Source: an uncultured Selenomonadales bacterium (GTDB lineage: Bacteria > Bacillota > Negativicutes > Selenomonadales > Selenomonadaceae). Taken from it: a stretch of 64,000 nucleotides of DNA. Shown one piece after another: positions 1 to 64,000 of this stretch. The stretch is taken from positions 57,145 through 121,144 of the forward strand of contig CAMUZG010000001.1 of NCBI GenBank assembly GCA_947165145.1, written 5' to 3'. Each line of letters starts with the position of its first letter. Position 1 is the stretch's first letter. The position numbers and the translations under genes were made by a program. The notes under the pieces are model-generated. The model was not told the DNA's origin, did no database searches, and worked only from the letters and a program-made list of their open reading frames with translations.

Positions 1-135
1 GTTGATCGCCCGTCGCTTGAAACGTCGAGACAACTTTAAATTTATTTTCCAACAAAAATATCGCTCCCCAAAAATTTTTTCAACGTCGCGCCATTTTATC
101 CGCTTGTCAACGGCTTGGCAACAGCAATCGTTTTG

Positions 136-164
136 TTTACAGGATTTTTTATCCGTGATAGAAT
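136..164 (+). promoter_or_regulatory. sigma70-type promoter candidate for ahcY (TTTACA-N17-TAGAAT)
   Basis: TTTACA at 136-141, 17-bp spacer, TAGAAT at 159-164, upstream of ahcY start at 199. Confidence 0.5.
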
Positions 165-198
165 TCGCCGAGACAAAGAAAGGAGCAGTTTACAAACT

Positions 199-1437
199 AT
201 GCAATCAATCATTAAGGACATCACGCTTGCGCCGAGCGGTCACGACAAAATCGAATGGGTCAAAAATTTTATGCCCGTCATGAGCGCAATCGACAGAGAA
301 TTTTCGCAGACAAAACCGTTCGCGGGCAAAAAAATTTCAATCACGTTGCACCTTGAGGCGAAGACGGCTTACATGGCGGAAGTCTTCATGCACGCGGGCG
401 CGGACGTCGTCATAACCGGCTCAAATCCGCTGTCGACGCAAGATGACGTTGCGGCGGCTCTCGTTGAAGACGGCGTAACTGTTTTCGCAACACACGGTTG
501 CACGCCCGAAGAGTACGACACTTACCTGAACAAGGCGGCTGATTTTGAGCCAGACATTTACATTGACGACGGCGGCGACTTCACCGAACTTTTGCACACC
601 ACGCGACGCGACGCGCTCAAAAATATTATCGGCGGTTCCGAAGAGACTACCACGGGCGTTTTGAGACTGCGTGCGCTTGAACGTCAAGGTAAGCTTGCCT
701 TCCCGATGATTGCCGCGAATGATGCCTATTGTAAATTCCTGTTCGATAATCGCTACGGCACGGGACAATCGACGTGGGACGGCATCATGCGCACGACGAA
801 TCTTGTTGTGGCGGGCAAAACTGTCGTTATCGCGGGCTACGGTTGGTGCGGCAAAGGCGGCGCAATGCGTGCTCGCGGACTCGGCGCGAATGTCATTGTC
901 ACCGAAGTCGACCCGATTAAAGCGATTGAGGCTGTCTTCGACGGTTTTCGCGTTATGCCGATGAGCGAGGCTGCCAAAGTCGGCGACATTTTCCTGACGT
1001 TGACTGGCGACAAAGACGTTATCACGGGCGAACATTTCCCGCTGATGAAAAACGGCGCAATGCTTGCCAACGCGGGACATTTTGACGTTGAAATCAACAT
1101 TCCGCAACTTGAGGCGCAATCCTTTAGCAGAAAAGTTGTCCGCAACAACGTCGAAGAATTTTTGCAGAGCGACGGGCGCAAAATTTATCTGCTCGCCGAA
1201 GGACGTTTGGTCAATCTTGCAAGTGGCGACGGTCATCCCGCCGAAATTATGGATTTGAGTTTCGCGGTACAATTTTTCAGCGTGGCGCACATTCTCCACA
1301 ATCACGGCAAACTTGAACGCAAAGTTTACCTAATGCCCGACGAAATCAACACGAAAATCGCGGAGATTAAGTTGGACTCAATCGGCGTGACAATCGACAC
1401 GCTTACCGACGAACAACGCGCTTATCTCGGTCTTTAA
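199..1437 (+). CDS. ahcY: adenosylhomocysteinase
   Basis: Translation contains SAHase core (STWDGIMRTTNLVVAGKTVVIAGYGWCGKGGAMRARGLGANVIVTEVDP); start ATG 199 (MQSIIKD) preferred over 115. Confidence 0.93.
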   Translation: MQSIIKDITLAPSGHDKIEWVKNFMPVMSAIDREFSQTKPFAGKKISITLHLEAKTAYMAEVFMHAGADVVITGSNPLSTQDDVAAALVEDGVTVFATHGCTPEEYDTYLNKAADFEPDIYIDDGGDFTELLHTTRRDALKNIIGGSEETTTGVLRLRALERQGKLAFPMIAANDAYCKFLFDNRYGTGQSTWDGIMRTTNLVVAGKTVVIAGYGWCGKGGAMRARGLGANVIVTEVDPIKAIEAVFDGFRVMPMSEAAKVGDIFLTLTGDKDVITGEHFPLMKNGAMLANAGHFDVEINIPQLEAQSFSRKVVRNNVEEFLQSDGRKIYLLAEGRLVNLASGDGHPAEIMDLSFAVQFFSVAHILHNHGKLERKVYLMPDEINTKIAEIKLDSIGVTIDTLTDEQRAYLGL

Positions 1438-1579
1438 TGCAAAATTTTTCCGAACGTCTGCGGACGCGTAAATCTATAAAAAAATTTTTTTCTGTTGCTT
1501 GCGGGCGGCAGATTTTTTTTATCGGCTTGTGCTATAATTGAGCGCGATTTAGAATTTTCAGCGAAGGAAGAGGGTCAAG

Positions 1580-3532
1580 TTGTCTGTCAGAAAAATTACT
1601 TTGATTTGCCTGGCGGGATTGGCATTGAATCTTATCAGCTCCACGGCGGCGAAATTTTTCAACCTGCCAATTTATCTGGACACGATCGGCACAATCTACA
1701 TCGCGGCACTGGGCGGCTACGTGCCAGGCATCGCGGTCGGTTTCTTCACGAATCTGATTAAAGCCGCATTTACCCCGTCAGAAATGTATTATTCCTCGGT
1801 GAGCGTGCTGATTGCGATTTTCACGACGTACGTCGCGCGGAAAGGCTTTTTCCAAAATTTCGTCAATGTGCTCCTGTTTATACCTGCACTGGCGGTTTTT
1901 ACGGGCATTTGCAGTTTGATTATCGAATCGTTCGTGAGACTGCCGAATTTCTCAAATTCCGCTGGCGAATTCGGAATGTACTTCTTGACGAATATCGTCT
2001 TATTCGAGTTGCTGGACAAAGGCGTGTCAGTCTTGGTTGCGTTCGCGTTAATGCAGTTCACTTCGCAGGAAATTAAAAATTCCTTCCACCTGCTGGGCTT
2101 AAAGCAAGCTCCGCTGTCCGACGACATGAAACGCATCATCAGCAAGCAAAGTTATCTGTCGTCGTCGTTGCGGACGAAAATGTTGTTGATTCTGATTTTA
2201 TGCTCGCTGTTCGTCTCGTTGTCAATCGCGACGATAAGTTACATGCTGTTCAAGACCGCCGCAATCGACGATAAAATCAAGTCGGTTGACGGATTGATTG
2301 CCGTTGCGATAAACGATATTAAAGCTGACCGCATCGACGATTATTTGAAACTCGGTTATGCCGCGCCCGATTATCGCGCTGTCGAACAAAAACTTTACGC
2401 CATAAAAAATAGTTCGCTCGCCATGAGATACCTTTACGTCTATCGAATCGAAGCGGACGGTTGTCACGTTGTCTTCGATTTGAATTCGTCGGACATTGTC
2501 GGTGATGAGCCTGGGCAAATCGTTCCGCTTGAAAAAGGCATGCAGAAATATCGCACCGATTTGATTGCTGGGCGTCCCGTTCCGCCGATAGTCACCAATG
2601 ATGAATACGGCTACTTGCTCACGCTCTACAAGCCGATGTACGATTACAACGGCAAATGTCAATGTTACGTGGCAATCGATTATTCCATGCAACACATGTC
2701 GGAATATCTGCACGATTTCGTTGTCAAGATGATCGCGCTGTTTATCGGTTGCTTCGTGTTCATCTTTGCGATAGGCTTTTCCTTCATTGAAAATAATATC
2801 ATCTTGCCGGTCAACACAATGGCTTATTGCGCCAAAAATTTTTCCTACGACGATTCAGTTGCTCGCACTCACAACGTCAAATTGATTCACGGCTTGAAGA
2901 TAAGGACGGGCGACGAGATTGAAAATTTGTACCAGGCACTTTTGCGGACGACGAAAAATATTTTGCGCTACGTGGAAAATTTGCAAGTCGCCAAAACTGA
3001 AGTCGCTGGCATGAAACTTCGAGTCCACGCGATGAACAATCTTGCCCGCAACGACGCAATGACTGGCGTAAAGAACAAGACGGCTTACAACGAGGACATT
3101 GCCAAGCTTAACGAAAAAATTTACAACAGCACCGCGAATTTCTGCATTGTGATGGTTGACGTGAACTTTCTCAAGCGAATCAACGATACCTACGGTCACG
3201 AGCACGGCAACGATTATCTGATAAACGCCTGCCGATTGGTTTGCGCGGTTTTCGGCGAAGAACATGTCTATCGTATCGGCGGCGACGAATTCGTCGTGAT
3301 TTTGGAGGGCGATAAAGTTTCGCTGTGCAAATATTTCGCGACGCAATTCAAATCCGAGATGGATCGAAAATTTAACAACGAGTCGCTCCAGCCGTGGGAA
3401 AAAATTTCTGCGGCAATCGGCGTTGCAACCTACGAAGCGGGCGTCGACAAAACTGCCGATGAAGTTTTCAAACGTGCTGATGCTCAAATGTACGCGAACA
3501 AATTGGCGATGAAGGCAAACAGACGGGATTAG
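1580..3532 (+). CDS. membrane diguanylate cyclase (multi-TM N-terminus, extracellular sensor, GGDEF)
   Basis: TTG start; GGDEF motif YRIGGDEFVVIL; hydrophobic N-terminal segments; HAMP-like linker. Confidence 0.85.
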   Translation: MSVRKITLICLAGLALNLISSTAAKFFNLPIYLDTIGTIYIAALGGYVPGIAVGFFTNLIKAAFTPSEMYYSSVSVLIAIFTTYVARKGFFQNFVNVLLFIPALAVFTGICSLIIESFVRLPNFSNSAGEFGMYFLTNIVLFELLDKGVSVLVAFALMQFTSQEIKNSFHLLGLKQAPLSDDMKRIISKQSYLSSSLRTKMLLILILCSLFVSLSIATISYMLFKTAAIDDKIKSVDGLIAVAINDIKADRIDDYLKLGYAAPDYRAVEQKLYAIKNSSLAMRYLYVYRIEADGCHVVFDLNSSDIVGDEPGQIVPLEKGMQKYRTDLIAGRPVPPIVTNDEYGYLLTLYKPMYDYNGKCQCYVAIDYSMQHMSEYLHDFVVKMIALFIGCFVFIFAIGFSFIENNIILPVNTMAYCAKNFSYDDSVARTHNVKLIHGLKIRTGDEIENLYQALLRTTKNILRYVENLQVAKTEVAGMKLRVHAMNNLARNDAMTGVKNKTAYNEDIAKLNEKIYNSTANFCIVMVDVNFLKRINDTYGHEHGNDYLINACRLVCAVFGEEHVYRIGGDEFVVILEGDKVSLCKYFATQFKSEMDRKFNNESLQPWEKISAAIGVATYEAGVDKTADEVFKRADAQMYANKLAMKANRRD

Positions 3533-3668
3533 AGTCTTTTGTTTAATCCGGCAGTGACGGTTCTTTTTCCGTCTGACGTTAAGTCTTGTCAGCCGAAAAA
3601 ATTCCTCGTCACATGATAATTTGAATTCGCCAACAGACCCTAGTCCCAAAAATTTTGGAGGAAAAGCC

Positions 3669-4616
3669 TTGAAGATTGCGTTCTTTGATTCGGGAATCGG
3701 CGGACTGAGCGTCCTGCACCACGCAATGAAAATTCTGCCGCACGAAGAATTTATCTTCTTTGCGGACGAAGACAACGTTCCTTACGGCACAAAATCGCCG
3801 CAGGAAGTCTTGCGTTTCGTCGACACGGCTTTTGAATTTTTAATCGCGCAGGACGTTTCAGCAATCGTCGTGGCGTGCAACACGGCAACATCAGTCGCGG
3901 TAAAAAAAATGCGCGAAAAATATTCGCTACCGATAATCGGCATGGAGCCCGCGTTGAAAGTCGCGCTCGACACTTTTCCCGACCGAAAAGTTTTAGTGGC
4001 TGCCACGGCAATAACAATCACGGGCGAAAAAATTCGTCGGCTCATCAGCAGATTGCACGCGGAAAATTTGACGGAACTTAAAGCGTTGTCGCGGCTAGTC
4101 GAATTCGCGGAGCGGCAAGAATTTTCGTCGGCGGCAGTGGAAAATTATCTGCGCGGCGAACTGAGCGATTGCGATTGGGAAAAATTTTCGTCGCTGGTAT
4201 TGGGTTGCACGCACTTCAATTACTTCAAGGACACGTTCAGAAAAATTTTGCCTGCTCACGTAAAAATTTTGGACGGGAACGCCGGCACCGTCAACGAACT
4301 AATCAGACGAACGAAATTGAATCCTGTGACGACTTCAAGCGCGGTCAACGACTTCGGCAGTTGCAACATTGCGGCGCGCTCACTGGATGCAACGTCACGT
4401 TGCCCTGCTCACGTAAAAATTTTGGACGGGAACGCCGGCACCGTCAACGAACTAATCAGACGAACGAAATTGAATCCTGTGACGACTTCAAGCGCGGTCA
4501 ACGACTTCGGCAGTTGCAAATTTTTTTATTCGGGACGACTCGTGACGGACGCCGCCGAGCTTGCCGCACTGAAAAAATTTTTGCAACGTCTCGACGAAAT
4601 GGAGGACATATCATGA
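3669..4616 (+). CDS. murI: glutamate racemase with in-frame 51-aa internal duplication
   Basis: FDSGIGGLSVLHHAMK, FADEDNVPYG, VVACNTATSVA, LVLGCTHF motifs; TTG start 3669 after GGAGG. Confidence 0.9.
   Translation: MKIAFFDSGIGGLSVLHHAMKILPHEEFIFFADEDNVPYGTKSPQEVLRFVDTAFEFLIAQDVSAIVVACNTATSVAVKKMREKYSLPIIGMEPALKVALDTFPDRKVLVAATAITITGEKIRRLISRLHAENLTELKALSRLVEFAERQEFSSAAVENYLRGELSDCDWEKFSSLVLGCTHFNYFKDTFRKILPAHVKILDGNAGTVNELIRRTKLNPVTTSSAVNDFGSCNIAARSLDATSRCPAHVKILDGNAGTVNELIRRTKLNPVTTSSAVNDFGSCKFFYSGRLVTDAAELAALKKFLQRLDEMEDIS
4251..4366 (+). repeat. 116-bp direct repeat copy 1 inside murI
   Basis: cctgctcacgtaaaaattttggacggg...ttcggcagttgcaa, repeated at 4404-4519 (offset 153 bp). Confidence 0.97.
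4363..4403 (+). repeat. 41-bp dispersed element (copy A), between the murI direct repeats
   Basis: gcaacattgcggcgcgctcactggatgcaacgtcacgttgc; 37/41 identical to 50897-50937. Confidence 0.85.
4404..4519 (+). repeat. 116-bp direct repeat copy 2 inside murI
   Basis: Matches 4251-4366 with no difference seen; 153-bp offset keeps frame. Confidence 0.97.
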
Positions 4617-5269
4617 AAATTTATCGCGCGGCGATTTTCGACATGGACGGCACGTTGACTGACACGCTCGCCGATTTGCACGACAGCGTTAATGAGATGT
4701 TGGCTCATTACAATTTCCCATTGCGAACGCTTGATGAAGTTCGACAATTCGTCGGCAACGGTGCGCGTAAGCTGATGATTCGCAGTTTGCCCGCCGATAA
4801 GGAAAATTTTGTCGACGAGGCGTTGAAATTTTATGACGGCTGTTACGCCCGCAACTGCTTGAATAAAGTCGCGCCTTACGTCGGGATTATGGAAATGCTT
4901 GCGGCGTTGCAGTCGAAAAAAATTCCGCTCGGTATCTGCACGAACAAGCAACACTTTGCGGCTGTCGCGATTGCTGAAAAAATTCTTGCGCCGATAAAAT
5001 TTTCATGCGTGAGCGGCGACGAACCCAATCAACCGCGAAAACCTAATCCGACTCGTGCGCTTGCTTGTGCCGAAAAATGTTCCGTCGCGCCCGAAGACGT
5101 TGCCTACCTCGGCGACACTGCCATTGACATCGAGACGGCGATTAACGCGGGATTTTTGGCTGTCGGCGTGACGTGGGGCTTTCGTCCGCGAAGTGAGCTT
5201 GTCGACAGCGGCGCACAAATTATTATCGACCATCCGCATGAACTGTTGGAGCGTGTTAATTTCGGCTGA
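4613..5269 (+). CDS. HAD-superfamily phosphatase (phosphoglycolate phosphatase-like)
   Basis: FDMDGTLTDTLADLHDSV, GICTNK, YLGDTAIDIETAINAGF; ATGA overlap with murI stop. Confidence 0.87.
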   Translation: MKIYRAAIFDMDGTLTDTLADLHDSVNEMLAHYNFPLRTLDEVRQFVGNGARKLMIRSLPADKENFVDEALKFYDGCYARNCLNKVAPYVGIMEMLAALQSKKIPLGICTNKQHFAAVAIAEKILAPIKFSCVSGDEPNQPRKPNPTRALACAEKCSVAPEDVAYLGDTAIDIETAINAGFLAVGVTWGFRPRSELVDSGAQIIIDHPHELLERVNFG

Positions 5270-5288
5270 AATATTTGCAATCAAAAAT

Positions 5289-5318
5289 CCCCGCCATTTG
5301 ACGGGGAATTTTTTTTGC
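5289..5318. terminator. bidirectional Rho-independent terminator between phosphatase gene and galE
   Basis: ccccgccatttgacgggg flanked by A and T tracts. Confidence 0.75.
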
Positions 5319-5328
5319 GGAAGTCAAT

Positions 5329-6318
5329 TCAATCGTCGTAACCGCGCGGGTGTTTAACGTGCCAATTCCAAGCCGTCGCGATAATTTTTTCAACGTCGTC
5401 GAAACGTGGCGTCCAGCCCAAAATTTTACGAGCCTTCTCGCCCGAAGCAATCAATCGCGCAGGATCTCCTGGTCGACGTTCGCCAAACTCAGTCTTGATT
5501 TTTTGAGCAGTGACTTTCTCCGCCGCGTCGATAATTTCTTTGACGCTGAAGCCGTGACCCGTGCCCAAGTTGAAAAAATTCGACTCGCCGCCGCCGCGCA
5601 GATAATTCAGTGCGCAAAGATGAGCCGCCGCCAAATCGATGACGTGAATGTAATCGCGAATGCAAGTGCCGTCGGGCGTTGGGTAGTCGGTGCCGAAAAC
5701 CGTGATGTGGTCGCGCTTGCCGAGCGGTACCTGCAGAATCAGCGGAATCAAATGCGTTTCAGGGTGATGATCTTCGCCGAGTGAGCCGTCTTCAATCGCG
5801 CCGCTTGCATTGAAATATCGCAGACTGACGAATCGGACACCGTGAGCCGCGCTGACTCGACGTATCATCATTTCCATAATCAGTTTCGAGTCGCCATAAG
5901 GATTGACGGGAAAAGTTGCGTCACCTTCGTCAATCGGAATTCGTTCGGGTTCGCCGTAAACCGCCGCGCTTGAGCTGAAAATAATTTTGTCGACGCCGCA
6001 CTCCGTCATTGCCTCCAACAAAATTTGCATGCCGTAAACGTTGTTGTTGAAGTACTTCAGCGGCTTAACGACGCTTTCACCAGCCTCAATGAACGCCGCA
6101 AAGTGGAAGACAGCCTCAACGTGATTTTCGGCGAAAATTTTTTTCAACGCGCTTTTGTCTCTGATGTCGCACTCGTAAAGCTTGACGGCAGGATTAATTG
6201 CGGCACGATGACCTTTGACAAAGTTGTCGGCAATGATGACGTCTTCGCCCGCCGCGACGAGTTGATGAACAGTGTGCGAACCGATATAGCCCGCGCCACC
6301 GCAAACCAGTACAGCCAT
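5329..6318 (-). CDS. galE: UDP-glucose 4-epimerase
   Basis: MAVLVCGGAGYIGSHTVHQLVAAGEDVIIADNF, SSSAAVYGEPERIPI, YFNASGA. Confidence 0.93.
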   Translation of the reverse strand: MAVLVCGGAGYIGSHTVHQLVAAGEDVIIADNFVKGHRAAINPAVKLYECDIRDKSALKKIFAENHVEAVFHFAAFIEAGESVVKPLKYFNNNVYGMQILLEAMTECGVDKIIFSSSAAVYGEPERIPIDEGDATFPVNPYGDSKLIMEMMIRRVSAAHGVRFVSLRYFNASGAIEDGSLGEDHHPETHLIPLILQVPLGKRDHITVFGTDYPTPDGTCIRDYIHVIDLAAAHLCALNYLRGGGESNFFNLGTGHGFSVKEIIDAAEKVTAQKIKTEFGERRPGDPARLIASGEKARKILGWTPRFDDVEKIIATAWNWHVKHPRGYDD

Positions 6319-6415
6319 AAAAATTCCTCCAAAAAGTTTTTGTCGCGCAGAATTTATCACGGCACGGTTTTAAATGCAACCGACAAGTCCCAAATTGCGT
6401 GCTTGCAAATTACTG

Positions 6416-6443
6416 TTGCAAAGTGTAAAAAGTATGATAAAAT
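6416..6443 (+). promoter_or_regulatory. promoter candidate for mreB (TTGCAA-N16-TAAAAT)
   Basis: Hexamers at 6416-6421 and 6438-6443, about 50 bp upstream of mreB start. Confidence 0.5.
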
Positions 6444-6495
6444 GATTTCGCTTAGCGCAGGCATAACTTATCCTAAGAAGGGAGCAATTTGACAG

Positions 6496-7536
6496 ATGTG
6501 GGGTTTTTTTGGCGGTTTATCGCACGACATGGGAATTGACCTGGGAACGGCGAATACTCTCGTTCACGTCAAAGGTCGTGGAATCGTCCTGCGTGAACCT
6601 TCAGTCGTTGCGATAAAAAGTGATACGGGCGAAGTGCTTGCCGTCGGCGAAGAGGCAAAGCAAATGATTGGTCGCACGCCCGGCAATATAATCGCGATTC
6701 GTCCGATGAAAGACGGCGTCATTGCCGATTTCGACGTGACTCAAGCGATGCTTCGCTACTTTATCCGCAAGGCAATGAATTCAAAATCATTCGTGCGTCC
6801 GCGAGTTGTCGTCGGTGTTCCGTCCGGCGTCACTGAAGTTGAAAAACGTGCCGTAATTGACGCGGCAACTCAAGCGGGGGCTCGTGAAGCTTACCTTATC
6901 GAAGAACCGATGGCGGCGGCTATCGGCGCAGGTCTTCCCGTCGAGGAGGCAACCGGCAATATGGTCGTCGACATAGGCGGCGGCACAACCGAAATCGCAG
7001 TCATATCGCTCGGCGGTATCGTCACAAGCTGTTCAATCCGTATCGGCGGCGACGAAATGGACTCGTCAATTATCCAATATATTCGCCGCATGTACAGCTT
7101 AATGATTGGTGAGCGCACTGCCGAGGAGATTAAAATTTCAATCGGCACCGCAATGTTGACAACCGACAAAGATAAAAAAATGCCCGTCCGTGGACGCGAT
7201 TTGGTCACAGGTTTGCCGAAAAATATCGAAGTCAAATCCAGCGAAATTCGCGAGGCTCTCAGCGATCCGATTTTCAAAATCGTCGACGCGGTTAAAAGCA
7301 CTCTCGAAAAAACTCCGCCTGAACTTGCGGCGGACGTTATGGATCACGGTATCATGATGACGGGCGGCGGCGCACTCCTTGCAAACTTGGACAAACTGCT
7401 TGCAAAGGAAACCGGTATGCCGGTTATCGTTGCTGATGACGCCTTGAGCTGCGTTGGCGAAGGTACAGGTCGTTCGCTTGAAAATGTGAACCTTCTTAAA
7501 CGCGTCGTCATGACATCTAAAAAGTTGAGACAATGA
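6496..7536 (+). CDS. mreB: rod shape-determining protein MreB/Mbl
   Basis: [47 protein letters not shown]; followed by mreC and mreD. Confidence 0.94.
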
Positions 7537-8639
7537 GCAATAAAGTTCGCAAAGAAAAAAAGACAGGTCAAAAAATTATCGCGCTGATTGTTGTTTTCGT
7601 CAGCGTGTTTTGTTGTGTATTCTTCGCTGCCCGTGGCAAATTCTCAACGCCCGTCGCCAACAACGCCGCAATGACTGTCATGTCGCCCTTTCAACGCGCA
7701 TTTGCTTGGGTCGGCAGTCAGTTGACATTCATAAGAAACACCGTCACTGAAATGTCGCAACTGCACGAGCAAAACGAACAGCTCCGCAAGGAAGTCGAGA
7801 TACTTCGCGCGCAGAATTTAACGGCGTCGGAATACGCGTCAGAAAATCAGCGGCTCAGAAGTTTGCTTGACTACAAGCAGGCGGCAGTTCAATTCGATTT
7901 GGTTGCGGCAAGCGTAATTGGTCGCGAGTCGGCATCATGGTCAAGCGTGATTCTGATTAATCGCGGAACATTGGACGGCGTAGCGAACAATATGCCCGTC
8001 GTCACGGAACTCGGTTTAGTCGGTCACGTCATGGAATCAAGCTTGAACAGCGCGAAAGTTCAGCTGATGATTGATCCGCGTTCATCGGTCGGCACGTTGA
8101 TTCAGCGTCCCGGATCGCGCGTTGCCGGTATTGTCGAAGGCGACATCAAAAATCCCGCTCACCCGCGCATGGTCAACATCCCGAAAGATTCTGACGTCAA
8201 AGTTGATGATATGGTCGTCACGTCGGGATTCGGCGGCGTCTACCCGAAAGGGCTTGTCGTCGGCAAAGTCGTTGCAATTCACAACGAGGAAGGCGGTCTG
8301 TTGCAGTTCGCGGAAATTGAAACGTCGGTTGACTTCCAAAAATTAGAAGACGTTGCAGTAATCGTCGCGTCACGAGAAGCACCGCCCGAACCGATTCAAC
8401 CGCCCGCGCAGACGCCAGGTACCGAAACAAATCCTTATGAGACGGCAGAAAAACTTCAGGCGGCGAAACAACAGATTTTGGACGCACAACAGCAAGTTCA
8501 AGACGCACAGCAGAAACAACTTCGCGATGCGCGTGAACAGGCTGGACTTCCCGTCGCTGACGAACAATCAAGACTTCCCGCTGATGATGAACCGCTTGAG
8601 CGTGAAGATTATCGGTCGTTCGAGGGGGCGACGCGATGA
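7533..8639 (+). CDS. mreC: rod shape-determining protein MreC with long Gln-rich C-terminal tail
   Basis: Single N-terminal TM, coiled coil, MreC core; overlaps mreB stop by ATGA. Confidence 0.88.
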
Positions 8640-9130
8640 AAGTTATCGGGCTGTGGGCAATGTTGCTCATTATCTGCTACGCCCTGCAAACGTCGCTGTT
8701 GCCGCTGTTGAGTTTCGACGGTTTTAGCGCAAATCTCATGATTCTGCTGACGAGTTCGGTCGCGTACCTTTGCGGTCACAAGCGCGGCGTATTTTTTGGC
8801 TTTGTTGCGGGATTGTTGCAGGATTTGACGGCGGGAAGTTATTTCGGTTTGGCAACGTTCAGCTACATGACAATCGGGCTTATTTTCGGGAAATGTTCCG
8901 TCAATCTCTTCCGCGACCAATCAATTTTGCCGGTGATAAGCGCAATTCCCGCGCTCGCCGTGCACTTTGCCATAACGATAATTTTTTTGCTGATGTTGGG
9001 GCACCACGTCGATTTTATGCGTTTCATGAAATTTGATTTCTGGCCTGCGGCGATAATGCAAGTGTTGCTGGCGTATCCTGTGCACAGGCTTGTTCACGCG
9101 GTTAATCGTTACGCCAAAGAACACCGCTGA
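8636..9130 (+). CDS. mreD: rod shape-determining protein MreD
   Basis: Hydrophobic protein of about 165 aa directly after mreC, ATGA overlap. Confidence 0.82.
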   Translation: MKVIGLWAMLLIICYALQTSLLPLLSFDGFSANLMILLTSSVAYLCGHKRGVFFGFVAGLLQDLTAGSYFGLATFSYMTIGLIFGKCSVNLFRDQSILPVISAIPALAVHFAITIIFLLMLGHHVDFMRFMKFDFWPAAIMQVLLAYPVHRLVHAVNRYAKEHR

Positions 9131-9161
9131 ATTAAAATTTTTTTGGAAGAAGGAGATTCTG

Positions 9162-9452
9162 TTGAAAGTAACCGAACAGGACATCAAGACCGTAGCGAGT
9201 TTGTCGCGCTTGCGGATTCGTGACGAGGAAAAAGCCGAAGTCACTGCGCAACTCGACAAATTTTTAACGTACGTCGAAAACTTACAGGCAATCGACACGA
9301 CGAACATTGAGCCGACAACCTACGCGCTGCCTATGCAAAATGTTTTTCGCGCGGACATCGTCAAACCGTCGCTCGATAGAGATTCAGCACTGTCAAACGC
9401 GCCGCTCAAAGAAGACGGCTATTTTAAAGTTCCTAGAGTATTGGAGGCTTAA
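9162..9452 (+). CDS. gatC: Asp-tRNA(Asn)/Glu-tRNA(Gln) amidotransferase subunit GatC
   Basis: TEQDIKTVASLSRLRI...TTYALPMQNVFRADIVKPSLDRDSALSNAP; TTG start after AAGGAG. Confidence 0.9.
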   Translation: MKVTEQDIKTVASLSRLRIRDEEKAEVTAQLDKFLTYVENLQAIDTTNIEPTTYALPMQNVFRADIVKPSLDRDSALSNAPLKEDGYFKVPRVLEA

Positions 9453-9454
9453 AC

Positions 9455-10261
9455 ATGAAAAAATTTTTGGGTGCAACGTTCCTGGCGGGGACAATGCTTT
9501 TCAACACGGCGACTGCGGCTCCCGCTCCCGCTGACCGCGAAACTGTTTATCAAGTCGCGCTGTTGCAATCGTTGACAATGGGCTATTTCGACGGCTCTGT
9601 CACTGTCAAAGAACTCAAGAAGCATGGCGACACGGGTATCGGCACTTTCACGGGGCTTGACGGCGAAATGATCGTCCTTGACGGCGTCGTCTACCGCGCA
9701 AATCGTGATTGCAAGATAAACGTCATGAACGACAAGGACGGCGTGCCCTTCTCGAACGTCACGTTTTTCGACAAAGATTTTTCGGTCAAGCTCAGCAACG
9801 TTGCCGACAAAGAATCGCTCGAAAAAATTTTGAACGAACAGGTCAACAAACACGGGCGCAACAGTTTTTACATGATTAAACTTAGCGGCACCTTCAACGA
9901 AATTTTAGTCCGCAGTGAGAGCGGCTCGAAAGAACCTTATCCGACTTTGGTCGAGGCTTTGAAGACTCAAAACGAAGTCACGCGCCAAAACATCAGCGGC
10001 ACGATTGTCGGCTTGTACTGCCCCGATTTCATGAGCTCGCTTAATTCTGTCGGCTGGCATTTCCACTTCATTTCGGCTGACAAAACATACGGCGGACATG
10101 TTCTCGGCTTGAATTTGAAGAGCGGCGAAGTTCAATTCGACAAAACCGACAGCTTGGACGTAAAATTGCCGAAGAAAAATAATTTCCACACGCTGAACTT
10201 CAACCAAGACTTGAAGGAAGAAATTCGCATTGCGGAGCAGGACAGTCAGGGAGGCAAATGA
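9455..10261 (+). CDS. budA: alpha-acetolactate decarboxylase with N-terminal signal peptide
   Basis: [58 protein letters not shown] and GGHVLG histidine motifs; [22 protein letters not shown] signal-like. Confidence 0.87.
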
Positions 10262-10262
10262 T

Positions 10263-11693
10263 TTGAGTTTATACGACAAGACGGCGCACGAACTTCACGA
10301 ACTCTTGACGACGAAAAAAATTTCTGCGACGGAACTTACTGCCGATGTTCTTTCGCGTGTCGACGAAGTTGAAGACAAAATCGGCGCGTACTTGACAATC
10401 ACCCGTGATAAGGCGATTGCCGATTCAAAAGCCGTCGACGAAAAAATTGCTCGTGGCGAAAAAATTTCTCCGCTCGAAGGCATTCCTTGCGCCGTCAAGG
10501 ACAACATCTGCACCAAAGGCATCCGCACGACTTGCGCGTCAAAAATTCTCGAAAACTTTGTTCCGCCGTACGACGCCACGGCTTACGGTAAACTTACTGC
10601 TCAAAAGCCCGTGCTTATCGGTAAGGCAAATCTCGACGAATTCGCGATGGGCGGCTCCACGGAGAATTCTGGCTTCCACGTCACGCGCAATCCGCACAAT
10701 CTCGAACATGTGCCTGGCGGTTCTTCGGGCGGTAGTGCTGCGGCTGTTGCGGCGGGTGAGGCTGTCTTCGCGCTCGGTTCGGATACGGGCGGCTCAATTC
10801 GTCAACCTGCGAGTTTCTGCGGCGTCGTCGGGCTCAAACCGACTTACGGCAGAGTTTCGCGCTACGGTCTTGTCGCCTACGCCAGTTCGCTCGACCAAAT
10901 CGGTCCGATTACTCGCGACGTGACGGATTGCGCTTTCGTCTTGAATGCGATTGCTGGTCATGATGATATGGATTCCACTTCGACCGCCGCGCAGGTTCCC
11001 GACTTCACGAAAAGTTTGATTGCCGACGTGAAAGGCTTGACGATTGGCTTGCCGAAGGAATATTTCGTTGCGGGCATTGATTCCGACGTTGAAACGTCAG
11101 TTCGCAATGCCGCCAAGAAATTTGAGCAACTCGGCGCGAACATCGTTGAGATAAGTTTGCCGCACACGGACTACGCCATTTCGACTTACTACTTGATTGC
11201 GCCCGCCGAGGCAGCTACAAATCTCGAACGCTACGACGGTGTAAGTTACGGTGCTCGCGTTGACGGCGTGGACGTTGTCGACATGATGACGAATACTCGC
11301 ACGGAGAAATTCGGCGCGGAAGTCAAGCGGCGTATCATGATTGGCAATTACGCTTTGAGCGCGGGCTACTATGACGCTTACTATCTCAAGGCGTTGAAAG
11401 TTCGCACGTTGATTCAGCGCGACTTCACCGACGCGTTCAAGACGGTTGATTTGATTCTTGCGCCGACAGCACCGACTGCCGCGTTCAAGCTCGGCGAAAT
11501 GGTCTCCGACCCGTTGAAAATGTATTTGCAGGACGTTTGCACGGTGCCGCTGAATTTGGCGGGATTGCCTGGCATTTCAATTCCCTGCGGCGTCACGAAC
11601 GACGGCTTACCAATCGGCTTCCAACTTATCGGCAAAGCACTCGACGAGGCTACGATTTTGCGGGCGGCGTTCACTTACGAACAAATAAATTAA
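10263..11693 (+). CDS. gatA: Asp-tRNA(Asn)/Glu-tRNA(Gln) amidotransferase subunit GatA
   Basis: Amidase signature [47 protein letters not shown] start. Confidence 0.93.
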
Positions 11694-11709
11694 ACCTTCA
11701 ACAAGACGA

Positions 11710-11745
11710 CCTTGCTCCTGTTCAAACGGAGTGAGGTTTTTTTTT
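11710..11745 (+). terminator. Rho-independent terminator after gatA
   Basis: ccttgctcctgttcaaacggagtgagg followed by T9. Confidence 0.7.
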
Positions 11746-11781
11746 GACAAAAATTCTTTGCCGCTGTGACTTAAACGCAAT

Positions 11782-11813
11782 AAAAAAAGAGCCCCGACAA
11801 TTTGCCGAGGCTC
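11782..11813 (-). terminator. Rho-independent terminator of giant adhesin-like gene
   Basis: On - strand GAGCCTCGGCAAATTGTCGGGGCTC followed by T7. Confidence 0.75.
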
Positions 11814-11869
11814 CGAACTGAAACTTCAGTTCAAGCTAGATTGGGTGTATCTCCGTTGCATGGATTATC

Positions 11870-14800
11870 TTATTGCTGACGACGCGCTTCGTCGGTGTAG
11901 TAGGTGTCTACGCCGCCTTCGCCGTTGTCGACCATGATGCCGACGTGTTTGTCGTTGTCGACGATGGTGAGTTCATCGCCGTCGTTCATCTTGATTGTGA
12001 TAGCGGTTTCGTCAATGCTGATCTCGTCGATGTCGTCGAGCGAGTTGATGTCGAGCGCAACGAGGTCGCCGTCCTGGACGCCCGCGATAGTGTCGTCGCC
12101 GTTGCCGAGCGAGTAGTAGAAGGTGTTACGACCACCAGCAGCACCAACGAGCAAGTCGTCGCCGCCTTCGCCGCCCCACAGACTGGTTTCGCCGCTGCCT
12201 GCGTAGATGACGTTGTCGTTGTCGTTACCAGCGAGTTGTGCGTTTGCGGAGGACTTACGAGCGTCAATGACTGCGATGTCGCCTTCGAAGCTCTTGCCGG
12301 TCTCGTCGTCGTCGAGCCAGAGGACAACGTCGTCTTGGATTGCGCTACTGACTTCAACGGTAGCGTTCTTGCCTGCCGCATAGTAGAAGTCTGCGAACTG
12401 GTCGAAGACGAGTTTGTCGTCGCCAATTTGCACGATAGTTTCGTCGACGATCATGTCTTGACCGACAGCACCGACGATAACTGCAGACTCGGTTTCGTCC
12501 GAACCGTCTTTGCTGGTGACTTCGATAACAACGTCGTCGCCGCTGATGTCGAGGCGCGTGAGGTTGTTGTCATCAAGGTCGAGCAAGAGAACGTCCGCAG
12601 TGACTTTCTTGGTGTCGGTGTAGTTGTCGTCGGTGACCCAGTTGAAGCCGGTGATGGTGTTAGCCGCGCCGTCAGCGTTGCCGAGGACGTAGAAGTAAGT
12701 CTGACCTTCTTTGTCGAGACCGTTGTAGCCGACCATGAGGTTTCTGCCGCCGTCGCCGTACATGTAGGTGTTGCCACTGCCGGCATAGAAGGTTTCGTTG
12801 TCGTCGTCGCCCTTGAACGCCATGTCGCCGGAACCTGCGATGAGCGTCGTAATATCGTCGTCGATAAGGACAACTGTTTCGTCGATGATGCTGTCATCAA
12901 GGTAGTCGCCCTTGAGGTCGATGAGAGCGTCGCCGGTGTAAGCGGAGAAGTCGATAGCGGTGTTCTCGCCGAAGAAGACGTTCGGACGCAGATCTTCTTG
13001 TTCGGAGACTTTGATTATGCTGCTCTCGGTGCCGATTGCAACTTTGTAGACTTCGCCAGTCGAGGTGTCTTCGATGGTTTGTTCGGTGTAGTTGCCGTCG
13101 TAAACGTCAACGTCAGCGATTTCGGCGTAGTAGCCGTCACCGTCGATAATGAGCGTGCCAGTGACGTCATCGTATTCGATGCCTTTGAGTTTGGAAGCGT
13201 CGATTGCGATGGTGTCGCCGGTGCTTTCAGCCAAGGTGCTGTTCGCGCCTTTAACCGTTGCACGACCTTCGTTGATTTCGACTCTTGCGCCGCCACGGGT
13301 TGCATCGTCTTCGAGAATGACAAGGTCATTGCCTTCGCCGGTGCGGAAGTCATCGCCTGCGCCGCCGAAGAAGGTATCGGAACCTGCGCCGCCGACCATG
13401 GTGGAGCCTTCTTTGTCGCCGTCCATGTTGCCGACCATGATGAGCGGAGTATCCCATTCGCTTGCATTGACAACGCCGCCGTCTTCGCCCGTGAAGCCGA
13501 CTGCTTGTTTGTCATCGTTGCCGCTGGTTGCGTGAGTCATCAAGTTGACAATCTGACCGCCGAGACCGTTGGTGCCGACGACGATTTCGGAATGTCCGTC
13601 AGGAGCGTCGATGTTGACGGTGCCTTCGCTGAAGTTGATGGTGCCGTTGAGGATACCTTCAGCAATGGAGCCTGCCGTGCTGTTGTTTTCGTCGAGATAT
13701 TCTTCAACACGGATAGCCGCGCCGTCGCCTTCGTCTGCATCGTAGCCTGCGAGCGTGATTCTTGCGTTGGCTTTGCCGAACGTGAGGATCATGTCGTCGC
13801 CGCCCTCGCTGAGGTCAATGACGGTGTTGACATTGTTGCGGACGTAGATAGAATCGTCGCTCTTGCCGCCGATGATTGCAACTGCGTTCTGCAGACCTTC
13901 GACTTCGTCAACAACAACAACGTCGCCGCCGTCGCCGAGCGTGATAGCCTTCGCGCCATTAGCAGTTTCTTCAACGTGGACGAGGTTGCCGCCGTCGTTG
14001 TTAAGCGTGACAGCTTGCGGACCTTCGAACAGGTGAATGCTCTTCGTGTACTTGTAACCGCTGACGTCGAATTCTTGCGTTTCTTTAACGTCTTTGTTGT
14101 CGAGGAAGAGTTTAAGCGGTTGATCGAGGTCGAGGATAGCTGCGCTGGTGCCGGCAGTTGCCAAAATCGAATCGGAGAGTTCTTTGTTGATGAGACCAGG
14201 AACAACTTCTCTGTCGCCAGGAATGCCGCTGATGTCTTCGATGTTGAAGCCGTCATCTTCGCCGCTGTCGATTGCAGTCGACAAACGAATAAGTCTGCCG
14301 TTCTCGTCTTCGAAGTAAGCATCGGTCTTGTTGTAACGACCTTTCGCGACTTTTTCGCCGCTGGTGTCGCCGAAGTCGAGTTCTTTGCCGTTGACGGTGT
14401 GTTTACCAGTGGGACCTGTCAAGCTTGCTTCGTCGTCGAGACCAACGACAGTGCCGTCTTGTACGTCAACGCCGTCTTCGTCGCCGATGATGGTGTAAGG
14501 CTGACCGTTGATGGTGACCGTAGTGCCGTCTTCGTCGTCGCTACCAGGAATGTGGATAGATACGCCGCTGAGAGCACCATTGACTGCGTCGCCGTCCGTC
14601 AAGCCGGAAATGCTGTCGATGTCGCCGTTTTCGTCAGTGCCGATTGTGACAGGTGAGCTGTCGCCGCCGTCAACGATTTCAATCTCGTTGCCGTTGATTT
14701 CGCCGTCCCAATCGCCGTCTCCGACAACCAAGCCGCCTTCGAGGCTGTAGACGCCCGTGAGAACGCCGTTTTCATCAGTGACGAAGGTGAAGCCGTCGTT

Positions 14801-17800
14801 GACGTCTTTGCTGTCGTCCATAACGTAGCTTTCGCCGCCGATGACGAATGCATTTTCGCTAGCATGAGCGGAACCAGTCGCGTTGGCTCTGACGGAAACA
14901 TCTGCCGCGTTAACGGTCGTGTCGCCGTCGACGTCATAGACATAATCAGCTTCGCCGCTGTGAACGAGAACGTTGAACTGTTTGTCTTCGTCGATGACTT
15001 CGATGTCTTTGCCGTTGATTGTGATTTCGGTGTCGCCCTCAACGCCGATAACTTGTGCAGTACCCGCAACGATGCCGCTGACACTGCCGGTGATGCCTTT
15101 TACGACAACAACGTCTTCGTCGACAATCGTCAAGGTTGCAATCGATTCGGACGCGAAGGTCATATCATTGCCGTTGATGTTGAGTGCGGAGGTTCCTTGA
15201 GTGTCGAAGGACAAGTCGCCATTCGCGAAGTCTTCTACGCCGCCGATAACCGAAGCGTCATTCGGGACAAAGACGAATGCCGAATCACCGCTTGTGGTGA
15301 ATTTCTGTTCCACGTCGTCCGCGCCAATGAAGGTGTAGTCGCCGTCGCCATTGACGCTGATTGCCGAAGCAGAGCCCCAAGCACCGACAGTTGCGTCTGC
15401 ATCAACTTCGCCGATTGCGCTGACATTGTCGTCGCCGCCGTAGACTGCAACTTCGTTGTCGTCGTCGGTAACTTGAACAACTTCGCCGTTGACTGCGATT
15501 GCGTCGGAGAAGCTGCCCTTGACGAATTTGCCTTCGTCGAGGTTGTCGATTGTTCTTTCTCTGCCGAAGAGGAGGTTGTCGTCGTCAGTGGTGTAGGTCG
15601 CGCCGTTCTGCGTGAAGGTGAAGGAGCCGGTCTTGTCGGTAGCAATGAAGCTTGCGCCAGCAGCATTGTTGATGGTGACAGTGCCGTCGTCCGCCGCGCC
15701 GACATGGGAGATCATGGAGATGTCGTCTTCTGCGTCATTGCCGAAGACAACCATATCGTCCGCGTCGTTGACGATATCGAAGTTCTTGCCGTTGATGCTG
15801 AGTCCGCCGAGGATTGCGCCTTCTGCCGTAACATTGCCGCTGAGTTTGTCGATACCCGTGACTTTGTCGCCGTCAAGCGCGAATTCAACTTCGTCGTCGT
15901 TTTCAACTGCATAGCTGTCGCCGAAGATTGTGAAGGTACCTGCTTCGTCGGTGACAATCTTGTCTGCGCCGCCCGCCGCGACAACTTCAGTGCCGTCGCT
16001 GACGTTCTGAATTTCGCTGATACCGGTGCTTGCGCCGACCACTGCGATGAAGTTGTCGGGATCATTCACTTCGAAGGCTTCGCCGTTGATAGTGCTGAGA
16101 CCTGCGAGGTCGCCCTTGAGGGTTGCGCCTTCGTCGAGGTCGTCAACGCCGATGATGTTGCCTTGACCGTCGAGGACGAATTTCACGCCGTCAGCGTCAG
16201 TGCCTTCAACGATGTAGGATTTACCGCCCGCGTCAGTGACTGCGATTGCGTCGCCGCTGAGTTCGTCGGTCCAAGCTTCGTAGACGTTGTCAGCTTTGAC
16301 AATGACTGCGCTGTCGGAGAGGTTGCGGATAAGGATAGCGTCGTTCTCAACCGTGATTTCGTCGTCGCCGTCGATTTGGATAACAGCAGATGTGCCGTCG
16401 ACAGCAATGAACGTGGTCGGAGTGCCGCTGAAGTCGCCCGTGATGGACTCGTTCTTGTCGATGTCGCTGATTTCAACAGCATTGTTGCCTTCGATGTTGA
16501 AGATGACAGAGCTGTCACCGCCCGCGAGTTCGTAGGTCTTTGCGTATTCAGCAGCAATGCCGCCGTTCGCGAAGGTGTATTTGCCGTCTTTGACGAGTTC
16601 GACGTAGCTTGCGCCTGCCGTGCCTCTGATGACGACACTTGCACCGCCGACTTGACCGAGGAATGTCTTGCCGTCCGCGCCGATTGCATAAACGAGACGT
16701 TCGTCTTCGTCGTTTTCGACTTCAATGGCGGGAACAATCTCATTAATGGCAATGCCGTTGAGTTTGCCGTCAAGGATTGCGGATTGACCTTCAACGCCGA
16801 ATTCGTTAACGCCGACAACTTTAGCGTCTTCATCGGGATCCATGACGAATTTGACATTGTCGTCGCCCACAACAATGAACGAATCGCCCGCGAACGTGAA
16901 GGTGCCTTCTTCGTTGGTTTCGACAATGCCTGCGCCTGCAACGTTGTTGAGGACTGCGCCGTCGCCGACACCTGCGATCTTGCTGATTGCGCTGAGACCT
17001 TCTTGACCAACAATCGTGAGCTCGCCGTCGCCTTCAACGTCGAATTCAGCCGTGTTGACAGACTTGATGTCGCTGAAGTCGCCCGTAATGGATTCGTTGG
17101 CGTCGAGGAGACCGATACGTTCGACATCACCATCATCACCAAGAATGAAGCCGACTGCTCTGACCGCGCCGCTTTCAGCCGCCATTGTAAAGGTTTCGTC
17201 TTCGCCGAAGGTGATTTGGTCGATACCAACTGCAAGAACGGTGCTTGCGCCGGCGGTTGCTTTGACTGCGACAGAGGTGCCTTTAATGGCAACGATTGCG
17301 GAAACAGCGTCTTTGCCGTCCGTGCCTTGCATGACGAGACCCGAAACACCTTGAATGTCGAGTTCTTGCCCGTTGACCGTAATAGCGTTTTCGGGTCTGA
17401 GACCAAGAACTTCGTTGCCGCCAATGCCGCTGATACCCGTGACGTTGCCTTCTTCGTCAAGCGTGAATTCAGCACCGTCGGATTGTTCGATGTTCTCAGC
17501 GAACTGGCTGACGATATCCATCTCCGTGGAGTCTTCGGAAATATCAACGCCGAGTATCTGCTCAGGAGTGATTCCGTTGACGCCAATAACCACGGCAACA
17601 GATTTACCCGCAACGTTGAGAGCGATGTTGCCGTCGCTGACGAGTTTCGATGCGCCGCCTGCATTGACAACATTGACCATGCCGCTGAGTCCGACGATTG
17701 CGCCGATACCGCTGTCGCCGCCGACGATTGCAAATTCACCGTCGCCGCCGAGATTCTCAACAGGAGTTTCGGTAACGCTGAATTCTTTGCCGTTGATTTT

Positions 17801-20800
17801 GTCAAGAACACTGAGTGAGCCGGTGAGCATGACGCCTTCGCCGAGGCTGTCAACGCCGTTGATGTGTGCTTGACCGTCGAGCAAGAATGCAACGCCGTTG
17901 GAGTCGCCACCTTCGACAACGAATTCATGACCGTCAGTATCAGTGACTTTGAGCGTGTCGCCTTCGCCGAGAGGATCGGTCCAAGCTTCGGTGATGTCGT
18001 CAGCAACTTTAATCGTGGCAAGGTCGCTGATGTCTTTGAGGATCAAGGAGCCGTGGTAAACCGTGACATCGTCGTCGCCGTCGACTTGGACGCCTTGCAG
18101 ACCGCTGTCGCCTTCGACTGCGATTTCTTCTGCAAAGTTGCCGGTGATCTGTTTGCCGGTGTCGAGACCGTAAACTGCAACGACTTGACCGTCGCCGTTG
18201 AGTTTGAAGGTTACGCTGTCATCATCGGTCGTGAAGCTCTGACCGCTTGCGAATACGAACGTGCCAGCCGCATTGGTCTGAACGAAGCTTGCGCCCGCCG
18301 TCGCTTTGATTTCGACGATTGCGCCGCTTGCGCCGCCGACGCCGCCGAGAGTTGCGTTTTCGCCGTTCTCGTCAACCATGTAGCTGAAGAGGTCGTCTGC
18401 GTCGCCGTCAATGTCGATTGCGGAAGTGCTGCCGTTGATTGCGATGCCTTGGAGTGCGCCTTCGAGAGTTGCCGCACCTTCGTCGCCGAAGTTGTTGACG
18501 CCTGCAACCATTGCCGATTCGCCTTCAACCATCATGAAGTCAACAGAGCTGTCGCCCGCCACTGCGAACGGAGCGTCATTGCCCGCGAAGCTGAACGAGC
18601 CAACCGCGTCAGTGCGAACGATGCTTGCGCCCGCGACGTTAGCGATGATTGCGCTGTCGCCGACACCTGCGATCATGGCGATTGAGCTGAGACCTTCTTG
18701 ACCAACGATTGTGAGTTCGTCGTCGCCTTCAACGTCGAATTCAGCCGTGTTGACAGACTTGATGTCGCTGAAGTCGCCCGTAATGGATTCGTTGGCGTCG
18801 AGGAGACCGATACGTTCGACATCACCATCATCACCAAGAATGAAGCCGACTGCTCTGACCGCGCCGCTTTCAGCCGCCATTGTAAAGGTTTCGTCTTCGC
18901 CGAAGGTGATTTGGTCGATACCAACTGCAAGAACGGTGCTTGCGCCGGCGGTTGCTTTGACTGCGACAGAGGTGCCTTTAATGGCAACGATTGCGGAAAC
19001 AGCGTCTTTGCCGTCCGTGCCTTGCATGACAAGACCGGATGCGCCTTGAATGTCGAACTCTTGACCGTTTATCGTCGTAACATCGTCGAAGGTGCCGGCG
19101 AGAACTTCATTGCTACCAACGCCGCTGATGCCCGTGACTTTGCCTTCTTCGTCGAGAGCGAAGTCAACGCCATCGGACGACTGGGTTAAGACTTCACCAA
19201 ACTGACCGAAAACAATTTCCTGCATCTGGGAGTCTTCCGAAATTTCAGCGTGGGTTATTTGGTCATGAGTGAGTCCGGAGACGCCCAACACCAAGAAGTT
19301 TTGGTCTGCCGCTTTGTTGAGGAGGACGATGTCGCCGTCACTGCTGAGTTTCGATGCGCCGCCCGCGTTCTCAACGATAACTACGCCGCCGAGTTCGGTG
19401 ATTGCGCCGATACCGCTGTCGCCGCCGACGATTGCAAATTCACCGTCGCCGCCGAGATTCTCAACAGGAGTTTCGGTAACGCTGAATTCTTCGCCGTTGA
19501 CAGAGCTCAAGCCGCCGAGTGCGCCGCGCAGTGTGACGTCTTCGTCGAGGTCGTCAACACCGACAATCTTGCCTGCGCCGTCAAGGATGTAGTTCACGCC
19601 GTCATCAGTGCCTTCAGCAGTGAAGGAGCTACCGGAAGCGTCGGTGACAGTAAGTTTGCTGTCGAATGCTTCAGTCCAAGCATCGGTGACGTTGTCAGCC
19701 TGTGCGATAACTGCGCTGTCGGAAAGGTTGCTAATGACGAATGCGCCGCCTTCGTTCACGACAGTAACTTCGTCGTCGCCGTCGATTTGGATAACAGCAG
19801 ATGCACCGTTTTCAGCAACGAAGGTGATCGCTTCTTCGCCGAGAGAATCGGTCGTGATAGATTCGCCGTCAGCAATGTCGCTGATGGTGAGCTTACCAGC
19901 TTCGTCGATGTTGAACAGGACAGAGCTGTCGCCGCCTTCAAGTACATAATTTTCATCGACTCCGGGAACTGCAGTGGGAGCGTAGTTGTACGTGCCGTCT
20001 CCGGTAATCTGAACGGTTCTTGCGCCTGCAGTTGCGTTGATGACAACATCAGTACCGCTGACACCGCCGAGAGTTGCGTTGCCTTGCGCGTCAATCATGT
20101 AGCTGAAGCGTTCGTCCGCGTCGTTTTCGATTGCGATTGGGTAAGAGTTGCCGTTGATTGCGATGCCTTGGAGTGCGCCTTCGAGAGTTGCCGCAATGTT
20201 CGCACCGCTATCATCAACGCCGAAGTCATCAACGCCGATAACTTCTGCCGCCGCGTCTTTATCCATGACGAATTTGACGGAGCTGTCGCCGCTGACAACG
20301 AACGGAGCCTCGTTGCCGCCGAAGCTGAAGGAGCCAACCATGTCGGTTTGGACAAAGCTTGCGCCCGCAACATCAGTGATGAGTGCGCCGTCGCCAACAC
20401 CGGCAATCTTGCTGATACCGTCTTTGTCTTCGTTGCCGACAACCGTGAGGCTGTTATCGGGATCGTTGACAACTTCAAACTTGTTGCCGCCGTTGATTTC
20501 TTCAACAGTGCTGAAGTCGCCCGTGACGGATTCGTTCGCGCCGAGGAAGCTGATACCTTTGACTGTAAGTTTTGCGTCAGCGAGGAAGCCGACATATACT
20601 TTACTTTCGCCCGCAACTGCAAACGTTGAGCTGGTGCCGAAGGTGATGTTGCTGTCTTGGTTGACCACGAAGACGCTTGCGCCCGCCGCGTCGGTAACAA
20701 CAACGCTTTCGCCGCCGAGACCGAACACGCCGGTAAGACCGTCAGCGTCTTTATTGCCGATAACAGCCATGCCGCCTTCGTCGCCGCTGATTAATAAGTC

Positions 20801-23800
20801 TTTACCGTTGACTTTCGTCATATCGGTGAAGTAGCCCATGACGAATTCGGTATCGTTAATGCCTTTGATTTCGGAGACTTTGCTGTCGGAACCGATAATG
20901 AATTGGACGCCGTTGTTTGTGCCGCCTTTAACGGAGAAGTTACCGACGTAGTATTCGCCGCCGCTGACACCGTTGATTGCGAAGGTGTACAAGCCGACGC
21001 CGCTCTTGCCTGCCGCAGTGTAGACGTTCGCCATGCTGGCACCGAGCTGTTCAATCGTGACGTTGCCATAAACATCTTTGAGGTCTGCAGAGCTTGCGCC
21101 TTTGGCATAGACGTAGCTGACATTGTCGCCGCTGACTTTGACTGTGTCGCTGTCGAAGATAACTGCAGAAGCCGCGCCTGCAACTTTAACCTCGTCATCT
21201 TTAACCAAATCCGTAATGCGATGGAGTTTCTGCGGGGTGTTCATGTCGAACTCAATCGCCGCAGTGGAATCGTCGTCAAGTTTTTGGAACGTAATCGACG
21301 CGCCGTCTTCAAAGCCGACATAGTTGCCTTCTTGGAAGTCGGACATGCCGTAGTACGGATCTTCTTTCTTGGTGATGGTGTATTCGTCTTTTGCCGCACC
21401 GCCGACCGATTTGAGAACTTCGGGAGCCGTGATTGATTTGCCAGTCTTGTCGTCGATGAGCGAGAAACCTGCCGCAGTCATGCTTTCGGTTACGCTGATT
21501 GCGTCGCCGACAGTTGCAAAGCCGAAGCCCGTTGCAACAGTGCCGTCAAACGTGAAGTATGCGCGCGAAGCTTGAGATGCGCCGACAGCCGCGTAGTTGT
21601 ACGTGGTGCCTTTGCCGTCAGTCAGTTCGCCGTCGAGTGAAGCCGCAGTTCCGATGCTTGCCGCATAAACTTTTTTGACTTGTTCGCCCGCATCGTAGAC
21701 TGTGACGCCCGTGCCGTAACCGAACAAGCTCTTCTCGTCAGCGTCGTAAACGAGGACAGGAGCTTCTTCGCCCCAGTCTTCGCCGCCGACGATGGTTGAG
21801 GTTTCTGTGATTTCGCCTTCAATGTCGACTGCAGAGCCGTTGATTGAGAACGCAGGTTTATTGGCCGTTTGTTCCAACCAATCCACAGCCTCACCGGCAA
21901 TCGAAACTTTGCCTTCTTTGGCGTCGAAGCCGAGAGCATTGCCGTCGCTGTCGAAATGGAATGCCGCACCACTTGCTGAACCGAAAACGACTTCGCCCGC
22001 GCTATCTTCGTTCCCGAACCCTACTACGGTACCAACAGAGGCGAGAACTGTTGCTTCCGGTACGTATTCTGCCACTCGTTCTATGTAGGCAGTGGGTATT
22101 GAGCCGAATTCGCTGACCGAGAACTGAGCAGTACCAACCGAATCGTTGTAAGCTTGCGTCATCTTGACGGTGTAGGAAGGGCTGAGAACTCCAGGCTGAT
22201 TTTCAAGTTCTTCGACTTCGTTGCCCAAGCTGTCGGTGCTGTAAGCCAAACCGGCAGGATAATTCAAACCTATGGAGTCTGTCCAGTTCGTTGCTTCATA
22301 ATAGGCACTCCAGTCGATTTTGAGAGCGTCGTCTTTATCAACGAAGACAAACTTATCGATAACGCTGGCTTCTTGCATGCCGCCGAAGTTAAGTTCATAT
22401 GTTCCCGTTACGGAGTTGTAAGTACGATCAGCGACGTAACCACTTTCCAATGAGAAGAAAGCTTTTCCGCTCGTGGTGTATTCGTAGGTGATGTCGTTGG
22501 CAGCGTTGCCGTCCAAATCAGTCGCGTCGGTGAGTGAGCCTTTGCCGCTTGCGAGAACAAGTCTGTTGGCACTGTCGAGAGCGTAAACGGTGTCGGTTGC
22601 GGACTGCAACGAAATGTTGAGGTTATCTTCCGTGCCTTTGCCGTAGACGTATTGACCGCTGCCGATTGCGACAAATTGAGACGCGCCGCCGAGGGACATT
22701 ACGCCGAAGCTGTCATTAAGAGCATTGCCAAAGAAAAGACCTTGAATGCTGGCTGCAGACGCTATTGCATGGTCATTAACGGTGAACGAAAGCGTGTCGT
22801 ATGCGCTCAACGCTGCGGGAAGTTCTTCGTCGTCTGACAACGGATCGACTGAAGGAACGACGCCGAGAATGTTGTTTTTGCCGTCTTCCAAAATATCAAA
22901 GACGATTTCAACGAAATTGTCTTTGCCGCAAGTAACCGTGATTTCCGTGCCGTCGCTGTCTTTGACAACTGCACCGTCGCTAACAATCAGCGAGTATTTA
23001 GTGATTTCGGCAAGTGCGGCTCTAGCTTTGGCAATATCTTCTGCGGTTTCGGCGTCACTTAATGCATTCAATAAACCCATAGCTGTTTCCGCATCGTAAT
23101 ACTTTCTAATGCCGACAGTTGCGCTGTTGCCCGTGACAGTGGGAGCATCTACGCCCGTGCCGAAGTTCTTTTTGTTCGTTGCGCCTTCAGCGTAGGGATC
23201 ATGATCAGGATCGTAGCCGTAGATTTTGAAACCTTCGGGGATTTTGCCGTCCGTGAAGAGAATGGTTGCGTCGTTGTCTTCTTCGCTGAAAACAACGCCC
23301 GTGACGTTCATGCTGCTGTCGAGCATAAAGCCGTTGTAACCTTCTGCGTCGCCGAAATTTTTTGTTGTGTAGGTTTTACCGTTGATGACGAACTGTTGAA
23401 CGCCGTGTCGAATGTCGTCAGAAAGAATGGGTACAATAACCTCGCCAATAACCTCGTCAAGAAGAGGTAATCTAAAATATCCATCGACGCGAAGAATGCC
23501 CTGAGAACCGTCAGGGGATTTTTGATACACGAATTCATAAGTCTGCAGATTGATTGCCACGCCGTTAAGCATGATGTCGGTTTTGGACTGATAGGTTGAT
23601 TTGTAGTTGTAGATTGAGCGGCCGCCGACCGTGACCTCTGCGCCATTTTCGACATTGATTTCGAGACGACCTTTGAGATCGAAGGTGATGTTGCCTGCAG
23701 GAATCTGCTCTTCCTCTCCATCTTCACCAAGTGGTTTAGGGTTATCGAATTCGATTGTTACGTCGCTGTTCAAATCAACTCTGCTGTTTAGCTGGTCGGC

Positions 23801-24532
23801 ATAGATGTCGCCGATTTCAAAGGTGCCTGTCGTGTCGGTCAGTTGGATATAAGTAGGCTTTTTCTCCGGTCCGGGTTGGAGACCGCTGATGTCGAAGCCT
23901 TCCAGTGCAGCATCATATCCACTGCCAGAACTGATAGGATTGTTGTCGCCGAAGTAGAGGTTTTGGAGAAGATCATTTTCATTAAGCGTTTCTTCGTCGA
24001 GTACGAGTTTGTCGCCCGCGTTGACGAAGTGAATGCTCTGCGGCTTGGTAACCTGTTCTTCATCTTCGCTTTCTTCAGCGGGAACAAAGCTGATGTAAAA
24101 GCCCGGTTGTTGAATGCTGAAATTGACGGTGGAAGTTGCGGATGCTTCTTCGAGATTTTCGGTGTTTGCGAAAACAATGGTCGTGGACGACGTGTCGGGA
24201 ATAACTTTGTTAATCGCACCAACTACCGTGAGTCCATATGGGTCTTCTTCTTCGGCAACAGTGTAAGCAACCGTTGCTTTTACGACCTTGGTTGTTTTGC
24301 CGTTTTCGCCGTCGAACATGTAGAATTCGAGGTGGTCTTCCGGCCAATAGACGTTGTTGGGTTGATCCTTGAGAAGTTTTTCCCAGTCAACCTCGCCGTA
24401 GTCGGTGAGCGGATAGCCGTTCTTTTTGGCGTTTGCGACTGTCGGATAGGGCTTGATGTCGCCGTATTTGATAGTGGTTTCATCTGCAAAACGTTGTAAA
24501 CTAAAAACAAATTCGTCGAACAAATCGCTCAT
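11870..24532 (-). CDS. giant (4220 aa) repeat-rich, RTX/calcium-binding-like surface or secreted protein
   Basis: Single uninterrupted ORF; many degenerate repeats with xxAGASxV core; C-terminal RTX-type GGAGSDTFFGGAGDDFRTGEGNDLVIL and GGEGGDDLLVGAAGG; acidic; RBS AAAGGAG. Confidence 0.85.
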   Translation of the reverse strand: MSDLFDEFVFSLQRFADETTIKYGDIKPYPTVANAKKNGYPLTDYGEVDWEKLLKDQPNNVYWPEDHLEFYMFDGENGKTTKVVKATVAYTVAEEEDPYGLTVVGAINKVIPDTSSTTIVFANTENLEEASATSTVNFSIQQPGFYISFVPAEESEDEEQVTKPQSIHFVNAGDKLVLDEETLNENDLLQNLYFGDNNPISSGSGYDAALEGFDISGLQPGPEKKPTYIQLTDTTGTFEIGDIYADQLNSRVDLNSDVTIEFDNPKPLGEDGEEEQIPAGNITFDLKGRLEINVENGAEVTVGGRSIYNYKSTYQSKTDIMLNGVAINLQTYEFVYQKSPDGSQGILRVDGYFRLPLLDEVIGEVIVPILSDDIRHGVQQFVINGKTYTTKNFGDAEGYNGFMLDSSMNVTGVVFSEEDNDATILFTDGKIPEGFKIYGYDPDHDPYAEGATNKKNFGTGVDAPTVTGNSATVGIRKYYDAETAMGLLNALSDAETAEDIAKARAALAEITKYSLIVSDGAVVKDSDGTEITVTCGKDNFVEIVFDILEDGKNNILGVVPSVDPLSDDEELPAALSAYDTLSFTVNDHAIASAASIQGLFFGNALNDSFGVMSLGGASQFVAIGSGQYVYGKGTEDNLNISLQSATDTVYALDSANRLVLASGKGSLTDATDLDGNAANDITYEYTTSGKAFFSLESGYVADRTYNSVTGTYELNFGGMQEASVIDKFVFVDKDDALKIDWSAYYEATNWTDSIGLNYPAGLAYSTDSLGNEVEELENQPGVLSPSYTVKMTQAYNDSVGTAQFSVSEFGSIPTAYIERVAEYVPEATVLASVGTVVGFGNEDSAGEVVFGSASGAAFHFDSDGNALGFDAKEGKVSIAGEAVDWLEQTANKPAFSINGSAVDIEGEITETSTIVGGEDWGEEAPVLVYDADEKSLFGYGTGVTVYDAGEQVKKVYAASIGTAASLDGELTDGKGTTYNYAAVGASQASRAYFTFDGTVATGFGFATVGDAISVTESMTAAGFSLIDDKTGKSITAPEVLKSVGGAAKDEYTITKKEDPYYGMSDFQEGNYVGFEDGASITFQKLDDDSTAAIEFDMNTPQKLHRITDLVKDDEVKVAGAASAVIFDSDTVKVSGDNVSYVYAKGASSADLKDVYGNVTIEQLGASMANVYTAAGKSGVGLYTFAINGVSGGEYYVGNFSVKGGTNNGVQFIIGSDSKVSEIKGINDTEFVMGYFTDMTKVNGKDLLISGDEGGMAVIGNKDADGLTGVFGLGGESVVVTDAAGASVFVVNQDSNITFGTSSTFAVAGESKVYVGFLADAKLTVKGISFLGANESVTGDFSTVEEINGGNKFEVVNDPDNSLTVVGNEDKDGISKIAGVGDGALITDVAGASFVQTDMVGSFSFGGNEAPFVVSGDSSVKFVMDKDAAAEVIGVDDFGVDDSGANIAATLEGALQGIAINGNSYPIAIENDADERFSYMIDAQGNATLGGVSGTDVVINATAGARTVQITGDGTYNYAPTAVPGVDENYVLEGGDSSVLFNIDEAGKLTISDIADGESITTDSLGEEAITFVAENGASAVIQIDGDDEVTVVNEGGAFVISNLSDSAVIAQADNVTDAWTEAFDSKLTVTDASGSSFTAEGTDDGVNYILDGAGKIVGVDDLDEDVTLRGALGGLSSVNGEEFSVTETPVENLGGDGEFAIVGGDSGIGAITELGGVVIVENAGGASKLSSDGDIVLLNKAADQNFLVLGVSGLTHDQITHAEISEDSQMQEIVFGQFGEVLTQSSDGVDFALDEEGKVTGISGVGSNEVLAGTFDDVTTINGQEFDIQGASGLVMQGTDGKDAVSAIVAIKGTSVAVKATAGASTVLAVGIDQITFGEDETFTMAAESGAVRAVGFILGDDGDVERIGLLDANESITGDFSDIKSVNTAEFDVEGDDELTIVGQEGLSSIAMIAGVGDSAIIANVAGASIVRTDAVGSFSFAGNDAPFAVAGDSSVDFMMVEGESAMVAGVNNFGDEGAATLEGALQGIAINGSTSAIDIDGDADDLFSYMVDENGENATLGGVGGASGAIVEIKATAGASFVQTNAAGTFVFASGQSFTTDDDSVTFKLNGDGQVVAVYGLDTGKQITGNFAEEIAVEGDSGLQGVQVDGDDDVTVYHGSLILKDISDLATIKVADDITEAWTDPLGEGDTLKVTDTDGHEFVVEGGDSNGVAFLLDGQAHINGVDSLGEGVMLTGSLSVLDKINGKEFSVTETPVENLGGDGEFAIVGGDSGIGAIVGLSGMVNVVNAGGASKLVSDGNIALNVAGKSVAVVIGVNGITPEQILGVDISEDSTEMDIVSQFAENIEQSDGAEFTLDEEGNVTGISGIGGNEVLGLRPENAITVNGQELDIQGVSGLVMQGTDGKDAVSAIVAIKGTSVAVKATAGASTVLAVGIDQITFGEDETFTMAAESGAVRAVGFILGDDGDVERIGLLDANESITGDFSDIKSVNTAEFDVEGDGELTIVGQEGLSAISKIAGVGDGAVLNNVAGAGIVETNEEGTFTFAGDSFIVVGDDNVKFVMDPDEDAKVVGVNEFGVEGQSAILDGKLNGIAINEIVPAIEVENDEDERLVYAIGADGKTFLGQVGGASVVIRGTAGASYVELVKDGKYTFANGGIAAEYAKTYELAGGDSSVIFNIEGNNAVEISDIDKNESITGDFSGTPTTFIAVDGTSAVIQIDGDDEITVENDAILIRNLSDSAVIVKADNVYEAWTDELSGDAIAVTDAGGKSYIVEGTDADGVKFVLDGQGNIIGVDDLDEGATLKGDLAGLSTINGEAFEVNDPDNFIAVVGASTGISEIQNVSDGTEVVAAGGADKIVTDEAGTFTIFGDSYAVENDDEVEFALDGDKVTGIDKLSGNVTAEGAILGGLSINGKNFDIVNDADDMVVFGNDAEDDISMISHVGAADDGTVTINNAAGASFIATDKTGSFTFTQNGATYTTDDDNLLFGRERTIDNLDEGKFVKGSFSDAIAVNGEVVQVTDDDNEVAVYGGDDNVSAIGEVDADATVGAWGSASAISVNGDGDYTFIGADDVEQKFTTSGDSAFVFVPNDASVIGGVEDFANGDLSFDTQGTSALNINGNDMTFASESIATLTIVDEDVVVVKGITGSVSGIVAGTAQVIGVEGDTEITINGKDIEVIDEDKQFNVLVHSGEADYVYDVDGDTTVNAADVSVRANATGSAHASENAFVIGGESYVMDDSKDVNDGFTFVTDENGVLTGVYSLEGGLVVGDGDWDGEINGNEIEIVDGGDSSPVTIGTDENGDIDSISGLTDGDAVNGALSGVSIHIPGSDDEDGTTVTINGQPYTIIGDEDGVDVQDGTVVGLDDEASLTGPTGKHTVNGKELDFGDTSGEKVAKGRYNKTDAYFEDENGRLIRLSTAIDSGEDDGFNIEDISGIPGDREVVPGLINKELSDSILATAGTSAAILDLDQPLKLFLDNKDVKETQEFDVSGYKYTKSIHLFEGPQAVTLNNDGGNLVHVEETANGAKAITLGDGGDVVVVDEVEGLQNAVAIIGGKSDDSIYVRNNVNTVIDLSEGGDDMILTFGKANARITLAGYDADEGDGAAIRVEEYLDENNSTAGSIAEGILNGTINFSEGTVNIDAPDGHSEIVVGTNGLGGQIVNLMTHATSGNDDKQAVGFTGEDGGVVNASEWDTPLIMVGNMDGDKEGSTMVGGAGSDTFFGGAGDDFRTGEGNDLVILEDDATRGGARVEINEGRATVKGANSTLAESTGDTIAIDASKLKGIEYDDVTGTLIIDGDGYYAEIADVDVYDGNYTEQTIEDTSTGEVYKVAIGTESSIIKVSEQEDLRPNVFFGENTAIDFSAYTGDALIDLKGDYLDDSIIDETVVLIDDDITTLIAGSGDMAFKGDDDNETFYAGSGNTYMYGDGGRNLMVGYNGLDKEGQTYFYVLGNADGAANTITGFNWVTDDNYTDTKKVTADVLLLDLDDNNLTRLDISGDDVVIEVTSKDGSDETESAVIVGAVGQDMIVDETIVQIGDDKLVFDQFADFYYAAGKNATVEVSSAIQDDVVLWLDDDETGKSFEGDIAVIDARKSSANAQLAGNDNDNVIYAGSGETSLWGGEGGDDLLVGAAGGRNTFYYSLGNGDDTIAGVQDGDLVALDINSLDDIDEISIDETAITIKMNDGDELTIVDNDKHVGIMVDNGEGGVDTYYTDEARRQQ
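13319..13410 (-). other. RTX nonapeptide-like block in giant protein
   Basis: Encodes GGAGSDTFFGGAGDDFRTGEGNDLV. Confidence 0.7.
16985..17345 (-). repeat. long intragenic repeat copy A
   Basis: Near-identical at nucleotide level to 18680-19040 (offset 1695 bp = 565 codons). Confidence 0.93.
18680..19040 (-). repeat. long intragenic repeat copy B
   Basis: Near-identical to 16985-17345. Confidence 0.93.
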
Positions 24533-24548
24533 ATAGAAAGAACTCCTT

Positions 24549-24584
24549 TCTAAAGTCGCGCCGTTTGGGGGTCACGACTTTGTC
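24549..24584 (-). promoter_or_regulatory. hairpin immediately upstream of RBS of the giant gene
   Basis: - strand AAAGTCG...CGACTTT directly followed by AGAAAGGAG and the ATG at 24532. Confidence 0.4.
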
Positions 24585-24719
24585 AGAAAAGTTTTTTGCG
24601 GCTCTCGTAACAGAGTGAACGCGTGCGTTTGAGCGAACAGCGTATGCGCCGATTTCAAGCGTTCGAGGCCGCCCTATAGATGAACCCGTAACTTGAACCT
24701 AAACAAAATAAAAGGACGA

Positions 24720-24880
24720 ACTTTGTCGAAAAACCTACAGTTCGACAAGAGCCCGCCACAGCGATAAGCTCTGTGCCAGTTCCCCAACCGGCGTAGGAGC
24801 TTGCAGACACTTTGGACTTCGTGATCCCGTGTGTCTCCCCGTTGTGACAGCAGTCCACCAAACGGCTGTCGACGCGAATA
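24720..24880 (-). ncRNA. candidate structured leader RNA upstream of giant gene
   Basis: Five consecutive inverted repeats (24725-24746, 24757-24775, 24775-24792, 24805-24836, 24846-24870) in a ~160-nt non-coding block. Confidence 0.35.
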
Positions 24881-24924
24881 ATAGTACAGGCTTTCAAATA
24901 GAACAACAGGGCGCGGGGTATAAT

Positions 24925-24958
24925 GAATTTGGAATTAGGAATTTGGAATTTGGAATTA
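24925..24958. repeat. GGAATTW heptanucleotide repeat (single arm)
   Basis: gaatttggaattaggaatttggaatttggaatta. Confidence 0.85.
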
Positions 24959-24969
24959 CGATTACACAT

Positions 24970-24995
24970 AAAAAATTCCCCGACGTTAATCGGGG
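24970..24995 (-). terminator. Rho-independent terminator of glnQ
   Basis: - strand CTCCCCGATTAACGTCGGGG followed by AATTTTTT. Confidence 0.8.
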
Positions 24996-25004
24996 AGCAA
25001 TGCT

Positions 25005-25724
25005 TTATAAAATTTTCGACAGGAATAATTTGGTGCGTTCTTCTTTCGGGTGCTCGAATACGTCTTTAGGTCTGCCCTGTTCGACAATGTAGCCGCCGTC
25101 GACGAAAAGTAAGCGCGTGCCGACTTCGCGGGCAAAACCCATTTCGTGCGTTACGATTATCATTGTCATACCGCTTTCGGCAAGGCGTTGCATAACGTCG
25201 AGAACTTCGCCGACCATTTCGGGATCAAGCGCACTTGTCGGTTCGTCGAACAACATAACTTTCGGTTTCATTGCCAAAGCGCGGGCGATTGCGACGCGTT
25301 GTTGTTGACCGCCGCTGAGTTGATTGGGATAATTTCCCGCCTTGTCGCCTAATCCTACGCGGTCAAGCAAATCTTGTGCAGTCTGTTCGGCTTTGGAACG
25401 TGCAACTTTACGGACTTTCATCGGTGCGAGTGTGATGTTGTCAAGAACGGTCATGTGCGGGAACAGATTAAATCGCTGAAAGACCATGCCGACTTCTTCG
25501 CGGACTTTGGTGATATTTTCTTCGCTGTCCATCGGAATTCCGTCAACGGTGATTGTGCCGCCCGTCGGTTCTTCCAAAAAATTTATGCAACGGAGCAAAG
25601 TCGATTTTCCGCTGCCCGAAGGTCCGATTATAACGACGACTTCGCGTTCGTCAATGTGCAGGTCAATTCCCCGCAAGACGTGCAGGTCGCCGAACGATTT
25701 CTTTAAGCCTTTAATTTCAATCAT
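25005..25724 (-). CDS. glnQ: polar amino acid ABC transporter ATP-binding protein
   Basis: Walker [35 protein letters not shown]. Confidence 0.92.
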
Positions 25725-25739
25725 AGCGCGTCACCCGAA

Positions 25740-26741
25740 TCAGCTGACTGCGCCGACTTGATTAACCGACGTTTCGATCATGGTGTCCTGCGTCGTGACG
25801 GCTTTGGAATTCGCCTCGTACATGCGCTGATTGTGAATCAGTTCAACCATTTCGTAGACAATCGCCGTGTTCGATTTCTCCAAAGTGCCTTGAAGTATTT
25901 CGCCTGACGCGGGACGTGGTTGAGCATTGGGATTCATTATCCGTTCACGAAGGGCTTGATTGACTGTCCGCGCAGGTGGCGGATTGCCTTCGTTGTTGTT
26001 GACGATGTAGTAAAGATTATCGCCCTGTTTCTGCGTGGCAAGACGGTCGCCGAACTCAACGAACTGAATTTGCGCAAGCTGTTGTTGAAGGTCAAGGTTG
26101 CCGATAGCTTCCCAACGGTCAGTCACGACATTAAGGCGGACTTCGGTGCCAGGTATTGAGACAGTGCCGTCGCCCGTGATGACGACTTGCGAATCGGGAA
26201 TGTTGGACGGAATGCGAATCGGATTGCCGTTTGTGTCAAGCAGATTGTAGCCGCGAATATCCTGCAAGTAGCCTTGACTGTTCTTGAAGAACGCGCCGTT
26301 GCGAGTGTAGCGAACGCCGTCGGGAGTTTGCACGGCAAAAAATCCGTCGCCGACGATTGCAAGGTCGTAGGTGTTGCCCGTGGACTCAAGCGCGCCTTGC
26401 TGATAGTCAACGGCAATTTCGTCAATGTAGTCGCCCAAACCGAGTCGCCCGATACTGGGTCTTCTGGTCGGGTCAGCGTTGAAGCCTTTAATTTGCGTGA
26501 CGTCTTCGCGGGACGTGCCGAGATCTGCCAAGGAATTGAACGGCGCAACATTCATGCCGAGAGCACCTTCGTCGCCGAAATCGTTTATGCGTTTGATTAA
26601 CATGTTGTGAAATTCTTTATGAACGGCCACGTCGCGCTTGTAGCCTGTCGTTGCGGCATTGGCGATGTTGCTTGCAATGACGTCGGTGCGTTTCATCTCG
26701 GTTATCATGCCGGTTGCCGCCGTGTAAAGTCCGCGCCACAT
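25740..26741 (-). CDS. flagellar basal-body rod protein (FlgF/FlgG family)
   Basis: MWRGLYTAATGMITEMKRTDVIASNIANAATTGYKRD; GFFAVQTPDGVRYTRNGAF; conserved flagellar rod C-terminus. Confidence 0.88.
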   Translation of the reverse strand: MWRGLYTAATGMITEMKRTDVIASNIANAATTGYKRDVAVHKEFHNMLIKRINDFGDEGALGMNVAPFNSLADLGTSREDVTQIKGFNADPTRRPSIGRLGLGDYIDEIAVDYQQGALESTGNTYDLAIVGDGFFAVQTPDGVRYTRNGAFFKNSQGYLQDIRGYNLLDTNGNPIRIPSNIPDSQVVITGDGTVSIPGTEVRLNVVTDRWEAIGNLDLQQQLAQIQFVEFGDRLATQKQGDNLYYIVNNNEGNPPPARTVNQALRERIMNPNAQPRPASGEILQGTLEKSNTAIVYEMVELIHNQRMYEANSKAVTTQDTMIETSVNQVGAVS

Positions 26742-26843
26742 TGTCTAATCACTTCCCCTGAATTTTTTTTGCGTTCAAATGATAACGTCAACGCGTTGCA
26801 AAGTCAAGGAGACTTGCGGCATGTGTCGAGCTGTCGAGCAAAT

Positions 26844-26872
26844 TTAAAAGGAGCGCAGATTATCTGCACTCC
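26844..26872 (-). terminator. Rho-independent terminator of zapA
   Basis: GGAGTGCAGATAATCTGCGCTCC followed by TTTT on - strand. Confidence 0.65.
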
Positions 26873-26879
26873 GAAATTT

Positions 26880-27155
26880 TTATTTGTTTTCGTCCAAAAG
26901 CTGTAAGAGTTCGTCGTAGTCTCGTTTGAGCTGGTAATAGTCTTCGGCGATTTTCAGTGCCGCCAATACCGCAATCCGACTTCCCGCGAATGTCCGTGTG
27001 GTTTGTGAAATTGATTTCATTGTCGAATCGACCATGCGTACCAATTTCGCCAATTCGTCGGGATTTTCGGTGCGCAGGCGATACACTTCGCCGAAGATGT
27101 CCACTTCGACGCGTTTCATTTCGCCGACCGATTTTTCCTCCTTCAAGTTCGTCAC
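26880..27155 (-). CDS. zapA: cell division protein ZapA
   Basis: VEVDIFGEVYRLRTENPDELAKLVRMVDSTMKSI...VLAALKIAEDYYQLK. Confidence 0.85.
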   Translation of the reverse strand: MTNLKEEKSVGEMKRVEVDIFGEVYRLRTENPDELAKLVRMVDSTMKSISQTTRTFAGSRIAVLAALKIAEDYYQLKRDYDELLQLLDENK

Positions 27156-27156
27156 C

Positions 27157-29832
27157 TCAGCTTCTCAAGGTTGCGCCGAAGTCCTTTTCAACCGCCGCCA
27201 AAATGTTTTGGAACGCCGCATCAGCCTCGGTGTCGGTGAGTGTGCGCTCATTGGAACGGAACTCAATCGCGAACGCCAAAGATTTTTTGTCGGCAGAAAT
27301 TCTTTCGCCGGTGTACACGTCGAACAACGTCACGCTCTTCAGGAAGTTGCCGCCGTTCTTCGTGATGACGCGCTCAACATCGCCCGCAGACGTGTCGTGG
27401 TCAACGAGAATCGCCAAATCGCGGCTGATTGACGGATACTTCGGCAGACTCTCCAAGCTGAACTTTTTGGCGGCGAATTTCTGCAACGTGTCAATTTCTG
27501 CCTCGAAGACGTAAATTTTTTTGCGAATGCCTAAAGCCTCAGCGACCGCAGGATGAACTTCGCCGACCGTAACGAGAACATCGCGACCTTTCTTGAAGAC
27601 AGCGGTTTTGCCAGGGTGCAAAGCGTAATGTTCGCCCGACTCGACGCTGTAATTACCAATCGACAAGCCCGCAAGTAATTCCTCGACGAGACCTTTTGCG
27701 TCGTAGAAATCAATCTGCGCGGCGTCCTGCGACCAACCTTTAGGTTCGCGACGACCCATCAGCAATCCGACAAGTTGTTGACGTTCAATCGGTTGTTCGG
27801 TTACGGGCAATTCCTTCGGCAGGAAAATCGGTGCAATGTCGAACAGGCGGACGTCTTCGTTTTTGCGGGCGAAATTTCTCGCGGCGTTCTCGAAAATTGA
27901 CGCAAGCAACGTCGTGCGCAAGAGCGGTGCCTCGTCGGTGAGCGGGTTCATTATCGGCACGGCTTGACGCAATTTTGAATCGGCAGGAATTTGCATTTTG
28001 TCGAACATTTGCTCGCTGGTGAAGGCGAACGATAATTCTTCACACAAACCGAAGCCAGACAGAATTTTTTTCACGCGGTCGATAAAATTTTGCGTCGGCG
28101 ACTGATGACCTTGCTGATTGCCTTTTGGCAGTGTCGACGGAATTTTATCGAAGCCGTAAATCCGCGCGACTTCTTCCGACAAATCTTCAGGCAGATGAAC
28201 ATCGTTGCGCCAATCGGGTACGGTGACTTCAAAGGCGGAAGAAATTTTCATGTCGACGGTTTTAACCATGTCGCCGACCGCCGAGCTGATGTTCTTGACG
28301 AATTCATCAACGCCCGAATCCTCGACAGCGTCTTGAGCTTTGTCGGCACTTTTGAACAGCCCGCTGAACGTCGCGCCGATATTCTTCATGAAGCCTTCAA
28401 GGTTCGACTTTTCGCCGATTTTCCGCGCCGCTTTGCTGATATTTTTTGTCGCGGTGGCAAACTTATCGACAACCTCGTCGGTCATTTCCTCGACTTTGTT
28501 GATTGGGTCAACGTCGAAGCCGAGAGCCTCCAACACGTCAACAATCTCCTCGTCGGTGTAAGCGGTGCCGAGTCGAGCGTTAATCTGCGCGGACGTGAAC
28601 TTTATTTTGACTTTGGGCTTTGGATTCGGGTAAACGTCGACGACACCTTTGCAGACGTTGCAAGCGTCCATGTCCTGCAGAAGTTGAGCAACACGGTCGA
28701 GAGCGTCGACGGTTCCGTTGATGTTGGTGCCGCGTTCAAAACGTCCCGATGCCTCGGAATGAATGCCGACTGCGCGACTTGTGCGACGAATCGACGCCGA
28801 ATTAAAGCACGCCGCCTCCAAGATGACGGTTGTGGTTGATTCAGTTATTTCGCTTTCAAAGCCGCCCATAATGCCCGCAAGACCTGCAGCTTTTTCCGCG
28901 TCAGCAATGACGAGTTCGCCGCCCTTCGCAAGCCGGTTCGTGTCGTCGAGCGTGTGAAGTGGTTCGCCTTTGACGGCACGCCGCGCAGTAAGTTGATGCC
29001 ACGTGACTTTATCGTAGTCGTAAGCATGTAACGGTTGTCCAAGCTCAAGCATGACAAAATTCGTTGCGTCGACGACGTTGTTAATTGCACGCATGCCTGC
29101 GCCTTCGAGACGTTTGACAATCCAATCGGGCGACGGAGCAAGCTTAACGTTCGTGAGCACCCGCGCAGAAAATCTGGAGCATAAATCGGGCGCGTCAATG
29201 GCAATCTTGACCAAATCATCAGCTGAGCGGCTATCGTCTTCGTCAACGTCAATTTCGGGATAACGCGGAGTTTTGCCCGTCAGAACAGCGAGTTCACGCA
29301 CGAGACCGATAACGCTGAAACAATCGCCGCGATTGGCAGTGAGTTCAAATTCCAAAATGTCATCGTCGAGTCCGAGAACTTCTGCGGCGGGAATACCGAT
29401 TGGCGTATCTTTGGGCAAAATGTAAATTCCGTCAACCGCGTCCGTCACGTCAAGTTTAAGTTCTTCCGCCGAACACAACATGCCGTTTGAAGCGACGCCG
29501 CGCATTTTGCCTTTGGAAATTTTTTTGCCGCAAGGTAAATTCGCACCGACGAGCGCGACAGGTACGATTTGACCTTCCGCGACGTTCTGCGCACCCGTGA
29601 CGATTTGCAGAAGATTTTCCGCACCGATGTTCATTTGGCAAATTTGCAAGTGATCGCTGTCGGGGTGAGCCTTCAACTCTTCAATGCGACCCGTCACGAC
29701 TTTTTCGAGACCTTCGCCCGCGTGAATCACGTTTTCGACGGGAATGCCCGCCAGCGTGAATTTGTCCGCCAACTCGTCCGCCGTCAAATCTATGTCAATG
29801 TAATCCTTCAGCCATTTGGTAGAAACTTGCAC
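27157..29832 (-). CDS. pheT: phenylalanyl-tRNA synthetase beta subunit with ~85-aa insertion
   Basis: MQVSTKWLKDYIDIDLTADELADKFTLAGIPVE...; EVTVPDWRNDVHLPEDLSEEVARIYGFDKIPSTLP; C-terminal anticodon-binding-like domain. Confidence 0.94.
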   Translation of the reverse strand: MQVSTKWLKDYIDIDLTADELADKFTLAGIPVENVIHAGEGLEKVVTGRIEELKAHPDSDHLQICQMNIGAENLLQIVTGAQNVAEGQIVPVALVGANLPCGKKISKGKMRGVASNGMLCSAEELKLDVTDAVDGIYILPKDTPIGIPAAEVLGLDDDILEFELTANRGDCFSVIGLVRELAVLTGKTPRYPEIDVDEDDSRSADDLVKIAIDAPDLCSRFSARVLTNVKLAPSPDWIVKRLEGAGMRAINNVVDATNFVMLELGQPLHAYDYDKVTWHQLTARRAVKGEPLHTLDDTNRLAKGGELVIADAEKAAGLAGIMGGFESEITESTTTVILEAACFNSASIRRTSRAVGIHSEASGRFERGTNINGTVDALDRVAQLLQDMDACNVCKGVVDVYPNPKPKVKIKFTSAQINARLGTAYTDEEIVDVLEALGFDVDPINKVEEMTDEVVDKFATATKNISKAARKIGEKSNLEGFMKNIGATFSGLFKSADKAQDAVEDSGVDEFVKNISSAVGDMVKTVDMKISSAFEVTVPDWRNDVHLPEDLSEEVARIYGFDKIPSTLPKGNQQGHQSPTQNFIDRVKKILSGFGLCEELSFAFTSEQMFDKMQIPADSKLRQAVPIMNPLTDEAPLLRTTLLASIFENAARNFARKNEDVRLFDIAPIFLPKELPVTEQPIERQQLVGLLMGRREPKGWSQDAAQIDFYDAKGLVEELLAGLSIGNYSVESGEHYALHPGKTAVFKKGRDVLVTVGEVHPAVAEALGIRKKIYVFEAEIDTLQKFAAKKFSLESLPKYPSISRDLAILVDHDTSAGDVERVITKNGGNFLKSVTLFDVYTGERISADKKSLAFAIEFRSNERTLTDTEADAAFQNILAAVEKDFGATLRS

Positions 29833-29844
29833 AAAATCACCGCC

Positions 29845-30870
29845 TCAAAATTGTTTCAAGAACCGCACGTCGTTATCGTAAAGCAAGCGCATATCGTCGA
29901 GACCGTAAGTCAACATCGCAATCCGTTCAATGCCCATGCCGAACGCAAAGCCGCTAACTTTGTCGGGGTCGTAGCCGCTCATCTTTAGAACATCGGGATG
30001 AACCATGCCCGCGCCTAAAATCTCAAGCCAGCCAGTGCCTTGACAGACTTTGCAACCTTCGCCGTGACACATTACGCAGGAAACGTCGACTTCCGCGCTC
30101 GGCTCCGTGAATGGGAAGAAACTCGGACGCAATCTGATTTTGGTTTTCTCGCCGAAAATTTTCTTGCTGAAGTCCTCAAGCGTGCCTTTCAAATCTGCAA
30201 AGCTGATTCCCTTGTCGATAACGAGACCTTCAACCTGCGTGAACATCGGCGAGTGCGAAGCGTCATAATCATCGCGGCGATATACTCTGCCAGGCGCAAT
30301 CATGCGAATCGGTTCGTTGTCGTGATGACGTTCCATTGTCCGCGCCTGCACCGGTGAAGTCTGCGTTCTCAGCAAAATTTCCTCGGTAATGTAAAACGAA
30401 TCTTGCATATCGCGGGCGGGGTGATCTTTCGGCAGATTGAGTGCCTCGAAATTGTAATAATCTGTTTCGACTTCGGGACCTTCCTCGACGCTGTAGCCCA
30501 TGCTTACGAAAATTTCTTTCACGCGATTGAGCGTCAACGTGAGCGGGTGAAGATGACCTTCGTGCACGCGACGACCAGGCAACGTGACGTCAATACGTTC
30601 TGCCGCCAATTTTGCTTGAAGTTCCGCTGTTTTGAGCTCGGAATTTTTGTCCGCGATAAGCTGTTCAATTTCCCGTCTTGCGTCGTTGACTATCTGCCCG
30701 ACAATCGGACGCTCTTCCGCCGTTAATTTGCTCATGCCGCGAAGTAAGGCAGTGAGTTCGCCTTTCTTGCCCAAAAATTTTACGCGCACGTCGTCGAGTT
30801 CTTTCAGCGTCGATGATGCGTTGACAGCCTCGTTCGCACGCCCGCGCAGTTCGTTTATCTGCTGTTCCAC
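29845..30870 (-). CDS. pheS: phenylalanyl-tRNA synthetase alpha subunit
   Basis: [63 protein letters not shown]. Confidence 0.95.
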
Positions 30871-30890
30871 TAATAAGCCTCCGTTCTAAC

Positions 30891-30969
30891 AATTTGGAAT
30901 TAGGAATTTGGAATTGGGAATTAGATGGCGTCAAATAATTCCACATTCCTAATTCCACATTCCTAATTA
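30891..30969. repeat. 79-bp inverted heptanucleotide element (two arms + centre)
   Basis: aatttggaattaggaatttggaattgggaatta-gatggcgtcaaat-aattccacattcctaattccacattcctaatta. Confidence 0.92.
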
Positions 30970-32135
30970 ATCTCAGCGTCGGTTAAGTAGCATGAAGGAT
31001 CGCTCGCCCAAAAATCGCCCGTGACTGCCTCGGCTCGTGTGCGGAAATTTCCGTTGCAGTTGTCCAAAAATTTACAGCGTGCACAGCGTCCTTTCAACAG
31101 CGGTTTACGATTTTTCAAGCCCGCGAGAATCGGATTGCTCAAATCAGTCCAAATGTCGCCGAATTTTCTTTCGCGAACATTGCCGAACGTGTGATGTTGC
31201 GTGAATTGGTCGGGGTGCACGTAGCCGAGCGGATCGACTTCGCCGAACGCAATGCCCGAACGATTCCCGCCGTTCATGCTGATGAATTTCCGAATCTGCG
31301 CGGCTTGAGCGTCATCACCTTCAGCAAGTGCCTTAAGGTACATGTACACGCCGTCGCAGTGGTTGTCGACCGTCAAAATTTCCTTTTTGAGTCCGCGCAG
31401 AGCAAAATCCTTCGTGCGGCGAATAATCGTGTCCATAGCTTGCCGAGACTCCTCAGGCGTAACATCTTCGTCGAGCATCTGACTTCCGCGACCCGAATAA
31501 ACCAAGTGGTAGAAGCAGACGCGATTAATCTTCTCCGCCTCGATGAAGTCAAAAATTTTGTCGAGCTCCTCGAAATTGTGATGATTAATCGTGAAGCGCA
31601 AACCGACGCGTTGACCGACAGCAACGCAATTTTCAATGCCGTTCATTGCACGTTGAAAAGCACCTTCGACGCCGCGAAATTTGTCGTTGACTTCCTGCAG
31701 ACCGTCAAGCGAAATGCCGACGTAACCAACGCCGAGATTTTTAATTTCTTGAGCGACTTCGCGGGTGATTAGCGTGCCGTTCGTCGAGAGTGTCGGGCGA
31801 ACTTTTTTTTCTGCGGCATAGGCAGCCAACTCAAAGAAATCGGGACGAATCAGCGGTTCGCCGCCCGAAAACAAAAGCACAGGAACTTTGAAGTCAGCAA
31901 GGTCGTCGATAAATTTTTTCGCCTCGGCAGTCGTGAGCTCGTCTTGATATTTGCGCGAATCCGAATTCATGTAGCAGTGGCGACATTTCAAGTTGCAGGT
32001 GCGAGTTGAATTCCACACGACGACAGGTCCGACGCCAGCCGCCGCGCCGTTACGCATCTTGTGAGCGTCCTCGGTGTATCGCAGTGTGTCGCCAAAGTAA
32101 TCGTCGGCAAAGAGCAACTTCGTTACGCTGATCAT
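30963..32135 (-). CDS. radical SAM/SPASM protein, NirJ1/AhbC-like (alternative heme biosynthesis family)
   Basis: RTCNLKCRHCYMNSDS radical SAM CxxxCxxC; LLFSGGEPLIRPDFFELA; C-terminal CARCKFLDNCNG SPASM-type cysteines. Confidence 0.78.
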   Translation of the reverse strand: MISVTKLLFADDYFGDTLRYTEDAHKMRNGAAAGVGPVVVWNSTRTCNLKCRHCYMNSDSRKYQDELTTAEAKKFIDDLADFKVPVLLFSGGEPLIRPDFFELAAYAAEKKVRPTLSTNGTLITREVAQEIKNLGVGYVGISLDGLQEVNDKFRGVEGAFQRAMNGIENCVAVGQRVGLRFTINHHNFEELDKIFDFIEAEKINRVCFYHLVYSGRGSQMLDEDVTPEESRQAMDTIIRRTKDFALRGLKKEILTVDNHCDGVYMYLKALAEGDDAQAAQIRKFISMNGGNRSGIAFGEVDPLGYVHPDQFTQHHTFGNVRERKFGDIWTDLSNPILAGLKNRKPLLKGRCARCKFLDNCNGNFRTRAEAVTGDFWASDPSCYLTDAEIN

Positions 32136-32156
32136 AAAAAAATTTCCCTCCGTGCC

Positions 32157-32930
32157 TCATAAAACCTTGTAAGTCAGCATCGTGTTGCCAATCAAAATTT
32201 TATCGCCGTTACGGAGCTCGTGGCGGCTCACAGGCTTGTCGTTGACGATTGTGCCATTGAGACTGCCCGCGTCGTAAATGACGTGTCTGTGGCGTTCGTA
32301 GGCGATGTAAGCGTGAATCCGCGAAACACTCTCATCATCAAGCACGAAATCGTTTGTGTCTTTGCGACCGAGATAAACCTGCCGTTCGCCGAAAACAATT
32401 TCCTGGTTCGTCAAATCCGTGATGACCGCCAAATCGTATTCCGTCCGCCGCGAAAGGCTCGTGCGCATGCTCCTAACGATTCGGGTTTTGTCGGCGATGA
32501 TGGTGTCGTCCTTGTCGTCCGAATCGATATTTTCAATCAGCGTGTGCGACAGCACGTCATTTTCAAGATTGATAGTCTCGTCTTCCTGCGCGGACTCGTC
32601 GACATACTTTGCGACAATGACAATGGCATCTTCGCTGTCGGCGGAAGACTTCGCGATTTTGATTGAAAGTTTGCCGTCCATGAAACAATTTTCGCGAATG
32701 ACTTTGCGTTCAACCGCCTCGTGCAAATTTTTAATCAGACGCGCCGCGCTCAATCGGTGGCAATCGTCCGCGCACAGGTAAATCGTGTAGGAATTGGGCA
32801 CGAGATTATCTTTGGTCTTTTGCTTGGTGACTTCGCGTTCAAGAGCCTTGATGAGCCCGTTCGGTGAGACTTCGCCGCGCTTTTGAAAGAGACTGGCAAG
32901 TTGATCGGTTATCACGCTCGCAAAGTTCAA
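32157..32930 (-). CDS. FHA domain protein with N-terminal FhaA-like (DUF3662) domain
   Basis: YLGRKDTNDFVLDDESVSRIHAYIAYERHRHVIYDAGSLNGTIVNDKPV FHA signature. Confidence 0.85.
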   Translation of the reverse strand: MNFASVITDQLASLFQKRGEVSPNGLIKALEREVTKQKTKDNLVPNSYTIYLCADDCHRLSAARLIKNLHEAVERKVIRENCFMDGKLSIKIAKSSADSEDAIVIVAKYVDESAQEDETINLENDVLSHTLIENIDSDDKDDTIIADKTRIVRSMRTSLSRRTEYDLAVITDLTNQEIVFGERQVYLGRKDTNDFVLDDESVSRIHAYIAYERHRHVIYDAGSLNGTIVNDKPVSRHELRNGDKILIGNTMLTYKVL

Positions 32931-32950
32931 GTGCGACGCCCCCTTCTAAC

Positions 32951-33030
32951 AATTTGGAATTAGGAATTTGGAATTAGGAATTGAGAACGCGGCAAATAAT
33001 TCCACATTCCTAATTTCACATTCCAAATTT
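32951..33030. repeat. 80-bp inverted heptanucleotide element
   Basis: aatttggaattaggaatttggaattaggaatt-gagaacgcggcaaat-aattccacattcctaatttcacattccaaattt. Confidence 0.92.
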
Positions 33031-33066
33031 AAAAAAAATGCTCTCCGACGCGAAATCGGACAGCAT
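33031..33066 (-). terminator. Rho-independent terminator after rplQ (alpha operon)
   Basis: - strand ATGCTGTCCGATTTCGCGTCGGAGAGCAT followed by T8. Confidence 0.8.
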
Positions 33067-33088
33067 CTTTTCTATCGTTCGGAAAAAT

Positions 33089-33427
33089 TTATACCAGCTC
33101 GATTAAAACCATTGGCGCAGCGTCACCACGACGGGGCGCAAGTTTCAAAATTCTGGTGTAACCGCCGGCACGTTCGCTGTATTTTGCGGGTATCTCCTCG
33201 AAAATTTTATGTACAACGTCCGCGTCCGCGACGAGATTTATGGCTTGACGGCGTGAACTGAGGTCGCCGCGTTTGGCAAGTGTGATGACTTTTTCGGCGA
33301 ATTTACGCAACTCTTTGGCGCGAGCTTCGGTCGTCTCAATGCGATTGTACGTGAAGAACGCGTTCAACAAGCTTTTGAACATTGCCTTGCGTGCGCCGGA
33401 ATTTCTGCCGAGTTTCCTGTAGCTCAT
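33089..33427 (-). CDS. rplQ: 50S ribosomal protein L17
   Basis: [60 protein letters not shown]. Confidence 0.95.
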
Positions 33428-33454
33428 GAAAAAATTTCCTCCTTCCTGCGAGAA

Positions 33455-34579
33455 TCAATCGTCCAACATGTTTATGTTGTTAATGTTCGGCGACGGCTTA
33501 AACGAGACGCCGAGACTGTCCATCGTGTTCTTTATCTCCTCGAACGACTTGCGACCGAGATTGCGAACTTTCATCATTTCCTCTTCGGTTTTGTCAGCAA
33601 GATCGGCGACAATGTGAATGCCTGCGCGTTTTAGACAATTCGTTGAGCGAACGGAAAGTTCAAGGTCTTCAATCGGCTTGGCAAGATTTTTGTCAAGCGT
33701 GACGGCAACTTCGTCTTCGGGCTCCTTGTCGGCGTCGTCAATGTCTTCTTCGGGCTCTTCGATTTCAACGCCGTCCATGTTTTGGAAAAGGCGCATGTGA
33801 GCGATTAGGATTGCCGACGCTTTGGAAACAGCCTCTTCGGGGCGAAGCGTGCCGTTCGTCCAAACTTCGAGTGTGAGTTTGTCGAAGTCCATTTCGTTGC
33901 CGACGCGGGTCGGTTGCACGTCGTAATTGACGCGCAGGACGGGCGAGAAGATTGAATCAATCGGTATGGTGCCGATGATGTCGTCGGGATTTTTATTTTT
34001 CTCCGCCTGATCGTAGCCGCGTCCACTGCGAGCCGTCATTTCGATTCTGAGCTTGCCAGTTTCGTTAAGCCAGGCAATGTGCAGGTTCGGATTGAGAATT
34101 TCGATGCTGGGGTCGCAATCGATGTCCTCGGCAGTGACTTCCCTGCGCCCGCCGGAATGTTTACCGCCTTTAATCTCTTCCTCGACGTCAACGTCAATTC
34201 GGAGCGTGTAAGTTTGCGGGGGAGTGGCGGACACTTGCGCGAACGGCTGATACGGTTGACTTTTTTCCTCGTCGACTTTAAGGCAAAGTTGCTTGATGTT
34301 CAGCACGATGTTTGTAACGTCCTCGCGCACACCTGGTATCGTTGAAAATTCGTGAAGTACGCCGTCAATGCGAATTGACGTGACGGCCGCGCCTTCCAAC
34401 GACGAAAGTAGCATTCTGCGCAGACTGTTGCCGATTGTGATACCGTAGCCGCGACCGAGTGGTTCGCAGACGAATTTGCCGTAGTGTTCGTCGTCGCTGA
34501 CCTCAACAAGTTCAATCTTCGGCGGCTTTTGGTTGTCGTTCTTATCGTTGTCGATATTCAAGAGATCCGCTCCTTTCAC
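33455..34579 (-). CDS. rpoA: DNA-directed RNA polymerase subunit alpha (with insertions)
   Basis: GRGYGITIGNSLRRMLLSSLEGAAVTSIRIDGVLHEFSTIPGVREDVTNIVLNIKQL; alphaCTD DLELSVRSTNCLKRAGI. Confidence 0.95.
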   Translation of the reverse strand: MKGADLLNIDNDKNDNQKPPKIELVEVSDDEHYGKFVCEPLGRGYGITIGNSLRRMLLSSLEGAAVTSIRIDGVLHEFSTIPGVREDVTNIVLNIKQLCLKVDEEKSQPYQPFAQVSATPPQTYTLRIDVDVEEEIKGGKHSGGRREVTAEDIDCDPSIEILNPNLHIAWLNETGKLRIEMTARSGRGYDQAEKNKNPDDIIGTIPIDSIFSPVLRVNYDVQPTRVGNEMDFDKLTLEVWTNGTLRPEEAVSKASAILIAHMRLFQNMDGVEIEEPEEDIDDADKEPEDEVAVTLDKNLAKPIEDLELSVRSTNCLKRAGIHIVADLADKTEEEMMKVRNLGRKSFEEIKNTMDSLGVSFKPSPNINNINMLDD

Positions 34580-34609
34580 AGAAAAAATTCCATGTCGGAA
34601 GGGCTCGAA

Positions 34610-35215
34610 TTATCTGGAGTACAACTCGATGATGGACTGTTCGTTGACGGGAATGTCGCTGATGTCCTCGCGGGTGGGGAAGCGTGTAACCGAGCCTTTA
34701 AGGTTCGCTTGATTGCTGTCGAGCCACGGCGGTGCGCTCAAAGCGTTGTTGCTTTCTTTGAGAGCCTTGAAAATTTCTTTGCTCTGACTTTTTTCGCAGA
34801 CTTCGACGATGTCGCCGACGCTGATCAGTGCGGACGGAATGTCGACGCGTTTGCCGTTAACGGTGATGTGACCGTGGCAGACGAACTGACGAGCTTGACG
34901 GCGGGTGGTTGCGAAACCGAGACGGAAGACGACGTTATCAAGGCGACGTTCGAGCAAGATGAGCAGATTTTCGCCGGTGACGCCAGGCATCTTCTTTGCC
35001 TTCTCGTAGTAATTGCGGAATTGGCGTTCAAGGACGCCGTAGATAAATTTAGCTTTCTGTTTCTCTTTGAGCTGCAAGCCGTACTCGCTGACTTTGCGGG
35101 TCATGCGCTGTTGCGGATGTTTTTTCTCGCTGACTTTGCGCGAACGACCGATAACTGCTTGTTCAATTCCGAGTGCGCGGCAGCGTTTCAAAGCGGGAGT
35201 TCTGTCGATTGCCAT
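34610..35215 (-). CDS. rpsD: 30S ribosomal protein S4
   Basis: [67 protein letters not shown]. Confidence 0.96.
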
Positions 35216-35230
35216 ATTTTTACCTCCAAA

Positions 35231-35300
35231 TTAGGTTTCAGGTGTTAGGTTTTAGGTTTTAGGTTTGTAATTCCCAATTCCTAATTCCAAATTCCTAATT
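35231..35300. repeat. compound heptanucleotide repeat: GGTTTTA units plus AATTCCW units
   Basis: ttaggtttcaggtgttaggttttaggttttaggtttgtaattcccaattcctaattccaaattcctaatt. Confidence 0.85.
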
Positions 35301-35304
35301 GCTT

Positions 35305-35697
35305 TTAGACTCTGCGACGTTTGGGCGGACGGCAGCCGTTGTGGGGAATGGGCGTCACGTCTTTAATCATGTTGACTTCGAGACCCGTTGCCTGCAATGC
35401 GCGGATAGCCGCCTCGCGACCTGCACCGGGACCTTTAACGTAAACTTCGACTTGTTTCAAGCCGTGTTCCATAGCCGCTTTAGCCGCGACTTCTGCTGCC
35501 ATTTGTGCGGCGAAGGGTGTAGACTTTCGGGAGCCTCTGAAACCCAAACCGCCTGCTGATGCCCATGAAATTGCGTTGCCGCTTTTGTCGGTGAGTGTGA
35601 CAATCGTATTGTTAAACGTGGAGCTGATGTGCGCCACGCCGTATTCGATATTCTTGCGGACTTTCTTTTTGGCGCGAACTGTTCTCTTCGTTGCCAC
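35305..35697 (-). CDS. rpsK: 30S ribosomal protein S11
   Basis: [45 protein letters not shown]. Confidence 0.96.
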
Positions 35698-35711
35698 CTG
35701 TCTGGACCTCC

Positions 35712-35782
35712 TTAGGGACTAGGGACTTGGGACTAGGGACTAGATTTTTAATTCCAAATTCCTAATTCCAAATTCCTAATTG
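35712..35782. repeat. compound heptanucleotide repeat: GGGACTW units plus AATTCCW units
   Basis: tagggactagggacttgggactagggactagatttttaattccaaattcctaattccaaattcctaattg. Confidence 0.85.
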
Positions 35783-35785
35783 AAA

Positions 35786-36160
35786 TCAGTCTTTCTTTTT
35801 GCCGCCCTGAACGAGCTTTTTGGGACCTTTGCGAGTGCGAGCGTTGTTTTTGGTGTTTTGCCCACGAACAGGGAGACCGAGACGGTGACGGCGTCCGCGA
35901 TAACAGCCAATATCAATGAGTCGCTTGATGTCCATCTGAATGTCGCGGCGAAGGTCGCCCTCCACAACGTAATTGTGATCGATGGCATCACGAAGTTTGA
36001 CAACCTCGTCATCCGTGAGATCTTTCGTCCGAGTGTCGGGGTTAATGCCCGTCATTGCAAGGATTTTCTGTGACGTGGGCAGCCCGATTCCGAAAATATA
36101 CGTCAGAGCGTATTCGATTCTTTTGTCACGTGGCAAATCTACACCGGCTATACGTGCCAT
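35786..36160 (-). CDS. rpsM: 30S ribosomal protein S13
   Basis: [44 protein letters not shown]. Confidence 0.96.
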
Positions 36161-36175
36161 AAAATTTTCACCTCC

Positions 36176-36289
36176 TTAACCTTGACGTTGTTTGTGCTTG
36201 GGATTTTCGCAGATAACCATAACGCGCCCTTTGCGCTTGATGATTTTGCATTTGTCGCACATTTTTTTGACTGACGGTCTGACTTTCAT
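36176..36289 (-). CDS. rpmJ: 50S ribosomal protein L36
   Basis: Manual translation [37 protein letters not shown]; not in supplied ORF track. Confidence 0.93.
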
Positions 36290-36346
36290 TTTGCCGCCTC
36301 CTAAACGATTCGATAATGTATCACGTTTTCCGATTGTTGTCCACAA

Positions 36347-36565
36347 TTATTTGAAACGATAAGTGATTCTGCCGCGAGTTAAATCGTACGGCGTCAATTC
36401 GATTGTAACTTTGTCGCCTGGAAGGATTCGGATAAAGTTCATGCGAATTTTGCCGGAAACGTGCGCCAAAATTTTGTGTCCATTTTCCAATTCGACTTGG
36501 AACATTGCGTTCGGCAGAGCCTCCAAAACTTTTCCTTCGACTTCGATAACGTCTTGCTTTGACAT
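36347..36565 (-). CDS. infA: translation initiation factor IF-1
   Basis: [72 protein letters not shown]. Confidence 0.96.
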
Positions 36566-36581
36566 GGGTGTCTCCTCCGGT

Positions 36582-37632
<1,051 letters not shown>

Positions 37633-37635
<3 letters not shown>

Positions 37636-37661
37636 TCCTAATTCCTAATTCCTAATTCCTC
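37633..37661. repeat. heptanucleotide repeat (AATTCCT units) between secY and four-helix-bundle gene
   Basis: cattcctaattcctaattcctaattcctc. Confidence 0.9.
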
Positions 37662-38916
37662 ATTTCATGAAGCCTTCGTAATGGCGCATGACGACCATCG
37701 CCTCGATTTGTTTCATCGTGTGCAAGGCAACGCTCACGACGATTAAAAGTGCCGTGCCGCCGAAATAGACGCCTTGAATGTGAGTCGCCGCGCCGATTAA
37801 ATTGGGCAGAACAGCGATAAAAGCCAGATACAACGAGCCCGCCGTCACCAGTCGCGTCAAGACGTAGTCGATATAATCCGCCGTCGGTTGACCAGGTCTG
37901 ATACCCGGTATGAACGCTCCGTACTTCTTCAGATTGTCTGCCATGTCCGCAATCTTGACGGTCACCGCCGTGTAAAAATACGTGAAGAAAATTATCAGCA
38001 CGACGTACAGCGCGGTTTGCAAAGGCGTCCCCCATTGCAGATGCGCCGCTAATTTTTGTATCGTCGGATTGTCAATGAACTGCACCACGGTTATCGGGAA
38101 CATCAGCACGCTTGACGCAAAGATTATCGGAATGACGCCCGCAGGATTGACTTTCAGCGGCAAATGGCTTTGATGACCGCCCACGGCTCGCGAACCGACT
38201 ACGCGTTTGGTGTAGGTTATCGGAATTCTTCTGAGAGCCGCCTCGACGTAGATGACGAAGACGATCATTGCCACGGCGATTGCTCCGAACAAAATGACGC
38301 TGAAATAATTAATCGTGCCCGCTTGCACGTATTGGAAGATTGTCGCAATGTTCTTAGGCAGTGCGGCGACGATACCCGCGAAGATTATCAGCGAAATTCC
38401 ATTGCCGACGCCGTGAGCTGTAATCTGTTCGCCAATCCACATCAGAAGCGTTGTGCCAGCCGTCAGCGTTATCGCGATGATTAAAATGTTCACGGGGTTC
38501 GGATTGAGCACCGCCGCTTTCAAGCCGATTGACATGCCGACAGCCTGCGCGAACGCTAACACAACGGTTAATTGTCGAGTAACGCGAGTAGTCTTTTTGT
38601 GACCTTCCGCGCCTTCCTTCGACCATTGTTCAAGCGTTGGCACTACTACGGTTAACAGTTGCATTATGATAGCGGCGTTGATGTATGGGGTTATGCTCAT
38701 CGCGAAAATCGAGAACTTGCTGAACGCCCCGCCCGAGAATAGATCCAACAGACCGAAGAGTGACCCATTGTTGAAGAGTTGCTCGATGGCTGTAGGATCT
38801 ACGCCAGGAACGGGAATGTGAGTGCCCAAACGGAACACCGTAAACATAATCAATGTGAAGACAATACGCTGTCGGAGCTCGGCAATCGCAAAGATATTCG
38901 ACAGAGCCGACAACAC
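37660..38916 (-). CDS. secY: preprotein translocase subunit SecY
   Basis: LSALSNIFAIAELRQRIVFTLIMFTVFRLGTHIPVPGVDPTAI; GTG start 38916 preferred because ORF start at 38961 overlaps rplO. Confidence 0.94.
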   Translation of the reverse strand: MLSALSNIFAIAELRQRIVFTLIMFTVFRLGTHIPVPGVDPTAIEQLFNNGSLFGLLDLFSGGAFSKFSIFAMSITPYINAAIIMQLLTVVVPTLEQWSKEGAEGHKKTTRVTRQLTVVLAFAQAVGMSIGLKAAVLNPNPVNILIIAITLTAGTTLLMWIGEQITAHGVGNGISLIIFAGIVAALPKNIATIFQYVQAGTINYFSVILFGAIAVAMIVFVIYVEAALRRIPITYTKRVVGSRAVGGHQSHLPLKVNPAGVIPIIFASSVLMFPITVVQFIDNPTIQKLAAHLQWGTPLQTALYVVLIIFFTYFYTAVTVKIADMADNLKKYGAFIPGIRPGQPTADYIDYVLTRLVTAGSLYLAFIAVLPNLIGAATHIQGVYFGGTALLIVVSVALHTMKQIEAMVVMRHYEGFMK

Positions 38917-38917
38917 G

Positions 38918-39364
38918 TTAAAGCACCTCGGCAGAACCGCCAACAGCCTCAATCTTGGCAATCGCAGACTTGGTGAAGCCTTGAGCCTTGACAGTCAATT
39001 TCCTGGACAAATCGCCATCGCCGAGAACACGGACACCGTCAAGCACGTTCTTGAGAATGCCGGCCTCAACAAGAGCAATAGCATCGACAACATCACCATC
39101 ATCAAAGACATTGAGCGTGCCAACATTGACCTCAGCAAAGTCACTGCGCCAAATATTCTTAAAGCCGCGCTTAGGCAACCGACGATAAATGGGCATCTGA
39201 CCACCTTCAAAGCCGGGACGAACACCACCGCCACTGCGAGCTTTCTGACCTTTGTGACCGCGACCGCTAGTCTTGCCGCAACCGGAGCCAGTACCACGAC
39301 CAACACGTACATTGTCCTTGCGAGCACCGTCAGCAGGTTTCAATTCACTCAAATTCATATCCAA
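38918..39364 (-). CDS. rplO: 50S ribosomal protein L15
   Basis: [66 protein letters not shown]. Confidence 0.95.
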
Positions 39365-39369
39365 ACCTC

Positions 39370-39576
39370 CTATGCCTTTGCAATGGACACTTTGTCATCG
39401 ACGACTTCGACTTTGACGAGATGTTCGACCACATGCAGTTGACCGCGGATCGTCGGCACATCGGGCAATATCGATATTGAGTTCAGCTTGCGCAAGCCCA
39501 ACGACCTCACGACCTTACGCTGATTTTCGGGACGGCTGATCAAGCTGCGTACCAATTTTACTTTCAATTTCGACAC
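39370..39576 (-). CDS. rpmD: 50S ribosomal protein L30
   Basis: [58 protein letters not shown] start 39576. Confidence 0.9.
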
Positions 39577-39589
39577 GTGACAGCACACC

Positions 39590-40111
39590 TCACTTAAACA
39601 ATTCGGCTACGGATTTCCCGCGCAATTCAGCTACGACTTCGGCACGTTTCAACATCTTGAGACCTTCGAGTGTGGCACGCACCATGTTATTGGGATTTGA
39701 CGAGCCAAGCGATTTGGTCAAGATGTCGTGAACACCCGCCAGTTCAAGCACGGCACGAGCGGGACCGCCGGCAATGACTCCTGTACCTTTCGACGCTGGT
39801 CTCAACATCACTCGACCGGCACCGAACACTCCAACGACACCGTGGGGGATTGAACGTTCTTTCAACGCCACCTCGACCAAATTCTTCTTAGCATCGTCAA
39901 CACCTTTGCGTATTGCTTCGGGCACTTCAGCAGCTTTACCGAGACCGACACCGACTTTGCCATTACGGTTGCCGACAACGACGAGTGCGCTGAACGAGAA
40001 CCGACGACCGCCCTTGACGACCTTAGCTACACGATTTATGAAAACAACTTTCTCCTCGAATTCGGGAGTTTCAGTTTCATTTCGGGGCATTAGTGAACCT
40101 CCTTCTATCAA
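39590..40111 (-). CDS. rpsE: 30S ribosomal protein S5
   Basis: [49 protein letters not shown]. Confidence 0.95.
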
Positions 40112-40180
40112 TTAGGAATTAGGAATTAGGAATGATGACGCGCTTTTAATTCCTAATTTCAAATTCCTAATTCAAAATTA
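40110..40180. repeat. ~71-bp inverted heptanucleotide element
   Basis: aattaggaattaggaattaggaat-gatgacgcgctttt-aattcctaatttcaaattcctaattcaaaatta. Confidence 0.9.
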
Positions 40181-40537
40181 GAATTTCAGACCGCCTTCGC
40201 GAGCAGCCTCAGCCAGAGCTTGAACGCGACCGTGATAGATGTAACCGCCGCGATCGAAGACGACTTCGCTGATACCTTTTTCGAGAGCTTTTTTGGCAAT
40301 GGCAGCACCGACAGCTTTAGCAGCAGCGATATTGCCGCCGCTACCTTTGAAGTCTTTATCGAGAGAACTAGCCGCCGCAAGAGTCATGCCTTTGTCGTCG
40401 TCGATGACTTGAGCGTAGATGTGCGAGAGTGAGCGGAACACGTTCAAGCGCGGACGTTCGGCAGTGCCCGCGACACGATTGCGGACGCGCAGATGTCTCT
40501 TTTGGCGAATTTTATTTTTATCTGCTTTCAGAAGCAC
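40178..40537 (-). CDS. rplR: 50S ribosomal protein L18
   Basis: [55 protein letters not shown] start with GGAGG. Confidence 0.94.
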
Positions 40538-40566
40538 ACATACTTCCTCCTTTGCGTGAGAATAAA

Positions 40567-40971
40567 TCAATCACGAATACCAGGATTGTCGGCGATGATT
40601 TCAATTTCGTTGCCTTCGGGGTCGACAATGACGGCAGCGTAATAACCGTCGCCCGTGGTACGAGCACCGCTAACGACGATAACGCCGTCTTGGTCGAATT
40701 GCTTCATCATATCGTCAACATCTTTGCGATCGCCGACGCAAATGGAGACATGATGAAAACCAGTGCGATAACGTTCCTTTTTGGGATCGACAGAGGAATT
40801 GCGGGTCATTATTTCGAGACGAGAGCCATCATCGAAACGCAGGAAATAATTGGAGAAGTCACTGCGGAAGTTTGTGTATTTGGAGCCTGCGATTGCGTTG
40901 AAGTATTTGACGAAGAAATCTTTTTCAGCTTCCAAATCATTGACGTAGAGAGCGATATGATCAATTTTCAT
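40567..40971 (-). CDS. VOC/glyoxalase-family protein inserted in spc operon
   Basis: [32 protein letters not shown]...[16 protein letters not shown]...[17 protein letters not shown]. Confidence 0.87.
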
Positions 40972-40985
40972 TTCAAAAACCTCCT

Positions 40986-41537
40986 TTATTTCTTGCCTTT
41001 CGCGCCAGCTTTACCTTCTTTGCGGCGAATATGTTCGTAGGAGTAGCGAATACCTTTACCTTTGTAAGGTTCGGGTTCACGCCAAGCACGGATATTAGCG
41101 GCAACAGCCCCGACGAGTTCTTTGTCGGCACCGTGAACAGTTATGACGGTAGGCGAGGGAGCGTCAAGAGTGATCCCAGCGGGCGGTTCGATGATGACGG
41201 GGTGTGAATAGCCGAGAGATAAGTTGAGATTTTTACCTTGTTTAGCAGCGCGATAGCCGACGCCAGCGATTTCGAGTTGTTTGGTGAAACCGGAAGTGAC
41301 GCCGACGACCATATTGTTGATAAGAGTACGGCTGAGTCCGTGGAGTGAGCGATGAGTTTTATTATCCGAGGGGCGTGTCACCGAGATAACGCCATCCTCA
41401 ATAGTAATTTTCAAATCAGAAGAGATCTTGCGGGATAGTTGACCCTTGGGACCTTTGACAAGCACCAGATTATCGTCGTCGACAGAGACGGTGACGCCGG
41501 CGGGGATAGTGATAGGTGCCCTACCGATACGGGACAT
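40986..41537 (-). CDS. rplF: 50S ribosomal protein L6
   Basis: [39 protein letters not shown]. Confidence 0.95.
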
Positions 41538-41555
41538 TGAAATACCTCCTTTTAT

Positions 41556-41617
41556 CAATTAGGAATGTGGAATGTGGAATTAATAATTTCTAATTCCTAA
41601 TTCCTAATTCCGAATTG
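41556..41617. repeat. inverted heptanucleotide element
   Basis: tcaattaggaatgtggaatgtggaattaataatttctaattcctaattcctaattccgaatt. Confidence 0.88.
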
Positions 41618-41620
41618 AAT

Positions 41621-42019
41621 TTACCAGACGAAAGCGAGAACTTCGCCGCCGAGACCGGAAATACGAGCCTGTTTATCGCTCATGATACCGTGAGAAGTGG
41701 AGATGATAGCGATACCGAGACCGCCGAGAACGCGAGGAAGATCTTTGCATTTGGAGTATTTGCGGAGACCAGGACGGGAGATACGTTTAATGCCCGTAAT
41801 GACTTTTTCGCGATCGGGACCGAATTTGAGTTTGAGGGTAAGGATGCCTTGCTTGTTATCCTCAGCGAAGGAGAAATCCTTGATGAAGCCCTCGTTTTTG
41901 AGGACGTCAGCGATCGCGATTTTAATTTTGGAACCTGGGATGTCTACCTTTTCGTGATAGACGGAGTTGGCATTGCGGATTCTGGTGAGCATGTCCGCAA
42001 TAGGATCAGTCATTCCCAT
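41621..42019 (-). CDS. rpsH: 30S ribosomal protein S8
   Basis: [46 protein letters not shown]. Confidence 0.95.
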
Positions 42020-42045
42020 AGAATCGATATCCTCCTTTCGATTGT

Positions 42046-42231
42046 TTACCAGCTTGCTTTAGTGATGCCGGGGATTGCTCCGGCGTAGGATTGGACACGG
42101 AAGCAGATACGGCACATTTCAAATTTGCGGATGTAGCCGTGCGGTCTGCCGCAGATTTTGCAACGGTTGTATTTACGGGTGGAGAATTTTGGTTCTTTGC
42201 TCCATTTTTCAATCAAAGCTTTTTTTGCCAT
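42046..42231 (-). CDS. rpsN: 30S ribosomal protein S14 type Z
   Basis: [61 protein letters not shown], CxxC zinc motif. Confidence 0.95.
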
Positions 42232-42249
42232 TTGATGACTCGCCTCCTA

Positions 42250-42792
42250 TTAAGCGTTCGCGAAGGGCATACCCATGAGCGCAAGGAATTCACGAGCCTC
42301 TTCATCGGTTTTAGCGGTCGTGACGACGATTATGTCCATGCCGCGAATTTTATCGATCTTGTCGTATTCGATTTCGGGGAAAATGAGCTGTTCTTTGACG
42401 CCGATAGCGTAGTTGCCGCGACCGTCGAAAGATTTTCTGCTGACACCACGGAAGTCACGCACACGGGGCAATGCGACGTTCATGAATTTATCAAGGAATT
42501 CGTACATGCGGCGTCCGCGCAGAGTGACTTTGCAACCGATTGCCATACCTTGACGGAGTTTCCATGCCGCCAAAGATTTTCTTGCGCGAGTGATGACGGG
42601 TTTTTGACCTGCGATTGTCGTCAAGTCAGCGACGGCTGATTCGAGAACCTTGGCATTGCCGACAGCATCACCGCACGCCATGTTGATAACGATTTTTTCG
42701 AGCTTCGGAACCTGCATGACGTTCTTGTAGGCAAATTTCTTCGTCATTGCGGCGACGACCTCGTTTTTGTATTTCTCCAAAAGTCTGCTCAC
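42250..42792 (-). CDS. rplE: 50S ribosomal protein L5
   Basis: [44 protein letters not shown]. Confidence 0.95.
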
Positions 42793-42810
42793 GATATCAC
42801 CTCCTCAAAA

Positions 42811-43143
42811 TTATTTGGCGGAATCGACGACCTCGCCGCACTTTTTGCAGACGCGGACGTTTTTGCCGGCGACTTCCTTGTGAGCGATGCGGGTGGGTTT
42901 GTTGCAGGCAGGACAGACGAGTTGAACTTTGCAAGCGTGAAGGGGCATTTCCTTGGCGATGATACCGCCGTTGGGAACTTTCAAACTCGGTTTGCTGTGA
43001 CGTTTGACTTTGTTGACGCCTTCGACGATGACTTTGCCTTTGTCGGGCATGGACGTAAGAACTTTGCCCTGTTTGCCTTTGTCTTTGCCGCTGAGAACGA
43101 CGACCGTATCATCTTTCTTGACGTGAAGTTTAATCAGTGACAA
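42811..43143 (-). CDS. rplX: 50S ribosomal protein L24
   Basis: [48 protein letters not shown]. Confidence 0.95.
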
Positions 43144-43163
43144 CCTCTGACACCTCCTTTTAG

Positions 43164-43235
43164 CAATTTGGAATTAGGAATTAGGAATTTGGAATTATTT
43201 TTTCATTCCTAATTTCACATTCCACATTCCACATT
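43164..43235. repeat. inverted heptanucleotide element
   Basis: caatttggaattaggaattaggaatttggaattattttttcattcctaatttcacattccacattccacattttt. Confidence 0.9.
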
Positions 43236-43236
43236 T

Positions 43237-43605
43237 TTATAAAACTTCCGGTGCGAGGGAAATGATTTTCATGAAATCTTTCTCGCGGAGTTCGCGGGCA
43301 ACAGGTCCGAAAATACGAGTGCCGCGGGGAGTTTTGTCTTCTTTGATGATGACGGCAGCGTTTTCGTCGAAACGGATGTAAGAGCCATCGGGGCGGCGCA
43401 AACCTTTTTTGCTACGAACGACAACAGCTTTGACAACGTCGCCTTTTTTAACTTGACCGCCGGGCGTCGCCGATTTGACCGAAGCAACGATGATGTCGCC
43501 GATGTTGGCATAGCGACGGAACGAGCCGCCGAGCACGCGGATACACATGATTTCTTTTGCGCCGGTGTTGTCGCCGACGTTCAATCTGCTTTGTTGCTGG
43601 ATCAC
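43237..43605 (-). CDS. rplN: 50S ribosomal protein L14
   Basis: [50 protein letters not shown]. Confidence 0.95.
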
Positions 43606-43629
43606 GTTGTGACCTCCTTCCCCGAAAGA

Positions 43630-43896
43630 TTATTTCGCCTTCTCGACGATTTGGACGAGCCGCCAACGTTTTTCTTTGGACAGCGGACGCGTCTCCATAA
43701 TGGAAACTCTGTCGCCGACATGAGCTTCTTCGTTTTCGTCGTGCGCTTTGAATTTGACCGTGCGTTTGACAGCCTTTTTGTAAAGTTTATGTTGAACGAG
43801 CTCTTCGATTGCGACGACGATAGTTTTTTGCATTTTATCGCTGACGACCTTGCCGACGCGAACTTTGCGCTCATTGCGTTTTTTCTCTTCGCTCAA
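43630..43896 (-). CDS. rpsQ: 30S ribosomal protein S17
   Basis: [45 protein letters not shown]. Confidence 0.95.
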
Positions 43897-43932
43897 TTTT
43901 ATGACCTCCCTCCGTTCGTTCAGAAAAGCATT

Positions 43933-44133
43933 TTAACGTTTGATGCCGAGTTCAACTTCGTGCTGAATTGTTTTGAGTTGCGCGATAGAACGTTTGATTT
44001 CACGAATGCGCATGGGATTTTCAAGCTGACCGGTTGCGTGTTGGAAGCGGAGGTTGAAGAGTTCTTCTTTGAGTGATTTGAGCTTTTCGAGCTGTTCGTC
44101 GGCACTCATATCGCGAATTTCATTAACCCTCAT
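43933..44133 (-). CDS. rpmC: 50S ribosomal protein L29
   Basis: [56 protein letters not shown]. Confidence 0.93.
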
Positions 44134-44677
44134 GAGCTTCACCGCCTTCTTTGGTCGCAGATTCAGCCGCTTGAGCTTCCGCCGCATGTTCTTGGAGTTC
44201 TGCCGTGTGAGCAGCTTTCTTGGCGTCTGCAAGTGTCTCGTTCACGACGGGCACATAGACATCGCCTTGATGATCGCTGACGACGAACTTGGTTTTAATC
44301 GGGAGTTTGTGACCGGCAAGACGCATTGCCTCCGCCGCAATCTCTTTGGGAACGCCCGCCATTTCGAACAGGACGCGACCAGGTTTGACGACGGCAACCC
44401 AGTATTCAGGCGAGCCTTTGCCGCTACCCATACGAGTTTCGGCAGGTTTTGCAGTGACAGGCTTGTCGGGGAAAATTTTAATCCAGACTTGACCGCCGCG
44501 GCGGATATAACGCGTCATTGCGATACGAGCCGCCTCAATCTGACGATTTGTTATCCAAGCGGGTTCCAGTGCAACGAGACCGTATTGACCGTGAGCAATC
44601 GTGTTGCCGCGATTAGCTTTACCTTTCATGCGACCGCGGAACTGTTTGCGATACTTTGTCCTCTTCGGAATCAACAT
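44123..44677 (-). CDS. rplP: 50S ribosomal protein L16 with C-terminal extension
   Basis: [73 protein letters not shown]. Confidence 0.95.
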
Positions 44678-45357
44678 TACGCGTCACTCCCTTCAGCTTG
44701 ACGGACAGGCTTGTCCTTTTTGTCGGGGAGAATTTCGCCTTTGAAAATCCAAACTTTTATGCCGATACGACCGTAAGTCGTGTTGGCTTCCGCGAAACCG
44801 TAATCGATGTCTGCGCGGAGTGTGTGCAACGGAATCGAGCCTTCGCGATAGGATTCACTGCGGGCAATTTCCGCGCCGCCGAGACGACCACTGCAGGCAA
44901 TTTTGATTCCCTTAGCACCAGGGATACGCATTGTTCTACCGACAGCTTGTTTCATTGCGCGACGGAAAGCGATACGACGTTCCAACTGCGACGCGATATT
45001 TTCAGCGACAAGGAGAGCGTCCAAATCAGGCTGACGGATCTCCATGATGTTGATGTCAACGCGTTTGTCGGTGAGCTTCTTGAGCTTGTCTTTAATCTCC
45101 TCAATGCCTTTGCCGCCGCTTTTGATGACGGTACCAGGTTTGGCGGTGTGAATTGTGAGACGAATACGTTTTTCCGAACGTTCAATCTCAACGCGAGAAA
45201 TTCCCGCCGCCGTCAACTGTTTGTCGTTTTTGATAGCCTTGCGGATTTTGATGTCTTCGTGAAGATTGGTCGCGAAGTCTTTATCGGCGTACCATTTGGC
45301 GTCCCATGTTTTGACGATGCCGAGGCGTATTCCGTGCGGATGTACCTTCTGACCCAA
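44677..45357 (-). CDS. rpsC: 30S ribosomal protein S3
   Basis: [43 protein letters not shown]. Confidence 0.95.
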
Positions 45358-45375
45358 ACCGTTTCCCTCCTTCGT

Positions 45376-45735
45376 TTAGTTTTGTTCGTCGTCCTTTTCG
45401 CTGACGACAACCGTGATGTGCGAGGTGTGTTTCAAAATGCTGAACGCTTGACCTCTGGAACGCGGGTGATACCTCTTGATTGTCGGTCCTTGGTCGACGA
45501 AACAAGTCGAGATGAAAAGTTTGTCGGCGTCCATGTCGAAATTATTTTCGGCGTTGGCAACGGCGGACTTAAGCACTTTTTCGATAAGTGTTGCGCCACG
45601 TTTGGGCGTGAACTTCAAAATCGCGAAGGCGTCCGCAATGTCTTTACCGCGAATCAAATTCATCACGATGCGAACTTTGCGCGGCGCAATTCTCACGTAT
45701 TTGGCGATTGCTTTGGCTTCTTTGACTTCTGCCAC
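45376..45735 (-). CDS. rplV: 50S ribosomal protein L22
   Basis: [38 protein letters not shown]. Confidence 0.95.
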
Positions 45736-45771
45736 TTCGTTTCCTCCTTTCGACAGCTTAAAGCTGACAGA

Positions 45772-46053
45772 TTATTTCAGAGACATTTTGCGTTCTTCGC
45801 CAGCGTGACCTTTGAAAGTGCGCGTCGGGGCGAATTCGCCGAGCTTGTGACCGACCATATCTTCGGTAACGTAAACGGGAACGTGCTTGCGACCGTCGTG
45901 CACGGCGATGGTGTGTCCGACGAACTGCGGAAGAATCGTTGAGCTGCGTGACCACGTGCGGATAACTTTTTTATCGTTGGCGGCGTTGAGAGCCTCGACT
46001 TTAGCCAAAAGTTTTTCTTGCACGAACGGTCCTTTTTTAACGGATCTTGACAA
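45772..46053 (-). CDS. rpsS: 30S ribosomal protein S19
   Basis: [83 protein letters not shown]. Confidence 0.96.
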
Positions 46054-46098
46054 AGTTGCTTACCTCCTTCCGTCAATAAACGTATGTTGCAACCGAAA

Positions 46099-46923
46099 TC
46101 ACTTACGACGACGAACGATGAGCTTGTCGGACGCTTTCTTCTTGCGAGTCTTAGCACCCATAGCGCATTTGCCCCATTTGGTGACGGGGTGTTTGCGACC
46201 GACGGGCGAACGACCTTCACCACCGCCATGCGGATGATCGACAGGGTTCATTGCGACACCGCGGTTTGCAGGACGAATACCCATCCAACGCGAACGACCT
46301 GCTTTACCGATTGTGATGTTCTCGTGGTCAAGGTTGCCAACTTGTCCAATTGTCGCGCGGCAGTTGATGTGAATCTTGCGGACTTCACCGGACGGCATAC
46401 GAATTGTTGCGTAATTGCCTTCCTTCGCCATGAGCTGAGCCGCTACGCCTGCGCTACGAACGAGTTGACCGCCTTTGCCGATTTTCATTTCAATGTTGTG
46501 AATCATCGTGCCGACGGGAATATTTTTCAGCGGAAGAGCGTTGCCGATTTTGATGTCAGCTTCGGGACCCGATTCGACTTTGTCGCCGACTTTGAGACCG
46601 TTGGGAGCGAGAATGTAACGTTTTTCGCCGTCAACGTAGTTGAGCAGAGCAATACGTGCGCTACGGTTAGGATCGTATTCAATCGTGGCAACTTTAGCCG
46701 GAATGCCGTCTTTGTTGCGTTTGAAGTCGATGATGCGATAACGACGTTTGTGACCGCCGCCTTGATGACGAACAGTCAATCTTCCCTGCTGATTGCGACC
46801 GCCGTGTTTCTTGAGCGGTGCGAGCAAAGATTTTTCAGGCTTACTTGTCGTGATTTCCTCGAACGTCGAAACTGTCATGTGACGGCGTCCAGGAGTGTAC
46901 GGCTTGAAAGATTTGATTCCCAC
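46099..46923 (-). CDS. rplB: 50S ribosomal protein L2
   Basis: [63 protein letters not shown]. Confidence 0.96.
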
Positions 46924-46950
46924 TGTTTAACCTCCTTTGTCGAAAATTTT

Positions 46951-47232
46951 TCAGGGCGCGAAGAATTCGATAGTCTCGCCCGCCGCAAGCTTGACGATTG
47001 CTTTTTTATAAGAATCCGTTTTGCCGACCGTGCGACCGCGACGTTTCGTTTTGCCCTTGACGTTAATCGTGTTGACGTTCTCGACCTTCACGTTGAAAAT
47101 TTCTTTGACCGCCTGCGCGATTTGGATTTTGTTAGCGCGTTTGTCGACGACGAACACGAACTTGTTATCCTGCATGAGATCGGTTGAATGCTCCGTGATG
47201 AGCGGGCGAATCAAAATGTCTCTGGCATCCAT
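46951..47232 (-). CDS. rplW: 50S ribosomal protein L23
   Basis: [51 protein letters not shown]. Confidence 0.95.
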
Positions 47233-47858
47233 CAGATGTACACCTCCTCGATTTTCGCAACCGCGTCTTTCGTGAGGAAGAGTTTATCGCTGTTGAGAAT
47301 GTCGTAGACGTTGAGCTGAAGCGCGGCGATTGCTTTGGCGTTTTGCAAGTTGCGTGATGAGCGCGTCACGTTGTCGATAAGCTCGCTGGTGATGAACAGT
47401 GATTTGCACTCGTCAACGCCGAAATTCTTTTGGAGCTCGACAAATTTTTTCGTCTTCGGCTCATCGAAATTGAGCGTATCCAAAACAATCAGATTGCCTT
47501 CGTTGAGCTTGTCGGTGAGTACGCATTTCAAAGCAAGACGACGCTGTTTGCGGGGCATGCTGAAGGAATAATCGCGGGGGTGCGGTCCGAAGATTGTTCC
47601 GCCGCCACGCCACAACGGACTTCTGCGAGAACCTGCGCGGGCACGACCGGTGCCTTTTTGCCGCCAAGGTTTTTTGCCGCCGCCGCGAACATCGCCGCGA
47701 GTTTTAGTCGAATGGGTGCCGAGTCTCCACGAAGCCATTTGCATGACAACAGCTTGATGAACGAGACCTTCGTTAATCTCAACGCCGAAGATGTCTTCGC
47801 TGAGCTCAAGGTCGCCGACTTTTTTGTTGGTCATATCGTAAACTGCTACAGTTGGCAT
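47232..47858 (-). CDS. rplD: 50S ribosomal protein L4
   Basis: [51 protein letters not shown]. Confidence 0.95.
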
Positions 47859-47876
47859 CTAAAATCCTCCTTTCGA

Positions 47877-48530
47877 TTATTTTTTGTGCTTGCGAGTAGG
47901 CTTGACGGTTTCGCGAACGACGACGAGACCTTTGTTGGGACCAGGAATCGCGCCTTTGATGAGGAGCAAATTTCTATCCGCGTCGACTTTGACAACCGTC
48001 AAACGCTGAACCGTCGTGCGAGTGCCGCCCATGCGTCCAGGAAGTCTTTTGCCTTTGATGACGCGACCGCCGGGACCCGAAAGCATTGCACCAGTTGAAC
48101 CAGGCTCGCGATGAGATTTGGAACCGTGACCCATGGGACCACGCGCGAAGTTGTGACGTTTGATTGAGCCCGCAAAGCCTTTGCCCTTCGACGTGCCGAT
48201 AACGTCAACGAGTTCGCCAGCTGCGAAGATGTCAACGCCGATAACGTCGCCGATTTTGTATTCGGACTCCGCCGCAAGACGCAGTTCACGAATGAATTTG
48301 ACGGGCTTTACTTCAGCTTTCTTGAATTGACCAGCGTCGGGCTTGTTAACTTTGTTTTCTTTAACGTCGCCGAAGCCGATTTGAACCGCGCAGTATCCGT
48401 CAGTGTCGACAGTCTTGTTACGAATGACGACGTTTTTGCCAGTCTCGACGACCGTGACGGGGATTACTTTGCCTTCCTCGGTGAAAATCTGCGTCATGCC
48501 GAGTTTAATGCCTAAAAGTGCTTTCGCCAA
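47877..48530 (-). CDS. rplC: 50S ribosomal protein L3
   Basis: [66 protein letters not shown] start with GGAGG. Confidence 0.94.
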
Positions 48531-48543
48531 TGTGTCCACCTCC

Positions 48544-48855
48544 TCAGACTTTGATCTCGATGTCAACACCGGCGGGCAAATCCAAACGCATGAGCGCGTC
48601 AACAGTCTTGTGCGTCGGTTGCAGGATGTCAATTAGTCGTTTGTGCGTGCGCATTTCGAATTGTTCACGCGAATCCTTGTTGACATGAGGCGAGCGCAGG
48701 ATTGTGTAGATGTTTTTCTCCGTCGGCAGGGGAATAGGTCCCGAAACTGCCGCGCCGGTTTTCTTAGCGGTCTCCACAATCTTGGCGGCACTCTGGTCTA
48801 ACGATTTGTGATCGTAGGCCTTGAGGCGAATACGAATCTTTTGTTGCTTTGCCAA
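48544..48855 (-). CDS. rpsJ: 30S ribosomal protein S10
   Basis: [78 protein letters not shown] start. Confidence 0.94.
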
Positions 48856-49000
48856 AACAATTCCTCCTTTTTGAGAGTCAAAGCTCTCGTAAGGCGCGGT
48901 GACTTTCATCACGTTGCCTCCGCAGCAGTTCCCTCGACGTAGCGGAAATTCCACGCCTAGCCATCTGCCGTGTCAAAGCACCTTCAAATTAACGGCAAAA

Positions 49001-49029
49001 ATTATATCAAGCGTTGCCGTTCGTTTCAA
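49001..49029 (-). promoter_or_regulatory. S10 operon promoter (TTGAAA-N17-TATAAT)
   Basis: - strand TTGAAA (49024-49029), 17-bp spacer, TATAAT (49001-49006), upstream of rpsJ. Confidence 0.7.
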
Positions 49030-49049
49030 GAAAAATTTTTAAGTTCTTT

Positions 49050-49415
49050 TTAAATTCCCAAGCGGTTCAGGCAGAAGAGCAAAATTTTTTCAGCGTTAGT
49101 GCCTGGCAAAACTTCAGCTTCGGGATTGGGCGCATTATCCCAAACCGTTGAGTAAACCCAATTCGCCAAACGTCCGCCTTCGGGGTTGACTTGAGTAAAT
49201 TTCCATTCCACGCCGATAAAACTGCCGTCTGCCGCAACGAGTTTGGTCAAAGCGTTCGTCCAACGAAATTTTCCGTTAGCGTCGCCAGCAATCGTTTCGT
49301 CGACGATGTACCATTCAGTGCCGTTGCCGCCCGAAGAAATCCAAACGTCCTGCGCGGCTACCGAACTCGTCACAAGGCAAGCGACCGTCATCAGCGCAAA
49401 AAAAATTTTTCTCAT
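49050..49415 (-). CDS. hypothetical small secreted protein
   Basis: ORF with signal peptide MRKIFFALMTVACLVTSSVAAQ; lies between tuf and the S10 promoter. Confidence 0.6.
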   Translation of the reverse strand: MRKIFFALMTVACLVTSSVAAQDVWISSGGNGTEWYIVDETIAGDANGKFRWTNALTKLVAADGSFIGVEWKFTQVNPEGGRLANWVYSTVWDNAPNPEAEVLPGTNAEKILLFCLNRLGI

Positions 49416-49493
49416 GTCGTTGTCTCCGCTTTGCTCATATCAGCAACGACGGCCGGCAATCAGTTTTTGGGCTGACTACCGACCGCCTCACCG

Positions 49494-49570
49494 ATTTGGA
49501 GAATTAGGAATTTGGAATTTGAAATTAGGAATTGTAATTCCACATTCCTAACTCCTAATTCCTAATTGAA
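49494..49570. repeat. inverted heptanucleotide element
   Basis: atttggagaattaggaatttggaatttgaaattaggaattgtaattccacattcctaactcctaattcctaattgaa. Confidence 0.9.
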
Positions 49571-49571
49571 A

Positions 49572-50777
49572 TTACGCTTCGAGAATATCGATAACACGAC
49601 CCGAACCGACCGTATGACCGCCTTCGCGGATAGCGAAGAGCAAGCCTTTTTCAATCGCGATCGGGGTGATGAGTTCGACCGTCATTTCAATGTGGTCGCC
49701 GGGCATGCACATTTCAGCCGCGTTGCCGTTGGTGTCTTTCAAGTCGCTGACAACACCCGTAACGTCGGTTGTGCGGAAGTAGAATTGCGGGCGATAGTTT
49801 GCGAAGAACGGAGTATGACGACCGCCTTCGTCTTTGGTCAGGACGTAGACTTGAGCTTTGAACTTCGTGTGCGGATGAATCGTGCCAGGTTTCGCAATAA
49901 CTTGACCGCGTTCGATTTCTTTACGGTCAACGCCGCGCAGAAGGACACCGACGTTATCGCCGGCAACCGCGCTGTCGAGGAGCTTGCGGAACATTTCGAT
50001 ACCCGTTGCAACGGATTTGCGAGGCTCGTCGCGAAGACCAACGATTTCGACGGGGTCATTGAGTTTCAATTCGCCGCGTTCGACACGACCAGTAGCGACG
50101 GTGCCGCGACCAGTAATCGTGAAGACGTCTTCAACCGGCATAAGGAACGGTTTATCCTTGTCGCGTTCGGGCGTCGGAATGTATTCGTCGACAGCGTCGA
50201 GGAGCTTGAGGATATTGGCTTTTTGTTCTTCATTGCCTTCGAGAGCAAGGAGAGCCGAGCCAGCGATAACGGGAATGTCGTCGCCAGGGAATTCGTATTT
50301 GCTGAGGAGTTCGCGAACTTCCATTTCGACGAGCTCAAGGAGTTCTTCGTCGTCGACTTGGTCAACTTTGTTGAGGAAGACAACGATTGCGGGAACGCCG
50401 ACCTGACGAGCAAGCAAGATGTGCTCACGAGTCTGGGGCATGGGACCATCGGAAGCCGCAACAACGAGAATTGCGCCGTCCATTTGTGCCGCGCCGGTGA
50501 TCATGTTTTTGATGTAGTCAGCGTGACCGGGGCAGTCGACGTGAGCATAGTGACGTTTTTCGGTCTCGTATTCGACGTGAGCGGTATTAATCGTGATACC
50601 GCGTTCGCGTTCTTCAGGAGCCTTATCGATGTTCTCGTAGCTCTCGTATTTGGCGAAACCTTTTTCTGCCAAAACTTTGGTGATAGCTGCCGTCAAGGTC
50701 GTCTTGCCGTGGTCGATGTGACCGATGGTACCGATGTTAACGTGGGGTTTGCTGCGGTCAAACTTTTGCTTTGCCAT
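49572..50777 (-). CDS. tuf: elongation factor Tu
   Basis: [68 protein letters not shown]. Confidence 0.97.
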
Positions 50778-50896
50778 TAATTAAGCACTCCTTTTTAATG
50801 CGCAATGCGTAATGTGCACTGCTTAACGGATAAAAATCATGTAGCTAGAAAGCCGAATGGCTTTCGTATGAACGCGGTGATAATGCTAGATTGGTC

Positions 50897-50937
50897 GCAA
50901 CATTGCGGCGCGACCGTTGGATGCAACGTCACGTTGC
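50897..50937 (-). repeat. 41-bp dispersed element (copy B), overlapping fusA stop codon
   Basis: gcaacattgcggcgcgaccgttggatgcaacgtcacgttgc on + strand; 37/41 identical to 4363-4403. Confidence 0.85.
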
Positions 50938-53010
50938 CTCTCCTTTGTATCTCGCAACAATCGCTTCCGAAATATTTTTCGGAACTTCGTCGTAGTAAGC
51001 AACTTCCATTGAGTAAGTACCACGCCCTTGAGTTTTTGAGCGCAGGTCTGTCGAATAGCCGAACATCTCACTGAGCGGCACAAACGCGTGAATGATTTGC
51101 AAATTGTTGCGCGGTTCCATGCCGTCAATCTTCCCGCGTCGTGAATTCAAGTCGCCGATAACGTCGCCCATGTAATCTTCGGGGACAGTGACTTCGACTT
51201 TGACGTAAGGCTCAAGCAGAACGGGATTAGCTTTTTCAGCCGCCGCTTTGAAGGCAATAGAACCTGCAATCTTGAACGCCGCCTCGCTGGAGTCGACTTC
51301 GTGGAAACTGCCGTCGTAAACGGTTGCTTTGATGTCGACGAGCGGGAAGCCTGCAAGTACGCCATTTTCCATTGCTTGACGAACGCCCGCCTCGATAGGA
51401 TTGATGTACTCTTTCGGAATGACGCCGCCGACAATCTTGCTCTCGAACGAGAAGCCCGCGCCGGTCTCGTTGGGGGAAATTTCCAGCCAACAATGACCGT
51501 ATTGCCCGTGACCGCCCGATTGACGAACGAATTTACCTTCAGCCTTCTGCGTCTTGCGAATCGTCTCGCGGTAAGCAACTTGCGGTTCGCCGACTTTGCA
51601 ATCGACTTTGAATTCGTCAAGCATGCGGTCAACGATAATCTGCAAATGAAGTTCGCCCATGCCGCTGATAATGACTTGACCTGTCTCGGCGTCGGTGCGG
51701 ACTTTGAAGGTCGGATCTTCCTCGGCAAGTTTCTGCAACGCGATACCCATTTTGTCTTGATCGTTCTTCGTCGCAGGTTCCACGGCAACGCTGATGACGG
51801 GGTCGGGAAATTCCATTGACTCCAGGATAATCGGATGAGACTCGTCGCAGAGAGTGTCGCCAGTCGTAGTGTCCTTCAAGCCGACAACCGCCGCAATGTC
51901 GCCGCTGTAGAGATATTCAATCTCCTTGCGGTTATTGGCGTGCATTTGGAGAATTCGCCCGATACGTTCCTTGCGTCCTTTGGTCGAATTGTAGACGTAA
52001 CTACCGCTTTTGAGAACGCCGCTATAAACTCTGACGAATGCGAGCTTGCCGACGAAAGGATCCGTCATAATCTTGAACGCCAACGCGGCGAAAGGTTCGT
52101 CGTCGCTTGAGGGGCGTGAATCTGCGTTGCCGTCGGGTGTGACGCCTTCAATAGCTTTGATGTCGGTCGGTGCGGGCATGTAGTCAACAATCGCATCTAG
52201 CAACGGTTGAACGCCGCGATTGCGATAAGATGTGCCGCAGGTGACGGGCGTCATTTTGCAATCGATTGTTGCTCTGCGAATGACGGCTTTGACTTCGTCG
52301 ACGGTGACTTCTTCGCCACCGAGATATTTTTCCATGAAGTCGTCGTCAAGTTCGGCGCACGCCTCCAAAAGTTTGTCGCGATAATCTTCGACCATGTCAA
52401 CCATATCGTCGGGGATTGCGACTTCCTTTGAAACTTTGCCGAGGTCGTCATCATAAACGATTGCTTCCATTTTGACGAGGTCAACGATACCTTGGAAGGT
52501 GTCTTCCGCACCGATTGGCAACTGAATCGCAACGGCGTTTGTGTGAAGTCTATCGCGCATCATTTGAATAACGTGGTAGAAATCTGCGCCAGTTGTGTCC
52601 ATTTTGTTAACGTAAGCCATGCGCGGGACGTTGTAACGCTCTGCTTGTCTCCAAACCGTTTCCGTTTGAGGCTCGACGCCACCGCGGGCGGTTAAGATTG
52701 CAAGTGCGCCATCCAAAACTCTCAAAGAACGTTCGACCTCGACCGTGAAATCGACGTGACCGGGCGTGTCGATGATGTTGATTCGATGATTTTTCCAGTG
52801 GCAGGTTGTTGCGGCGGACGTGATTGTTATACCGCGTTCCTGCTCTTGTTTCATCCAGTCCATGGTTGCCGCGCCTTCGTGGACTTCGCCGAGCTTGTGA
52901 TTGACACCCGTATAAAACAAAATCCGCTCGGTGGTAGTCGTCTTGCCGGCGTCGATGTGCGCCATGATACCGATGTTGCGAGTTTTTTCCAGTGAAAACT
53001 CTCTAGGCAC
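50929..53010 (-). CDS. fusA: elongation factor G
   Basis: [46 protein letters not shown]. Confidence 0.97.
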
Positions 53011-53022
53011 GAAACTCGCTCC

Positions 53023-53589
<567 letters not shown>

Positions 53590-53591
<2 letters not shown>

Positions 53592-53973
53592 ATTTTTTCT
53601 TAGCTTTGGCTTTCTTTGCGCCGTATTTGGAACGCGCTTGCTTGCGATCTTGCACGCCGGCGGTATCGAGGGAGCCGCGAATGATATGGTAGCGAACACC
53701 CGGCAAATCTTTGACACGCCCGCCGCGAATCAGAACAACGCTGTGTTCCTGCAGATTGTGCCCGATACCGGGGATATATGCAGTGACTTCGATAGCGTTG
53801 GTCAAGCGGACACGCGCAACCTTACGAAGAGCCGAGTTCGGTTTCTTGGGCGTCGTCGTGTAAACGCGAGTGCAAACACCGCGTTTCTGCGGGCACTCTT
53901 TCAGAGCCGGAGCCGTCGATTTTTCTTCTTGACTTTGACGACCTTTTCTCACTAACTGATTTATGGTTGGCAT
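53590..53973 (-). CDS. rpsL: 30S ribosomal protein S12
   Basis: [100 protein letters not shown]. Confidence 0.96.
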
Positions 53974-54019
53974 GCGCCCACCTCCTTCCAAAATTTTCAT
54001 GCCTGATAAAAGCGGCGTA

Positions 54020-54048
54020 ATATTATCACCGCCAAAAATGCTTGTCAA
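54020..54048 (-). promoter_or_regulatory. str operon promoter (TTGACA-N17-TAATAT)
   Basis: - strand TTGACA at 54043-54048, TAATAT at 54020-54025, upstream of rpsL. Confidence 0.7.
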
Positions 54049-54207
54049 GCCTTTCGTGACGCCATCTTTAAGAACAACTCGTCTTTTGATAAATTTGCGG
54101 ACAAATGGCGTAATGACGCCACTTTCGGCGTATCACCCAAAAATTCCGTTCGGCAGTCAAATATGATACAATCCGATAAAAAAATATCGCGATAAGGAGA
54201 TTTTGTT

Positions 54208-55635
54208 ATGGAAAAAATTTTTGCCCCAATCGTCGAGGCAATGAAAAAATATTCGGCAGACGCTGTCACACCATTTCACACGCCTGGTCATAAGCACGGA
54301 CGAGGCGCACACGAACTTTTACGCGAACTGCTGACAACTGAAGGTTTTCGGCAGGAAGTATCGTTAATGGACGAACTCGACGACCTGCACGCACCGCACG
54401 CCTGTATTCGCGACGCTCAAAAACTCGCGGCAAAACTCTGGAACGCCGACGAATGTATTTTCATGGTCAACGGCACAACTTCCGCAGTTCAGGCAATGAT
54501 TTTCGGCACGCTCAAGCCTAACGACTTGGTGATGATTCCACGCAACGCTCATCGCTCAGTCATCGCAGGATTAATTTTGTCGGGCGCAATTCCAATTTTT
54601 TTGCCCGTCGAATTCGATAACACGCTGAATTTGCCGCTGAACGTCACTGTCGAGACCGTCGAACGCGCAATTAAAAAATTTCCGTCCGCAAAAGCTTTAT
54701 TGCTCGTTTCGCCAAATTATTACGGTATCGCGGCTGATATAGAAAAAATTTCTCGAATCGTCCACTCAGCCAACATTTTATTGCTTATCGACGAAGCTCA
54801 CGGTCCACATCTGCAATTTTCCGACGAATTACCAATTTCAGCTATGAATTCGGGCGCAGACGTCGCGGCACAGTCGACTCACAAAATTCTCGGCTCATTA
54901 ACCCAATCTTCAATGCTCATGCTCAAAAAAAATTCCGTCGACATTGAACGTGTCAAACGGGCGGCAAGTTTTTTGCAGACAACAAGCCCAAATCAGCTGC
55001 TTTTGGCGTCTTTGGACATCGCACGCTTGCAAATGGAACTTCACGGCACAGAATTAATTCAATCGGCGGTCAATCTGTCGAAAAATCTGCGAGCCTCAAT
55101 AAAAAATCTGCGCGGACTTCAAACTTTCGATTTCGTGGAAAATTTTTCTCTCGACACAACAAAAGTTACTGTCAACGTCAACGGATTGGGTCTAACTGGT
55201 CACGAAGCCGAAAAAATCTTGCGAAACGAACTTAGAATTCAATGCGAACTGTCTGACATGTCAAATTTGCTGTTCTTGATAACATTTGCCGACGACGCGG
55301 GAACAATCGCCGCACTTGTCGACGCTCTGAAGAATTTGCCGCACCGTTCGCCGAAAAAATTCTTGTCGCCGCCTATGTCGCACGAAATTATTCCCGCAAC
55401 GTTAAGCCCACGCGAAACTTTTTACTCATCGGTCGAATCAGTCGATTTGAACTCGGCAATCGGTCGAATCTGCGCGGAAGAAATCACTTTTTATCCGCCG
55501 GGCATACCGCTGTTGATACCTGGTGAAAAAATTTCCGCCGAATCCGTCGAGATTATCCGTCGACAAAAATTTTCGGGCAATCACGTCGTCGGAGCAAGCG
55601 ATTTAACCTTGTCGACAATCAAAGTCACGGCATAA
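54208..55635 (+). CDS. Orn/Lys/Arg decarboxylase family protein (PLP)
   Basis: TPFHTPGHKHGRGAHELLRE; FMVNGTTSAVQAM; DEAHGPHLQFSD; QSTHKILGSLTQSSML. Confidence 0.9.
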   Translation: MEKIFAPIVEAMKKYSADAVTPFHTPGHKHGRGAHELLRELLTTEGFRQEVSLMDELDDLHAPHACIRDAQKLAAKLWNADECIFMVNGTTSAVQAMIFGTLKPNDLVMIPRNAHRSVIAGLILSGAIPIFLPVEFDNTLNLPLNVTVETVERAIKKFPSAKALLLVSPNYYGIAADIEKISRIVHSANILLLIDEAHGPHLQFSDELPISAMNSGADVAAQSTHKILGSLTQSSMLMLKKNSVDIERVKRAASFLQTTSPNQLLLASLDIARLQMELHGTELIQSAVNLSKNLRASIKNLRGLQTFDFVENFSLDTTKVTVNVNGLGLTGHEAEKILRNELRIQCELSDMSNLLFLITFADDAGTIAALVDALKNLPHRSPKKFLSPPMSHEIIPATLSPRETFYSSVESVDLNSAIGRICAEEITFYPPGIPLLIPGEKISAESVEIIRRQKFSGNHVVGASDLTLSTIKVTA

Positions 55636-55683
55636 ATTCTACGTAAAGCCGCCATATCATTCCCAAAAAACGGAGATGATTAA

Positions 55684-56073
55684 ATGACTCTGCAAGACTT
55701 CAGAAGGCAATATTATCTGCATGACAGTAGCATTGAGAAAATCGACTTCGACGCCGAAAATAAAACTCTCACGATGAAAATAGATTTTTGCTTTTGGATG
55801 CAAGAGTGGTACGACAAAACGACGCCTAAGAACGGTTTAATCGCCGTGATTTTTGAGGACGTTTCAATCTTTGAATACGACGATGACGTTGCCGACAAAA
55901 TTTTTGATGAACTTGACAGCGAAATTTGCAATGCCGAACTCGACGCTGACGGCAACTTGGAATTTTTCTCCGTCGAGTATGCTTACAACTCTGATAGCGA
56001 CGATATTTATTGGTTGATCAAGATTAACGCCGCTAACGTCGAAGTCATGGAGATTGAACGGTACAATCTGTAA
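55684..56073 (+). CDS. hypothetical acidic protein, 129 aa
   Basis: ORF following the decarboxylase; LHDSSIEKIDFDAENKTLTMKIDF pattern; no confident family. Confidence 0.55.
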   Translation: MTLQDFRRQYYLHDSSIEKIDFDAENKTLTMKIDFCFWMQEWYDKTTPKNGLIAVIFEDVSIFEYDDDVADKIFDELDSEICNAELDADGNLEFFSVEYAYNSDSDDIYWLIKINAANVEVMEIERYNL

Positions 56074-56182
56074 AAATTCCATGTATGTGGAATTTTCACT
56101 TTGACATTAAAAATCCCCGAAAAAAATCGTGGTATTTTTTTTGTGCCGAAAATCCCCGTCATCACGCCATTTTTACTCAGTT

Positions 56183-56206
56183 AAAATTATGATATATCGT
56201 AATTTT
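56183..56206. promoter_or_regulatory. 24-bp palindrome upstream of methyltransferase gene (candidate operator)
   Basis: aaaattatgatatatcgtaatttt; TATAAT-like box follows at about 56251. Confidence 0.4.
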
Positions 56207-56273
56207 AATTTTGCACGCTCAAAACGCATTTCAAACCGATTTTTTTTGATATAATCGCCTCGGAGGTGCAATC

Positions 56274-58655
56274 ATGAAACATTTATTCCAAATTTTATCC
56301 GAAACCGAGACCGAAGAGGAAGTTAAGCATTCCTTCGCCAAATTTTTCAAGCTCAAACTATCCACGAAAAAATTTATCGACCTTTACACCGAAGAAATAC
56401 TTTTCGAGTTCAAATTCGACGCTCCAATCAAAAATTCTCTGCAATCTCGCGCGAAATGTGTCGCTCAGGCTCTCTACTACATTCACAGATTAAAATTCGG
56501 CAACGATGAACGCGTTCTAAGCCAAAATATCTGCGTCGTTACCAAATTCAACGCCGTTTTCTTCCCGACCGATGTTTTTGCCGATTTTTACGAAAATCAT
56601 AGCTACGATTGGGACAGAAAACCCAGTTCGCCTTGTCCGAAACTCGTTAAAGCTCTCGAAAACTCAAAAATTGTCGCTCAAGCACGCGTTTATGACTTCT
56701 CGCAAATCGAATCCGAAATTGATTTCTCTACGCTCATCAATAACACTCGCAAACGTCAATCGTCGCTCTTCAATCTCAAAAAACAAATCACCGAGCAAAA
56801 TTTCTACCAAATCTTCCTGTATTGGCAAAGTTTTTTCGGTGAAGCTGTCGAAAACGGTCATAAACCGTCCGAATACTTCATAACCGACATTGAGCAGGGA
56901 AAATCTTCGCTCGTCGATGATAACAGCGTTATTTTTCGCATGAACAGCGGCGAAATCAAAGAAAAACTTATCAATCCCGACGATTACAAGTATTTTTGGA
57001 GCCGTTACGAGAAAATCACGTCCGCACGCGAAATTATTGCCATTCGTCAGAAAATGGACCGCTTAACCGAAACTCCGTTGCGCCGTCGAACAGGTGAATT
57101 CTACACTCCGCTCAATTTTGCCGACAAAGCTATCGATTATCTGCGCCGAACCGTCGGTGATTGGTGGCTTGACGGAAATTTTCGGCTTTGGGACATGGCT
57201 GCTGGTACCGGCAATCTCGAATACGATTTGCCTGCCGACGCGCTCAAATTTTGCTACATTTCGACGCTGTTGCCCGACGACGCCGACTATTGCAAGCACG
57301 CTTTCAGCGACGCAACGGTTTTTCAATACGATTATCTCAACGACAATGCCGATAAATTGCCAAAAAATCTGCGCGGCGACCTCGCGAACCCGAAAATCAA
57401 ATGGATTATCTTCATAAATCCGCCATACGCAACCGCAAATGACTTTCAAAAGAAAAATTTCAGAGGCGGCATTTCAGATACGGCAATTAAAATGCAAATG
57501 ATTGATGAAAATTTTAGAGAATCAACTCGTGAATTGTATATTCAATTTTTATATCGAATAAGCCGTGAATTTTCTGGTCGAACAGCTTGGCTCGGAATGT
57601 TTTCGTCTCTAAGATACATAAGAACAAGACATGATAAAAATTTTCGCGATAAAATTTTCAAGTACAAGTTTGAACGCGGCTTTGTATTCAATTCACAGAA
57701 CTTTGACGGTTGCAATGGCAAATTTCCAGTCGGATTTTTAATTTGGAACCTCGGCGAACAAATTCCGATTGAAACTCAAGAAATTTTGCTTGATGTTTAT
57801 GATTCGTCTGTTGAAAAGGTTGCCAAAAAAATTTTACGTCCTTCTTGTGGCGATGAAGTTTTAAATAAGTGGATTGAACGCCCTGATAGAGTAAAAAAAT
57901 TCCCTCCAATGTCTAGCGCATTGAATATTTCTACAGAAAATAAAATTATTCGTGCTGATACAGTCGCAGAAAATTTTTTGGCGTCATTTATGTGTGTTGC
58001 AAGTGATTTTTCACATCAAAACTTCACAACGTTATTGTCTGCACCGTATATAAATCCAGGAGCATTTTCAATAACGCCAGAGAACTTTGAACAAGCAATG
58101 ATAGTTCACATGGTTCGCCGATTGCCGAAAGCAACGTGGTTGAACGACCGAGATCAATTTATGCAGCCGACTTGTGAACTTTCGCGAGAATTTATCTGCG
58201 ATGCGGTGATATGGAGCCTGTTCGCGCCGTCAAATCAGACAGTTTCGTTGCGAAATGTCGAGTACGAAGGAGAAATTTATCAAATACCGAACAATTTCTA
58301 TCCGTTCGAGTTATCGGAGCTGGAAAATTGGGAATGTTCGTCTCCCGAAATGAGAATGCGAATTGCAATGGCACACGAAGACAGATTTGCGGCAATGTGG
58401 ATAAAAAAACACCGCGACGAGTTGTCTACGGCGGCAAATTCGATATTGAACGCTGGACGAGCGATTTACAAGCGATTTTACGCTGAATTGAACAGATTGG
58501 ACGTTCGGCGTTGGAAAATTTCAGATTGGGACGCGGGCTGGTATCAAATCCGTATGTCATTAGGCGCGACGATTGATTTATCGGAGTTGTCGACGAAACT
58601 TTTGCCGCAAATCTACGAACTGGGCTTTTTGCGCGACGAAGTACGATATTTTTAG
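56274..58655 (+). CDS. N-6 DNA methyltransferase (Eco57I/type IIG-like), apparently solitary
   Basis: Motif I-like LWDMAAGTGNLEYDLP and catalytic motif FINPPYA; 793 aa; no adjacent nuclease gene. Confidence 0.8.
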   Translation: MKHLFQILSETETEEEVKHSFAKFFKLKLSTKKFIDLYTEEILFEFKFDAPIKNSLQSRAKCVAQALYYIHRLKFGNDERVLSQNICVVTKFNAVFFPTDVFADFYENHSYDWDRKPSSPCPKLVKALENSKIVAQARVYDFSQIESEIDFSTLINNTRKRQSSLFNLKKQITEQNFYQIFLYWQSFFGEAVENGHKPSEYFITDIEQGKSSLVDDNSVIFRMNSGEIKEKLINPDDYKYFWSRYEKITSAREIIAIRQKMDRLTETPLRRRTGEFYTPLNFADKAIDYLRRTVGDWWLDGNFRLWDMAAGTGNLEYDLPADALKFCYISTLLPDDADYCKHAFSDATVFQYDYLNDNADKLPKNLRGDLANPKIKWIIFINPPYATANDFQKKNFRGGISDTAIKMQMIDENFRESTRELYIQFLYRISREFSGRTAWLGMFSSLRYIRTRHDKNFRDKIFKYKFERGFVFNSQNFDGCNGKFPVGFLIWNLGEQIPIETQEILLDVYDSSVEKVAKKILRPSCGDEVLNKWIERPDRVKKFPPMSSALNISTENKIIRADTVAENFLASFMCVASDFSHQNFTTLLSAPYINPGAFSITPENFEQAMIVHMVRRLPKATWLNDRDQFMQPTCELSREFICDAVIWSLFAPSNQTVSLRNVEYEGEIYQIPNNFYPFELSELENWECSSPEMRMRIAMAHEDRFAAMWIKKHRDELSTAANSILNAGRAIYKRFYAELNRLDVRRWKISDWDAGWYQIRMSLGATIDLSELSTKLLPQIYELGFLRDEVRYF

Positions 58656-58736
58656 CTTGCAAAAGTATTCGGCGTGATTTATAACGTGCATGCAAACCAA
58701 GTGAAAATCATGTAGTTCCACAGAAGCTCACGGCGC

Positions 58737-58778
58737 AAAAAAAAACCCCCATTAGGTTCCGGAAAAACCTTTTGGGGG
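58737..58778 (-). terminator. strong Rho-independent terminator
   Basis: - strand CCCCCAAAAGGTTTTTCCGGAACCTAATGGGGG followed by T9. Confidence 0.75.
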
Positions 58779-58912
58779 ATGCGCCTGTTCAGACGCGATT
58801 TGGCATTTCGATCACCGACGCTTGTTACGTAACCAGTCGAGCACTTCGCTTACACCGTAGCGGATTACGGCTTCAGTTACTGTCTTTAAGAACCATATCA
58901 AAGTTTTCGTTG

Positions 58913-58948
58913 AAAAAACCCGCCGAGCTGTTCGACGGGATTTTTTTC
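58913..58948. terminator. bidirectional terminator after YoeB-like toxin gene
   Basis: aaaaaacccgccgagctgttcgacgggattttttt. Confidence 0.75.
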
Positions 58949-58967
58949 GCTATGAAATGCGATATTT

Positions 58968-59222
58968 TTAGTCGTAATGACCTTTGCAAGCGATTATAAC
59001 TAATGTTTCGTCTTCAATGTCGTAAATTAAGAGATTTTTATCATCGATTCTGCGGCTGTAACCTTTTCTGTTGATAAGTTTTTCAGGTTTGCCAATGCCG
59101 TTCATTACTCCGTCGCGTTCAATGCTCTGCAAAAGACGATTGATTCGATTAAATGTTTTACGGTCTTGATTCGCCCAATAAACGTAATCGGAAAATCCGC
59201 GATCATGAAATGTTTTGTTCAT
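58968..59222 (-). CDS. Txe/YoeB family toxin
   Basis: YVYWANQDRKTFNRINRLLQSIERDGVMNGIGKPEKL...YSRRIDDKNLLIYDIEDETLVIIACKGHYD. Confidence 0.87.
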   Translation of the reverse strand: MNKTFHDRGFSDYVYWANQDRKTFNRINRLLQSIERDGVMNGIGKPEKLINRKGYSRRIDDKNLLIYDIEDETLVIIACKGHYD

Positions 59223-59478
59223 TTACAAATTTCTCCCATTCTTCTGCAGTGAACGTGACAATATTTCTTCCTGCATTGACGTCTTCGATTCGGCGGTCGA
59301 TTTCAGCCCAATAGCGAGCGTTGCGAATTGCCTTAAGAATGTCGATACCGTTGCCTTCTTCGAGCTGTTTATCGAGTTCGTCCTTAAAAAGTTTCAGTTC
59401 GGCGGGCGCGAAGTTTATCAATTTGTTCGCGTCAATGTTTTCTTGGTTCAAAGTTTGCATTTCAATCATTTTAATCAA
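59203..59478 (-). CDS. putative cognate type II antitoxin
   Basis: Upstream overlapping ORF; C-terminal ARYWAEIDRRIEDVNAGRNIVTFTAEEWEKFV typical of antitoxin tails. Confidence 0.7.
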   Translation of the reverse strand: MIKMIEMQTLNQENIDANKLINFAPAELKLFKDELDKQLEEGNGIDILKAIRNARYWAEIDRRIEDVNAGRNIVTFTAEEWEKFVNEQNIS

Positions 59479-59536
59479 CTCCTTGCGAAAATTTTACAAC
59501 ACAACGGCGAATTTTTCAAACGAAAAGGATTGCAAT

Positions 59537-59575
59537 AAAAAAAATCCCTCTGCAAAGCGCAGGGGACTTTTTTTT
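59537..59575. terminator. Rho-independent terminator, downstream of AAA+ gene
   Basis: aaaaaaaatccctctgcaaagcgcaggggactttttttt. Confidence 0.7.
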
Positions 59576-59592
59576 GGTTTTGATGAAAAAAT

Positions 59593-61647
59593 TTATCTGG
59601 TGAAACCGAGTTGACGCTCATCAACGCAAGTTTTTTCAACATTAACGTCAAAATCTTCGACAGTGAAACGAGTTAGTTCATTTTTGGTGACTGAGCCGTC
59701 AGAATGTTCGTTGACAATGCGTTGAGATTGACGGAGCCACGCTTGTTCAAGAAGATTGCGGACAAAACGACCGTTGCCGAAATTTTTACGTTTGGCGACA
59801 CGAGCGAAGATTTTTCTGCAATGTTTGGCGACTTCGGGGGAAATTTCGTAACCGCGTCTTTTTGCCATGAGTTTGAAGATTTCAGTGAGTTCGTCGGGCG
59901 TATAATCGGGAAAATCGACGTGAAAAGCAATTCTACTGCGCAAACCTTCGTTTCGGTCGAGAAAATCCTTCATTTTGTCCGGATAGCCCGCAAAAATGAC
60001 GATAACGTCGTCGCGATTGTTTTCCATCTCCTGAACGATAGTATTGATCGCTTCGTCGCCGAAAGTTGCATGAGAACCGTCGGATAAACTGTAAGCTTCG
60101 TCAATAAAGAGCACACCACCGCGAGCTTCGCGAAATTTCGTGCGAACAGCCTTTGCAGTCCAACCAACGAACCTTGCAACAAGGTCTGCACGACCACATT
60201 CGACGAAACGACCGCTTTTTAGTACTCCGTCACGTGCGAGAATTTGCGCGAAGAGTCTGGCGACGGTTGTTTTGGCAGAACCTGGATTTCCCGTGAAACA
60301 CATATGCAAAGCAGCCTTTTGACGGTCAAGATTCATGTCTAAACGCATTTTTTGAACGCGATGAGCGGCAATAATCTGTTCAATCAAAGCTTTTTGTTCG
60401 ATTAAACCAATCATTTCTTGAAAATTGGTGTAAGCGTCGTTTTCTTCGGCTGAATTTTCGATTGTAAGGCGATCAACTTCGCGATAAGCGGGATAAGTTT
60501 TATTTTTTAGTGCGCTGCTGAAGAGTTTTTCGCGAACGGTTAAGATTTCTGACGCGCTGAAGGTGAGTTTATCGCCCATAGCCTCCAAAAGTTCGTCTTC
60601 GGTATAAATTGCGGTCTTATCTTCCTCCATCAAGTCTTTAAGGTAAGCCAAAGCCGCATCGCGATTGCCTGAGCCTTCTTGAAGTTCGATTATATGCAGA
60701 TCATCTTGCAGTTGGGAGATTAATTGCGGTGCAAAACCGGGCTTATCGATAGTTTCGACGAAAATGCAGAGTGTATTGCGACTGTAACGCCGAATAACCG
60801 TCGCGATGAACTCAATAACCTCTTCGTAAGCGTGAGCGAAGGGTCCGCTTTTGACACGTTCGCCGCTCAAGTCGATAATTACGGTTCCGCCCGCCGCGTT
60901 ATCCAAAATTTTCTCGAAATCGATTTCATCGTAGCAATTTTCGGTGATATTGGTGATTATGTTGATTCTGCGGCTGATAAGGCGTTTATTTGTGTAAAGT
61001 GTGGCGACAAGCAGATTTGACAGCATAATTGCGGCATTTGTGTTGCCTGCGACGATTTTGTAATGAACAGGTTGACCGTAGAAGTGACGAGCGTTTTCTT
61101 TTGCGTAAATTCGTTTAAATTCTTCGCTGAAAGTTTGGTCGGCAAGCAAACCTTTGGCTTCGTTCATTGCTGTTGCGAAAGACAAGCGTTTTGCAGGACA
61201 AATTATCTCGTGAAGCTTAAAAGTTCGATTATCCAAGCAGTCGAGACCGAGATCTTGATTTATTTGGTAGTAGTCGAAGTTGAAATTATCGGAGCTGTTT
61301 GCCTTGTCGAAGATTTTGCTGAACTTTGTGGCGGTGATTTCGACCAAATCTTTGACGTGAATGTCGTTGATACCGAATTCGTCATGCTCTGAGAAAAATT
61401 TTCGCAAAAGAACGGTCAGTTTTGTTGTTGTAAGTTCTCCGAAGCCGTCAACGGCAACGAGCATTTGAAGTATTTTATTTTTGGCGTGATGAATCAGGAC
61501 TTTGACGCGTTCGCCGTCGATTCCTTCGCTCAATGCCGCGCTCAAGTCGTTCAGTTGCATACGGAAGTTTCGCCGCGTCTCGTTTAAATTTAAACAAGAA
61601 TTTTCGTCTTTCAAGTCGCATGTTATCTGAAATTTGTAGAAAAGCAT
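59593..61647 (-). CDS. CbbX/SpoVK-like AAA+ ATPase with N-terminal degenerate AAA-like module
   Basis: Walker A GNPGSAKTTVARLFAQIL; Walker B GGVLFIDEAYSL; sensor-type IVIFAGYPDKM; N-terminal ~430 aa extension. Confidence 0.82.
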   Translation of the reverse strand: MLFYKFQITCDLKDENSCLNLNETRRNFRMQLNDLSAALSEGIDGERVKVLIHHAKNKILQMLVAVDGFGELTTTKLTVLLRKFFSEHDEFGINDIHVKDLVEITATKFSKIFDKANSSDNFNFDYYQINQDLGLDCLDNRTFKLHEIICPAKRLSFATAMNEAKGLLADQTFSEEFKRIYAKENARHFYGQPVHYKIVAGNTNAAIMLSNLLVATLYTNKRLISRRINIITNITENCYDEIDFEKILDNAAGGTVIIDLSGERVKSGPFAHAYEEVIEFIATVIRRYSRNTLCIFVETIDKPGFAPQLISQLQDDLHIIELQEGSGNRDAALAYLKDLMEEDKTAIYTEDELLEAMGDKLTFSASEILTVREKLFSSALKNKTYPAYREVDRLTIENSAEENDAYTNFQEMIGLIEQKALIEQIIAAHRVQKMRLDMNLDRQKAALHMCFTGNPGSAKTTVARLFAQILARDGVLKSGRFVECGRADLVARFVGWTAKAVRTKFREARGGVLFIDEAYSLSDGSHATFGDEAINTIVQEMENNRDDVIVIFAGYPDKMKDFLDRNEGLRSRIAFHVDFPDYTPDELTEIFKLMAKRRGYEISPEVAKHCRKIFARVAKRKNFGNGRFVRNLLEQAWLRQSQRIVNEHSDGSVTKNELTRFTVEDFDVNVEKTCVDERQLGFTR

Positions 61648-61800
61648 GTTATATCCTCCGTGTCAGCGATATTAACTTTTCAAAGATAACGGTGACGGAA
61701 TTGTCACGCCGTGCTCGACCAAAAATATCCTCCTTCCCGTTTTTCAGTCGGTAAAGAATTTATCGGCGGAAATTCCCCGCGACTTAAGCTTAATTTGGAA

Positions 61801-61842
61801 TCAAAATCCTAAAACCTAAAAGCTGACAGCTGAAAGCTAAAA
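61801..61842. repeat. heptanucleotide repeat variant (CCTAAAA / GCTGACA / GCTGAAA units)
   Basis: tcaaaatcctaaaacctaaaagctgacagctgaaagctaaaa. Confidence 0.65.
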
Positions 61843-61911
61843 AAATAACGCGTGACAATGTCGCCGCAAAAAGTTAAAATTCTCTTCAAAACTTATCGAG
61901 GAGGTTTTTTT

Positions 61912-62799
61912 ATGGATTTTGTTCATCAACTCGTTCAGCAGTTGATAAACGGCGTGAGTCTCGGCAGCATATACGCGTTGATTGCTCTCGGCTACACAAT
62001 GATTTACGGCATCATAAAATTGATAAACTTCGCACACGGCGACGTTTACATGGTCGGCGCGTATATCGGCTTCGCGGCGGTGACGATAGGTCACATGTCG
62101 ATTTTACCCGCACTGTTGATTTCAATGGCGTTGACTGCTGTTTTGGGAATGTTGGTCGAGAGAATCGCTTACAAACCGCTGAGACATGCGCCGAGAATTT
62201 CTCTGCTGATAACGGCAATCGGTGTATCGTTCTTTTTGGAGTATGCGAGCATGTATTTCGTGACGCCGACACCGCGAACTTTTCCCGAAACGTCGCTGAA
62301 CTTCGCTTTTAACGTCGGCGGCTTCATCATCAACGGTCAACAGCTACTTATCTTCACCATAACGATTATTTTAATGGCTCTGCTGACTTACATCGTGCAG
62401 AAAACGAAACTCGGCAAGGCAATGCGTGCGGCGAGCTTTGACACGGAAACTGCGCAACTCATGGGCATTGACTCCGATAAAGTTATTTCAATGACGTTTT
62501 GCATTGGTTCAGCGTTGGCGGCAGCGGCAGGCGTTCTCGTCGGCATTTATTACAACACAATTGATCCGCTTATGGGAATCATGCCTGGCTTGAAAGCGTT
62601 CGTTGCGGCAGTTCTCGGCGGTATCGGCATTTTACCCGGCGCAGTTGTCGGCGGAATAGTTTTGGGCGTCGTTGAAGCTCTCGTTGCGGGATTTTTATCG
62701 TCAACATTCCGTGACGCGGCTGCTTTCGCAATTTTGATTTTGGTGCTGTTGATTAAACCGGGCGGTCTCTTCGGCAAGAACACGAACGAAAAGGTGTGA
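61912..62799 (+). CDS. livH: branched-chain amino acid ABC transporter permease LivH
   Basis: QLINGVSLGSIYALIALGYTMIYGIIKLINFAHGDVYMVGAY. Confidence 0.93.
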   Translation: MDFVHQLVQQLINGVSLGSIYALIALGYTMIYGIIKLINFAHGDVYMVGAYIGFAAVTIGHMSILPALLISMALTAVLGMLVERIAYKPLRHAPRISLLITAIGVSFFLEYASMYFVTPTPRTFPETSLNFAFNVGGFIINGQQLLIFTITIILMALLTYIVQKTKLGKAMRAASFDTETAQLMGIDSDKVISMTFCIGSALAAAAGVLVGIYYNTIDPLMGIMPGLKAFVAAVLGGIGILPGAVVGGIVLGVVEALVAGFLSSTFRDAAAFAILILVLLIKPGGLFGKNTNEKV

Positions 62800-62803
62800 C
62801 GAT

Positions 62804-63769
62804 ATGAACTCGGCAAGGAAAAGAGATTTGGTAATGCTGGTCTTCGGGCTCGTGCTTTACGGCGTGTTGCAGTTGATGATCAGCACGAAAATCATCGGCT
62901 CGTTCTGGGAGCTGAACATAATTTTAATTTGCGTCAACATAATCCTGTCGGCAAGCCTCAATCTGATTAACGGCTACACGGGACAATTTTCGCTGGGACA
63001 CGCGGGCTTTATGGCGGTCGGTGCTTACGTCGGCGTTGTTGCCACGGTTAAATTCGGTTTGCCGCTGATTGTCGCTTTGATTCTCGGTGCGATTGCCGCA
63101 GGATTTTTAGGCTTTTTAATCGGTTTGCCGACATTGCGACTGCGCGGCGACTATCTGGCGATTGCAACGCTCGGTCTCGGCGAAATAATCCGAATTGTTA
63201 TCATGAACATTGATTACGTCGGCGGTGCGGCTGGCTTCAAAGGTATTCCGCATTTGACGAACTTCACTTGGGTTTTCCTGACAATGCTCGTGACGCTGTT
63301 CTTCATAAAAAATTTCGTGAACTCGTCGCACGGACGCGCTTGCATTGCCATTCGCGAAAACGAAATTGCGGCGGAAGCAATGGGCGTCAACACAACGAAA
63401 TACAAAGTCATGGCGTTCACGTTGGGAGCAGCGTTGGCGGGCGTTGCGGGCGGTCTGTTCGCGCACCAATTCTATTTGATAAGCCCGATGTCGTTCACGT
63501 TCATGGCGTCGTTCAATTATCTGATAATGGTCGTTATGGGCGGACTCGGCTCAATCACCGGCTCAATCGCGGGCGCGTTCGTCGTGACGTTCATTTCGGC
63601 GGCGTTGGCGTCATTCCCCGAAGTTCGCATGATAATCTACGCGTTGGCACTGATTTTGATGATGTTCTATCGCCCGCAAGGTTTGTTCGGTTACATGGAG
63701 CTGACGAACATTGCGCCGATAAAAAAATTTCTCGACAAGATTTCTGGCACAAAGTCGCCAGCAACGTGA
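62804..63769 (+). CDS. livM: branched-chain amino acid ABC transporter permease LivM
   Basis: SASLNLINGYTGQFSLGHAGFMAVGAYVG; LRGDYLAIATLGLGEIIRIV. Confidence 0.93.
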   Translation: MNSARKRDLVMLVFGLVLYGVLQLMISTKIIGSFWELNIILICVNIILSASLNLINGYTGQFSLGHAGFMAVGAYVGVVATVKFGLPLIVALILGAIAAGFLGFLIGLPTLRLRGDYLAIATLGLGEIIRIVIMNIDYVGGAAGFKGIPHLTNFTWVFLTMLVTLFFIKNFVNSSHGRACIAIRENEIAAEAMGVNTTKYKVMAFTLGAALAGVAGGLFAHQFYLISPMSFTFMASFNYLIMVVMGGLGSITGSIAGAFVVTFISAALASFPEVRMIIYALALILMMFYRPQGLFGYMELTNIAPIKKFLDKISGTKSPAT

Positions 63770-63796
63770 CGGCACTCATTACGACAAACAAAAAGA

Positions 63797-63829
63797 CTCC
63801 CGCGCAGTTGTCACGGGAGATTTTTTTTC
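63797..63829 (+). terminator. Rho-independent terminator after livM
   Basis: ctcccgcgcagttgtcacgggagattttttttc. Confidence 0.75.
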
Positions 63830-63920
63830 GGACAAAATTTTTAACCTAAAAGTGCGAGAATTCCCCCGCCGAGCGGCGGGATGAATCGCGCTTTTTGCTG
63901 ACATTGTTCTTGTAAAGTAG

Positions 63921-63961
63921 TAACCTAAATTCAGTCGAAATGAATTGAGGTTAGGTATAAT
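63921..63961 (+). promoter_or_regulatory. 13-bp inverted repeat next to a TATAAT box
   Basis: taacctaaattcagtcgaaatgaattgaggtta then ggTATAATac. Confidence 0.4.
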
Positions 63962-64000
63962 ACAAAGATTACACCATAATGCACATTCAGTTTTTCTGAT

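What the first reader, a model, noticed from the sequence alone, without database searches (positions are those of the whole stretch)
4251..4519. In-frame 51-codon duplication in murI bracketing a 41-bp dispersed element
A 116-bp stretch (4251-4366) recurs exactly as far as I can read at 4404-4519, separated by cattgcggcgcgctcactggatgcaacgtcacgttgc. The 153-bp offset keeps frame, giving PAHVKILDGNAGTVNELIRRTKLNPVTTSSAVNDFGSC twice. Without it the racemase would be ~265 aa (typical size). The apparent perfect identity indicates a very recent event; the geometry looks like insertion of a small element with an unusually long target duplication, or a template-switch.
Basis: seen in the sequence. 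Interest (0 to 1): 0.75.

Follow-up and report, generated by a model that had tools for sequence, protein, structure and literature searches.

The report
Small mobile-like repeat duplicated murI
The glutamate racemase gene carries one copy of a 66-base interspersed element that sits between long direct copies of whatever DNA flanks it; its last 19 bases are identical in bacteria of several phyla, and I found no description of it and no enzyme that would explain it.

Summary
In detail: window 4251-4366 equals 4404-4519 (116 bp, 100%), offset 153, in frame. It is one case of a general pattern. The 37-bp spacer plus the last 29 bp of copy 1 form one 66-bp element E (4338-4403). E has about 60 copies in this genome (a Quinella-like Selenomonadaceae MAG) and occurs in about half of 36 sampled congeners. 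At about 60 loci E separates two direct copies of local flanking DNA X (X-E-X, often (X-E)n-X). X differs at every locus, is about 15 to more than 100 bp long, and its second copy starts exactly at E's 3' end. The first base of X is C in 51 of 60 sites and never G. E's 3' end, GGATGCAACGTCACGTTGC, forms a hairpin and recurs exactly in Clostridia, Fusobacteria (72 copies in Propionigenium maris, counting one mismatch), Planctomycetes, Verrucomicrobia, an alphaproteobacterium and viral contigs. Stem changes are compensatory. I found no Rfam family and no paper printing it. Y1 transposase, reverse transcriptase and Cas1 do not track it. Best reading: an undescribed non-autonomous interspersed element whose insertion makes long target duplications. 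Relatives' murI are single-copy and lack E. Mechanism and enzyme are inferred or unknown; misassembly at murI itself cannot be excluded.

The parts
3669..4616 (+). murI (glutamate racemase) frame from TTG, 315 aa with the duplication, 264 aa without one unit
   Evidence: Pfam Asp_Glu_race 4e-16; PDB glutamate racemases down to 4e-32
4251..4337 (+). X copy 1: duplicated murI segment (87 bp)
4338..4403 (+). element E, full 66-bp copy, read in frame inside murI
   Evidence: profile match positions 1-66, 61.6 bits; about 60 copies in own genome
4385..4403 (+). universal 3' tail GGATGCAACGTCACGTTGC (GGAT head plus hairpin GCAACG-TCA-CGTTGC); its last base is the exact left edge of X copy 2
4404..4490 (+). 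X copy 2 (87 bp, identical to copy 1)
4491..4519 (+). 3'-truncated element (first 29 nt of E) ending copy 2; murI resumes at 4520
   Evidence: the linker is about 4 aa longer than in relatives
50845..50937 (+). second E in the window, long form (CTAG-hairpin plus E body plus tail), without a detectable flanking duplication

Best explanation
murI was hit by a non-autonomous interspersed element E (66 bp short form, about 92 bp long form). SHOWN: E is dispersed in many copies; its 3' end is fixed and hairpin-forming; its 5' end is less fixed (full hairpin form, or starting at the CGCGG box); at about 60 loci it lies between direct copies of local DNA, and copy 2 always begins at E's 3' end. INFERRED: insertion copies E into a site cut or stalled at D|C (D = not C) on one strand. 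E's 3' end is joined to the X side, synthesis runs to E's 5' end, and the other junction forms tens of bp away, sometimes at short homology to E's 5' end, so the stretch X between the junctions is duplicated. Such X-E-X sites can then expand to (X-E)n by recombination between X copies. In murI the target probably already held a truncated E (29 nt), so the 116-bp duplication is X plus that remnant and the 5' junction formed within the shared 29 nt. Because 153 is a multiple of 3 and E is open in that frame, the only racemase found in the genome stays readable with 51 extra residues behind its catalytic region. The enzyme and the intermediate (RNA or single-stranded DNA) are unknown.
For: E copies and alignment. 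Duplications of unrelated X around E with exact offset 0: of 81 sites with score >= 20, 49 are best anchored exactly at the E end, and 20 lie at the -6 edge of the range tested, as expected for inner array units where homology runs on into the preceding E. Target bias: first X base C 51, T 8, A 1, G 0 of 60. 5' junction overlaps: AGCG (L033) and about 11 bp (L025). The same pattern in congeners and Clostridia and a 19-bp X in Verrucomicrobia. Relatives' murI single-copy without E. Hairpin selected as a structure: tail variants with compensatory stem changes; long-form 5' helix plus tail 97% of cells paired, 14 double changes, 0/500 shuffles as high. No other murI found in the draft genome. Both racemase cysteine motifs (VACNTA, LGCTH) precede the duplication, which starts at residue 195.
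Against: No enzyme identified. None of RVT_1, Y1_Tnp or Cas1 is present in all E-rich genomes. Viral-contig tails show no duplication (0 of 42). Only about half of E copies show a clear duplication. No reads, transcripts or observed transposition. The truncated E in copy 2 can also be explained by an (X-E)2 array that lost its 3' part.
Confidence: 0.62

Rival explanations
1. E does not insert by itself. It is a fixed hairpin repeat that blocks or breaks replication at its 3' end, and slippage back to an upstream position makes tandem duplications whose right edge is always E's 3' end.
For: All duplications end exactly at the tail hairpin. Stutter of tail fragments (L184, L204, L207) and (X-E)n arrays look like slippage.
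Against: Slippage from X-E-Z gives X-E-X-E-Z, not X-E-X with X rather than Z after the last E. Single-E loci such as L025 and L033, and the diverged third X in L009, L012, L014 and L028, show native gene sequence after E. murI orthologues lack E altogether.
Confidence: 0.2
2. A REP-like element mobilised by a RAYT or other IS200/IS605-type (Y1) transposase; the long direct repeats are by-products.
For: Head plus short palindrome with a 3-nt loop matches REP architecture (PMC2817692); an inverted hairpin at the other end in long forms resembles a BIME.
Against: Y1_Tnp is not found in the E-rich congeners G000, G005, G010, G016, G020, G026, G029 or in G062, G072, G074, and no Y1 locus examined carries the tail nearby. 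The head is GGAT, not GT(A/G)G. The tail is the same across phyla, whereas REPs coevolve with their own RAYT.
Confidence: 0.12
3. Assembly or library artefact: repeat collapse and expansion or chimeric reads.
For: Several E arrays lie at contig ends of this MAG.
Against: Same pattern in MAGs and genomes from different laboratories; X copies differ from each other; E bodies evolve by lineage; stems change in a compensatory way.
Confidence: 0.04

Closest known systems
REP / BIME repeats with RAYT transposases (Nunvar et al. 2010, PMC2817692)
   Same: Short dispersed repeat, head plus palindrome with a 2-4 nt middle, tens to hundreds of copies, mostly near gene ends, sometimes paired in inverted orientation.
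   Different: Head GGAT; tail sequence shared across phyla; no RAYT found in many E-rich genomes; exact long direct duplications of flanking DNA; inserts inside genes.
Bacterial MITEs and other small mobile sequences (reviews PMC2229807, PMC10969869, titles and abstracts seen only)
   Same: Non-autonomous, small, dispersed, target duplication.
   Different: From general knowledge, MITE target duplications are short and fixed; here about 15 to more than 100 bp and variable. Inverted hairpin ends only in some forms, and no parent transposon found.
Rickettsia palindromic elements (in-frame insertions in proteins; from own knowledge)
   Same: In-frame element inside a functional protein gene.
   Different: Here flanking gene sequence is duplicated as well, and the host and sequence are unrelated.
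SINE-type retroposons (eukaryotes; from own knowledge)
   Same: Works like: fixed 3' end, less fixed 5' end with short homology, variable target duplication, preferred cut base.
   Different: No reverse transcriptase in many E-rich genomes; duplications longer than usual for SINEs; bacterial hosts.

Membership tests
REP/RAYT | GT(A/G)G head followed by a palindrome | tested here: not met
   Head is GGAT; the palindrome with a 3-nt loop is met
REP/RAYT | Cognate RAYT (Y1_Tnp, Pfam01797) in the genome, flanked by the same repeat | tested here: not met
   Not found in E-rich congeners nor in G062, G072, G074; Y1 loci found carry no tail nearby. Drafts are incomplete
MITE | Terminal inverted repeats | tested here: inconclusive
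   Inverted hairpins at both ends in the long Quinella-type form and the Verrucomicrobia form; the short form lacks the left one
MITE | Target duplication of fixed short length | tested here: not met
   X varies from about 15 to more than 100 bp
MITE | Parent transposase sharing the ends | tested here: not met
   No recurrent protein family beside E beyond ordinary host and phage genes
Retroposon (SINE-like) | Fixed 3' end and variable-length target duplication | tested here: met
Retroposon (SINE-like) | Reverse transcriptase available | tested here: not met
   RVT_1 not found in G005, G010, G016, G020, G026, G029 nor in G062, G065, G070, G071, G074; the single one in G000 lies beside a formylglycine-enzyme/lectin-like frame, like a diversity-generating retroelement
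Retroposon (SINE-like) | Transcribed RNA intermediate | not testable with these tools
   No transcript data
Known RNA family | Match to an Rfam model | tested here: not met
   no family reached its gathering score on E
CRISPR-type integration | Cas1 present in hosts | tested here: not met
   Cas1 not found in G000, G005, G010, G016, G026, G029

The most novel reading that the evidence does not exclude
A so far undescribed class of bacterial interspersed element, spread over several phyla and some of their viruses, propagates through a free molecule with the fixed hairpin 3' end GGATGCAACGTCACGTTGC. A polymerase jumps onto that end at a D|C stop and back again, so each insertion duplicates tens of bases of target: a bacterial analogue of SINE retroposition, using an enzyme other than the standard reverse transcriptases or Y1 transposases.
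Probability: 0.3. Interest if true: 0.92.

Novelty: new variant of a known kind. Interest (0 to 1): 0.74.

Why it matters
A 19-nt sequence conserved exactly from Firmicutes to Fusobacteria, Planctomycetes, Verrucomicrobia and viral contigs, with bodies that differ by lineage, needs a shared recognition factor that nobody appears to have named. The coupled long duplications make new repeat arrays, in-frame protein expansions (murI, and frames in L112 and L120) and contig breaks in rumen genomes. A cultured host with dozens of copies (Propionigenium maris DSM 9537) makes the question directly testable.

Tried and rejected
Reverse transcriptase, Y1 transposase and Cas1 as the general machinery: absent from several E-rich genomes. 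A linked gene: neighbours within 3 kb are ordinary housekeeping or phage genes. RT loci and Y1 loci carrying the tail: none within 4 or 5 mismatches. Rfam at gathering scores: none on E. Literature: the 15-mer tail hairpin on either strand is in no paper held; wider searches found nothing matching. Annotated phages and plasmids: no full tail. Coding origin of the P. maris copies: frames are broken and the copies follow terminators, so rejected. Orientation bias towards genes: none overall. Integron attC: rejected because X is the local gene, not a cassette, and the 3' end does not fit GTTRRRY. The structure of the duplicated MurI was not predicted: no permitted alignment was available, and a single-sequence model would be poor.

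Full report
OBSERVATION. The frame from TTG 3669 gives a 315-aa glutamate racemase (Pfam Asp_Glu_race 4e-16; PDB racemases down to 4e-32). The repeat begins at residue 195, after both racemase cysteine motifs.

WHAT THE SPACER IS. A search of the whole draft genome (G000, 1.94 Mb, 43 contigs, 83% complete) with 4251-4519 returned 59 matches, almost all to one part of the query, about positions 84-155. An alignment of the copies shows one element E of 66 bp: [A/G]RCGCGG, a moderately variable middle, GGCGCGACC, YTGGATGCAACGTCACGTTGC. In murI the full E is 4338-4403. The first 29 bp of E are also the last 29 bp of the 116-bp repeat, so copy 2 ends with a 3'-truncated E (4491-4519). That this piece is E and not native linker follows from the profile match (E = 0.0036 for the piece alone, in register with the rest of E in copy 1) and from relatives, whose linker is about 4 aa shorter. 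The evidence is moderate: ungapped, the piece matches other E copies at 18/29 (median) to 23/29, and relatives' murI linkers at 16-19/29.

THE GENERAL PATTERN. Most striking is what flanks E elsewhere. At locus after locus E is bordered by direct copies of local DNA X that has nothing to do with other loci: periods of 76, 97, 108, 120, 121, 127, 129, 130, 135, 139, 146, 147 bp and more, often as (X-E)2 to (X-E)5. Many X contain a ribosome-binding site, start codon and first codons of a gene. A wider survey of congeners and other genomes gave about 60 distinct sites after inner array units were set aside. The second X copy starts exactly at the last base of E. The first base of X is C in 51 of 60, T in 8, A in 1, G in none; the base before X1 is rarely C (5 of 60). 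At the other end short overlaps with E's 5' box occur: AGCG in L033, about 11 bp in L025. The controls are not clean inside arrays, because positions near E lie in the same duplications. The offset count is the better test: of 81 sites with score >= 20, 49 are best anchored exactly at the E end and 20 at the -6 edge of the tested range, where homology runs on into a preceding E.

DISTRIBUTION. With up to one mismatch the 18-nt tail is in 20 of 37 genomes of the genus sample (63 in the own genome, 121 in G010, 0 for the reversed control); 18 of 61 genomes matched the 67-bp E, all in this genus. One named congener is Quinella sp. 2Q5 (contig lengths agree). With up to one mismatch the counts are 72 in Propionigenium maris DSM 9537 (G061), 57 in a Planctomycetaceae MAG (G065), 45 in a Verrucomicrobia MAG (G071), 30 in G072 and 27 in G073. 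The control was zero in every genome. Bodies differ between lineages, the tail does not.

STRUCTURE. The tail is GGAT plus hairpin GCAACG-TCA-CGTTGC. Variants keep the pairing: CCAGCGTCACGCTGG, CAAGCGTCACGCTTG, CAAACGTCACGTTTG, GCAGCGTCACGCTGC, GGAGCGTCACGCTCC. Quinella-type genomes also have a roughly 92-nt long form beginning CTAG plus a second hairpin; in 16 distinct sequences that helix and the tail are 97% paired with 14 double changes, and no shuffle of 500 reached either value. The hairpins are therefore selected as single-stranded structures, RNA or DNA; these data do not say which. In the Verrucomicrobia genome E begins with an inverted version of the tail hairpin and lies between 19-bp copies of TCGACAAGCTCAGGATGAC. 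In P. maris E lies after the T-run of terminators and is followed by another T-run.

HISTORY OF murI. 25 congener loci were compared; those read through have one copy of about 255-271 aa and no E (L068 has an in-frame stop). No other racemase was found in G000; both hits are pieces of this gene. The tidiest history is that a truncated E stood in the linker, and a new E arrived with X plus remnant as its 116-bp target duplication, the 5' junction forming inside the shared 29 nt. The alternative is an (X-E)2 array that lost the end of its second E. Both start from E. Other readable frames across X-E-X exist (L112, a 463-codon frame; L120, a 447-codon frame, HemW-like by its YFGGG motif), so in-frame survival is not unique to murI.

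MECHANISM. Shown: fixed 3' end, base preference at the 3' junction, short overlaps at the 5' junction, long variable duplications, later array growth. Inferred: a free E molecule whose 3' end is joined at a D|C stop, synthesis to its 5' end, and return to the other strand of the same site. This resembles target-primed retroposition or end-to-end template jumping. It cannot be filed there: RVT_1 is missing from six E-rich congeners and five of nine other E-carrying genomes, and the one RT of G000 lies next to a formylglycine-enzyme/lectin-like frame, as in diversity-generating retroelements. Y1 transposases and Cas1 do not track E either. The congener drafts are 59-89% complete, so single absences are weak but the joint absence is meaningful. 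Divergent reverse transcriptases outside the Pfam model were not tested.

WHAT IS KNOWN. REP/BIME repeats are the nearest in architecture (head plus short palindrome; PMC2817692), but the head differs, RAYT is missing, and a tail shared across phyla contradicts REP-RAYT coevolution. MITEs and small mobile sequences (PMC2229807, PMC10969869) are the nearest in behaviour. No paper held contains the 15-mer hairpin on either strand. Annotated phage and plasmid collections gave no full tail.

LIMITS. No reads and no transcripts. Most genomes are MAGs; several arrays sit at contig ends. Exact-match scans favour conserved tails, so tail constancy across phyla is partly selected by the search, although the zero control counts show the abundance is real.

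Noticed in passing
window 3551-3650: An E-less copy of a larger dispersed repeat (42 matches in the own genome) directly upstream of murI; about nine other copies of this repeat carry E inside (for example L011, L018, L019, L023, L040).
   Followed up: partly
window 24925-53549: Many 7-bp-period arrays (AATTAGG / TAATTCC), several as oppositely oriented pairs about 45 bp apart (for example 30891 and 30936, 32951 and 32997, 35231 and 35268).
   Followed up: no
L179 4103 and L259 746 (in the orientation of E): E ends exactly at the first base of a tRNA-Phe-like gene (GCCTCGGTAGCTCAG...) in two genomes.
   Followed up: no
L184, L204, L207: Reiterated fragments of the E tail directly after E (for example CTGCGTCACGTTGC repeated), resembling polymerase stutter.
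   Followed up: partly
L264-L299: In viral contigs only the tail is recognisable, often a few to 40 bases upstream of a start codon in antisense orientation, some near phage structural genes.
   Followed up: partly
L133 1501-2094 (G000 C27): Reverse transcriptase next to a formylglycine-enzyme/lectin-like frame, probably a diversity-generating retroelement of this genome.
   Followed up: no
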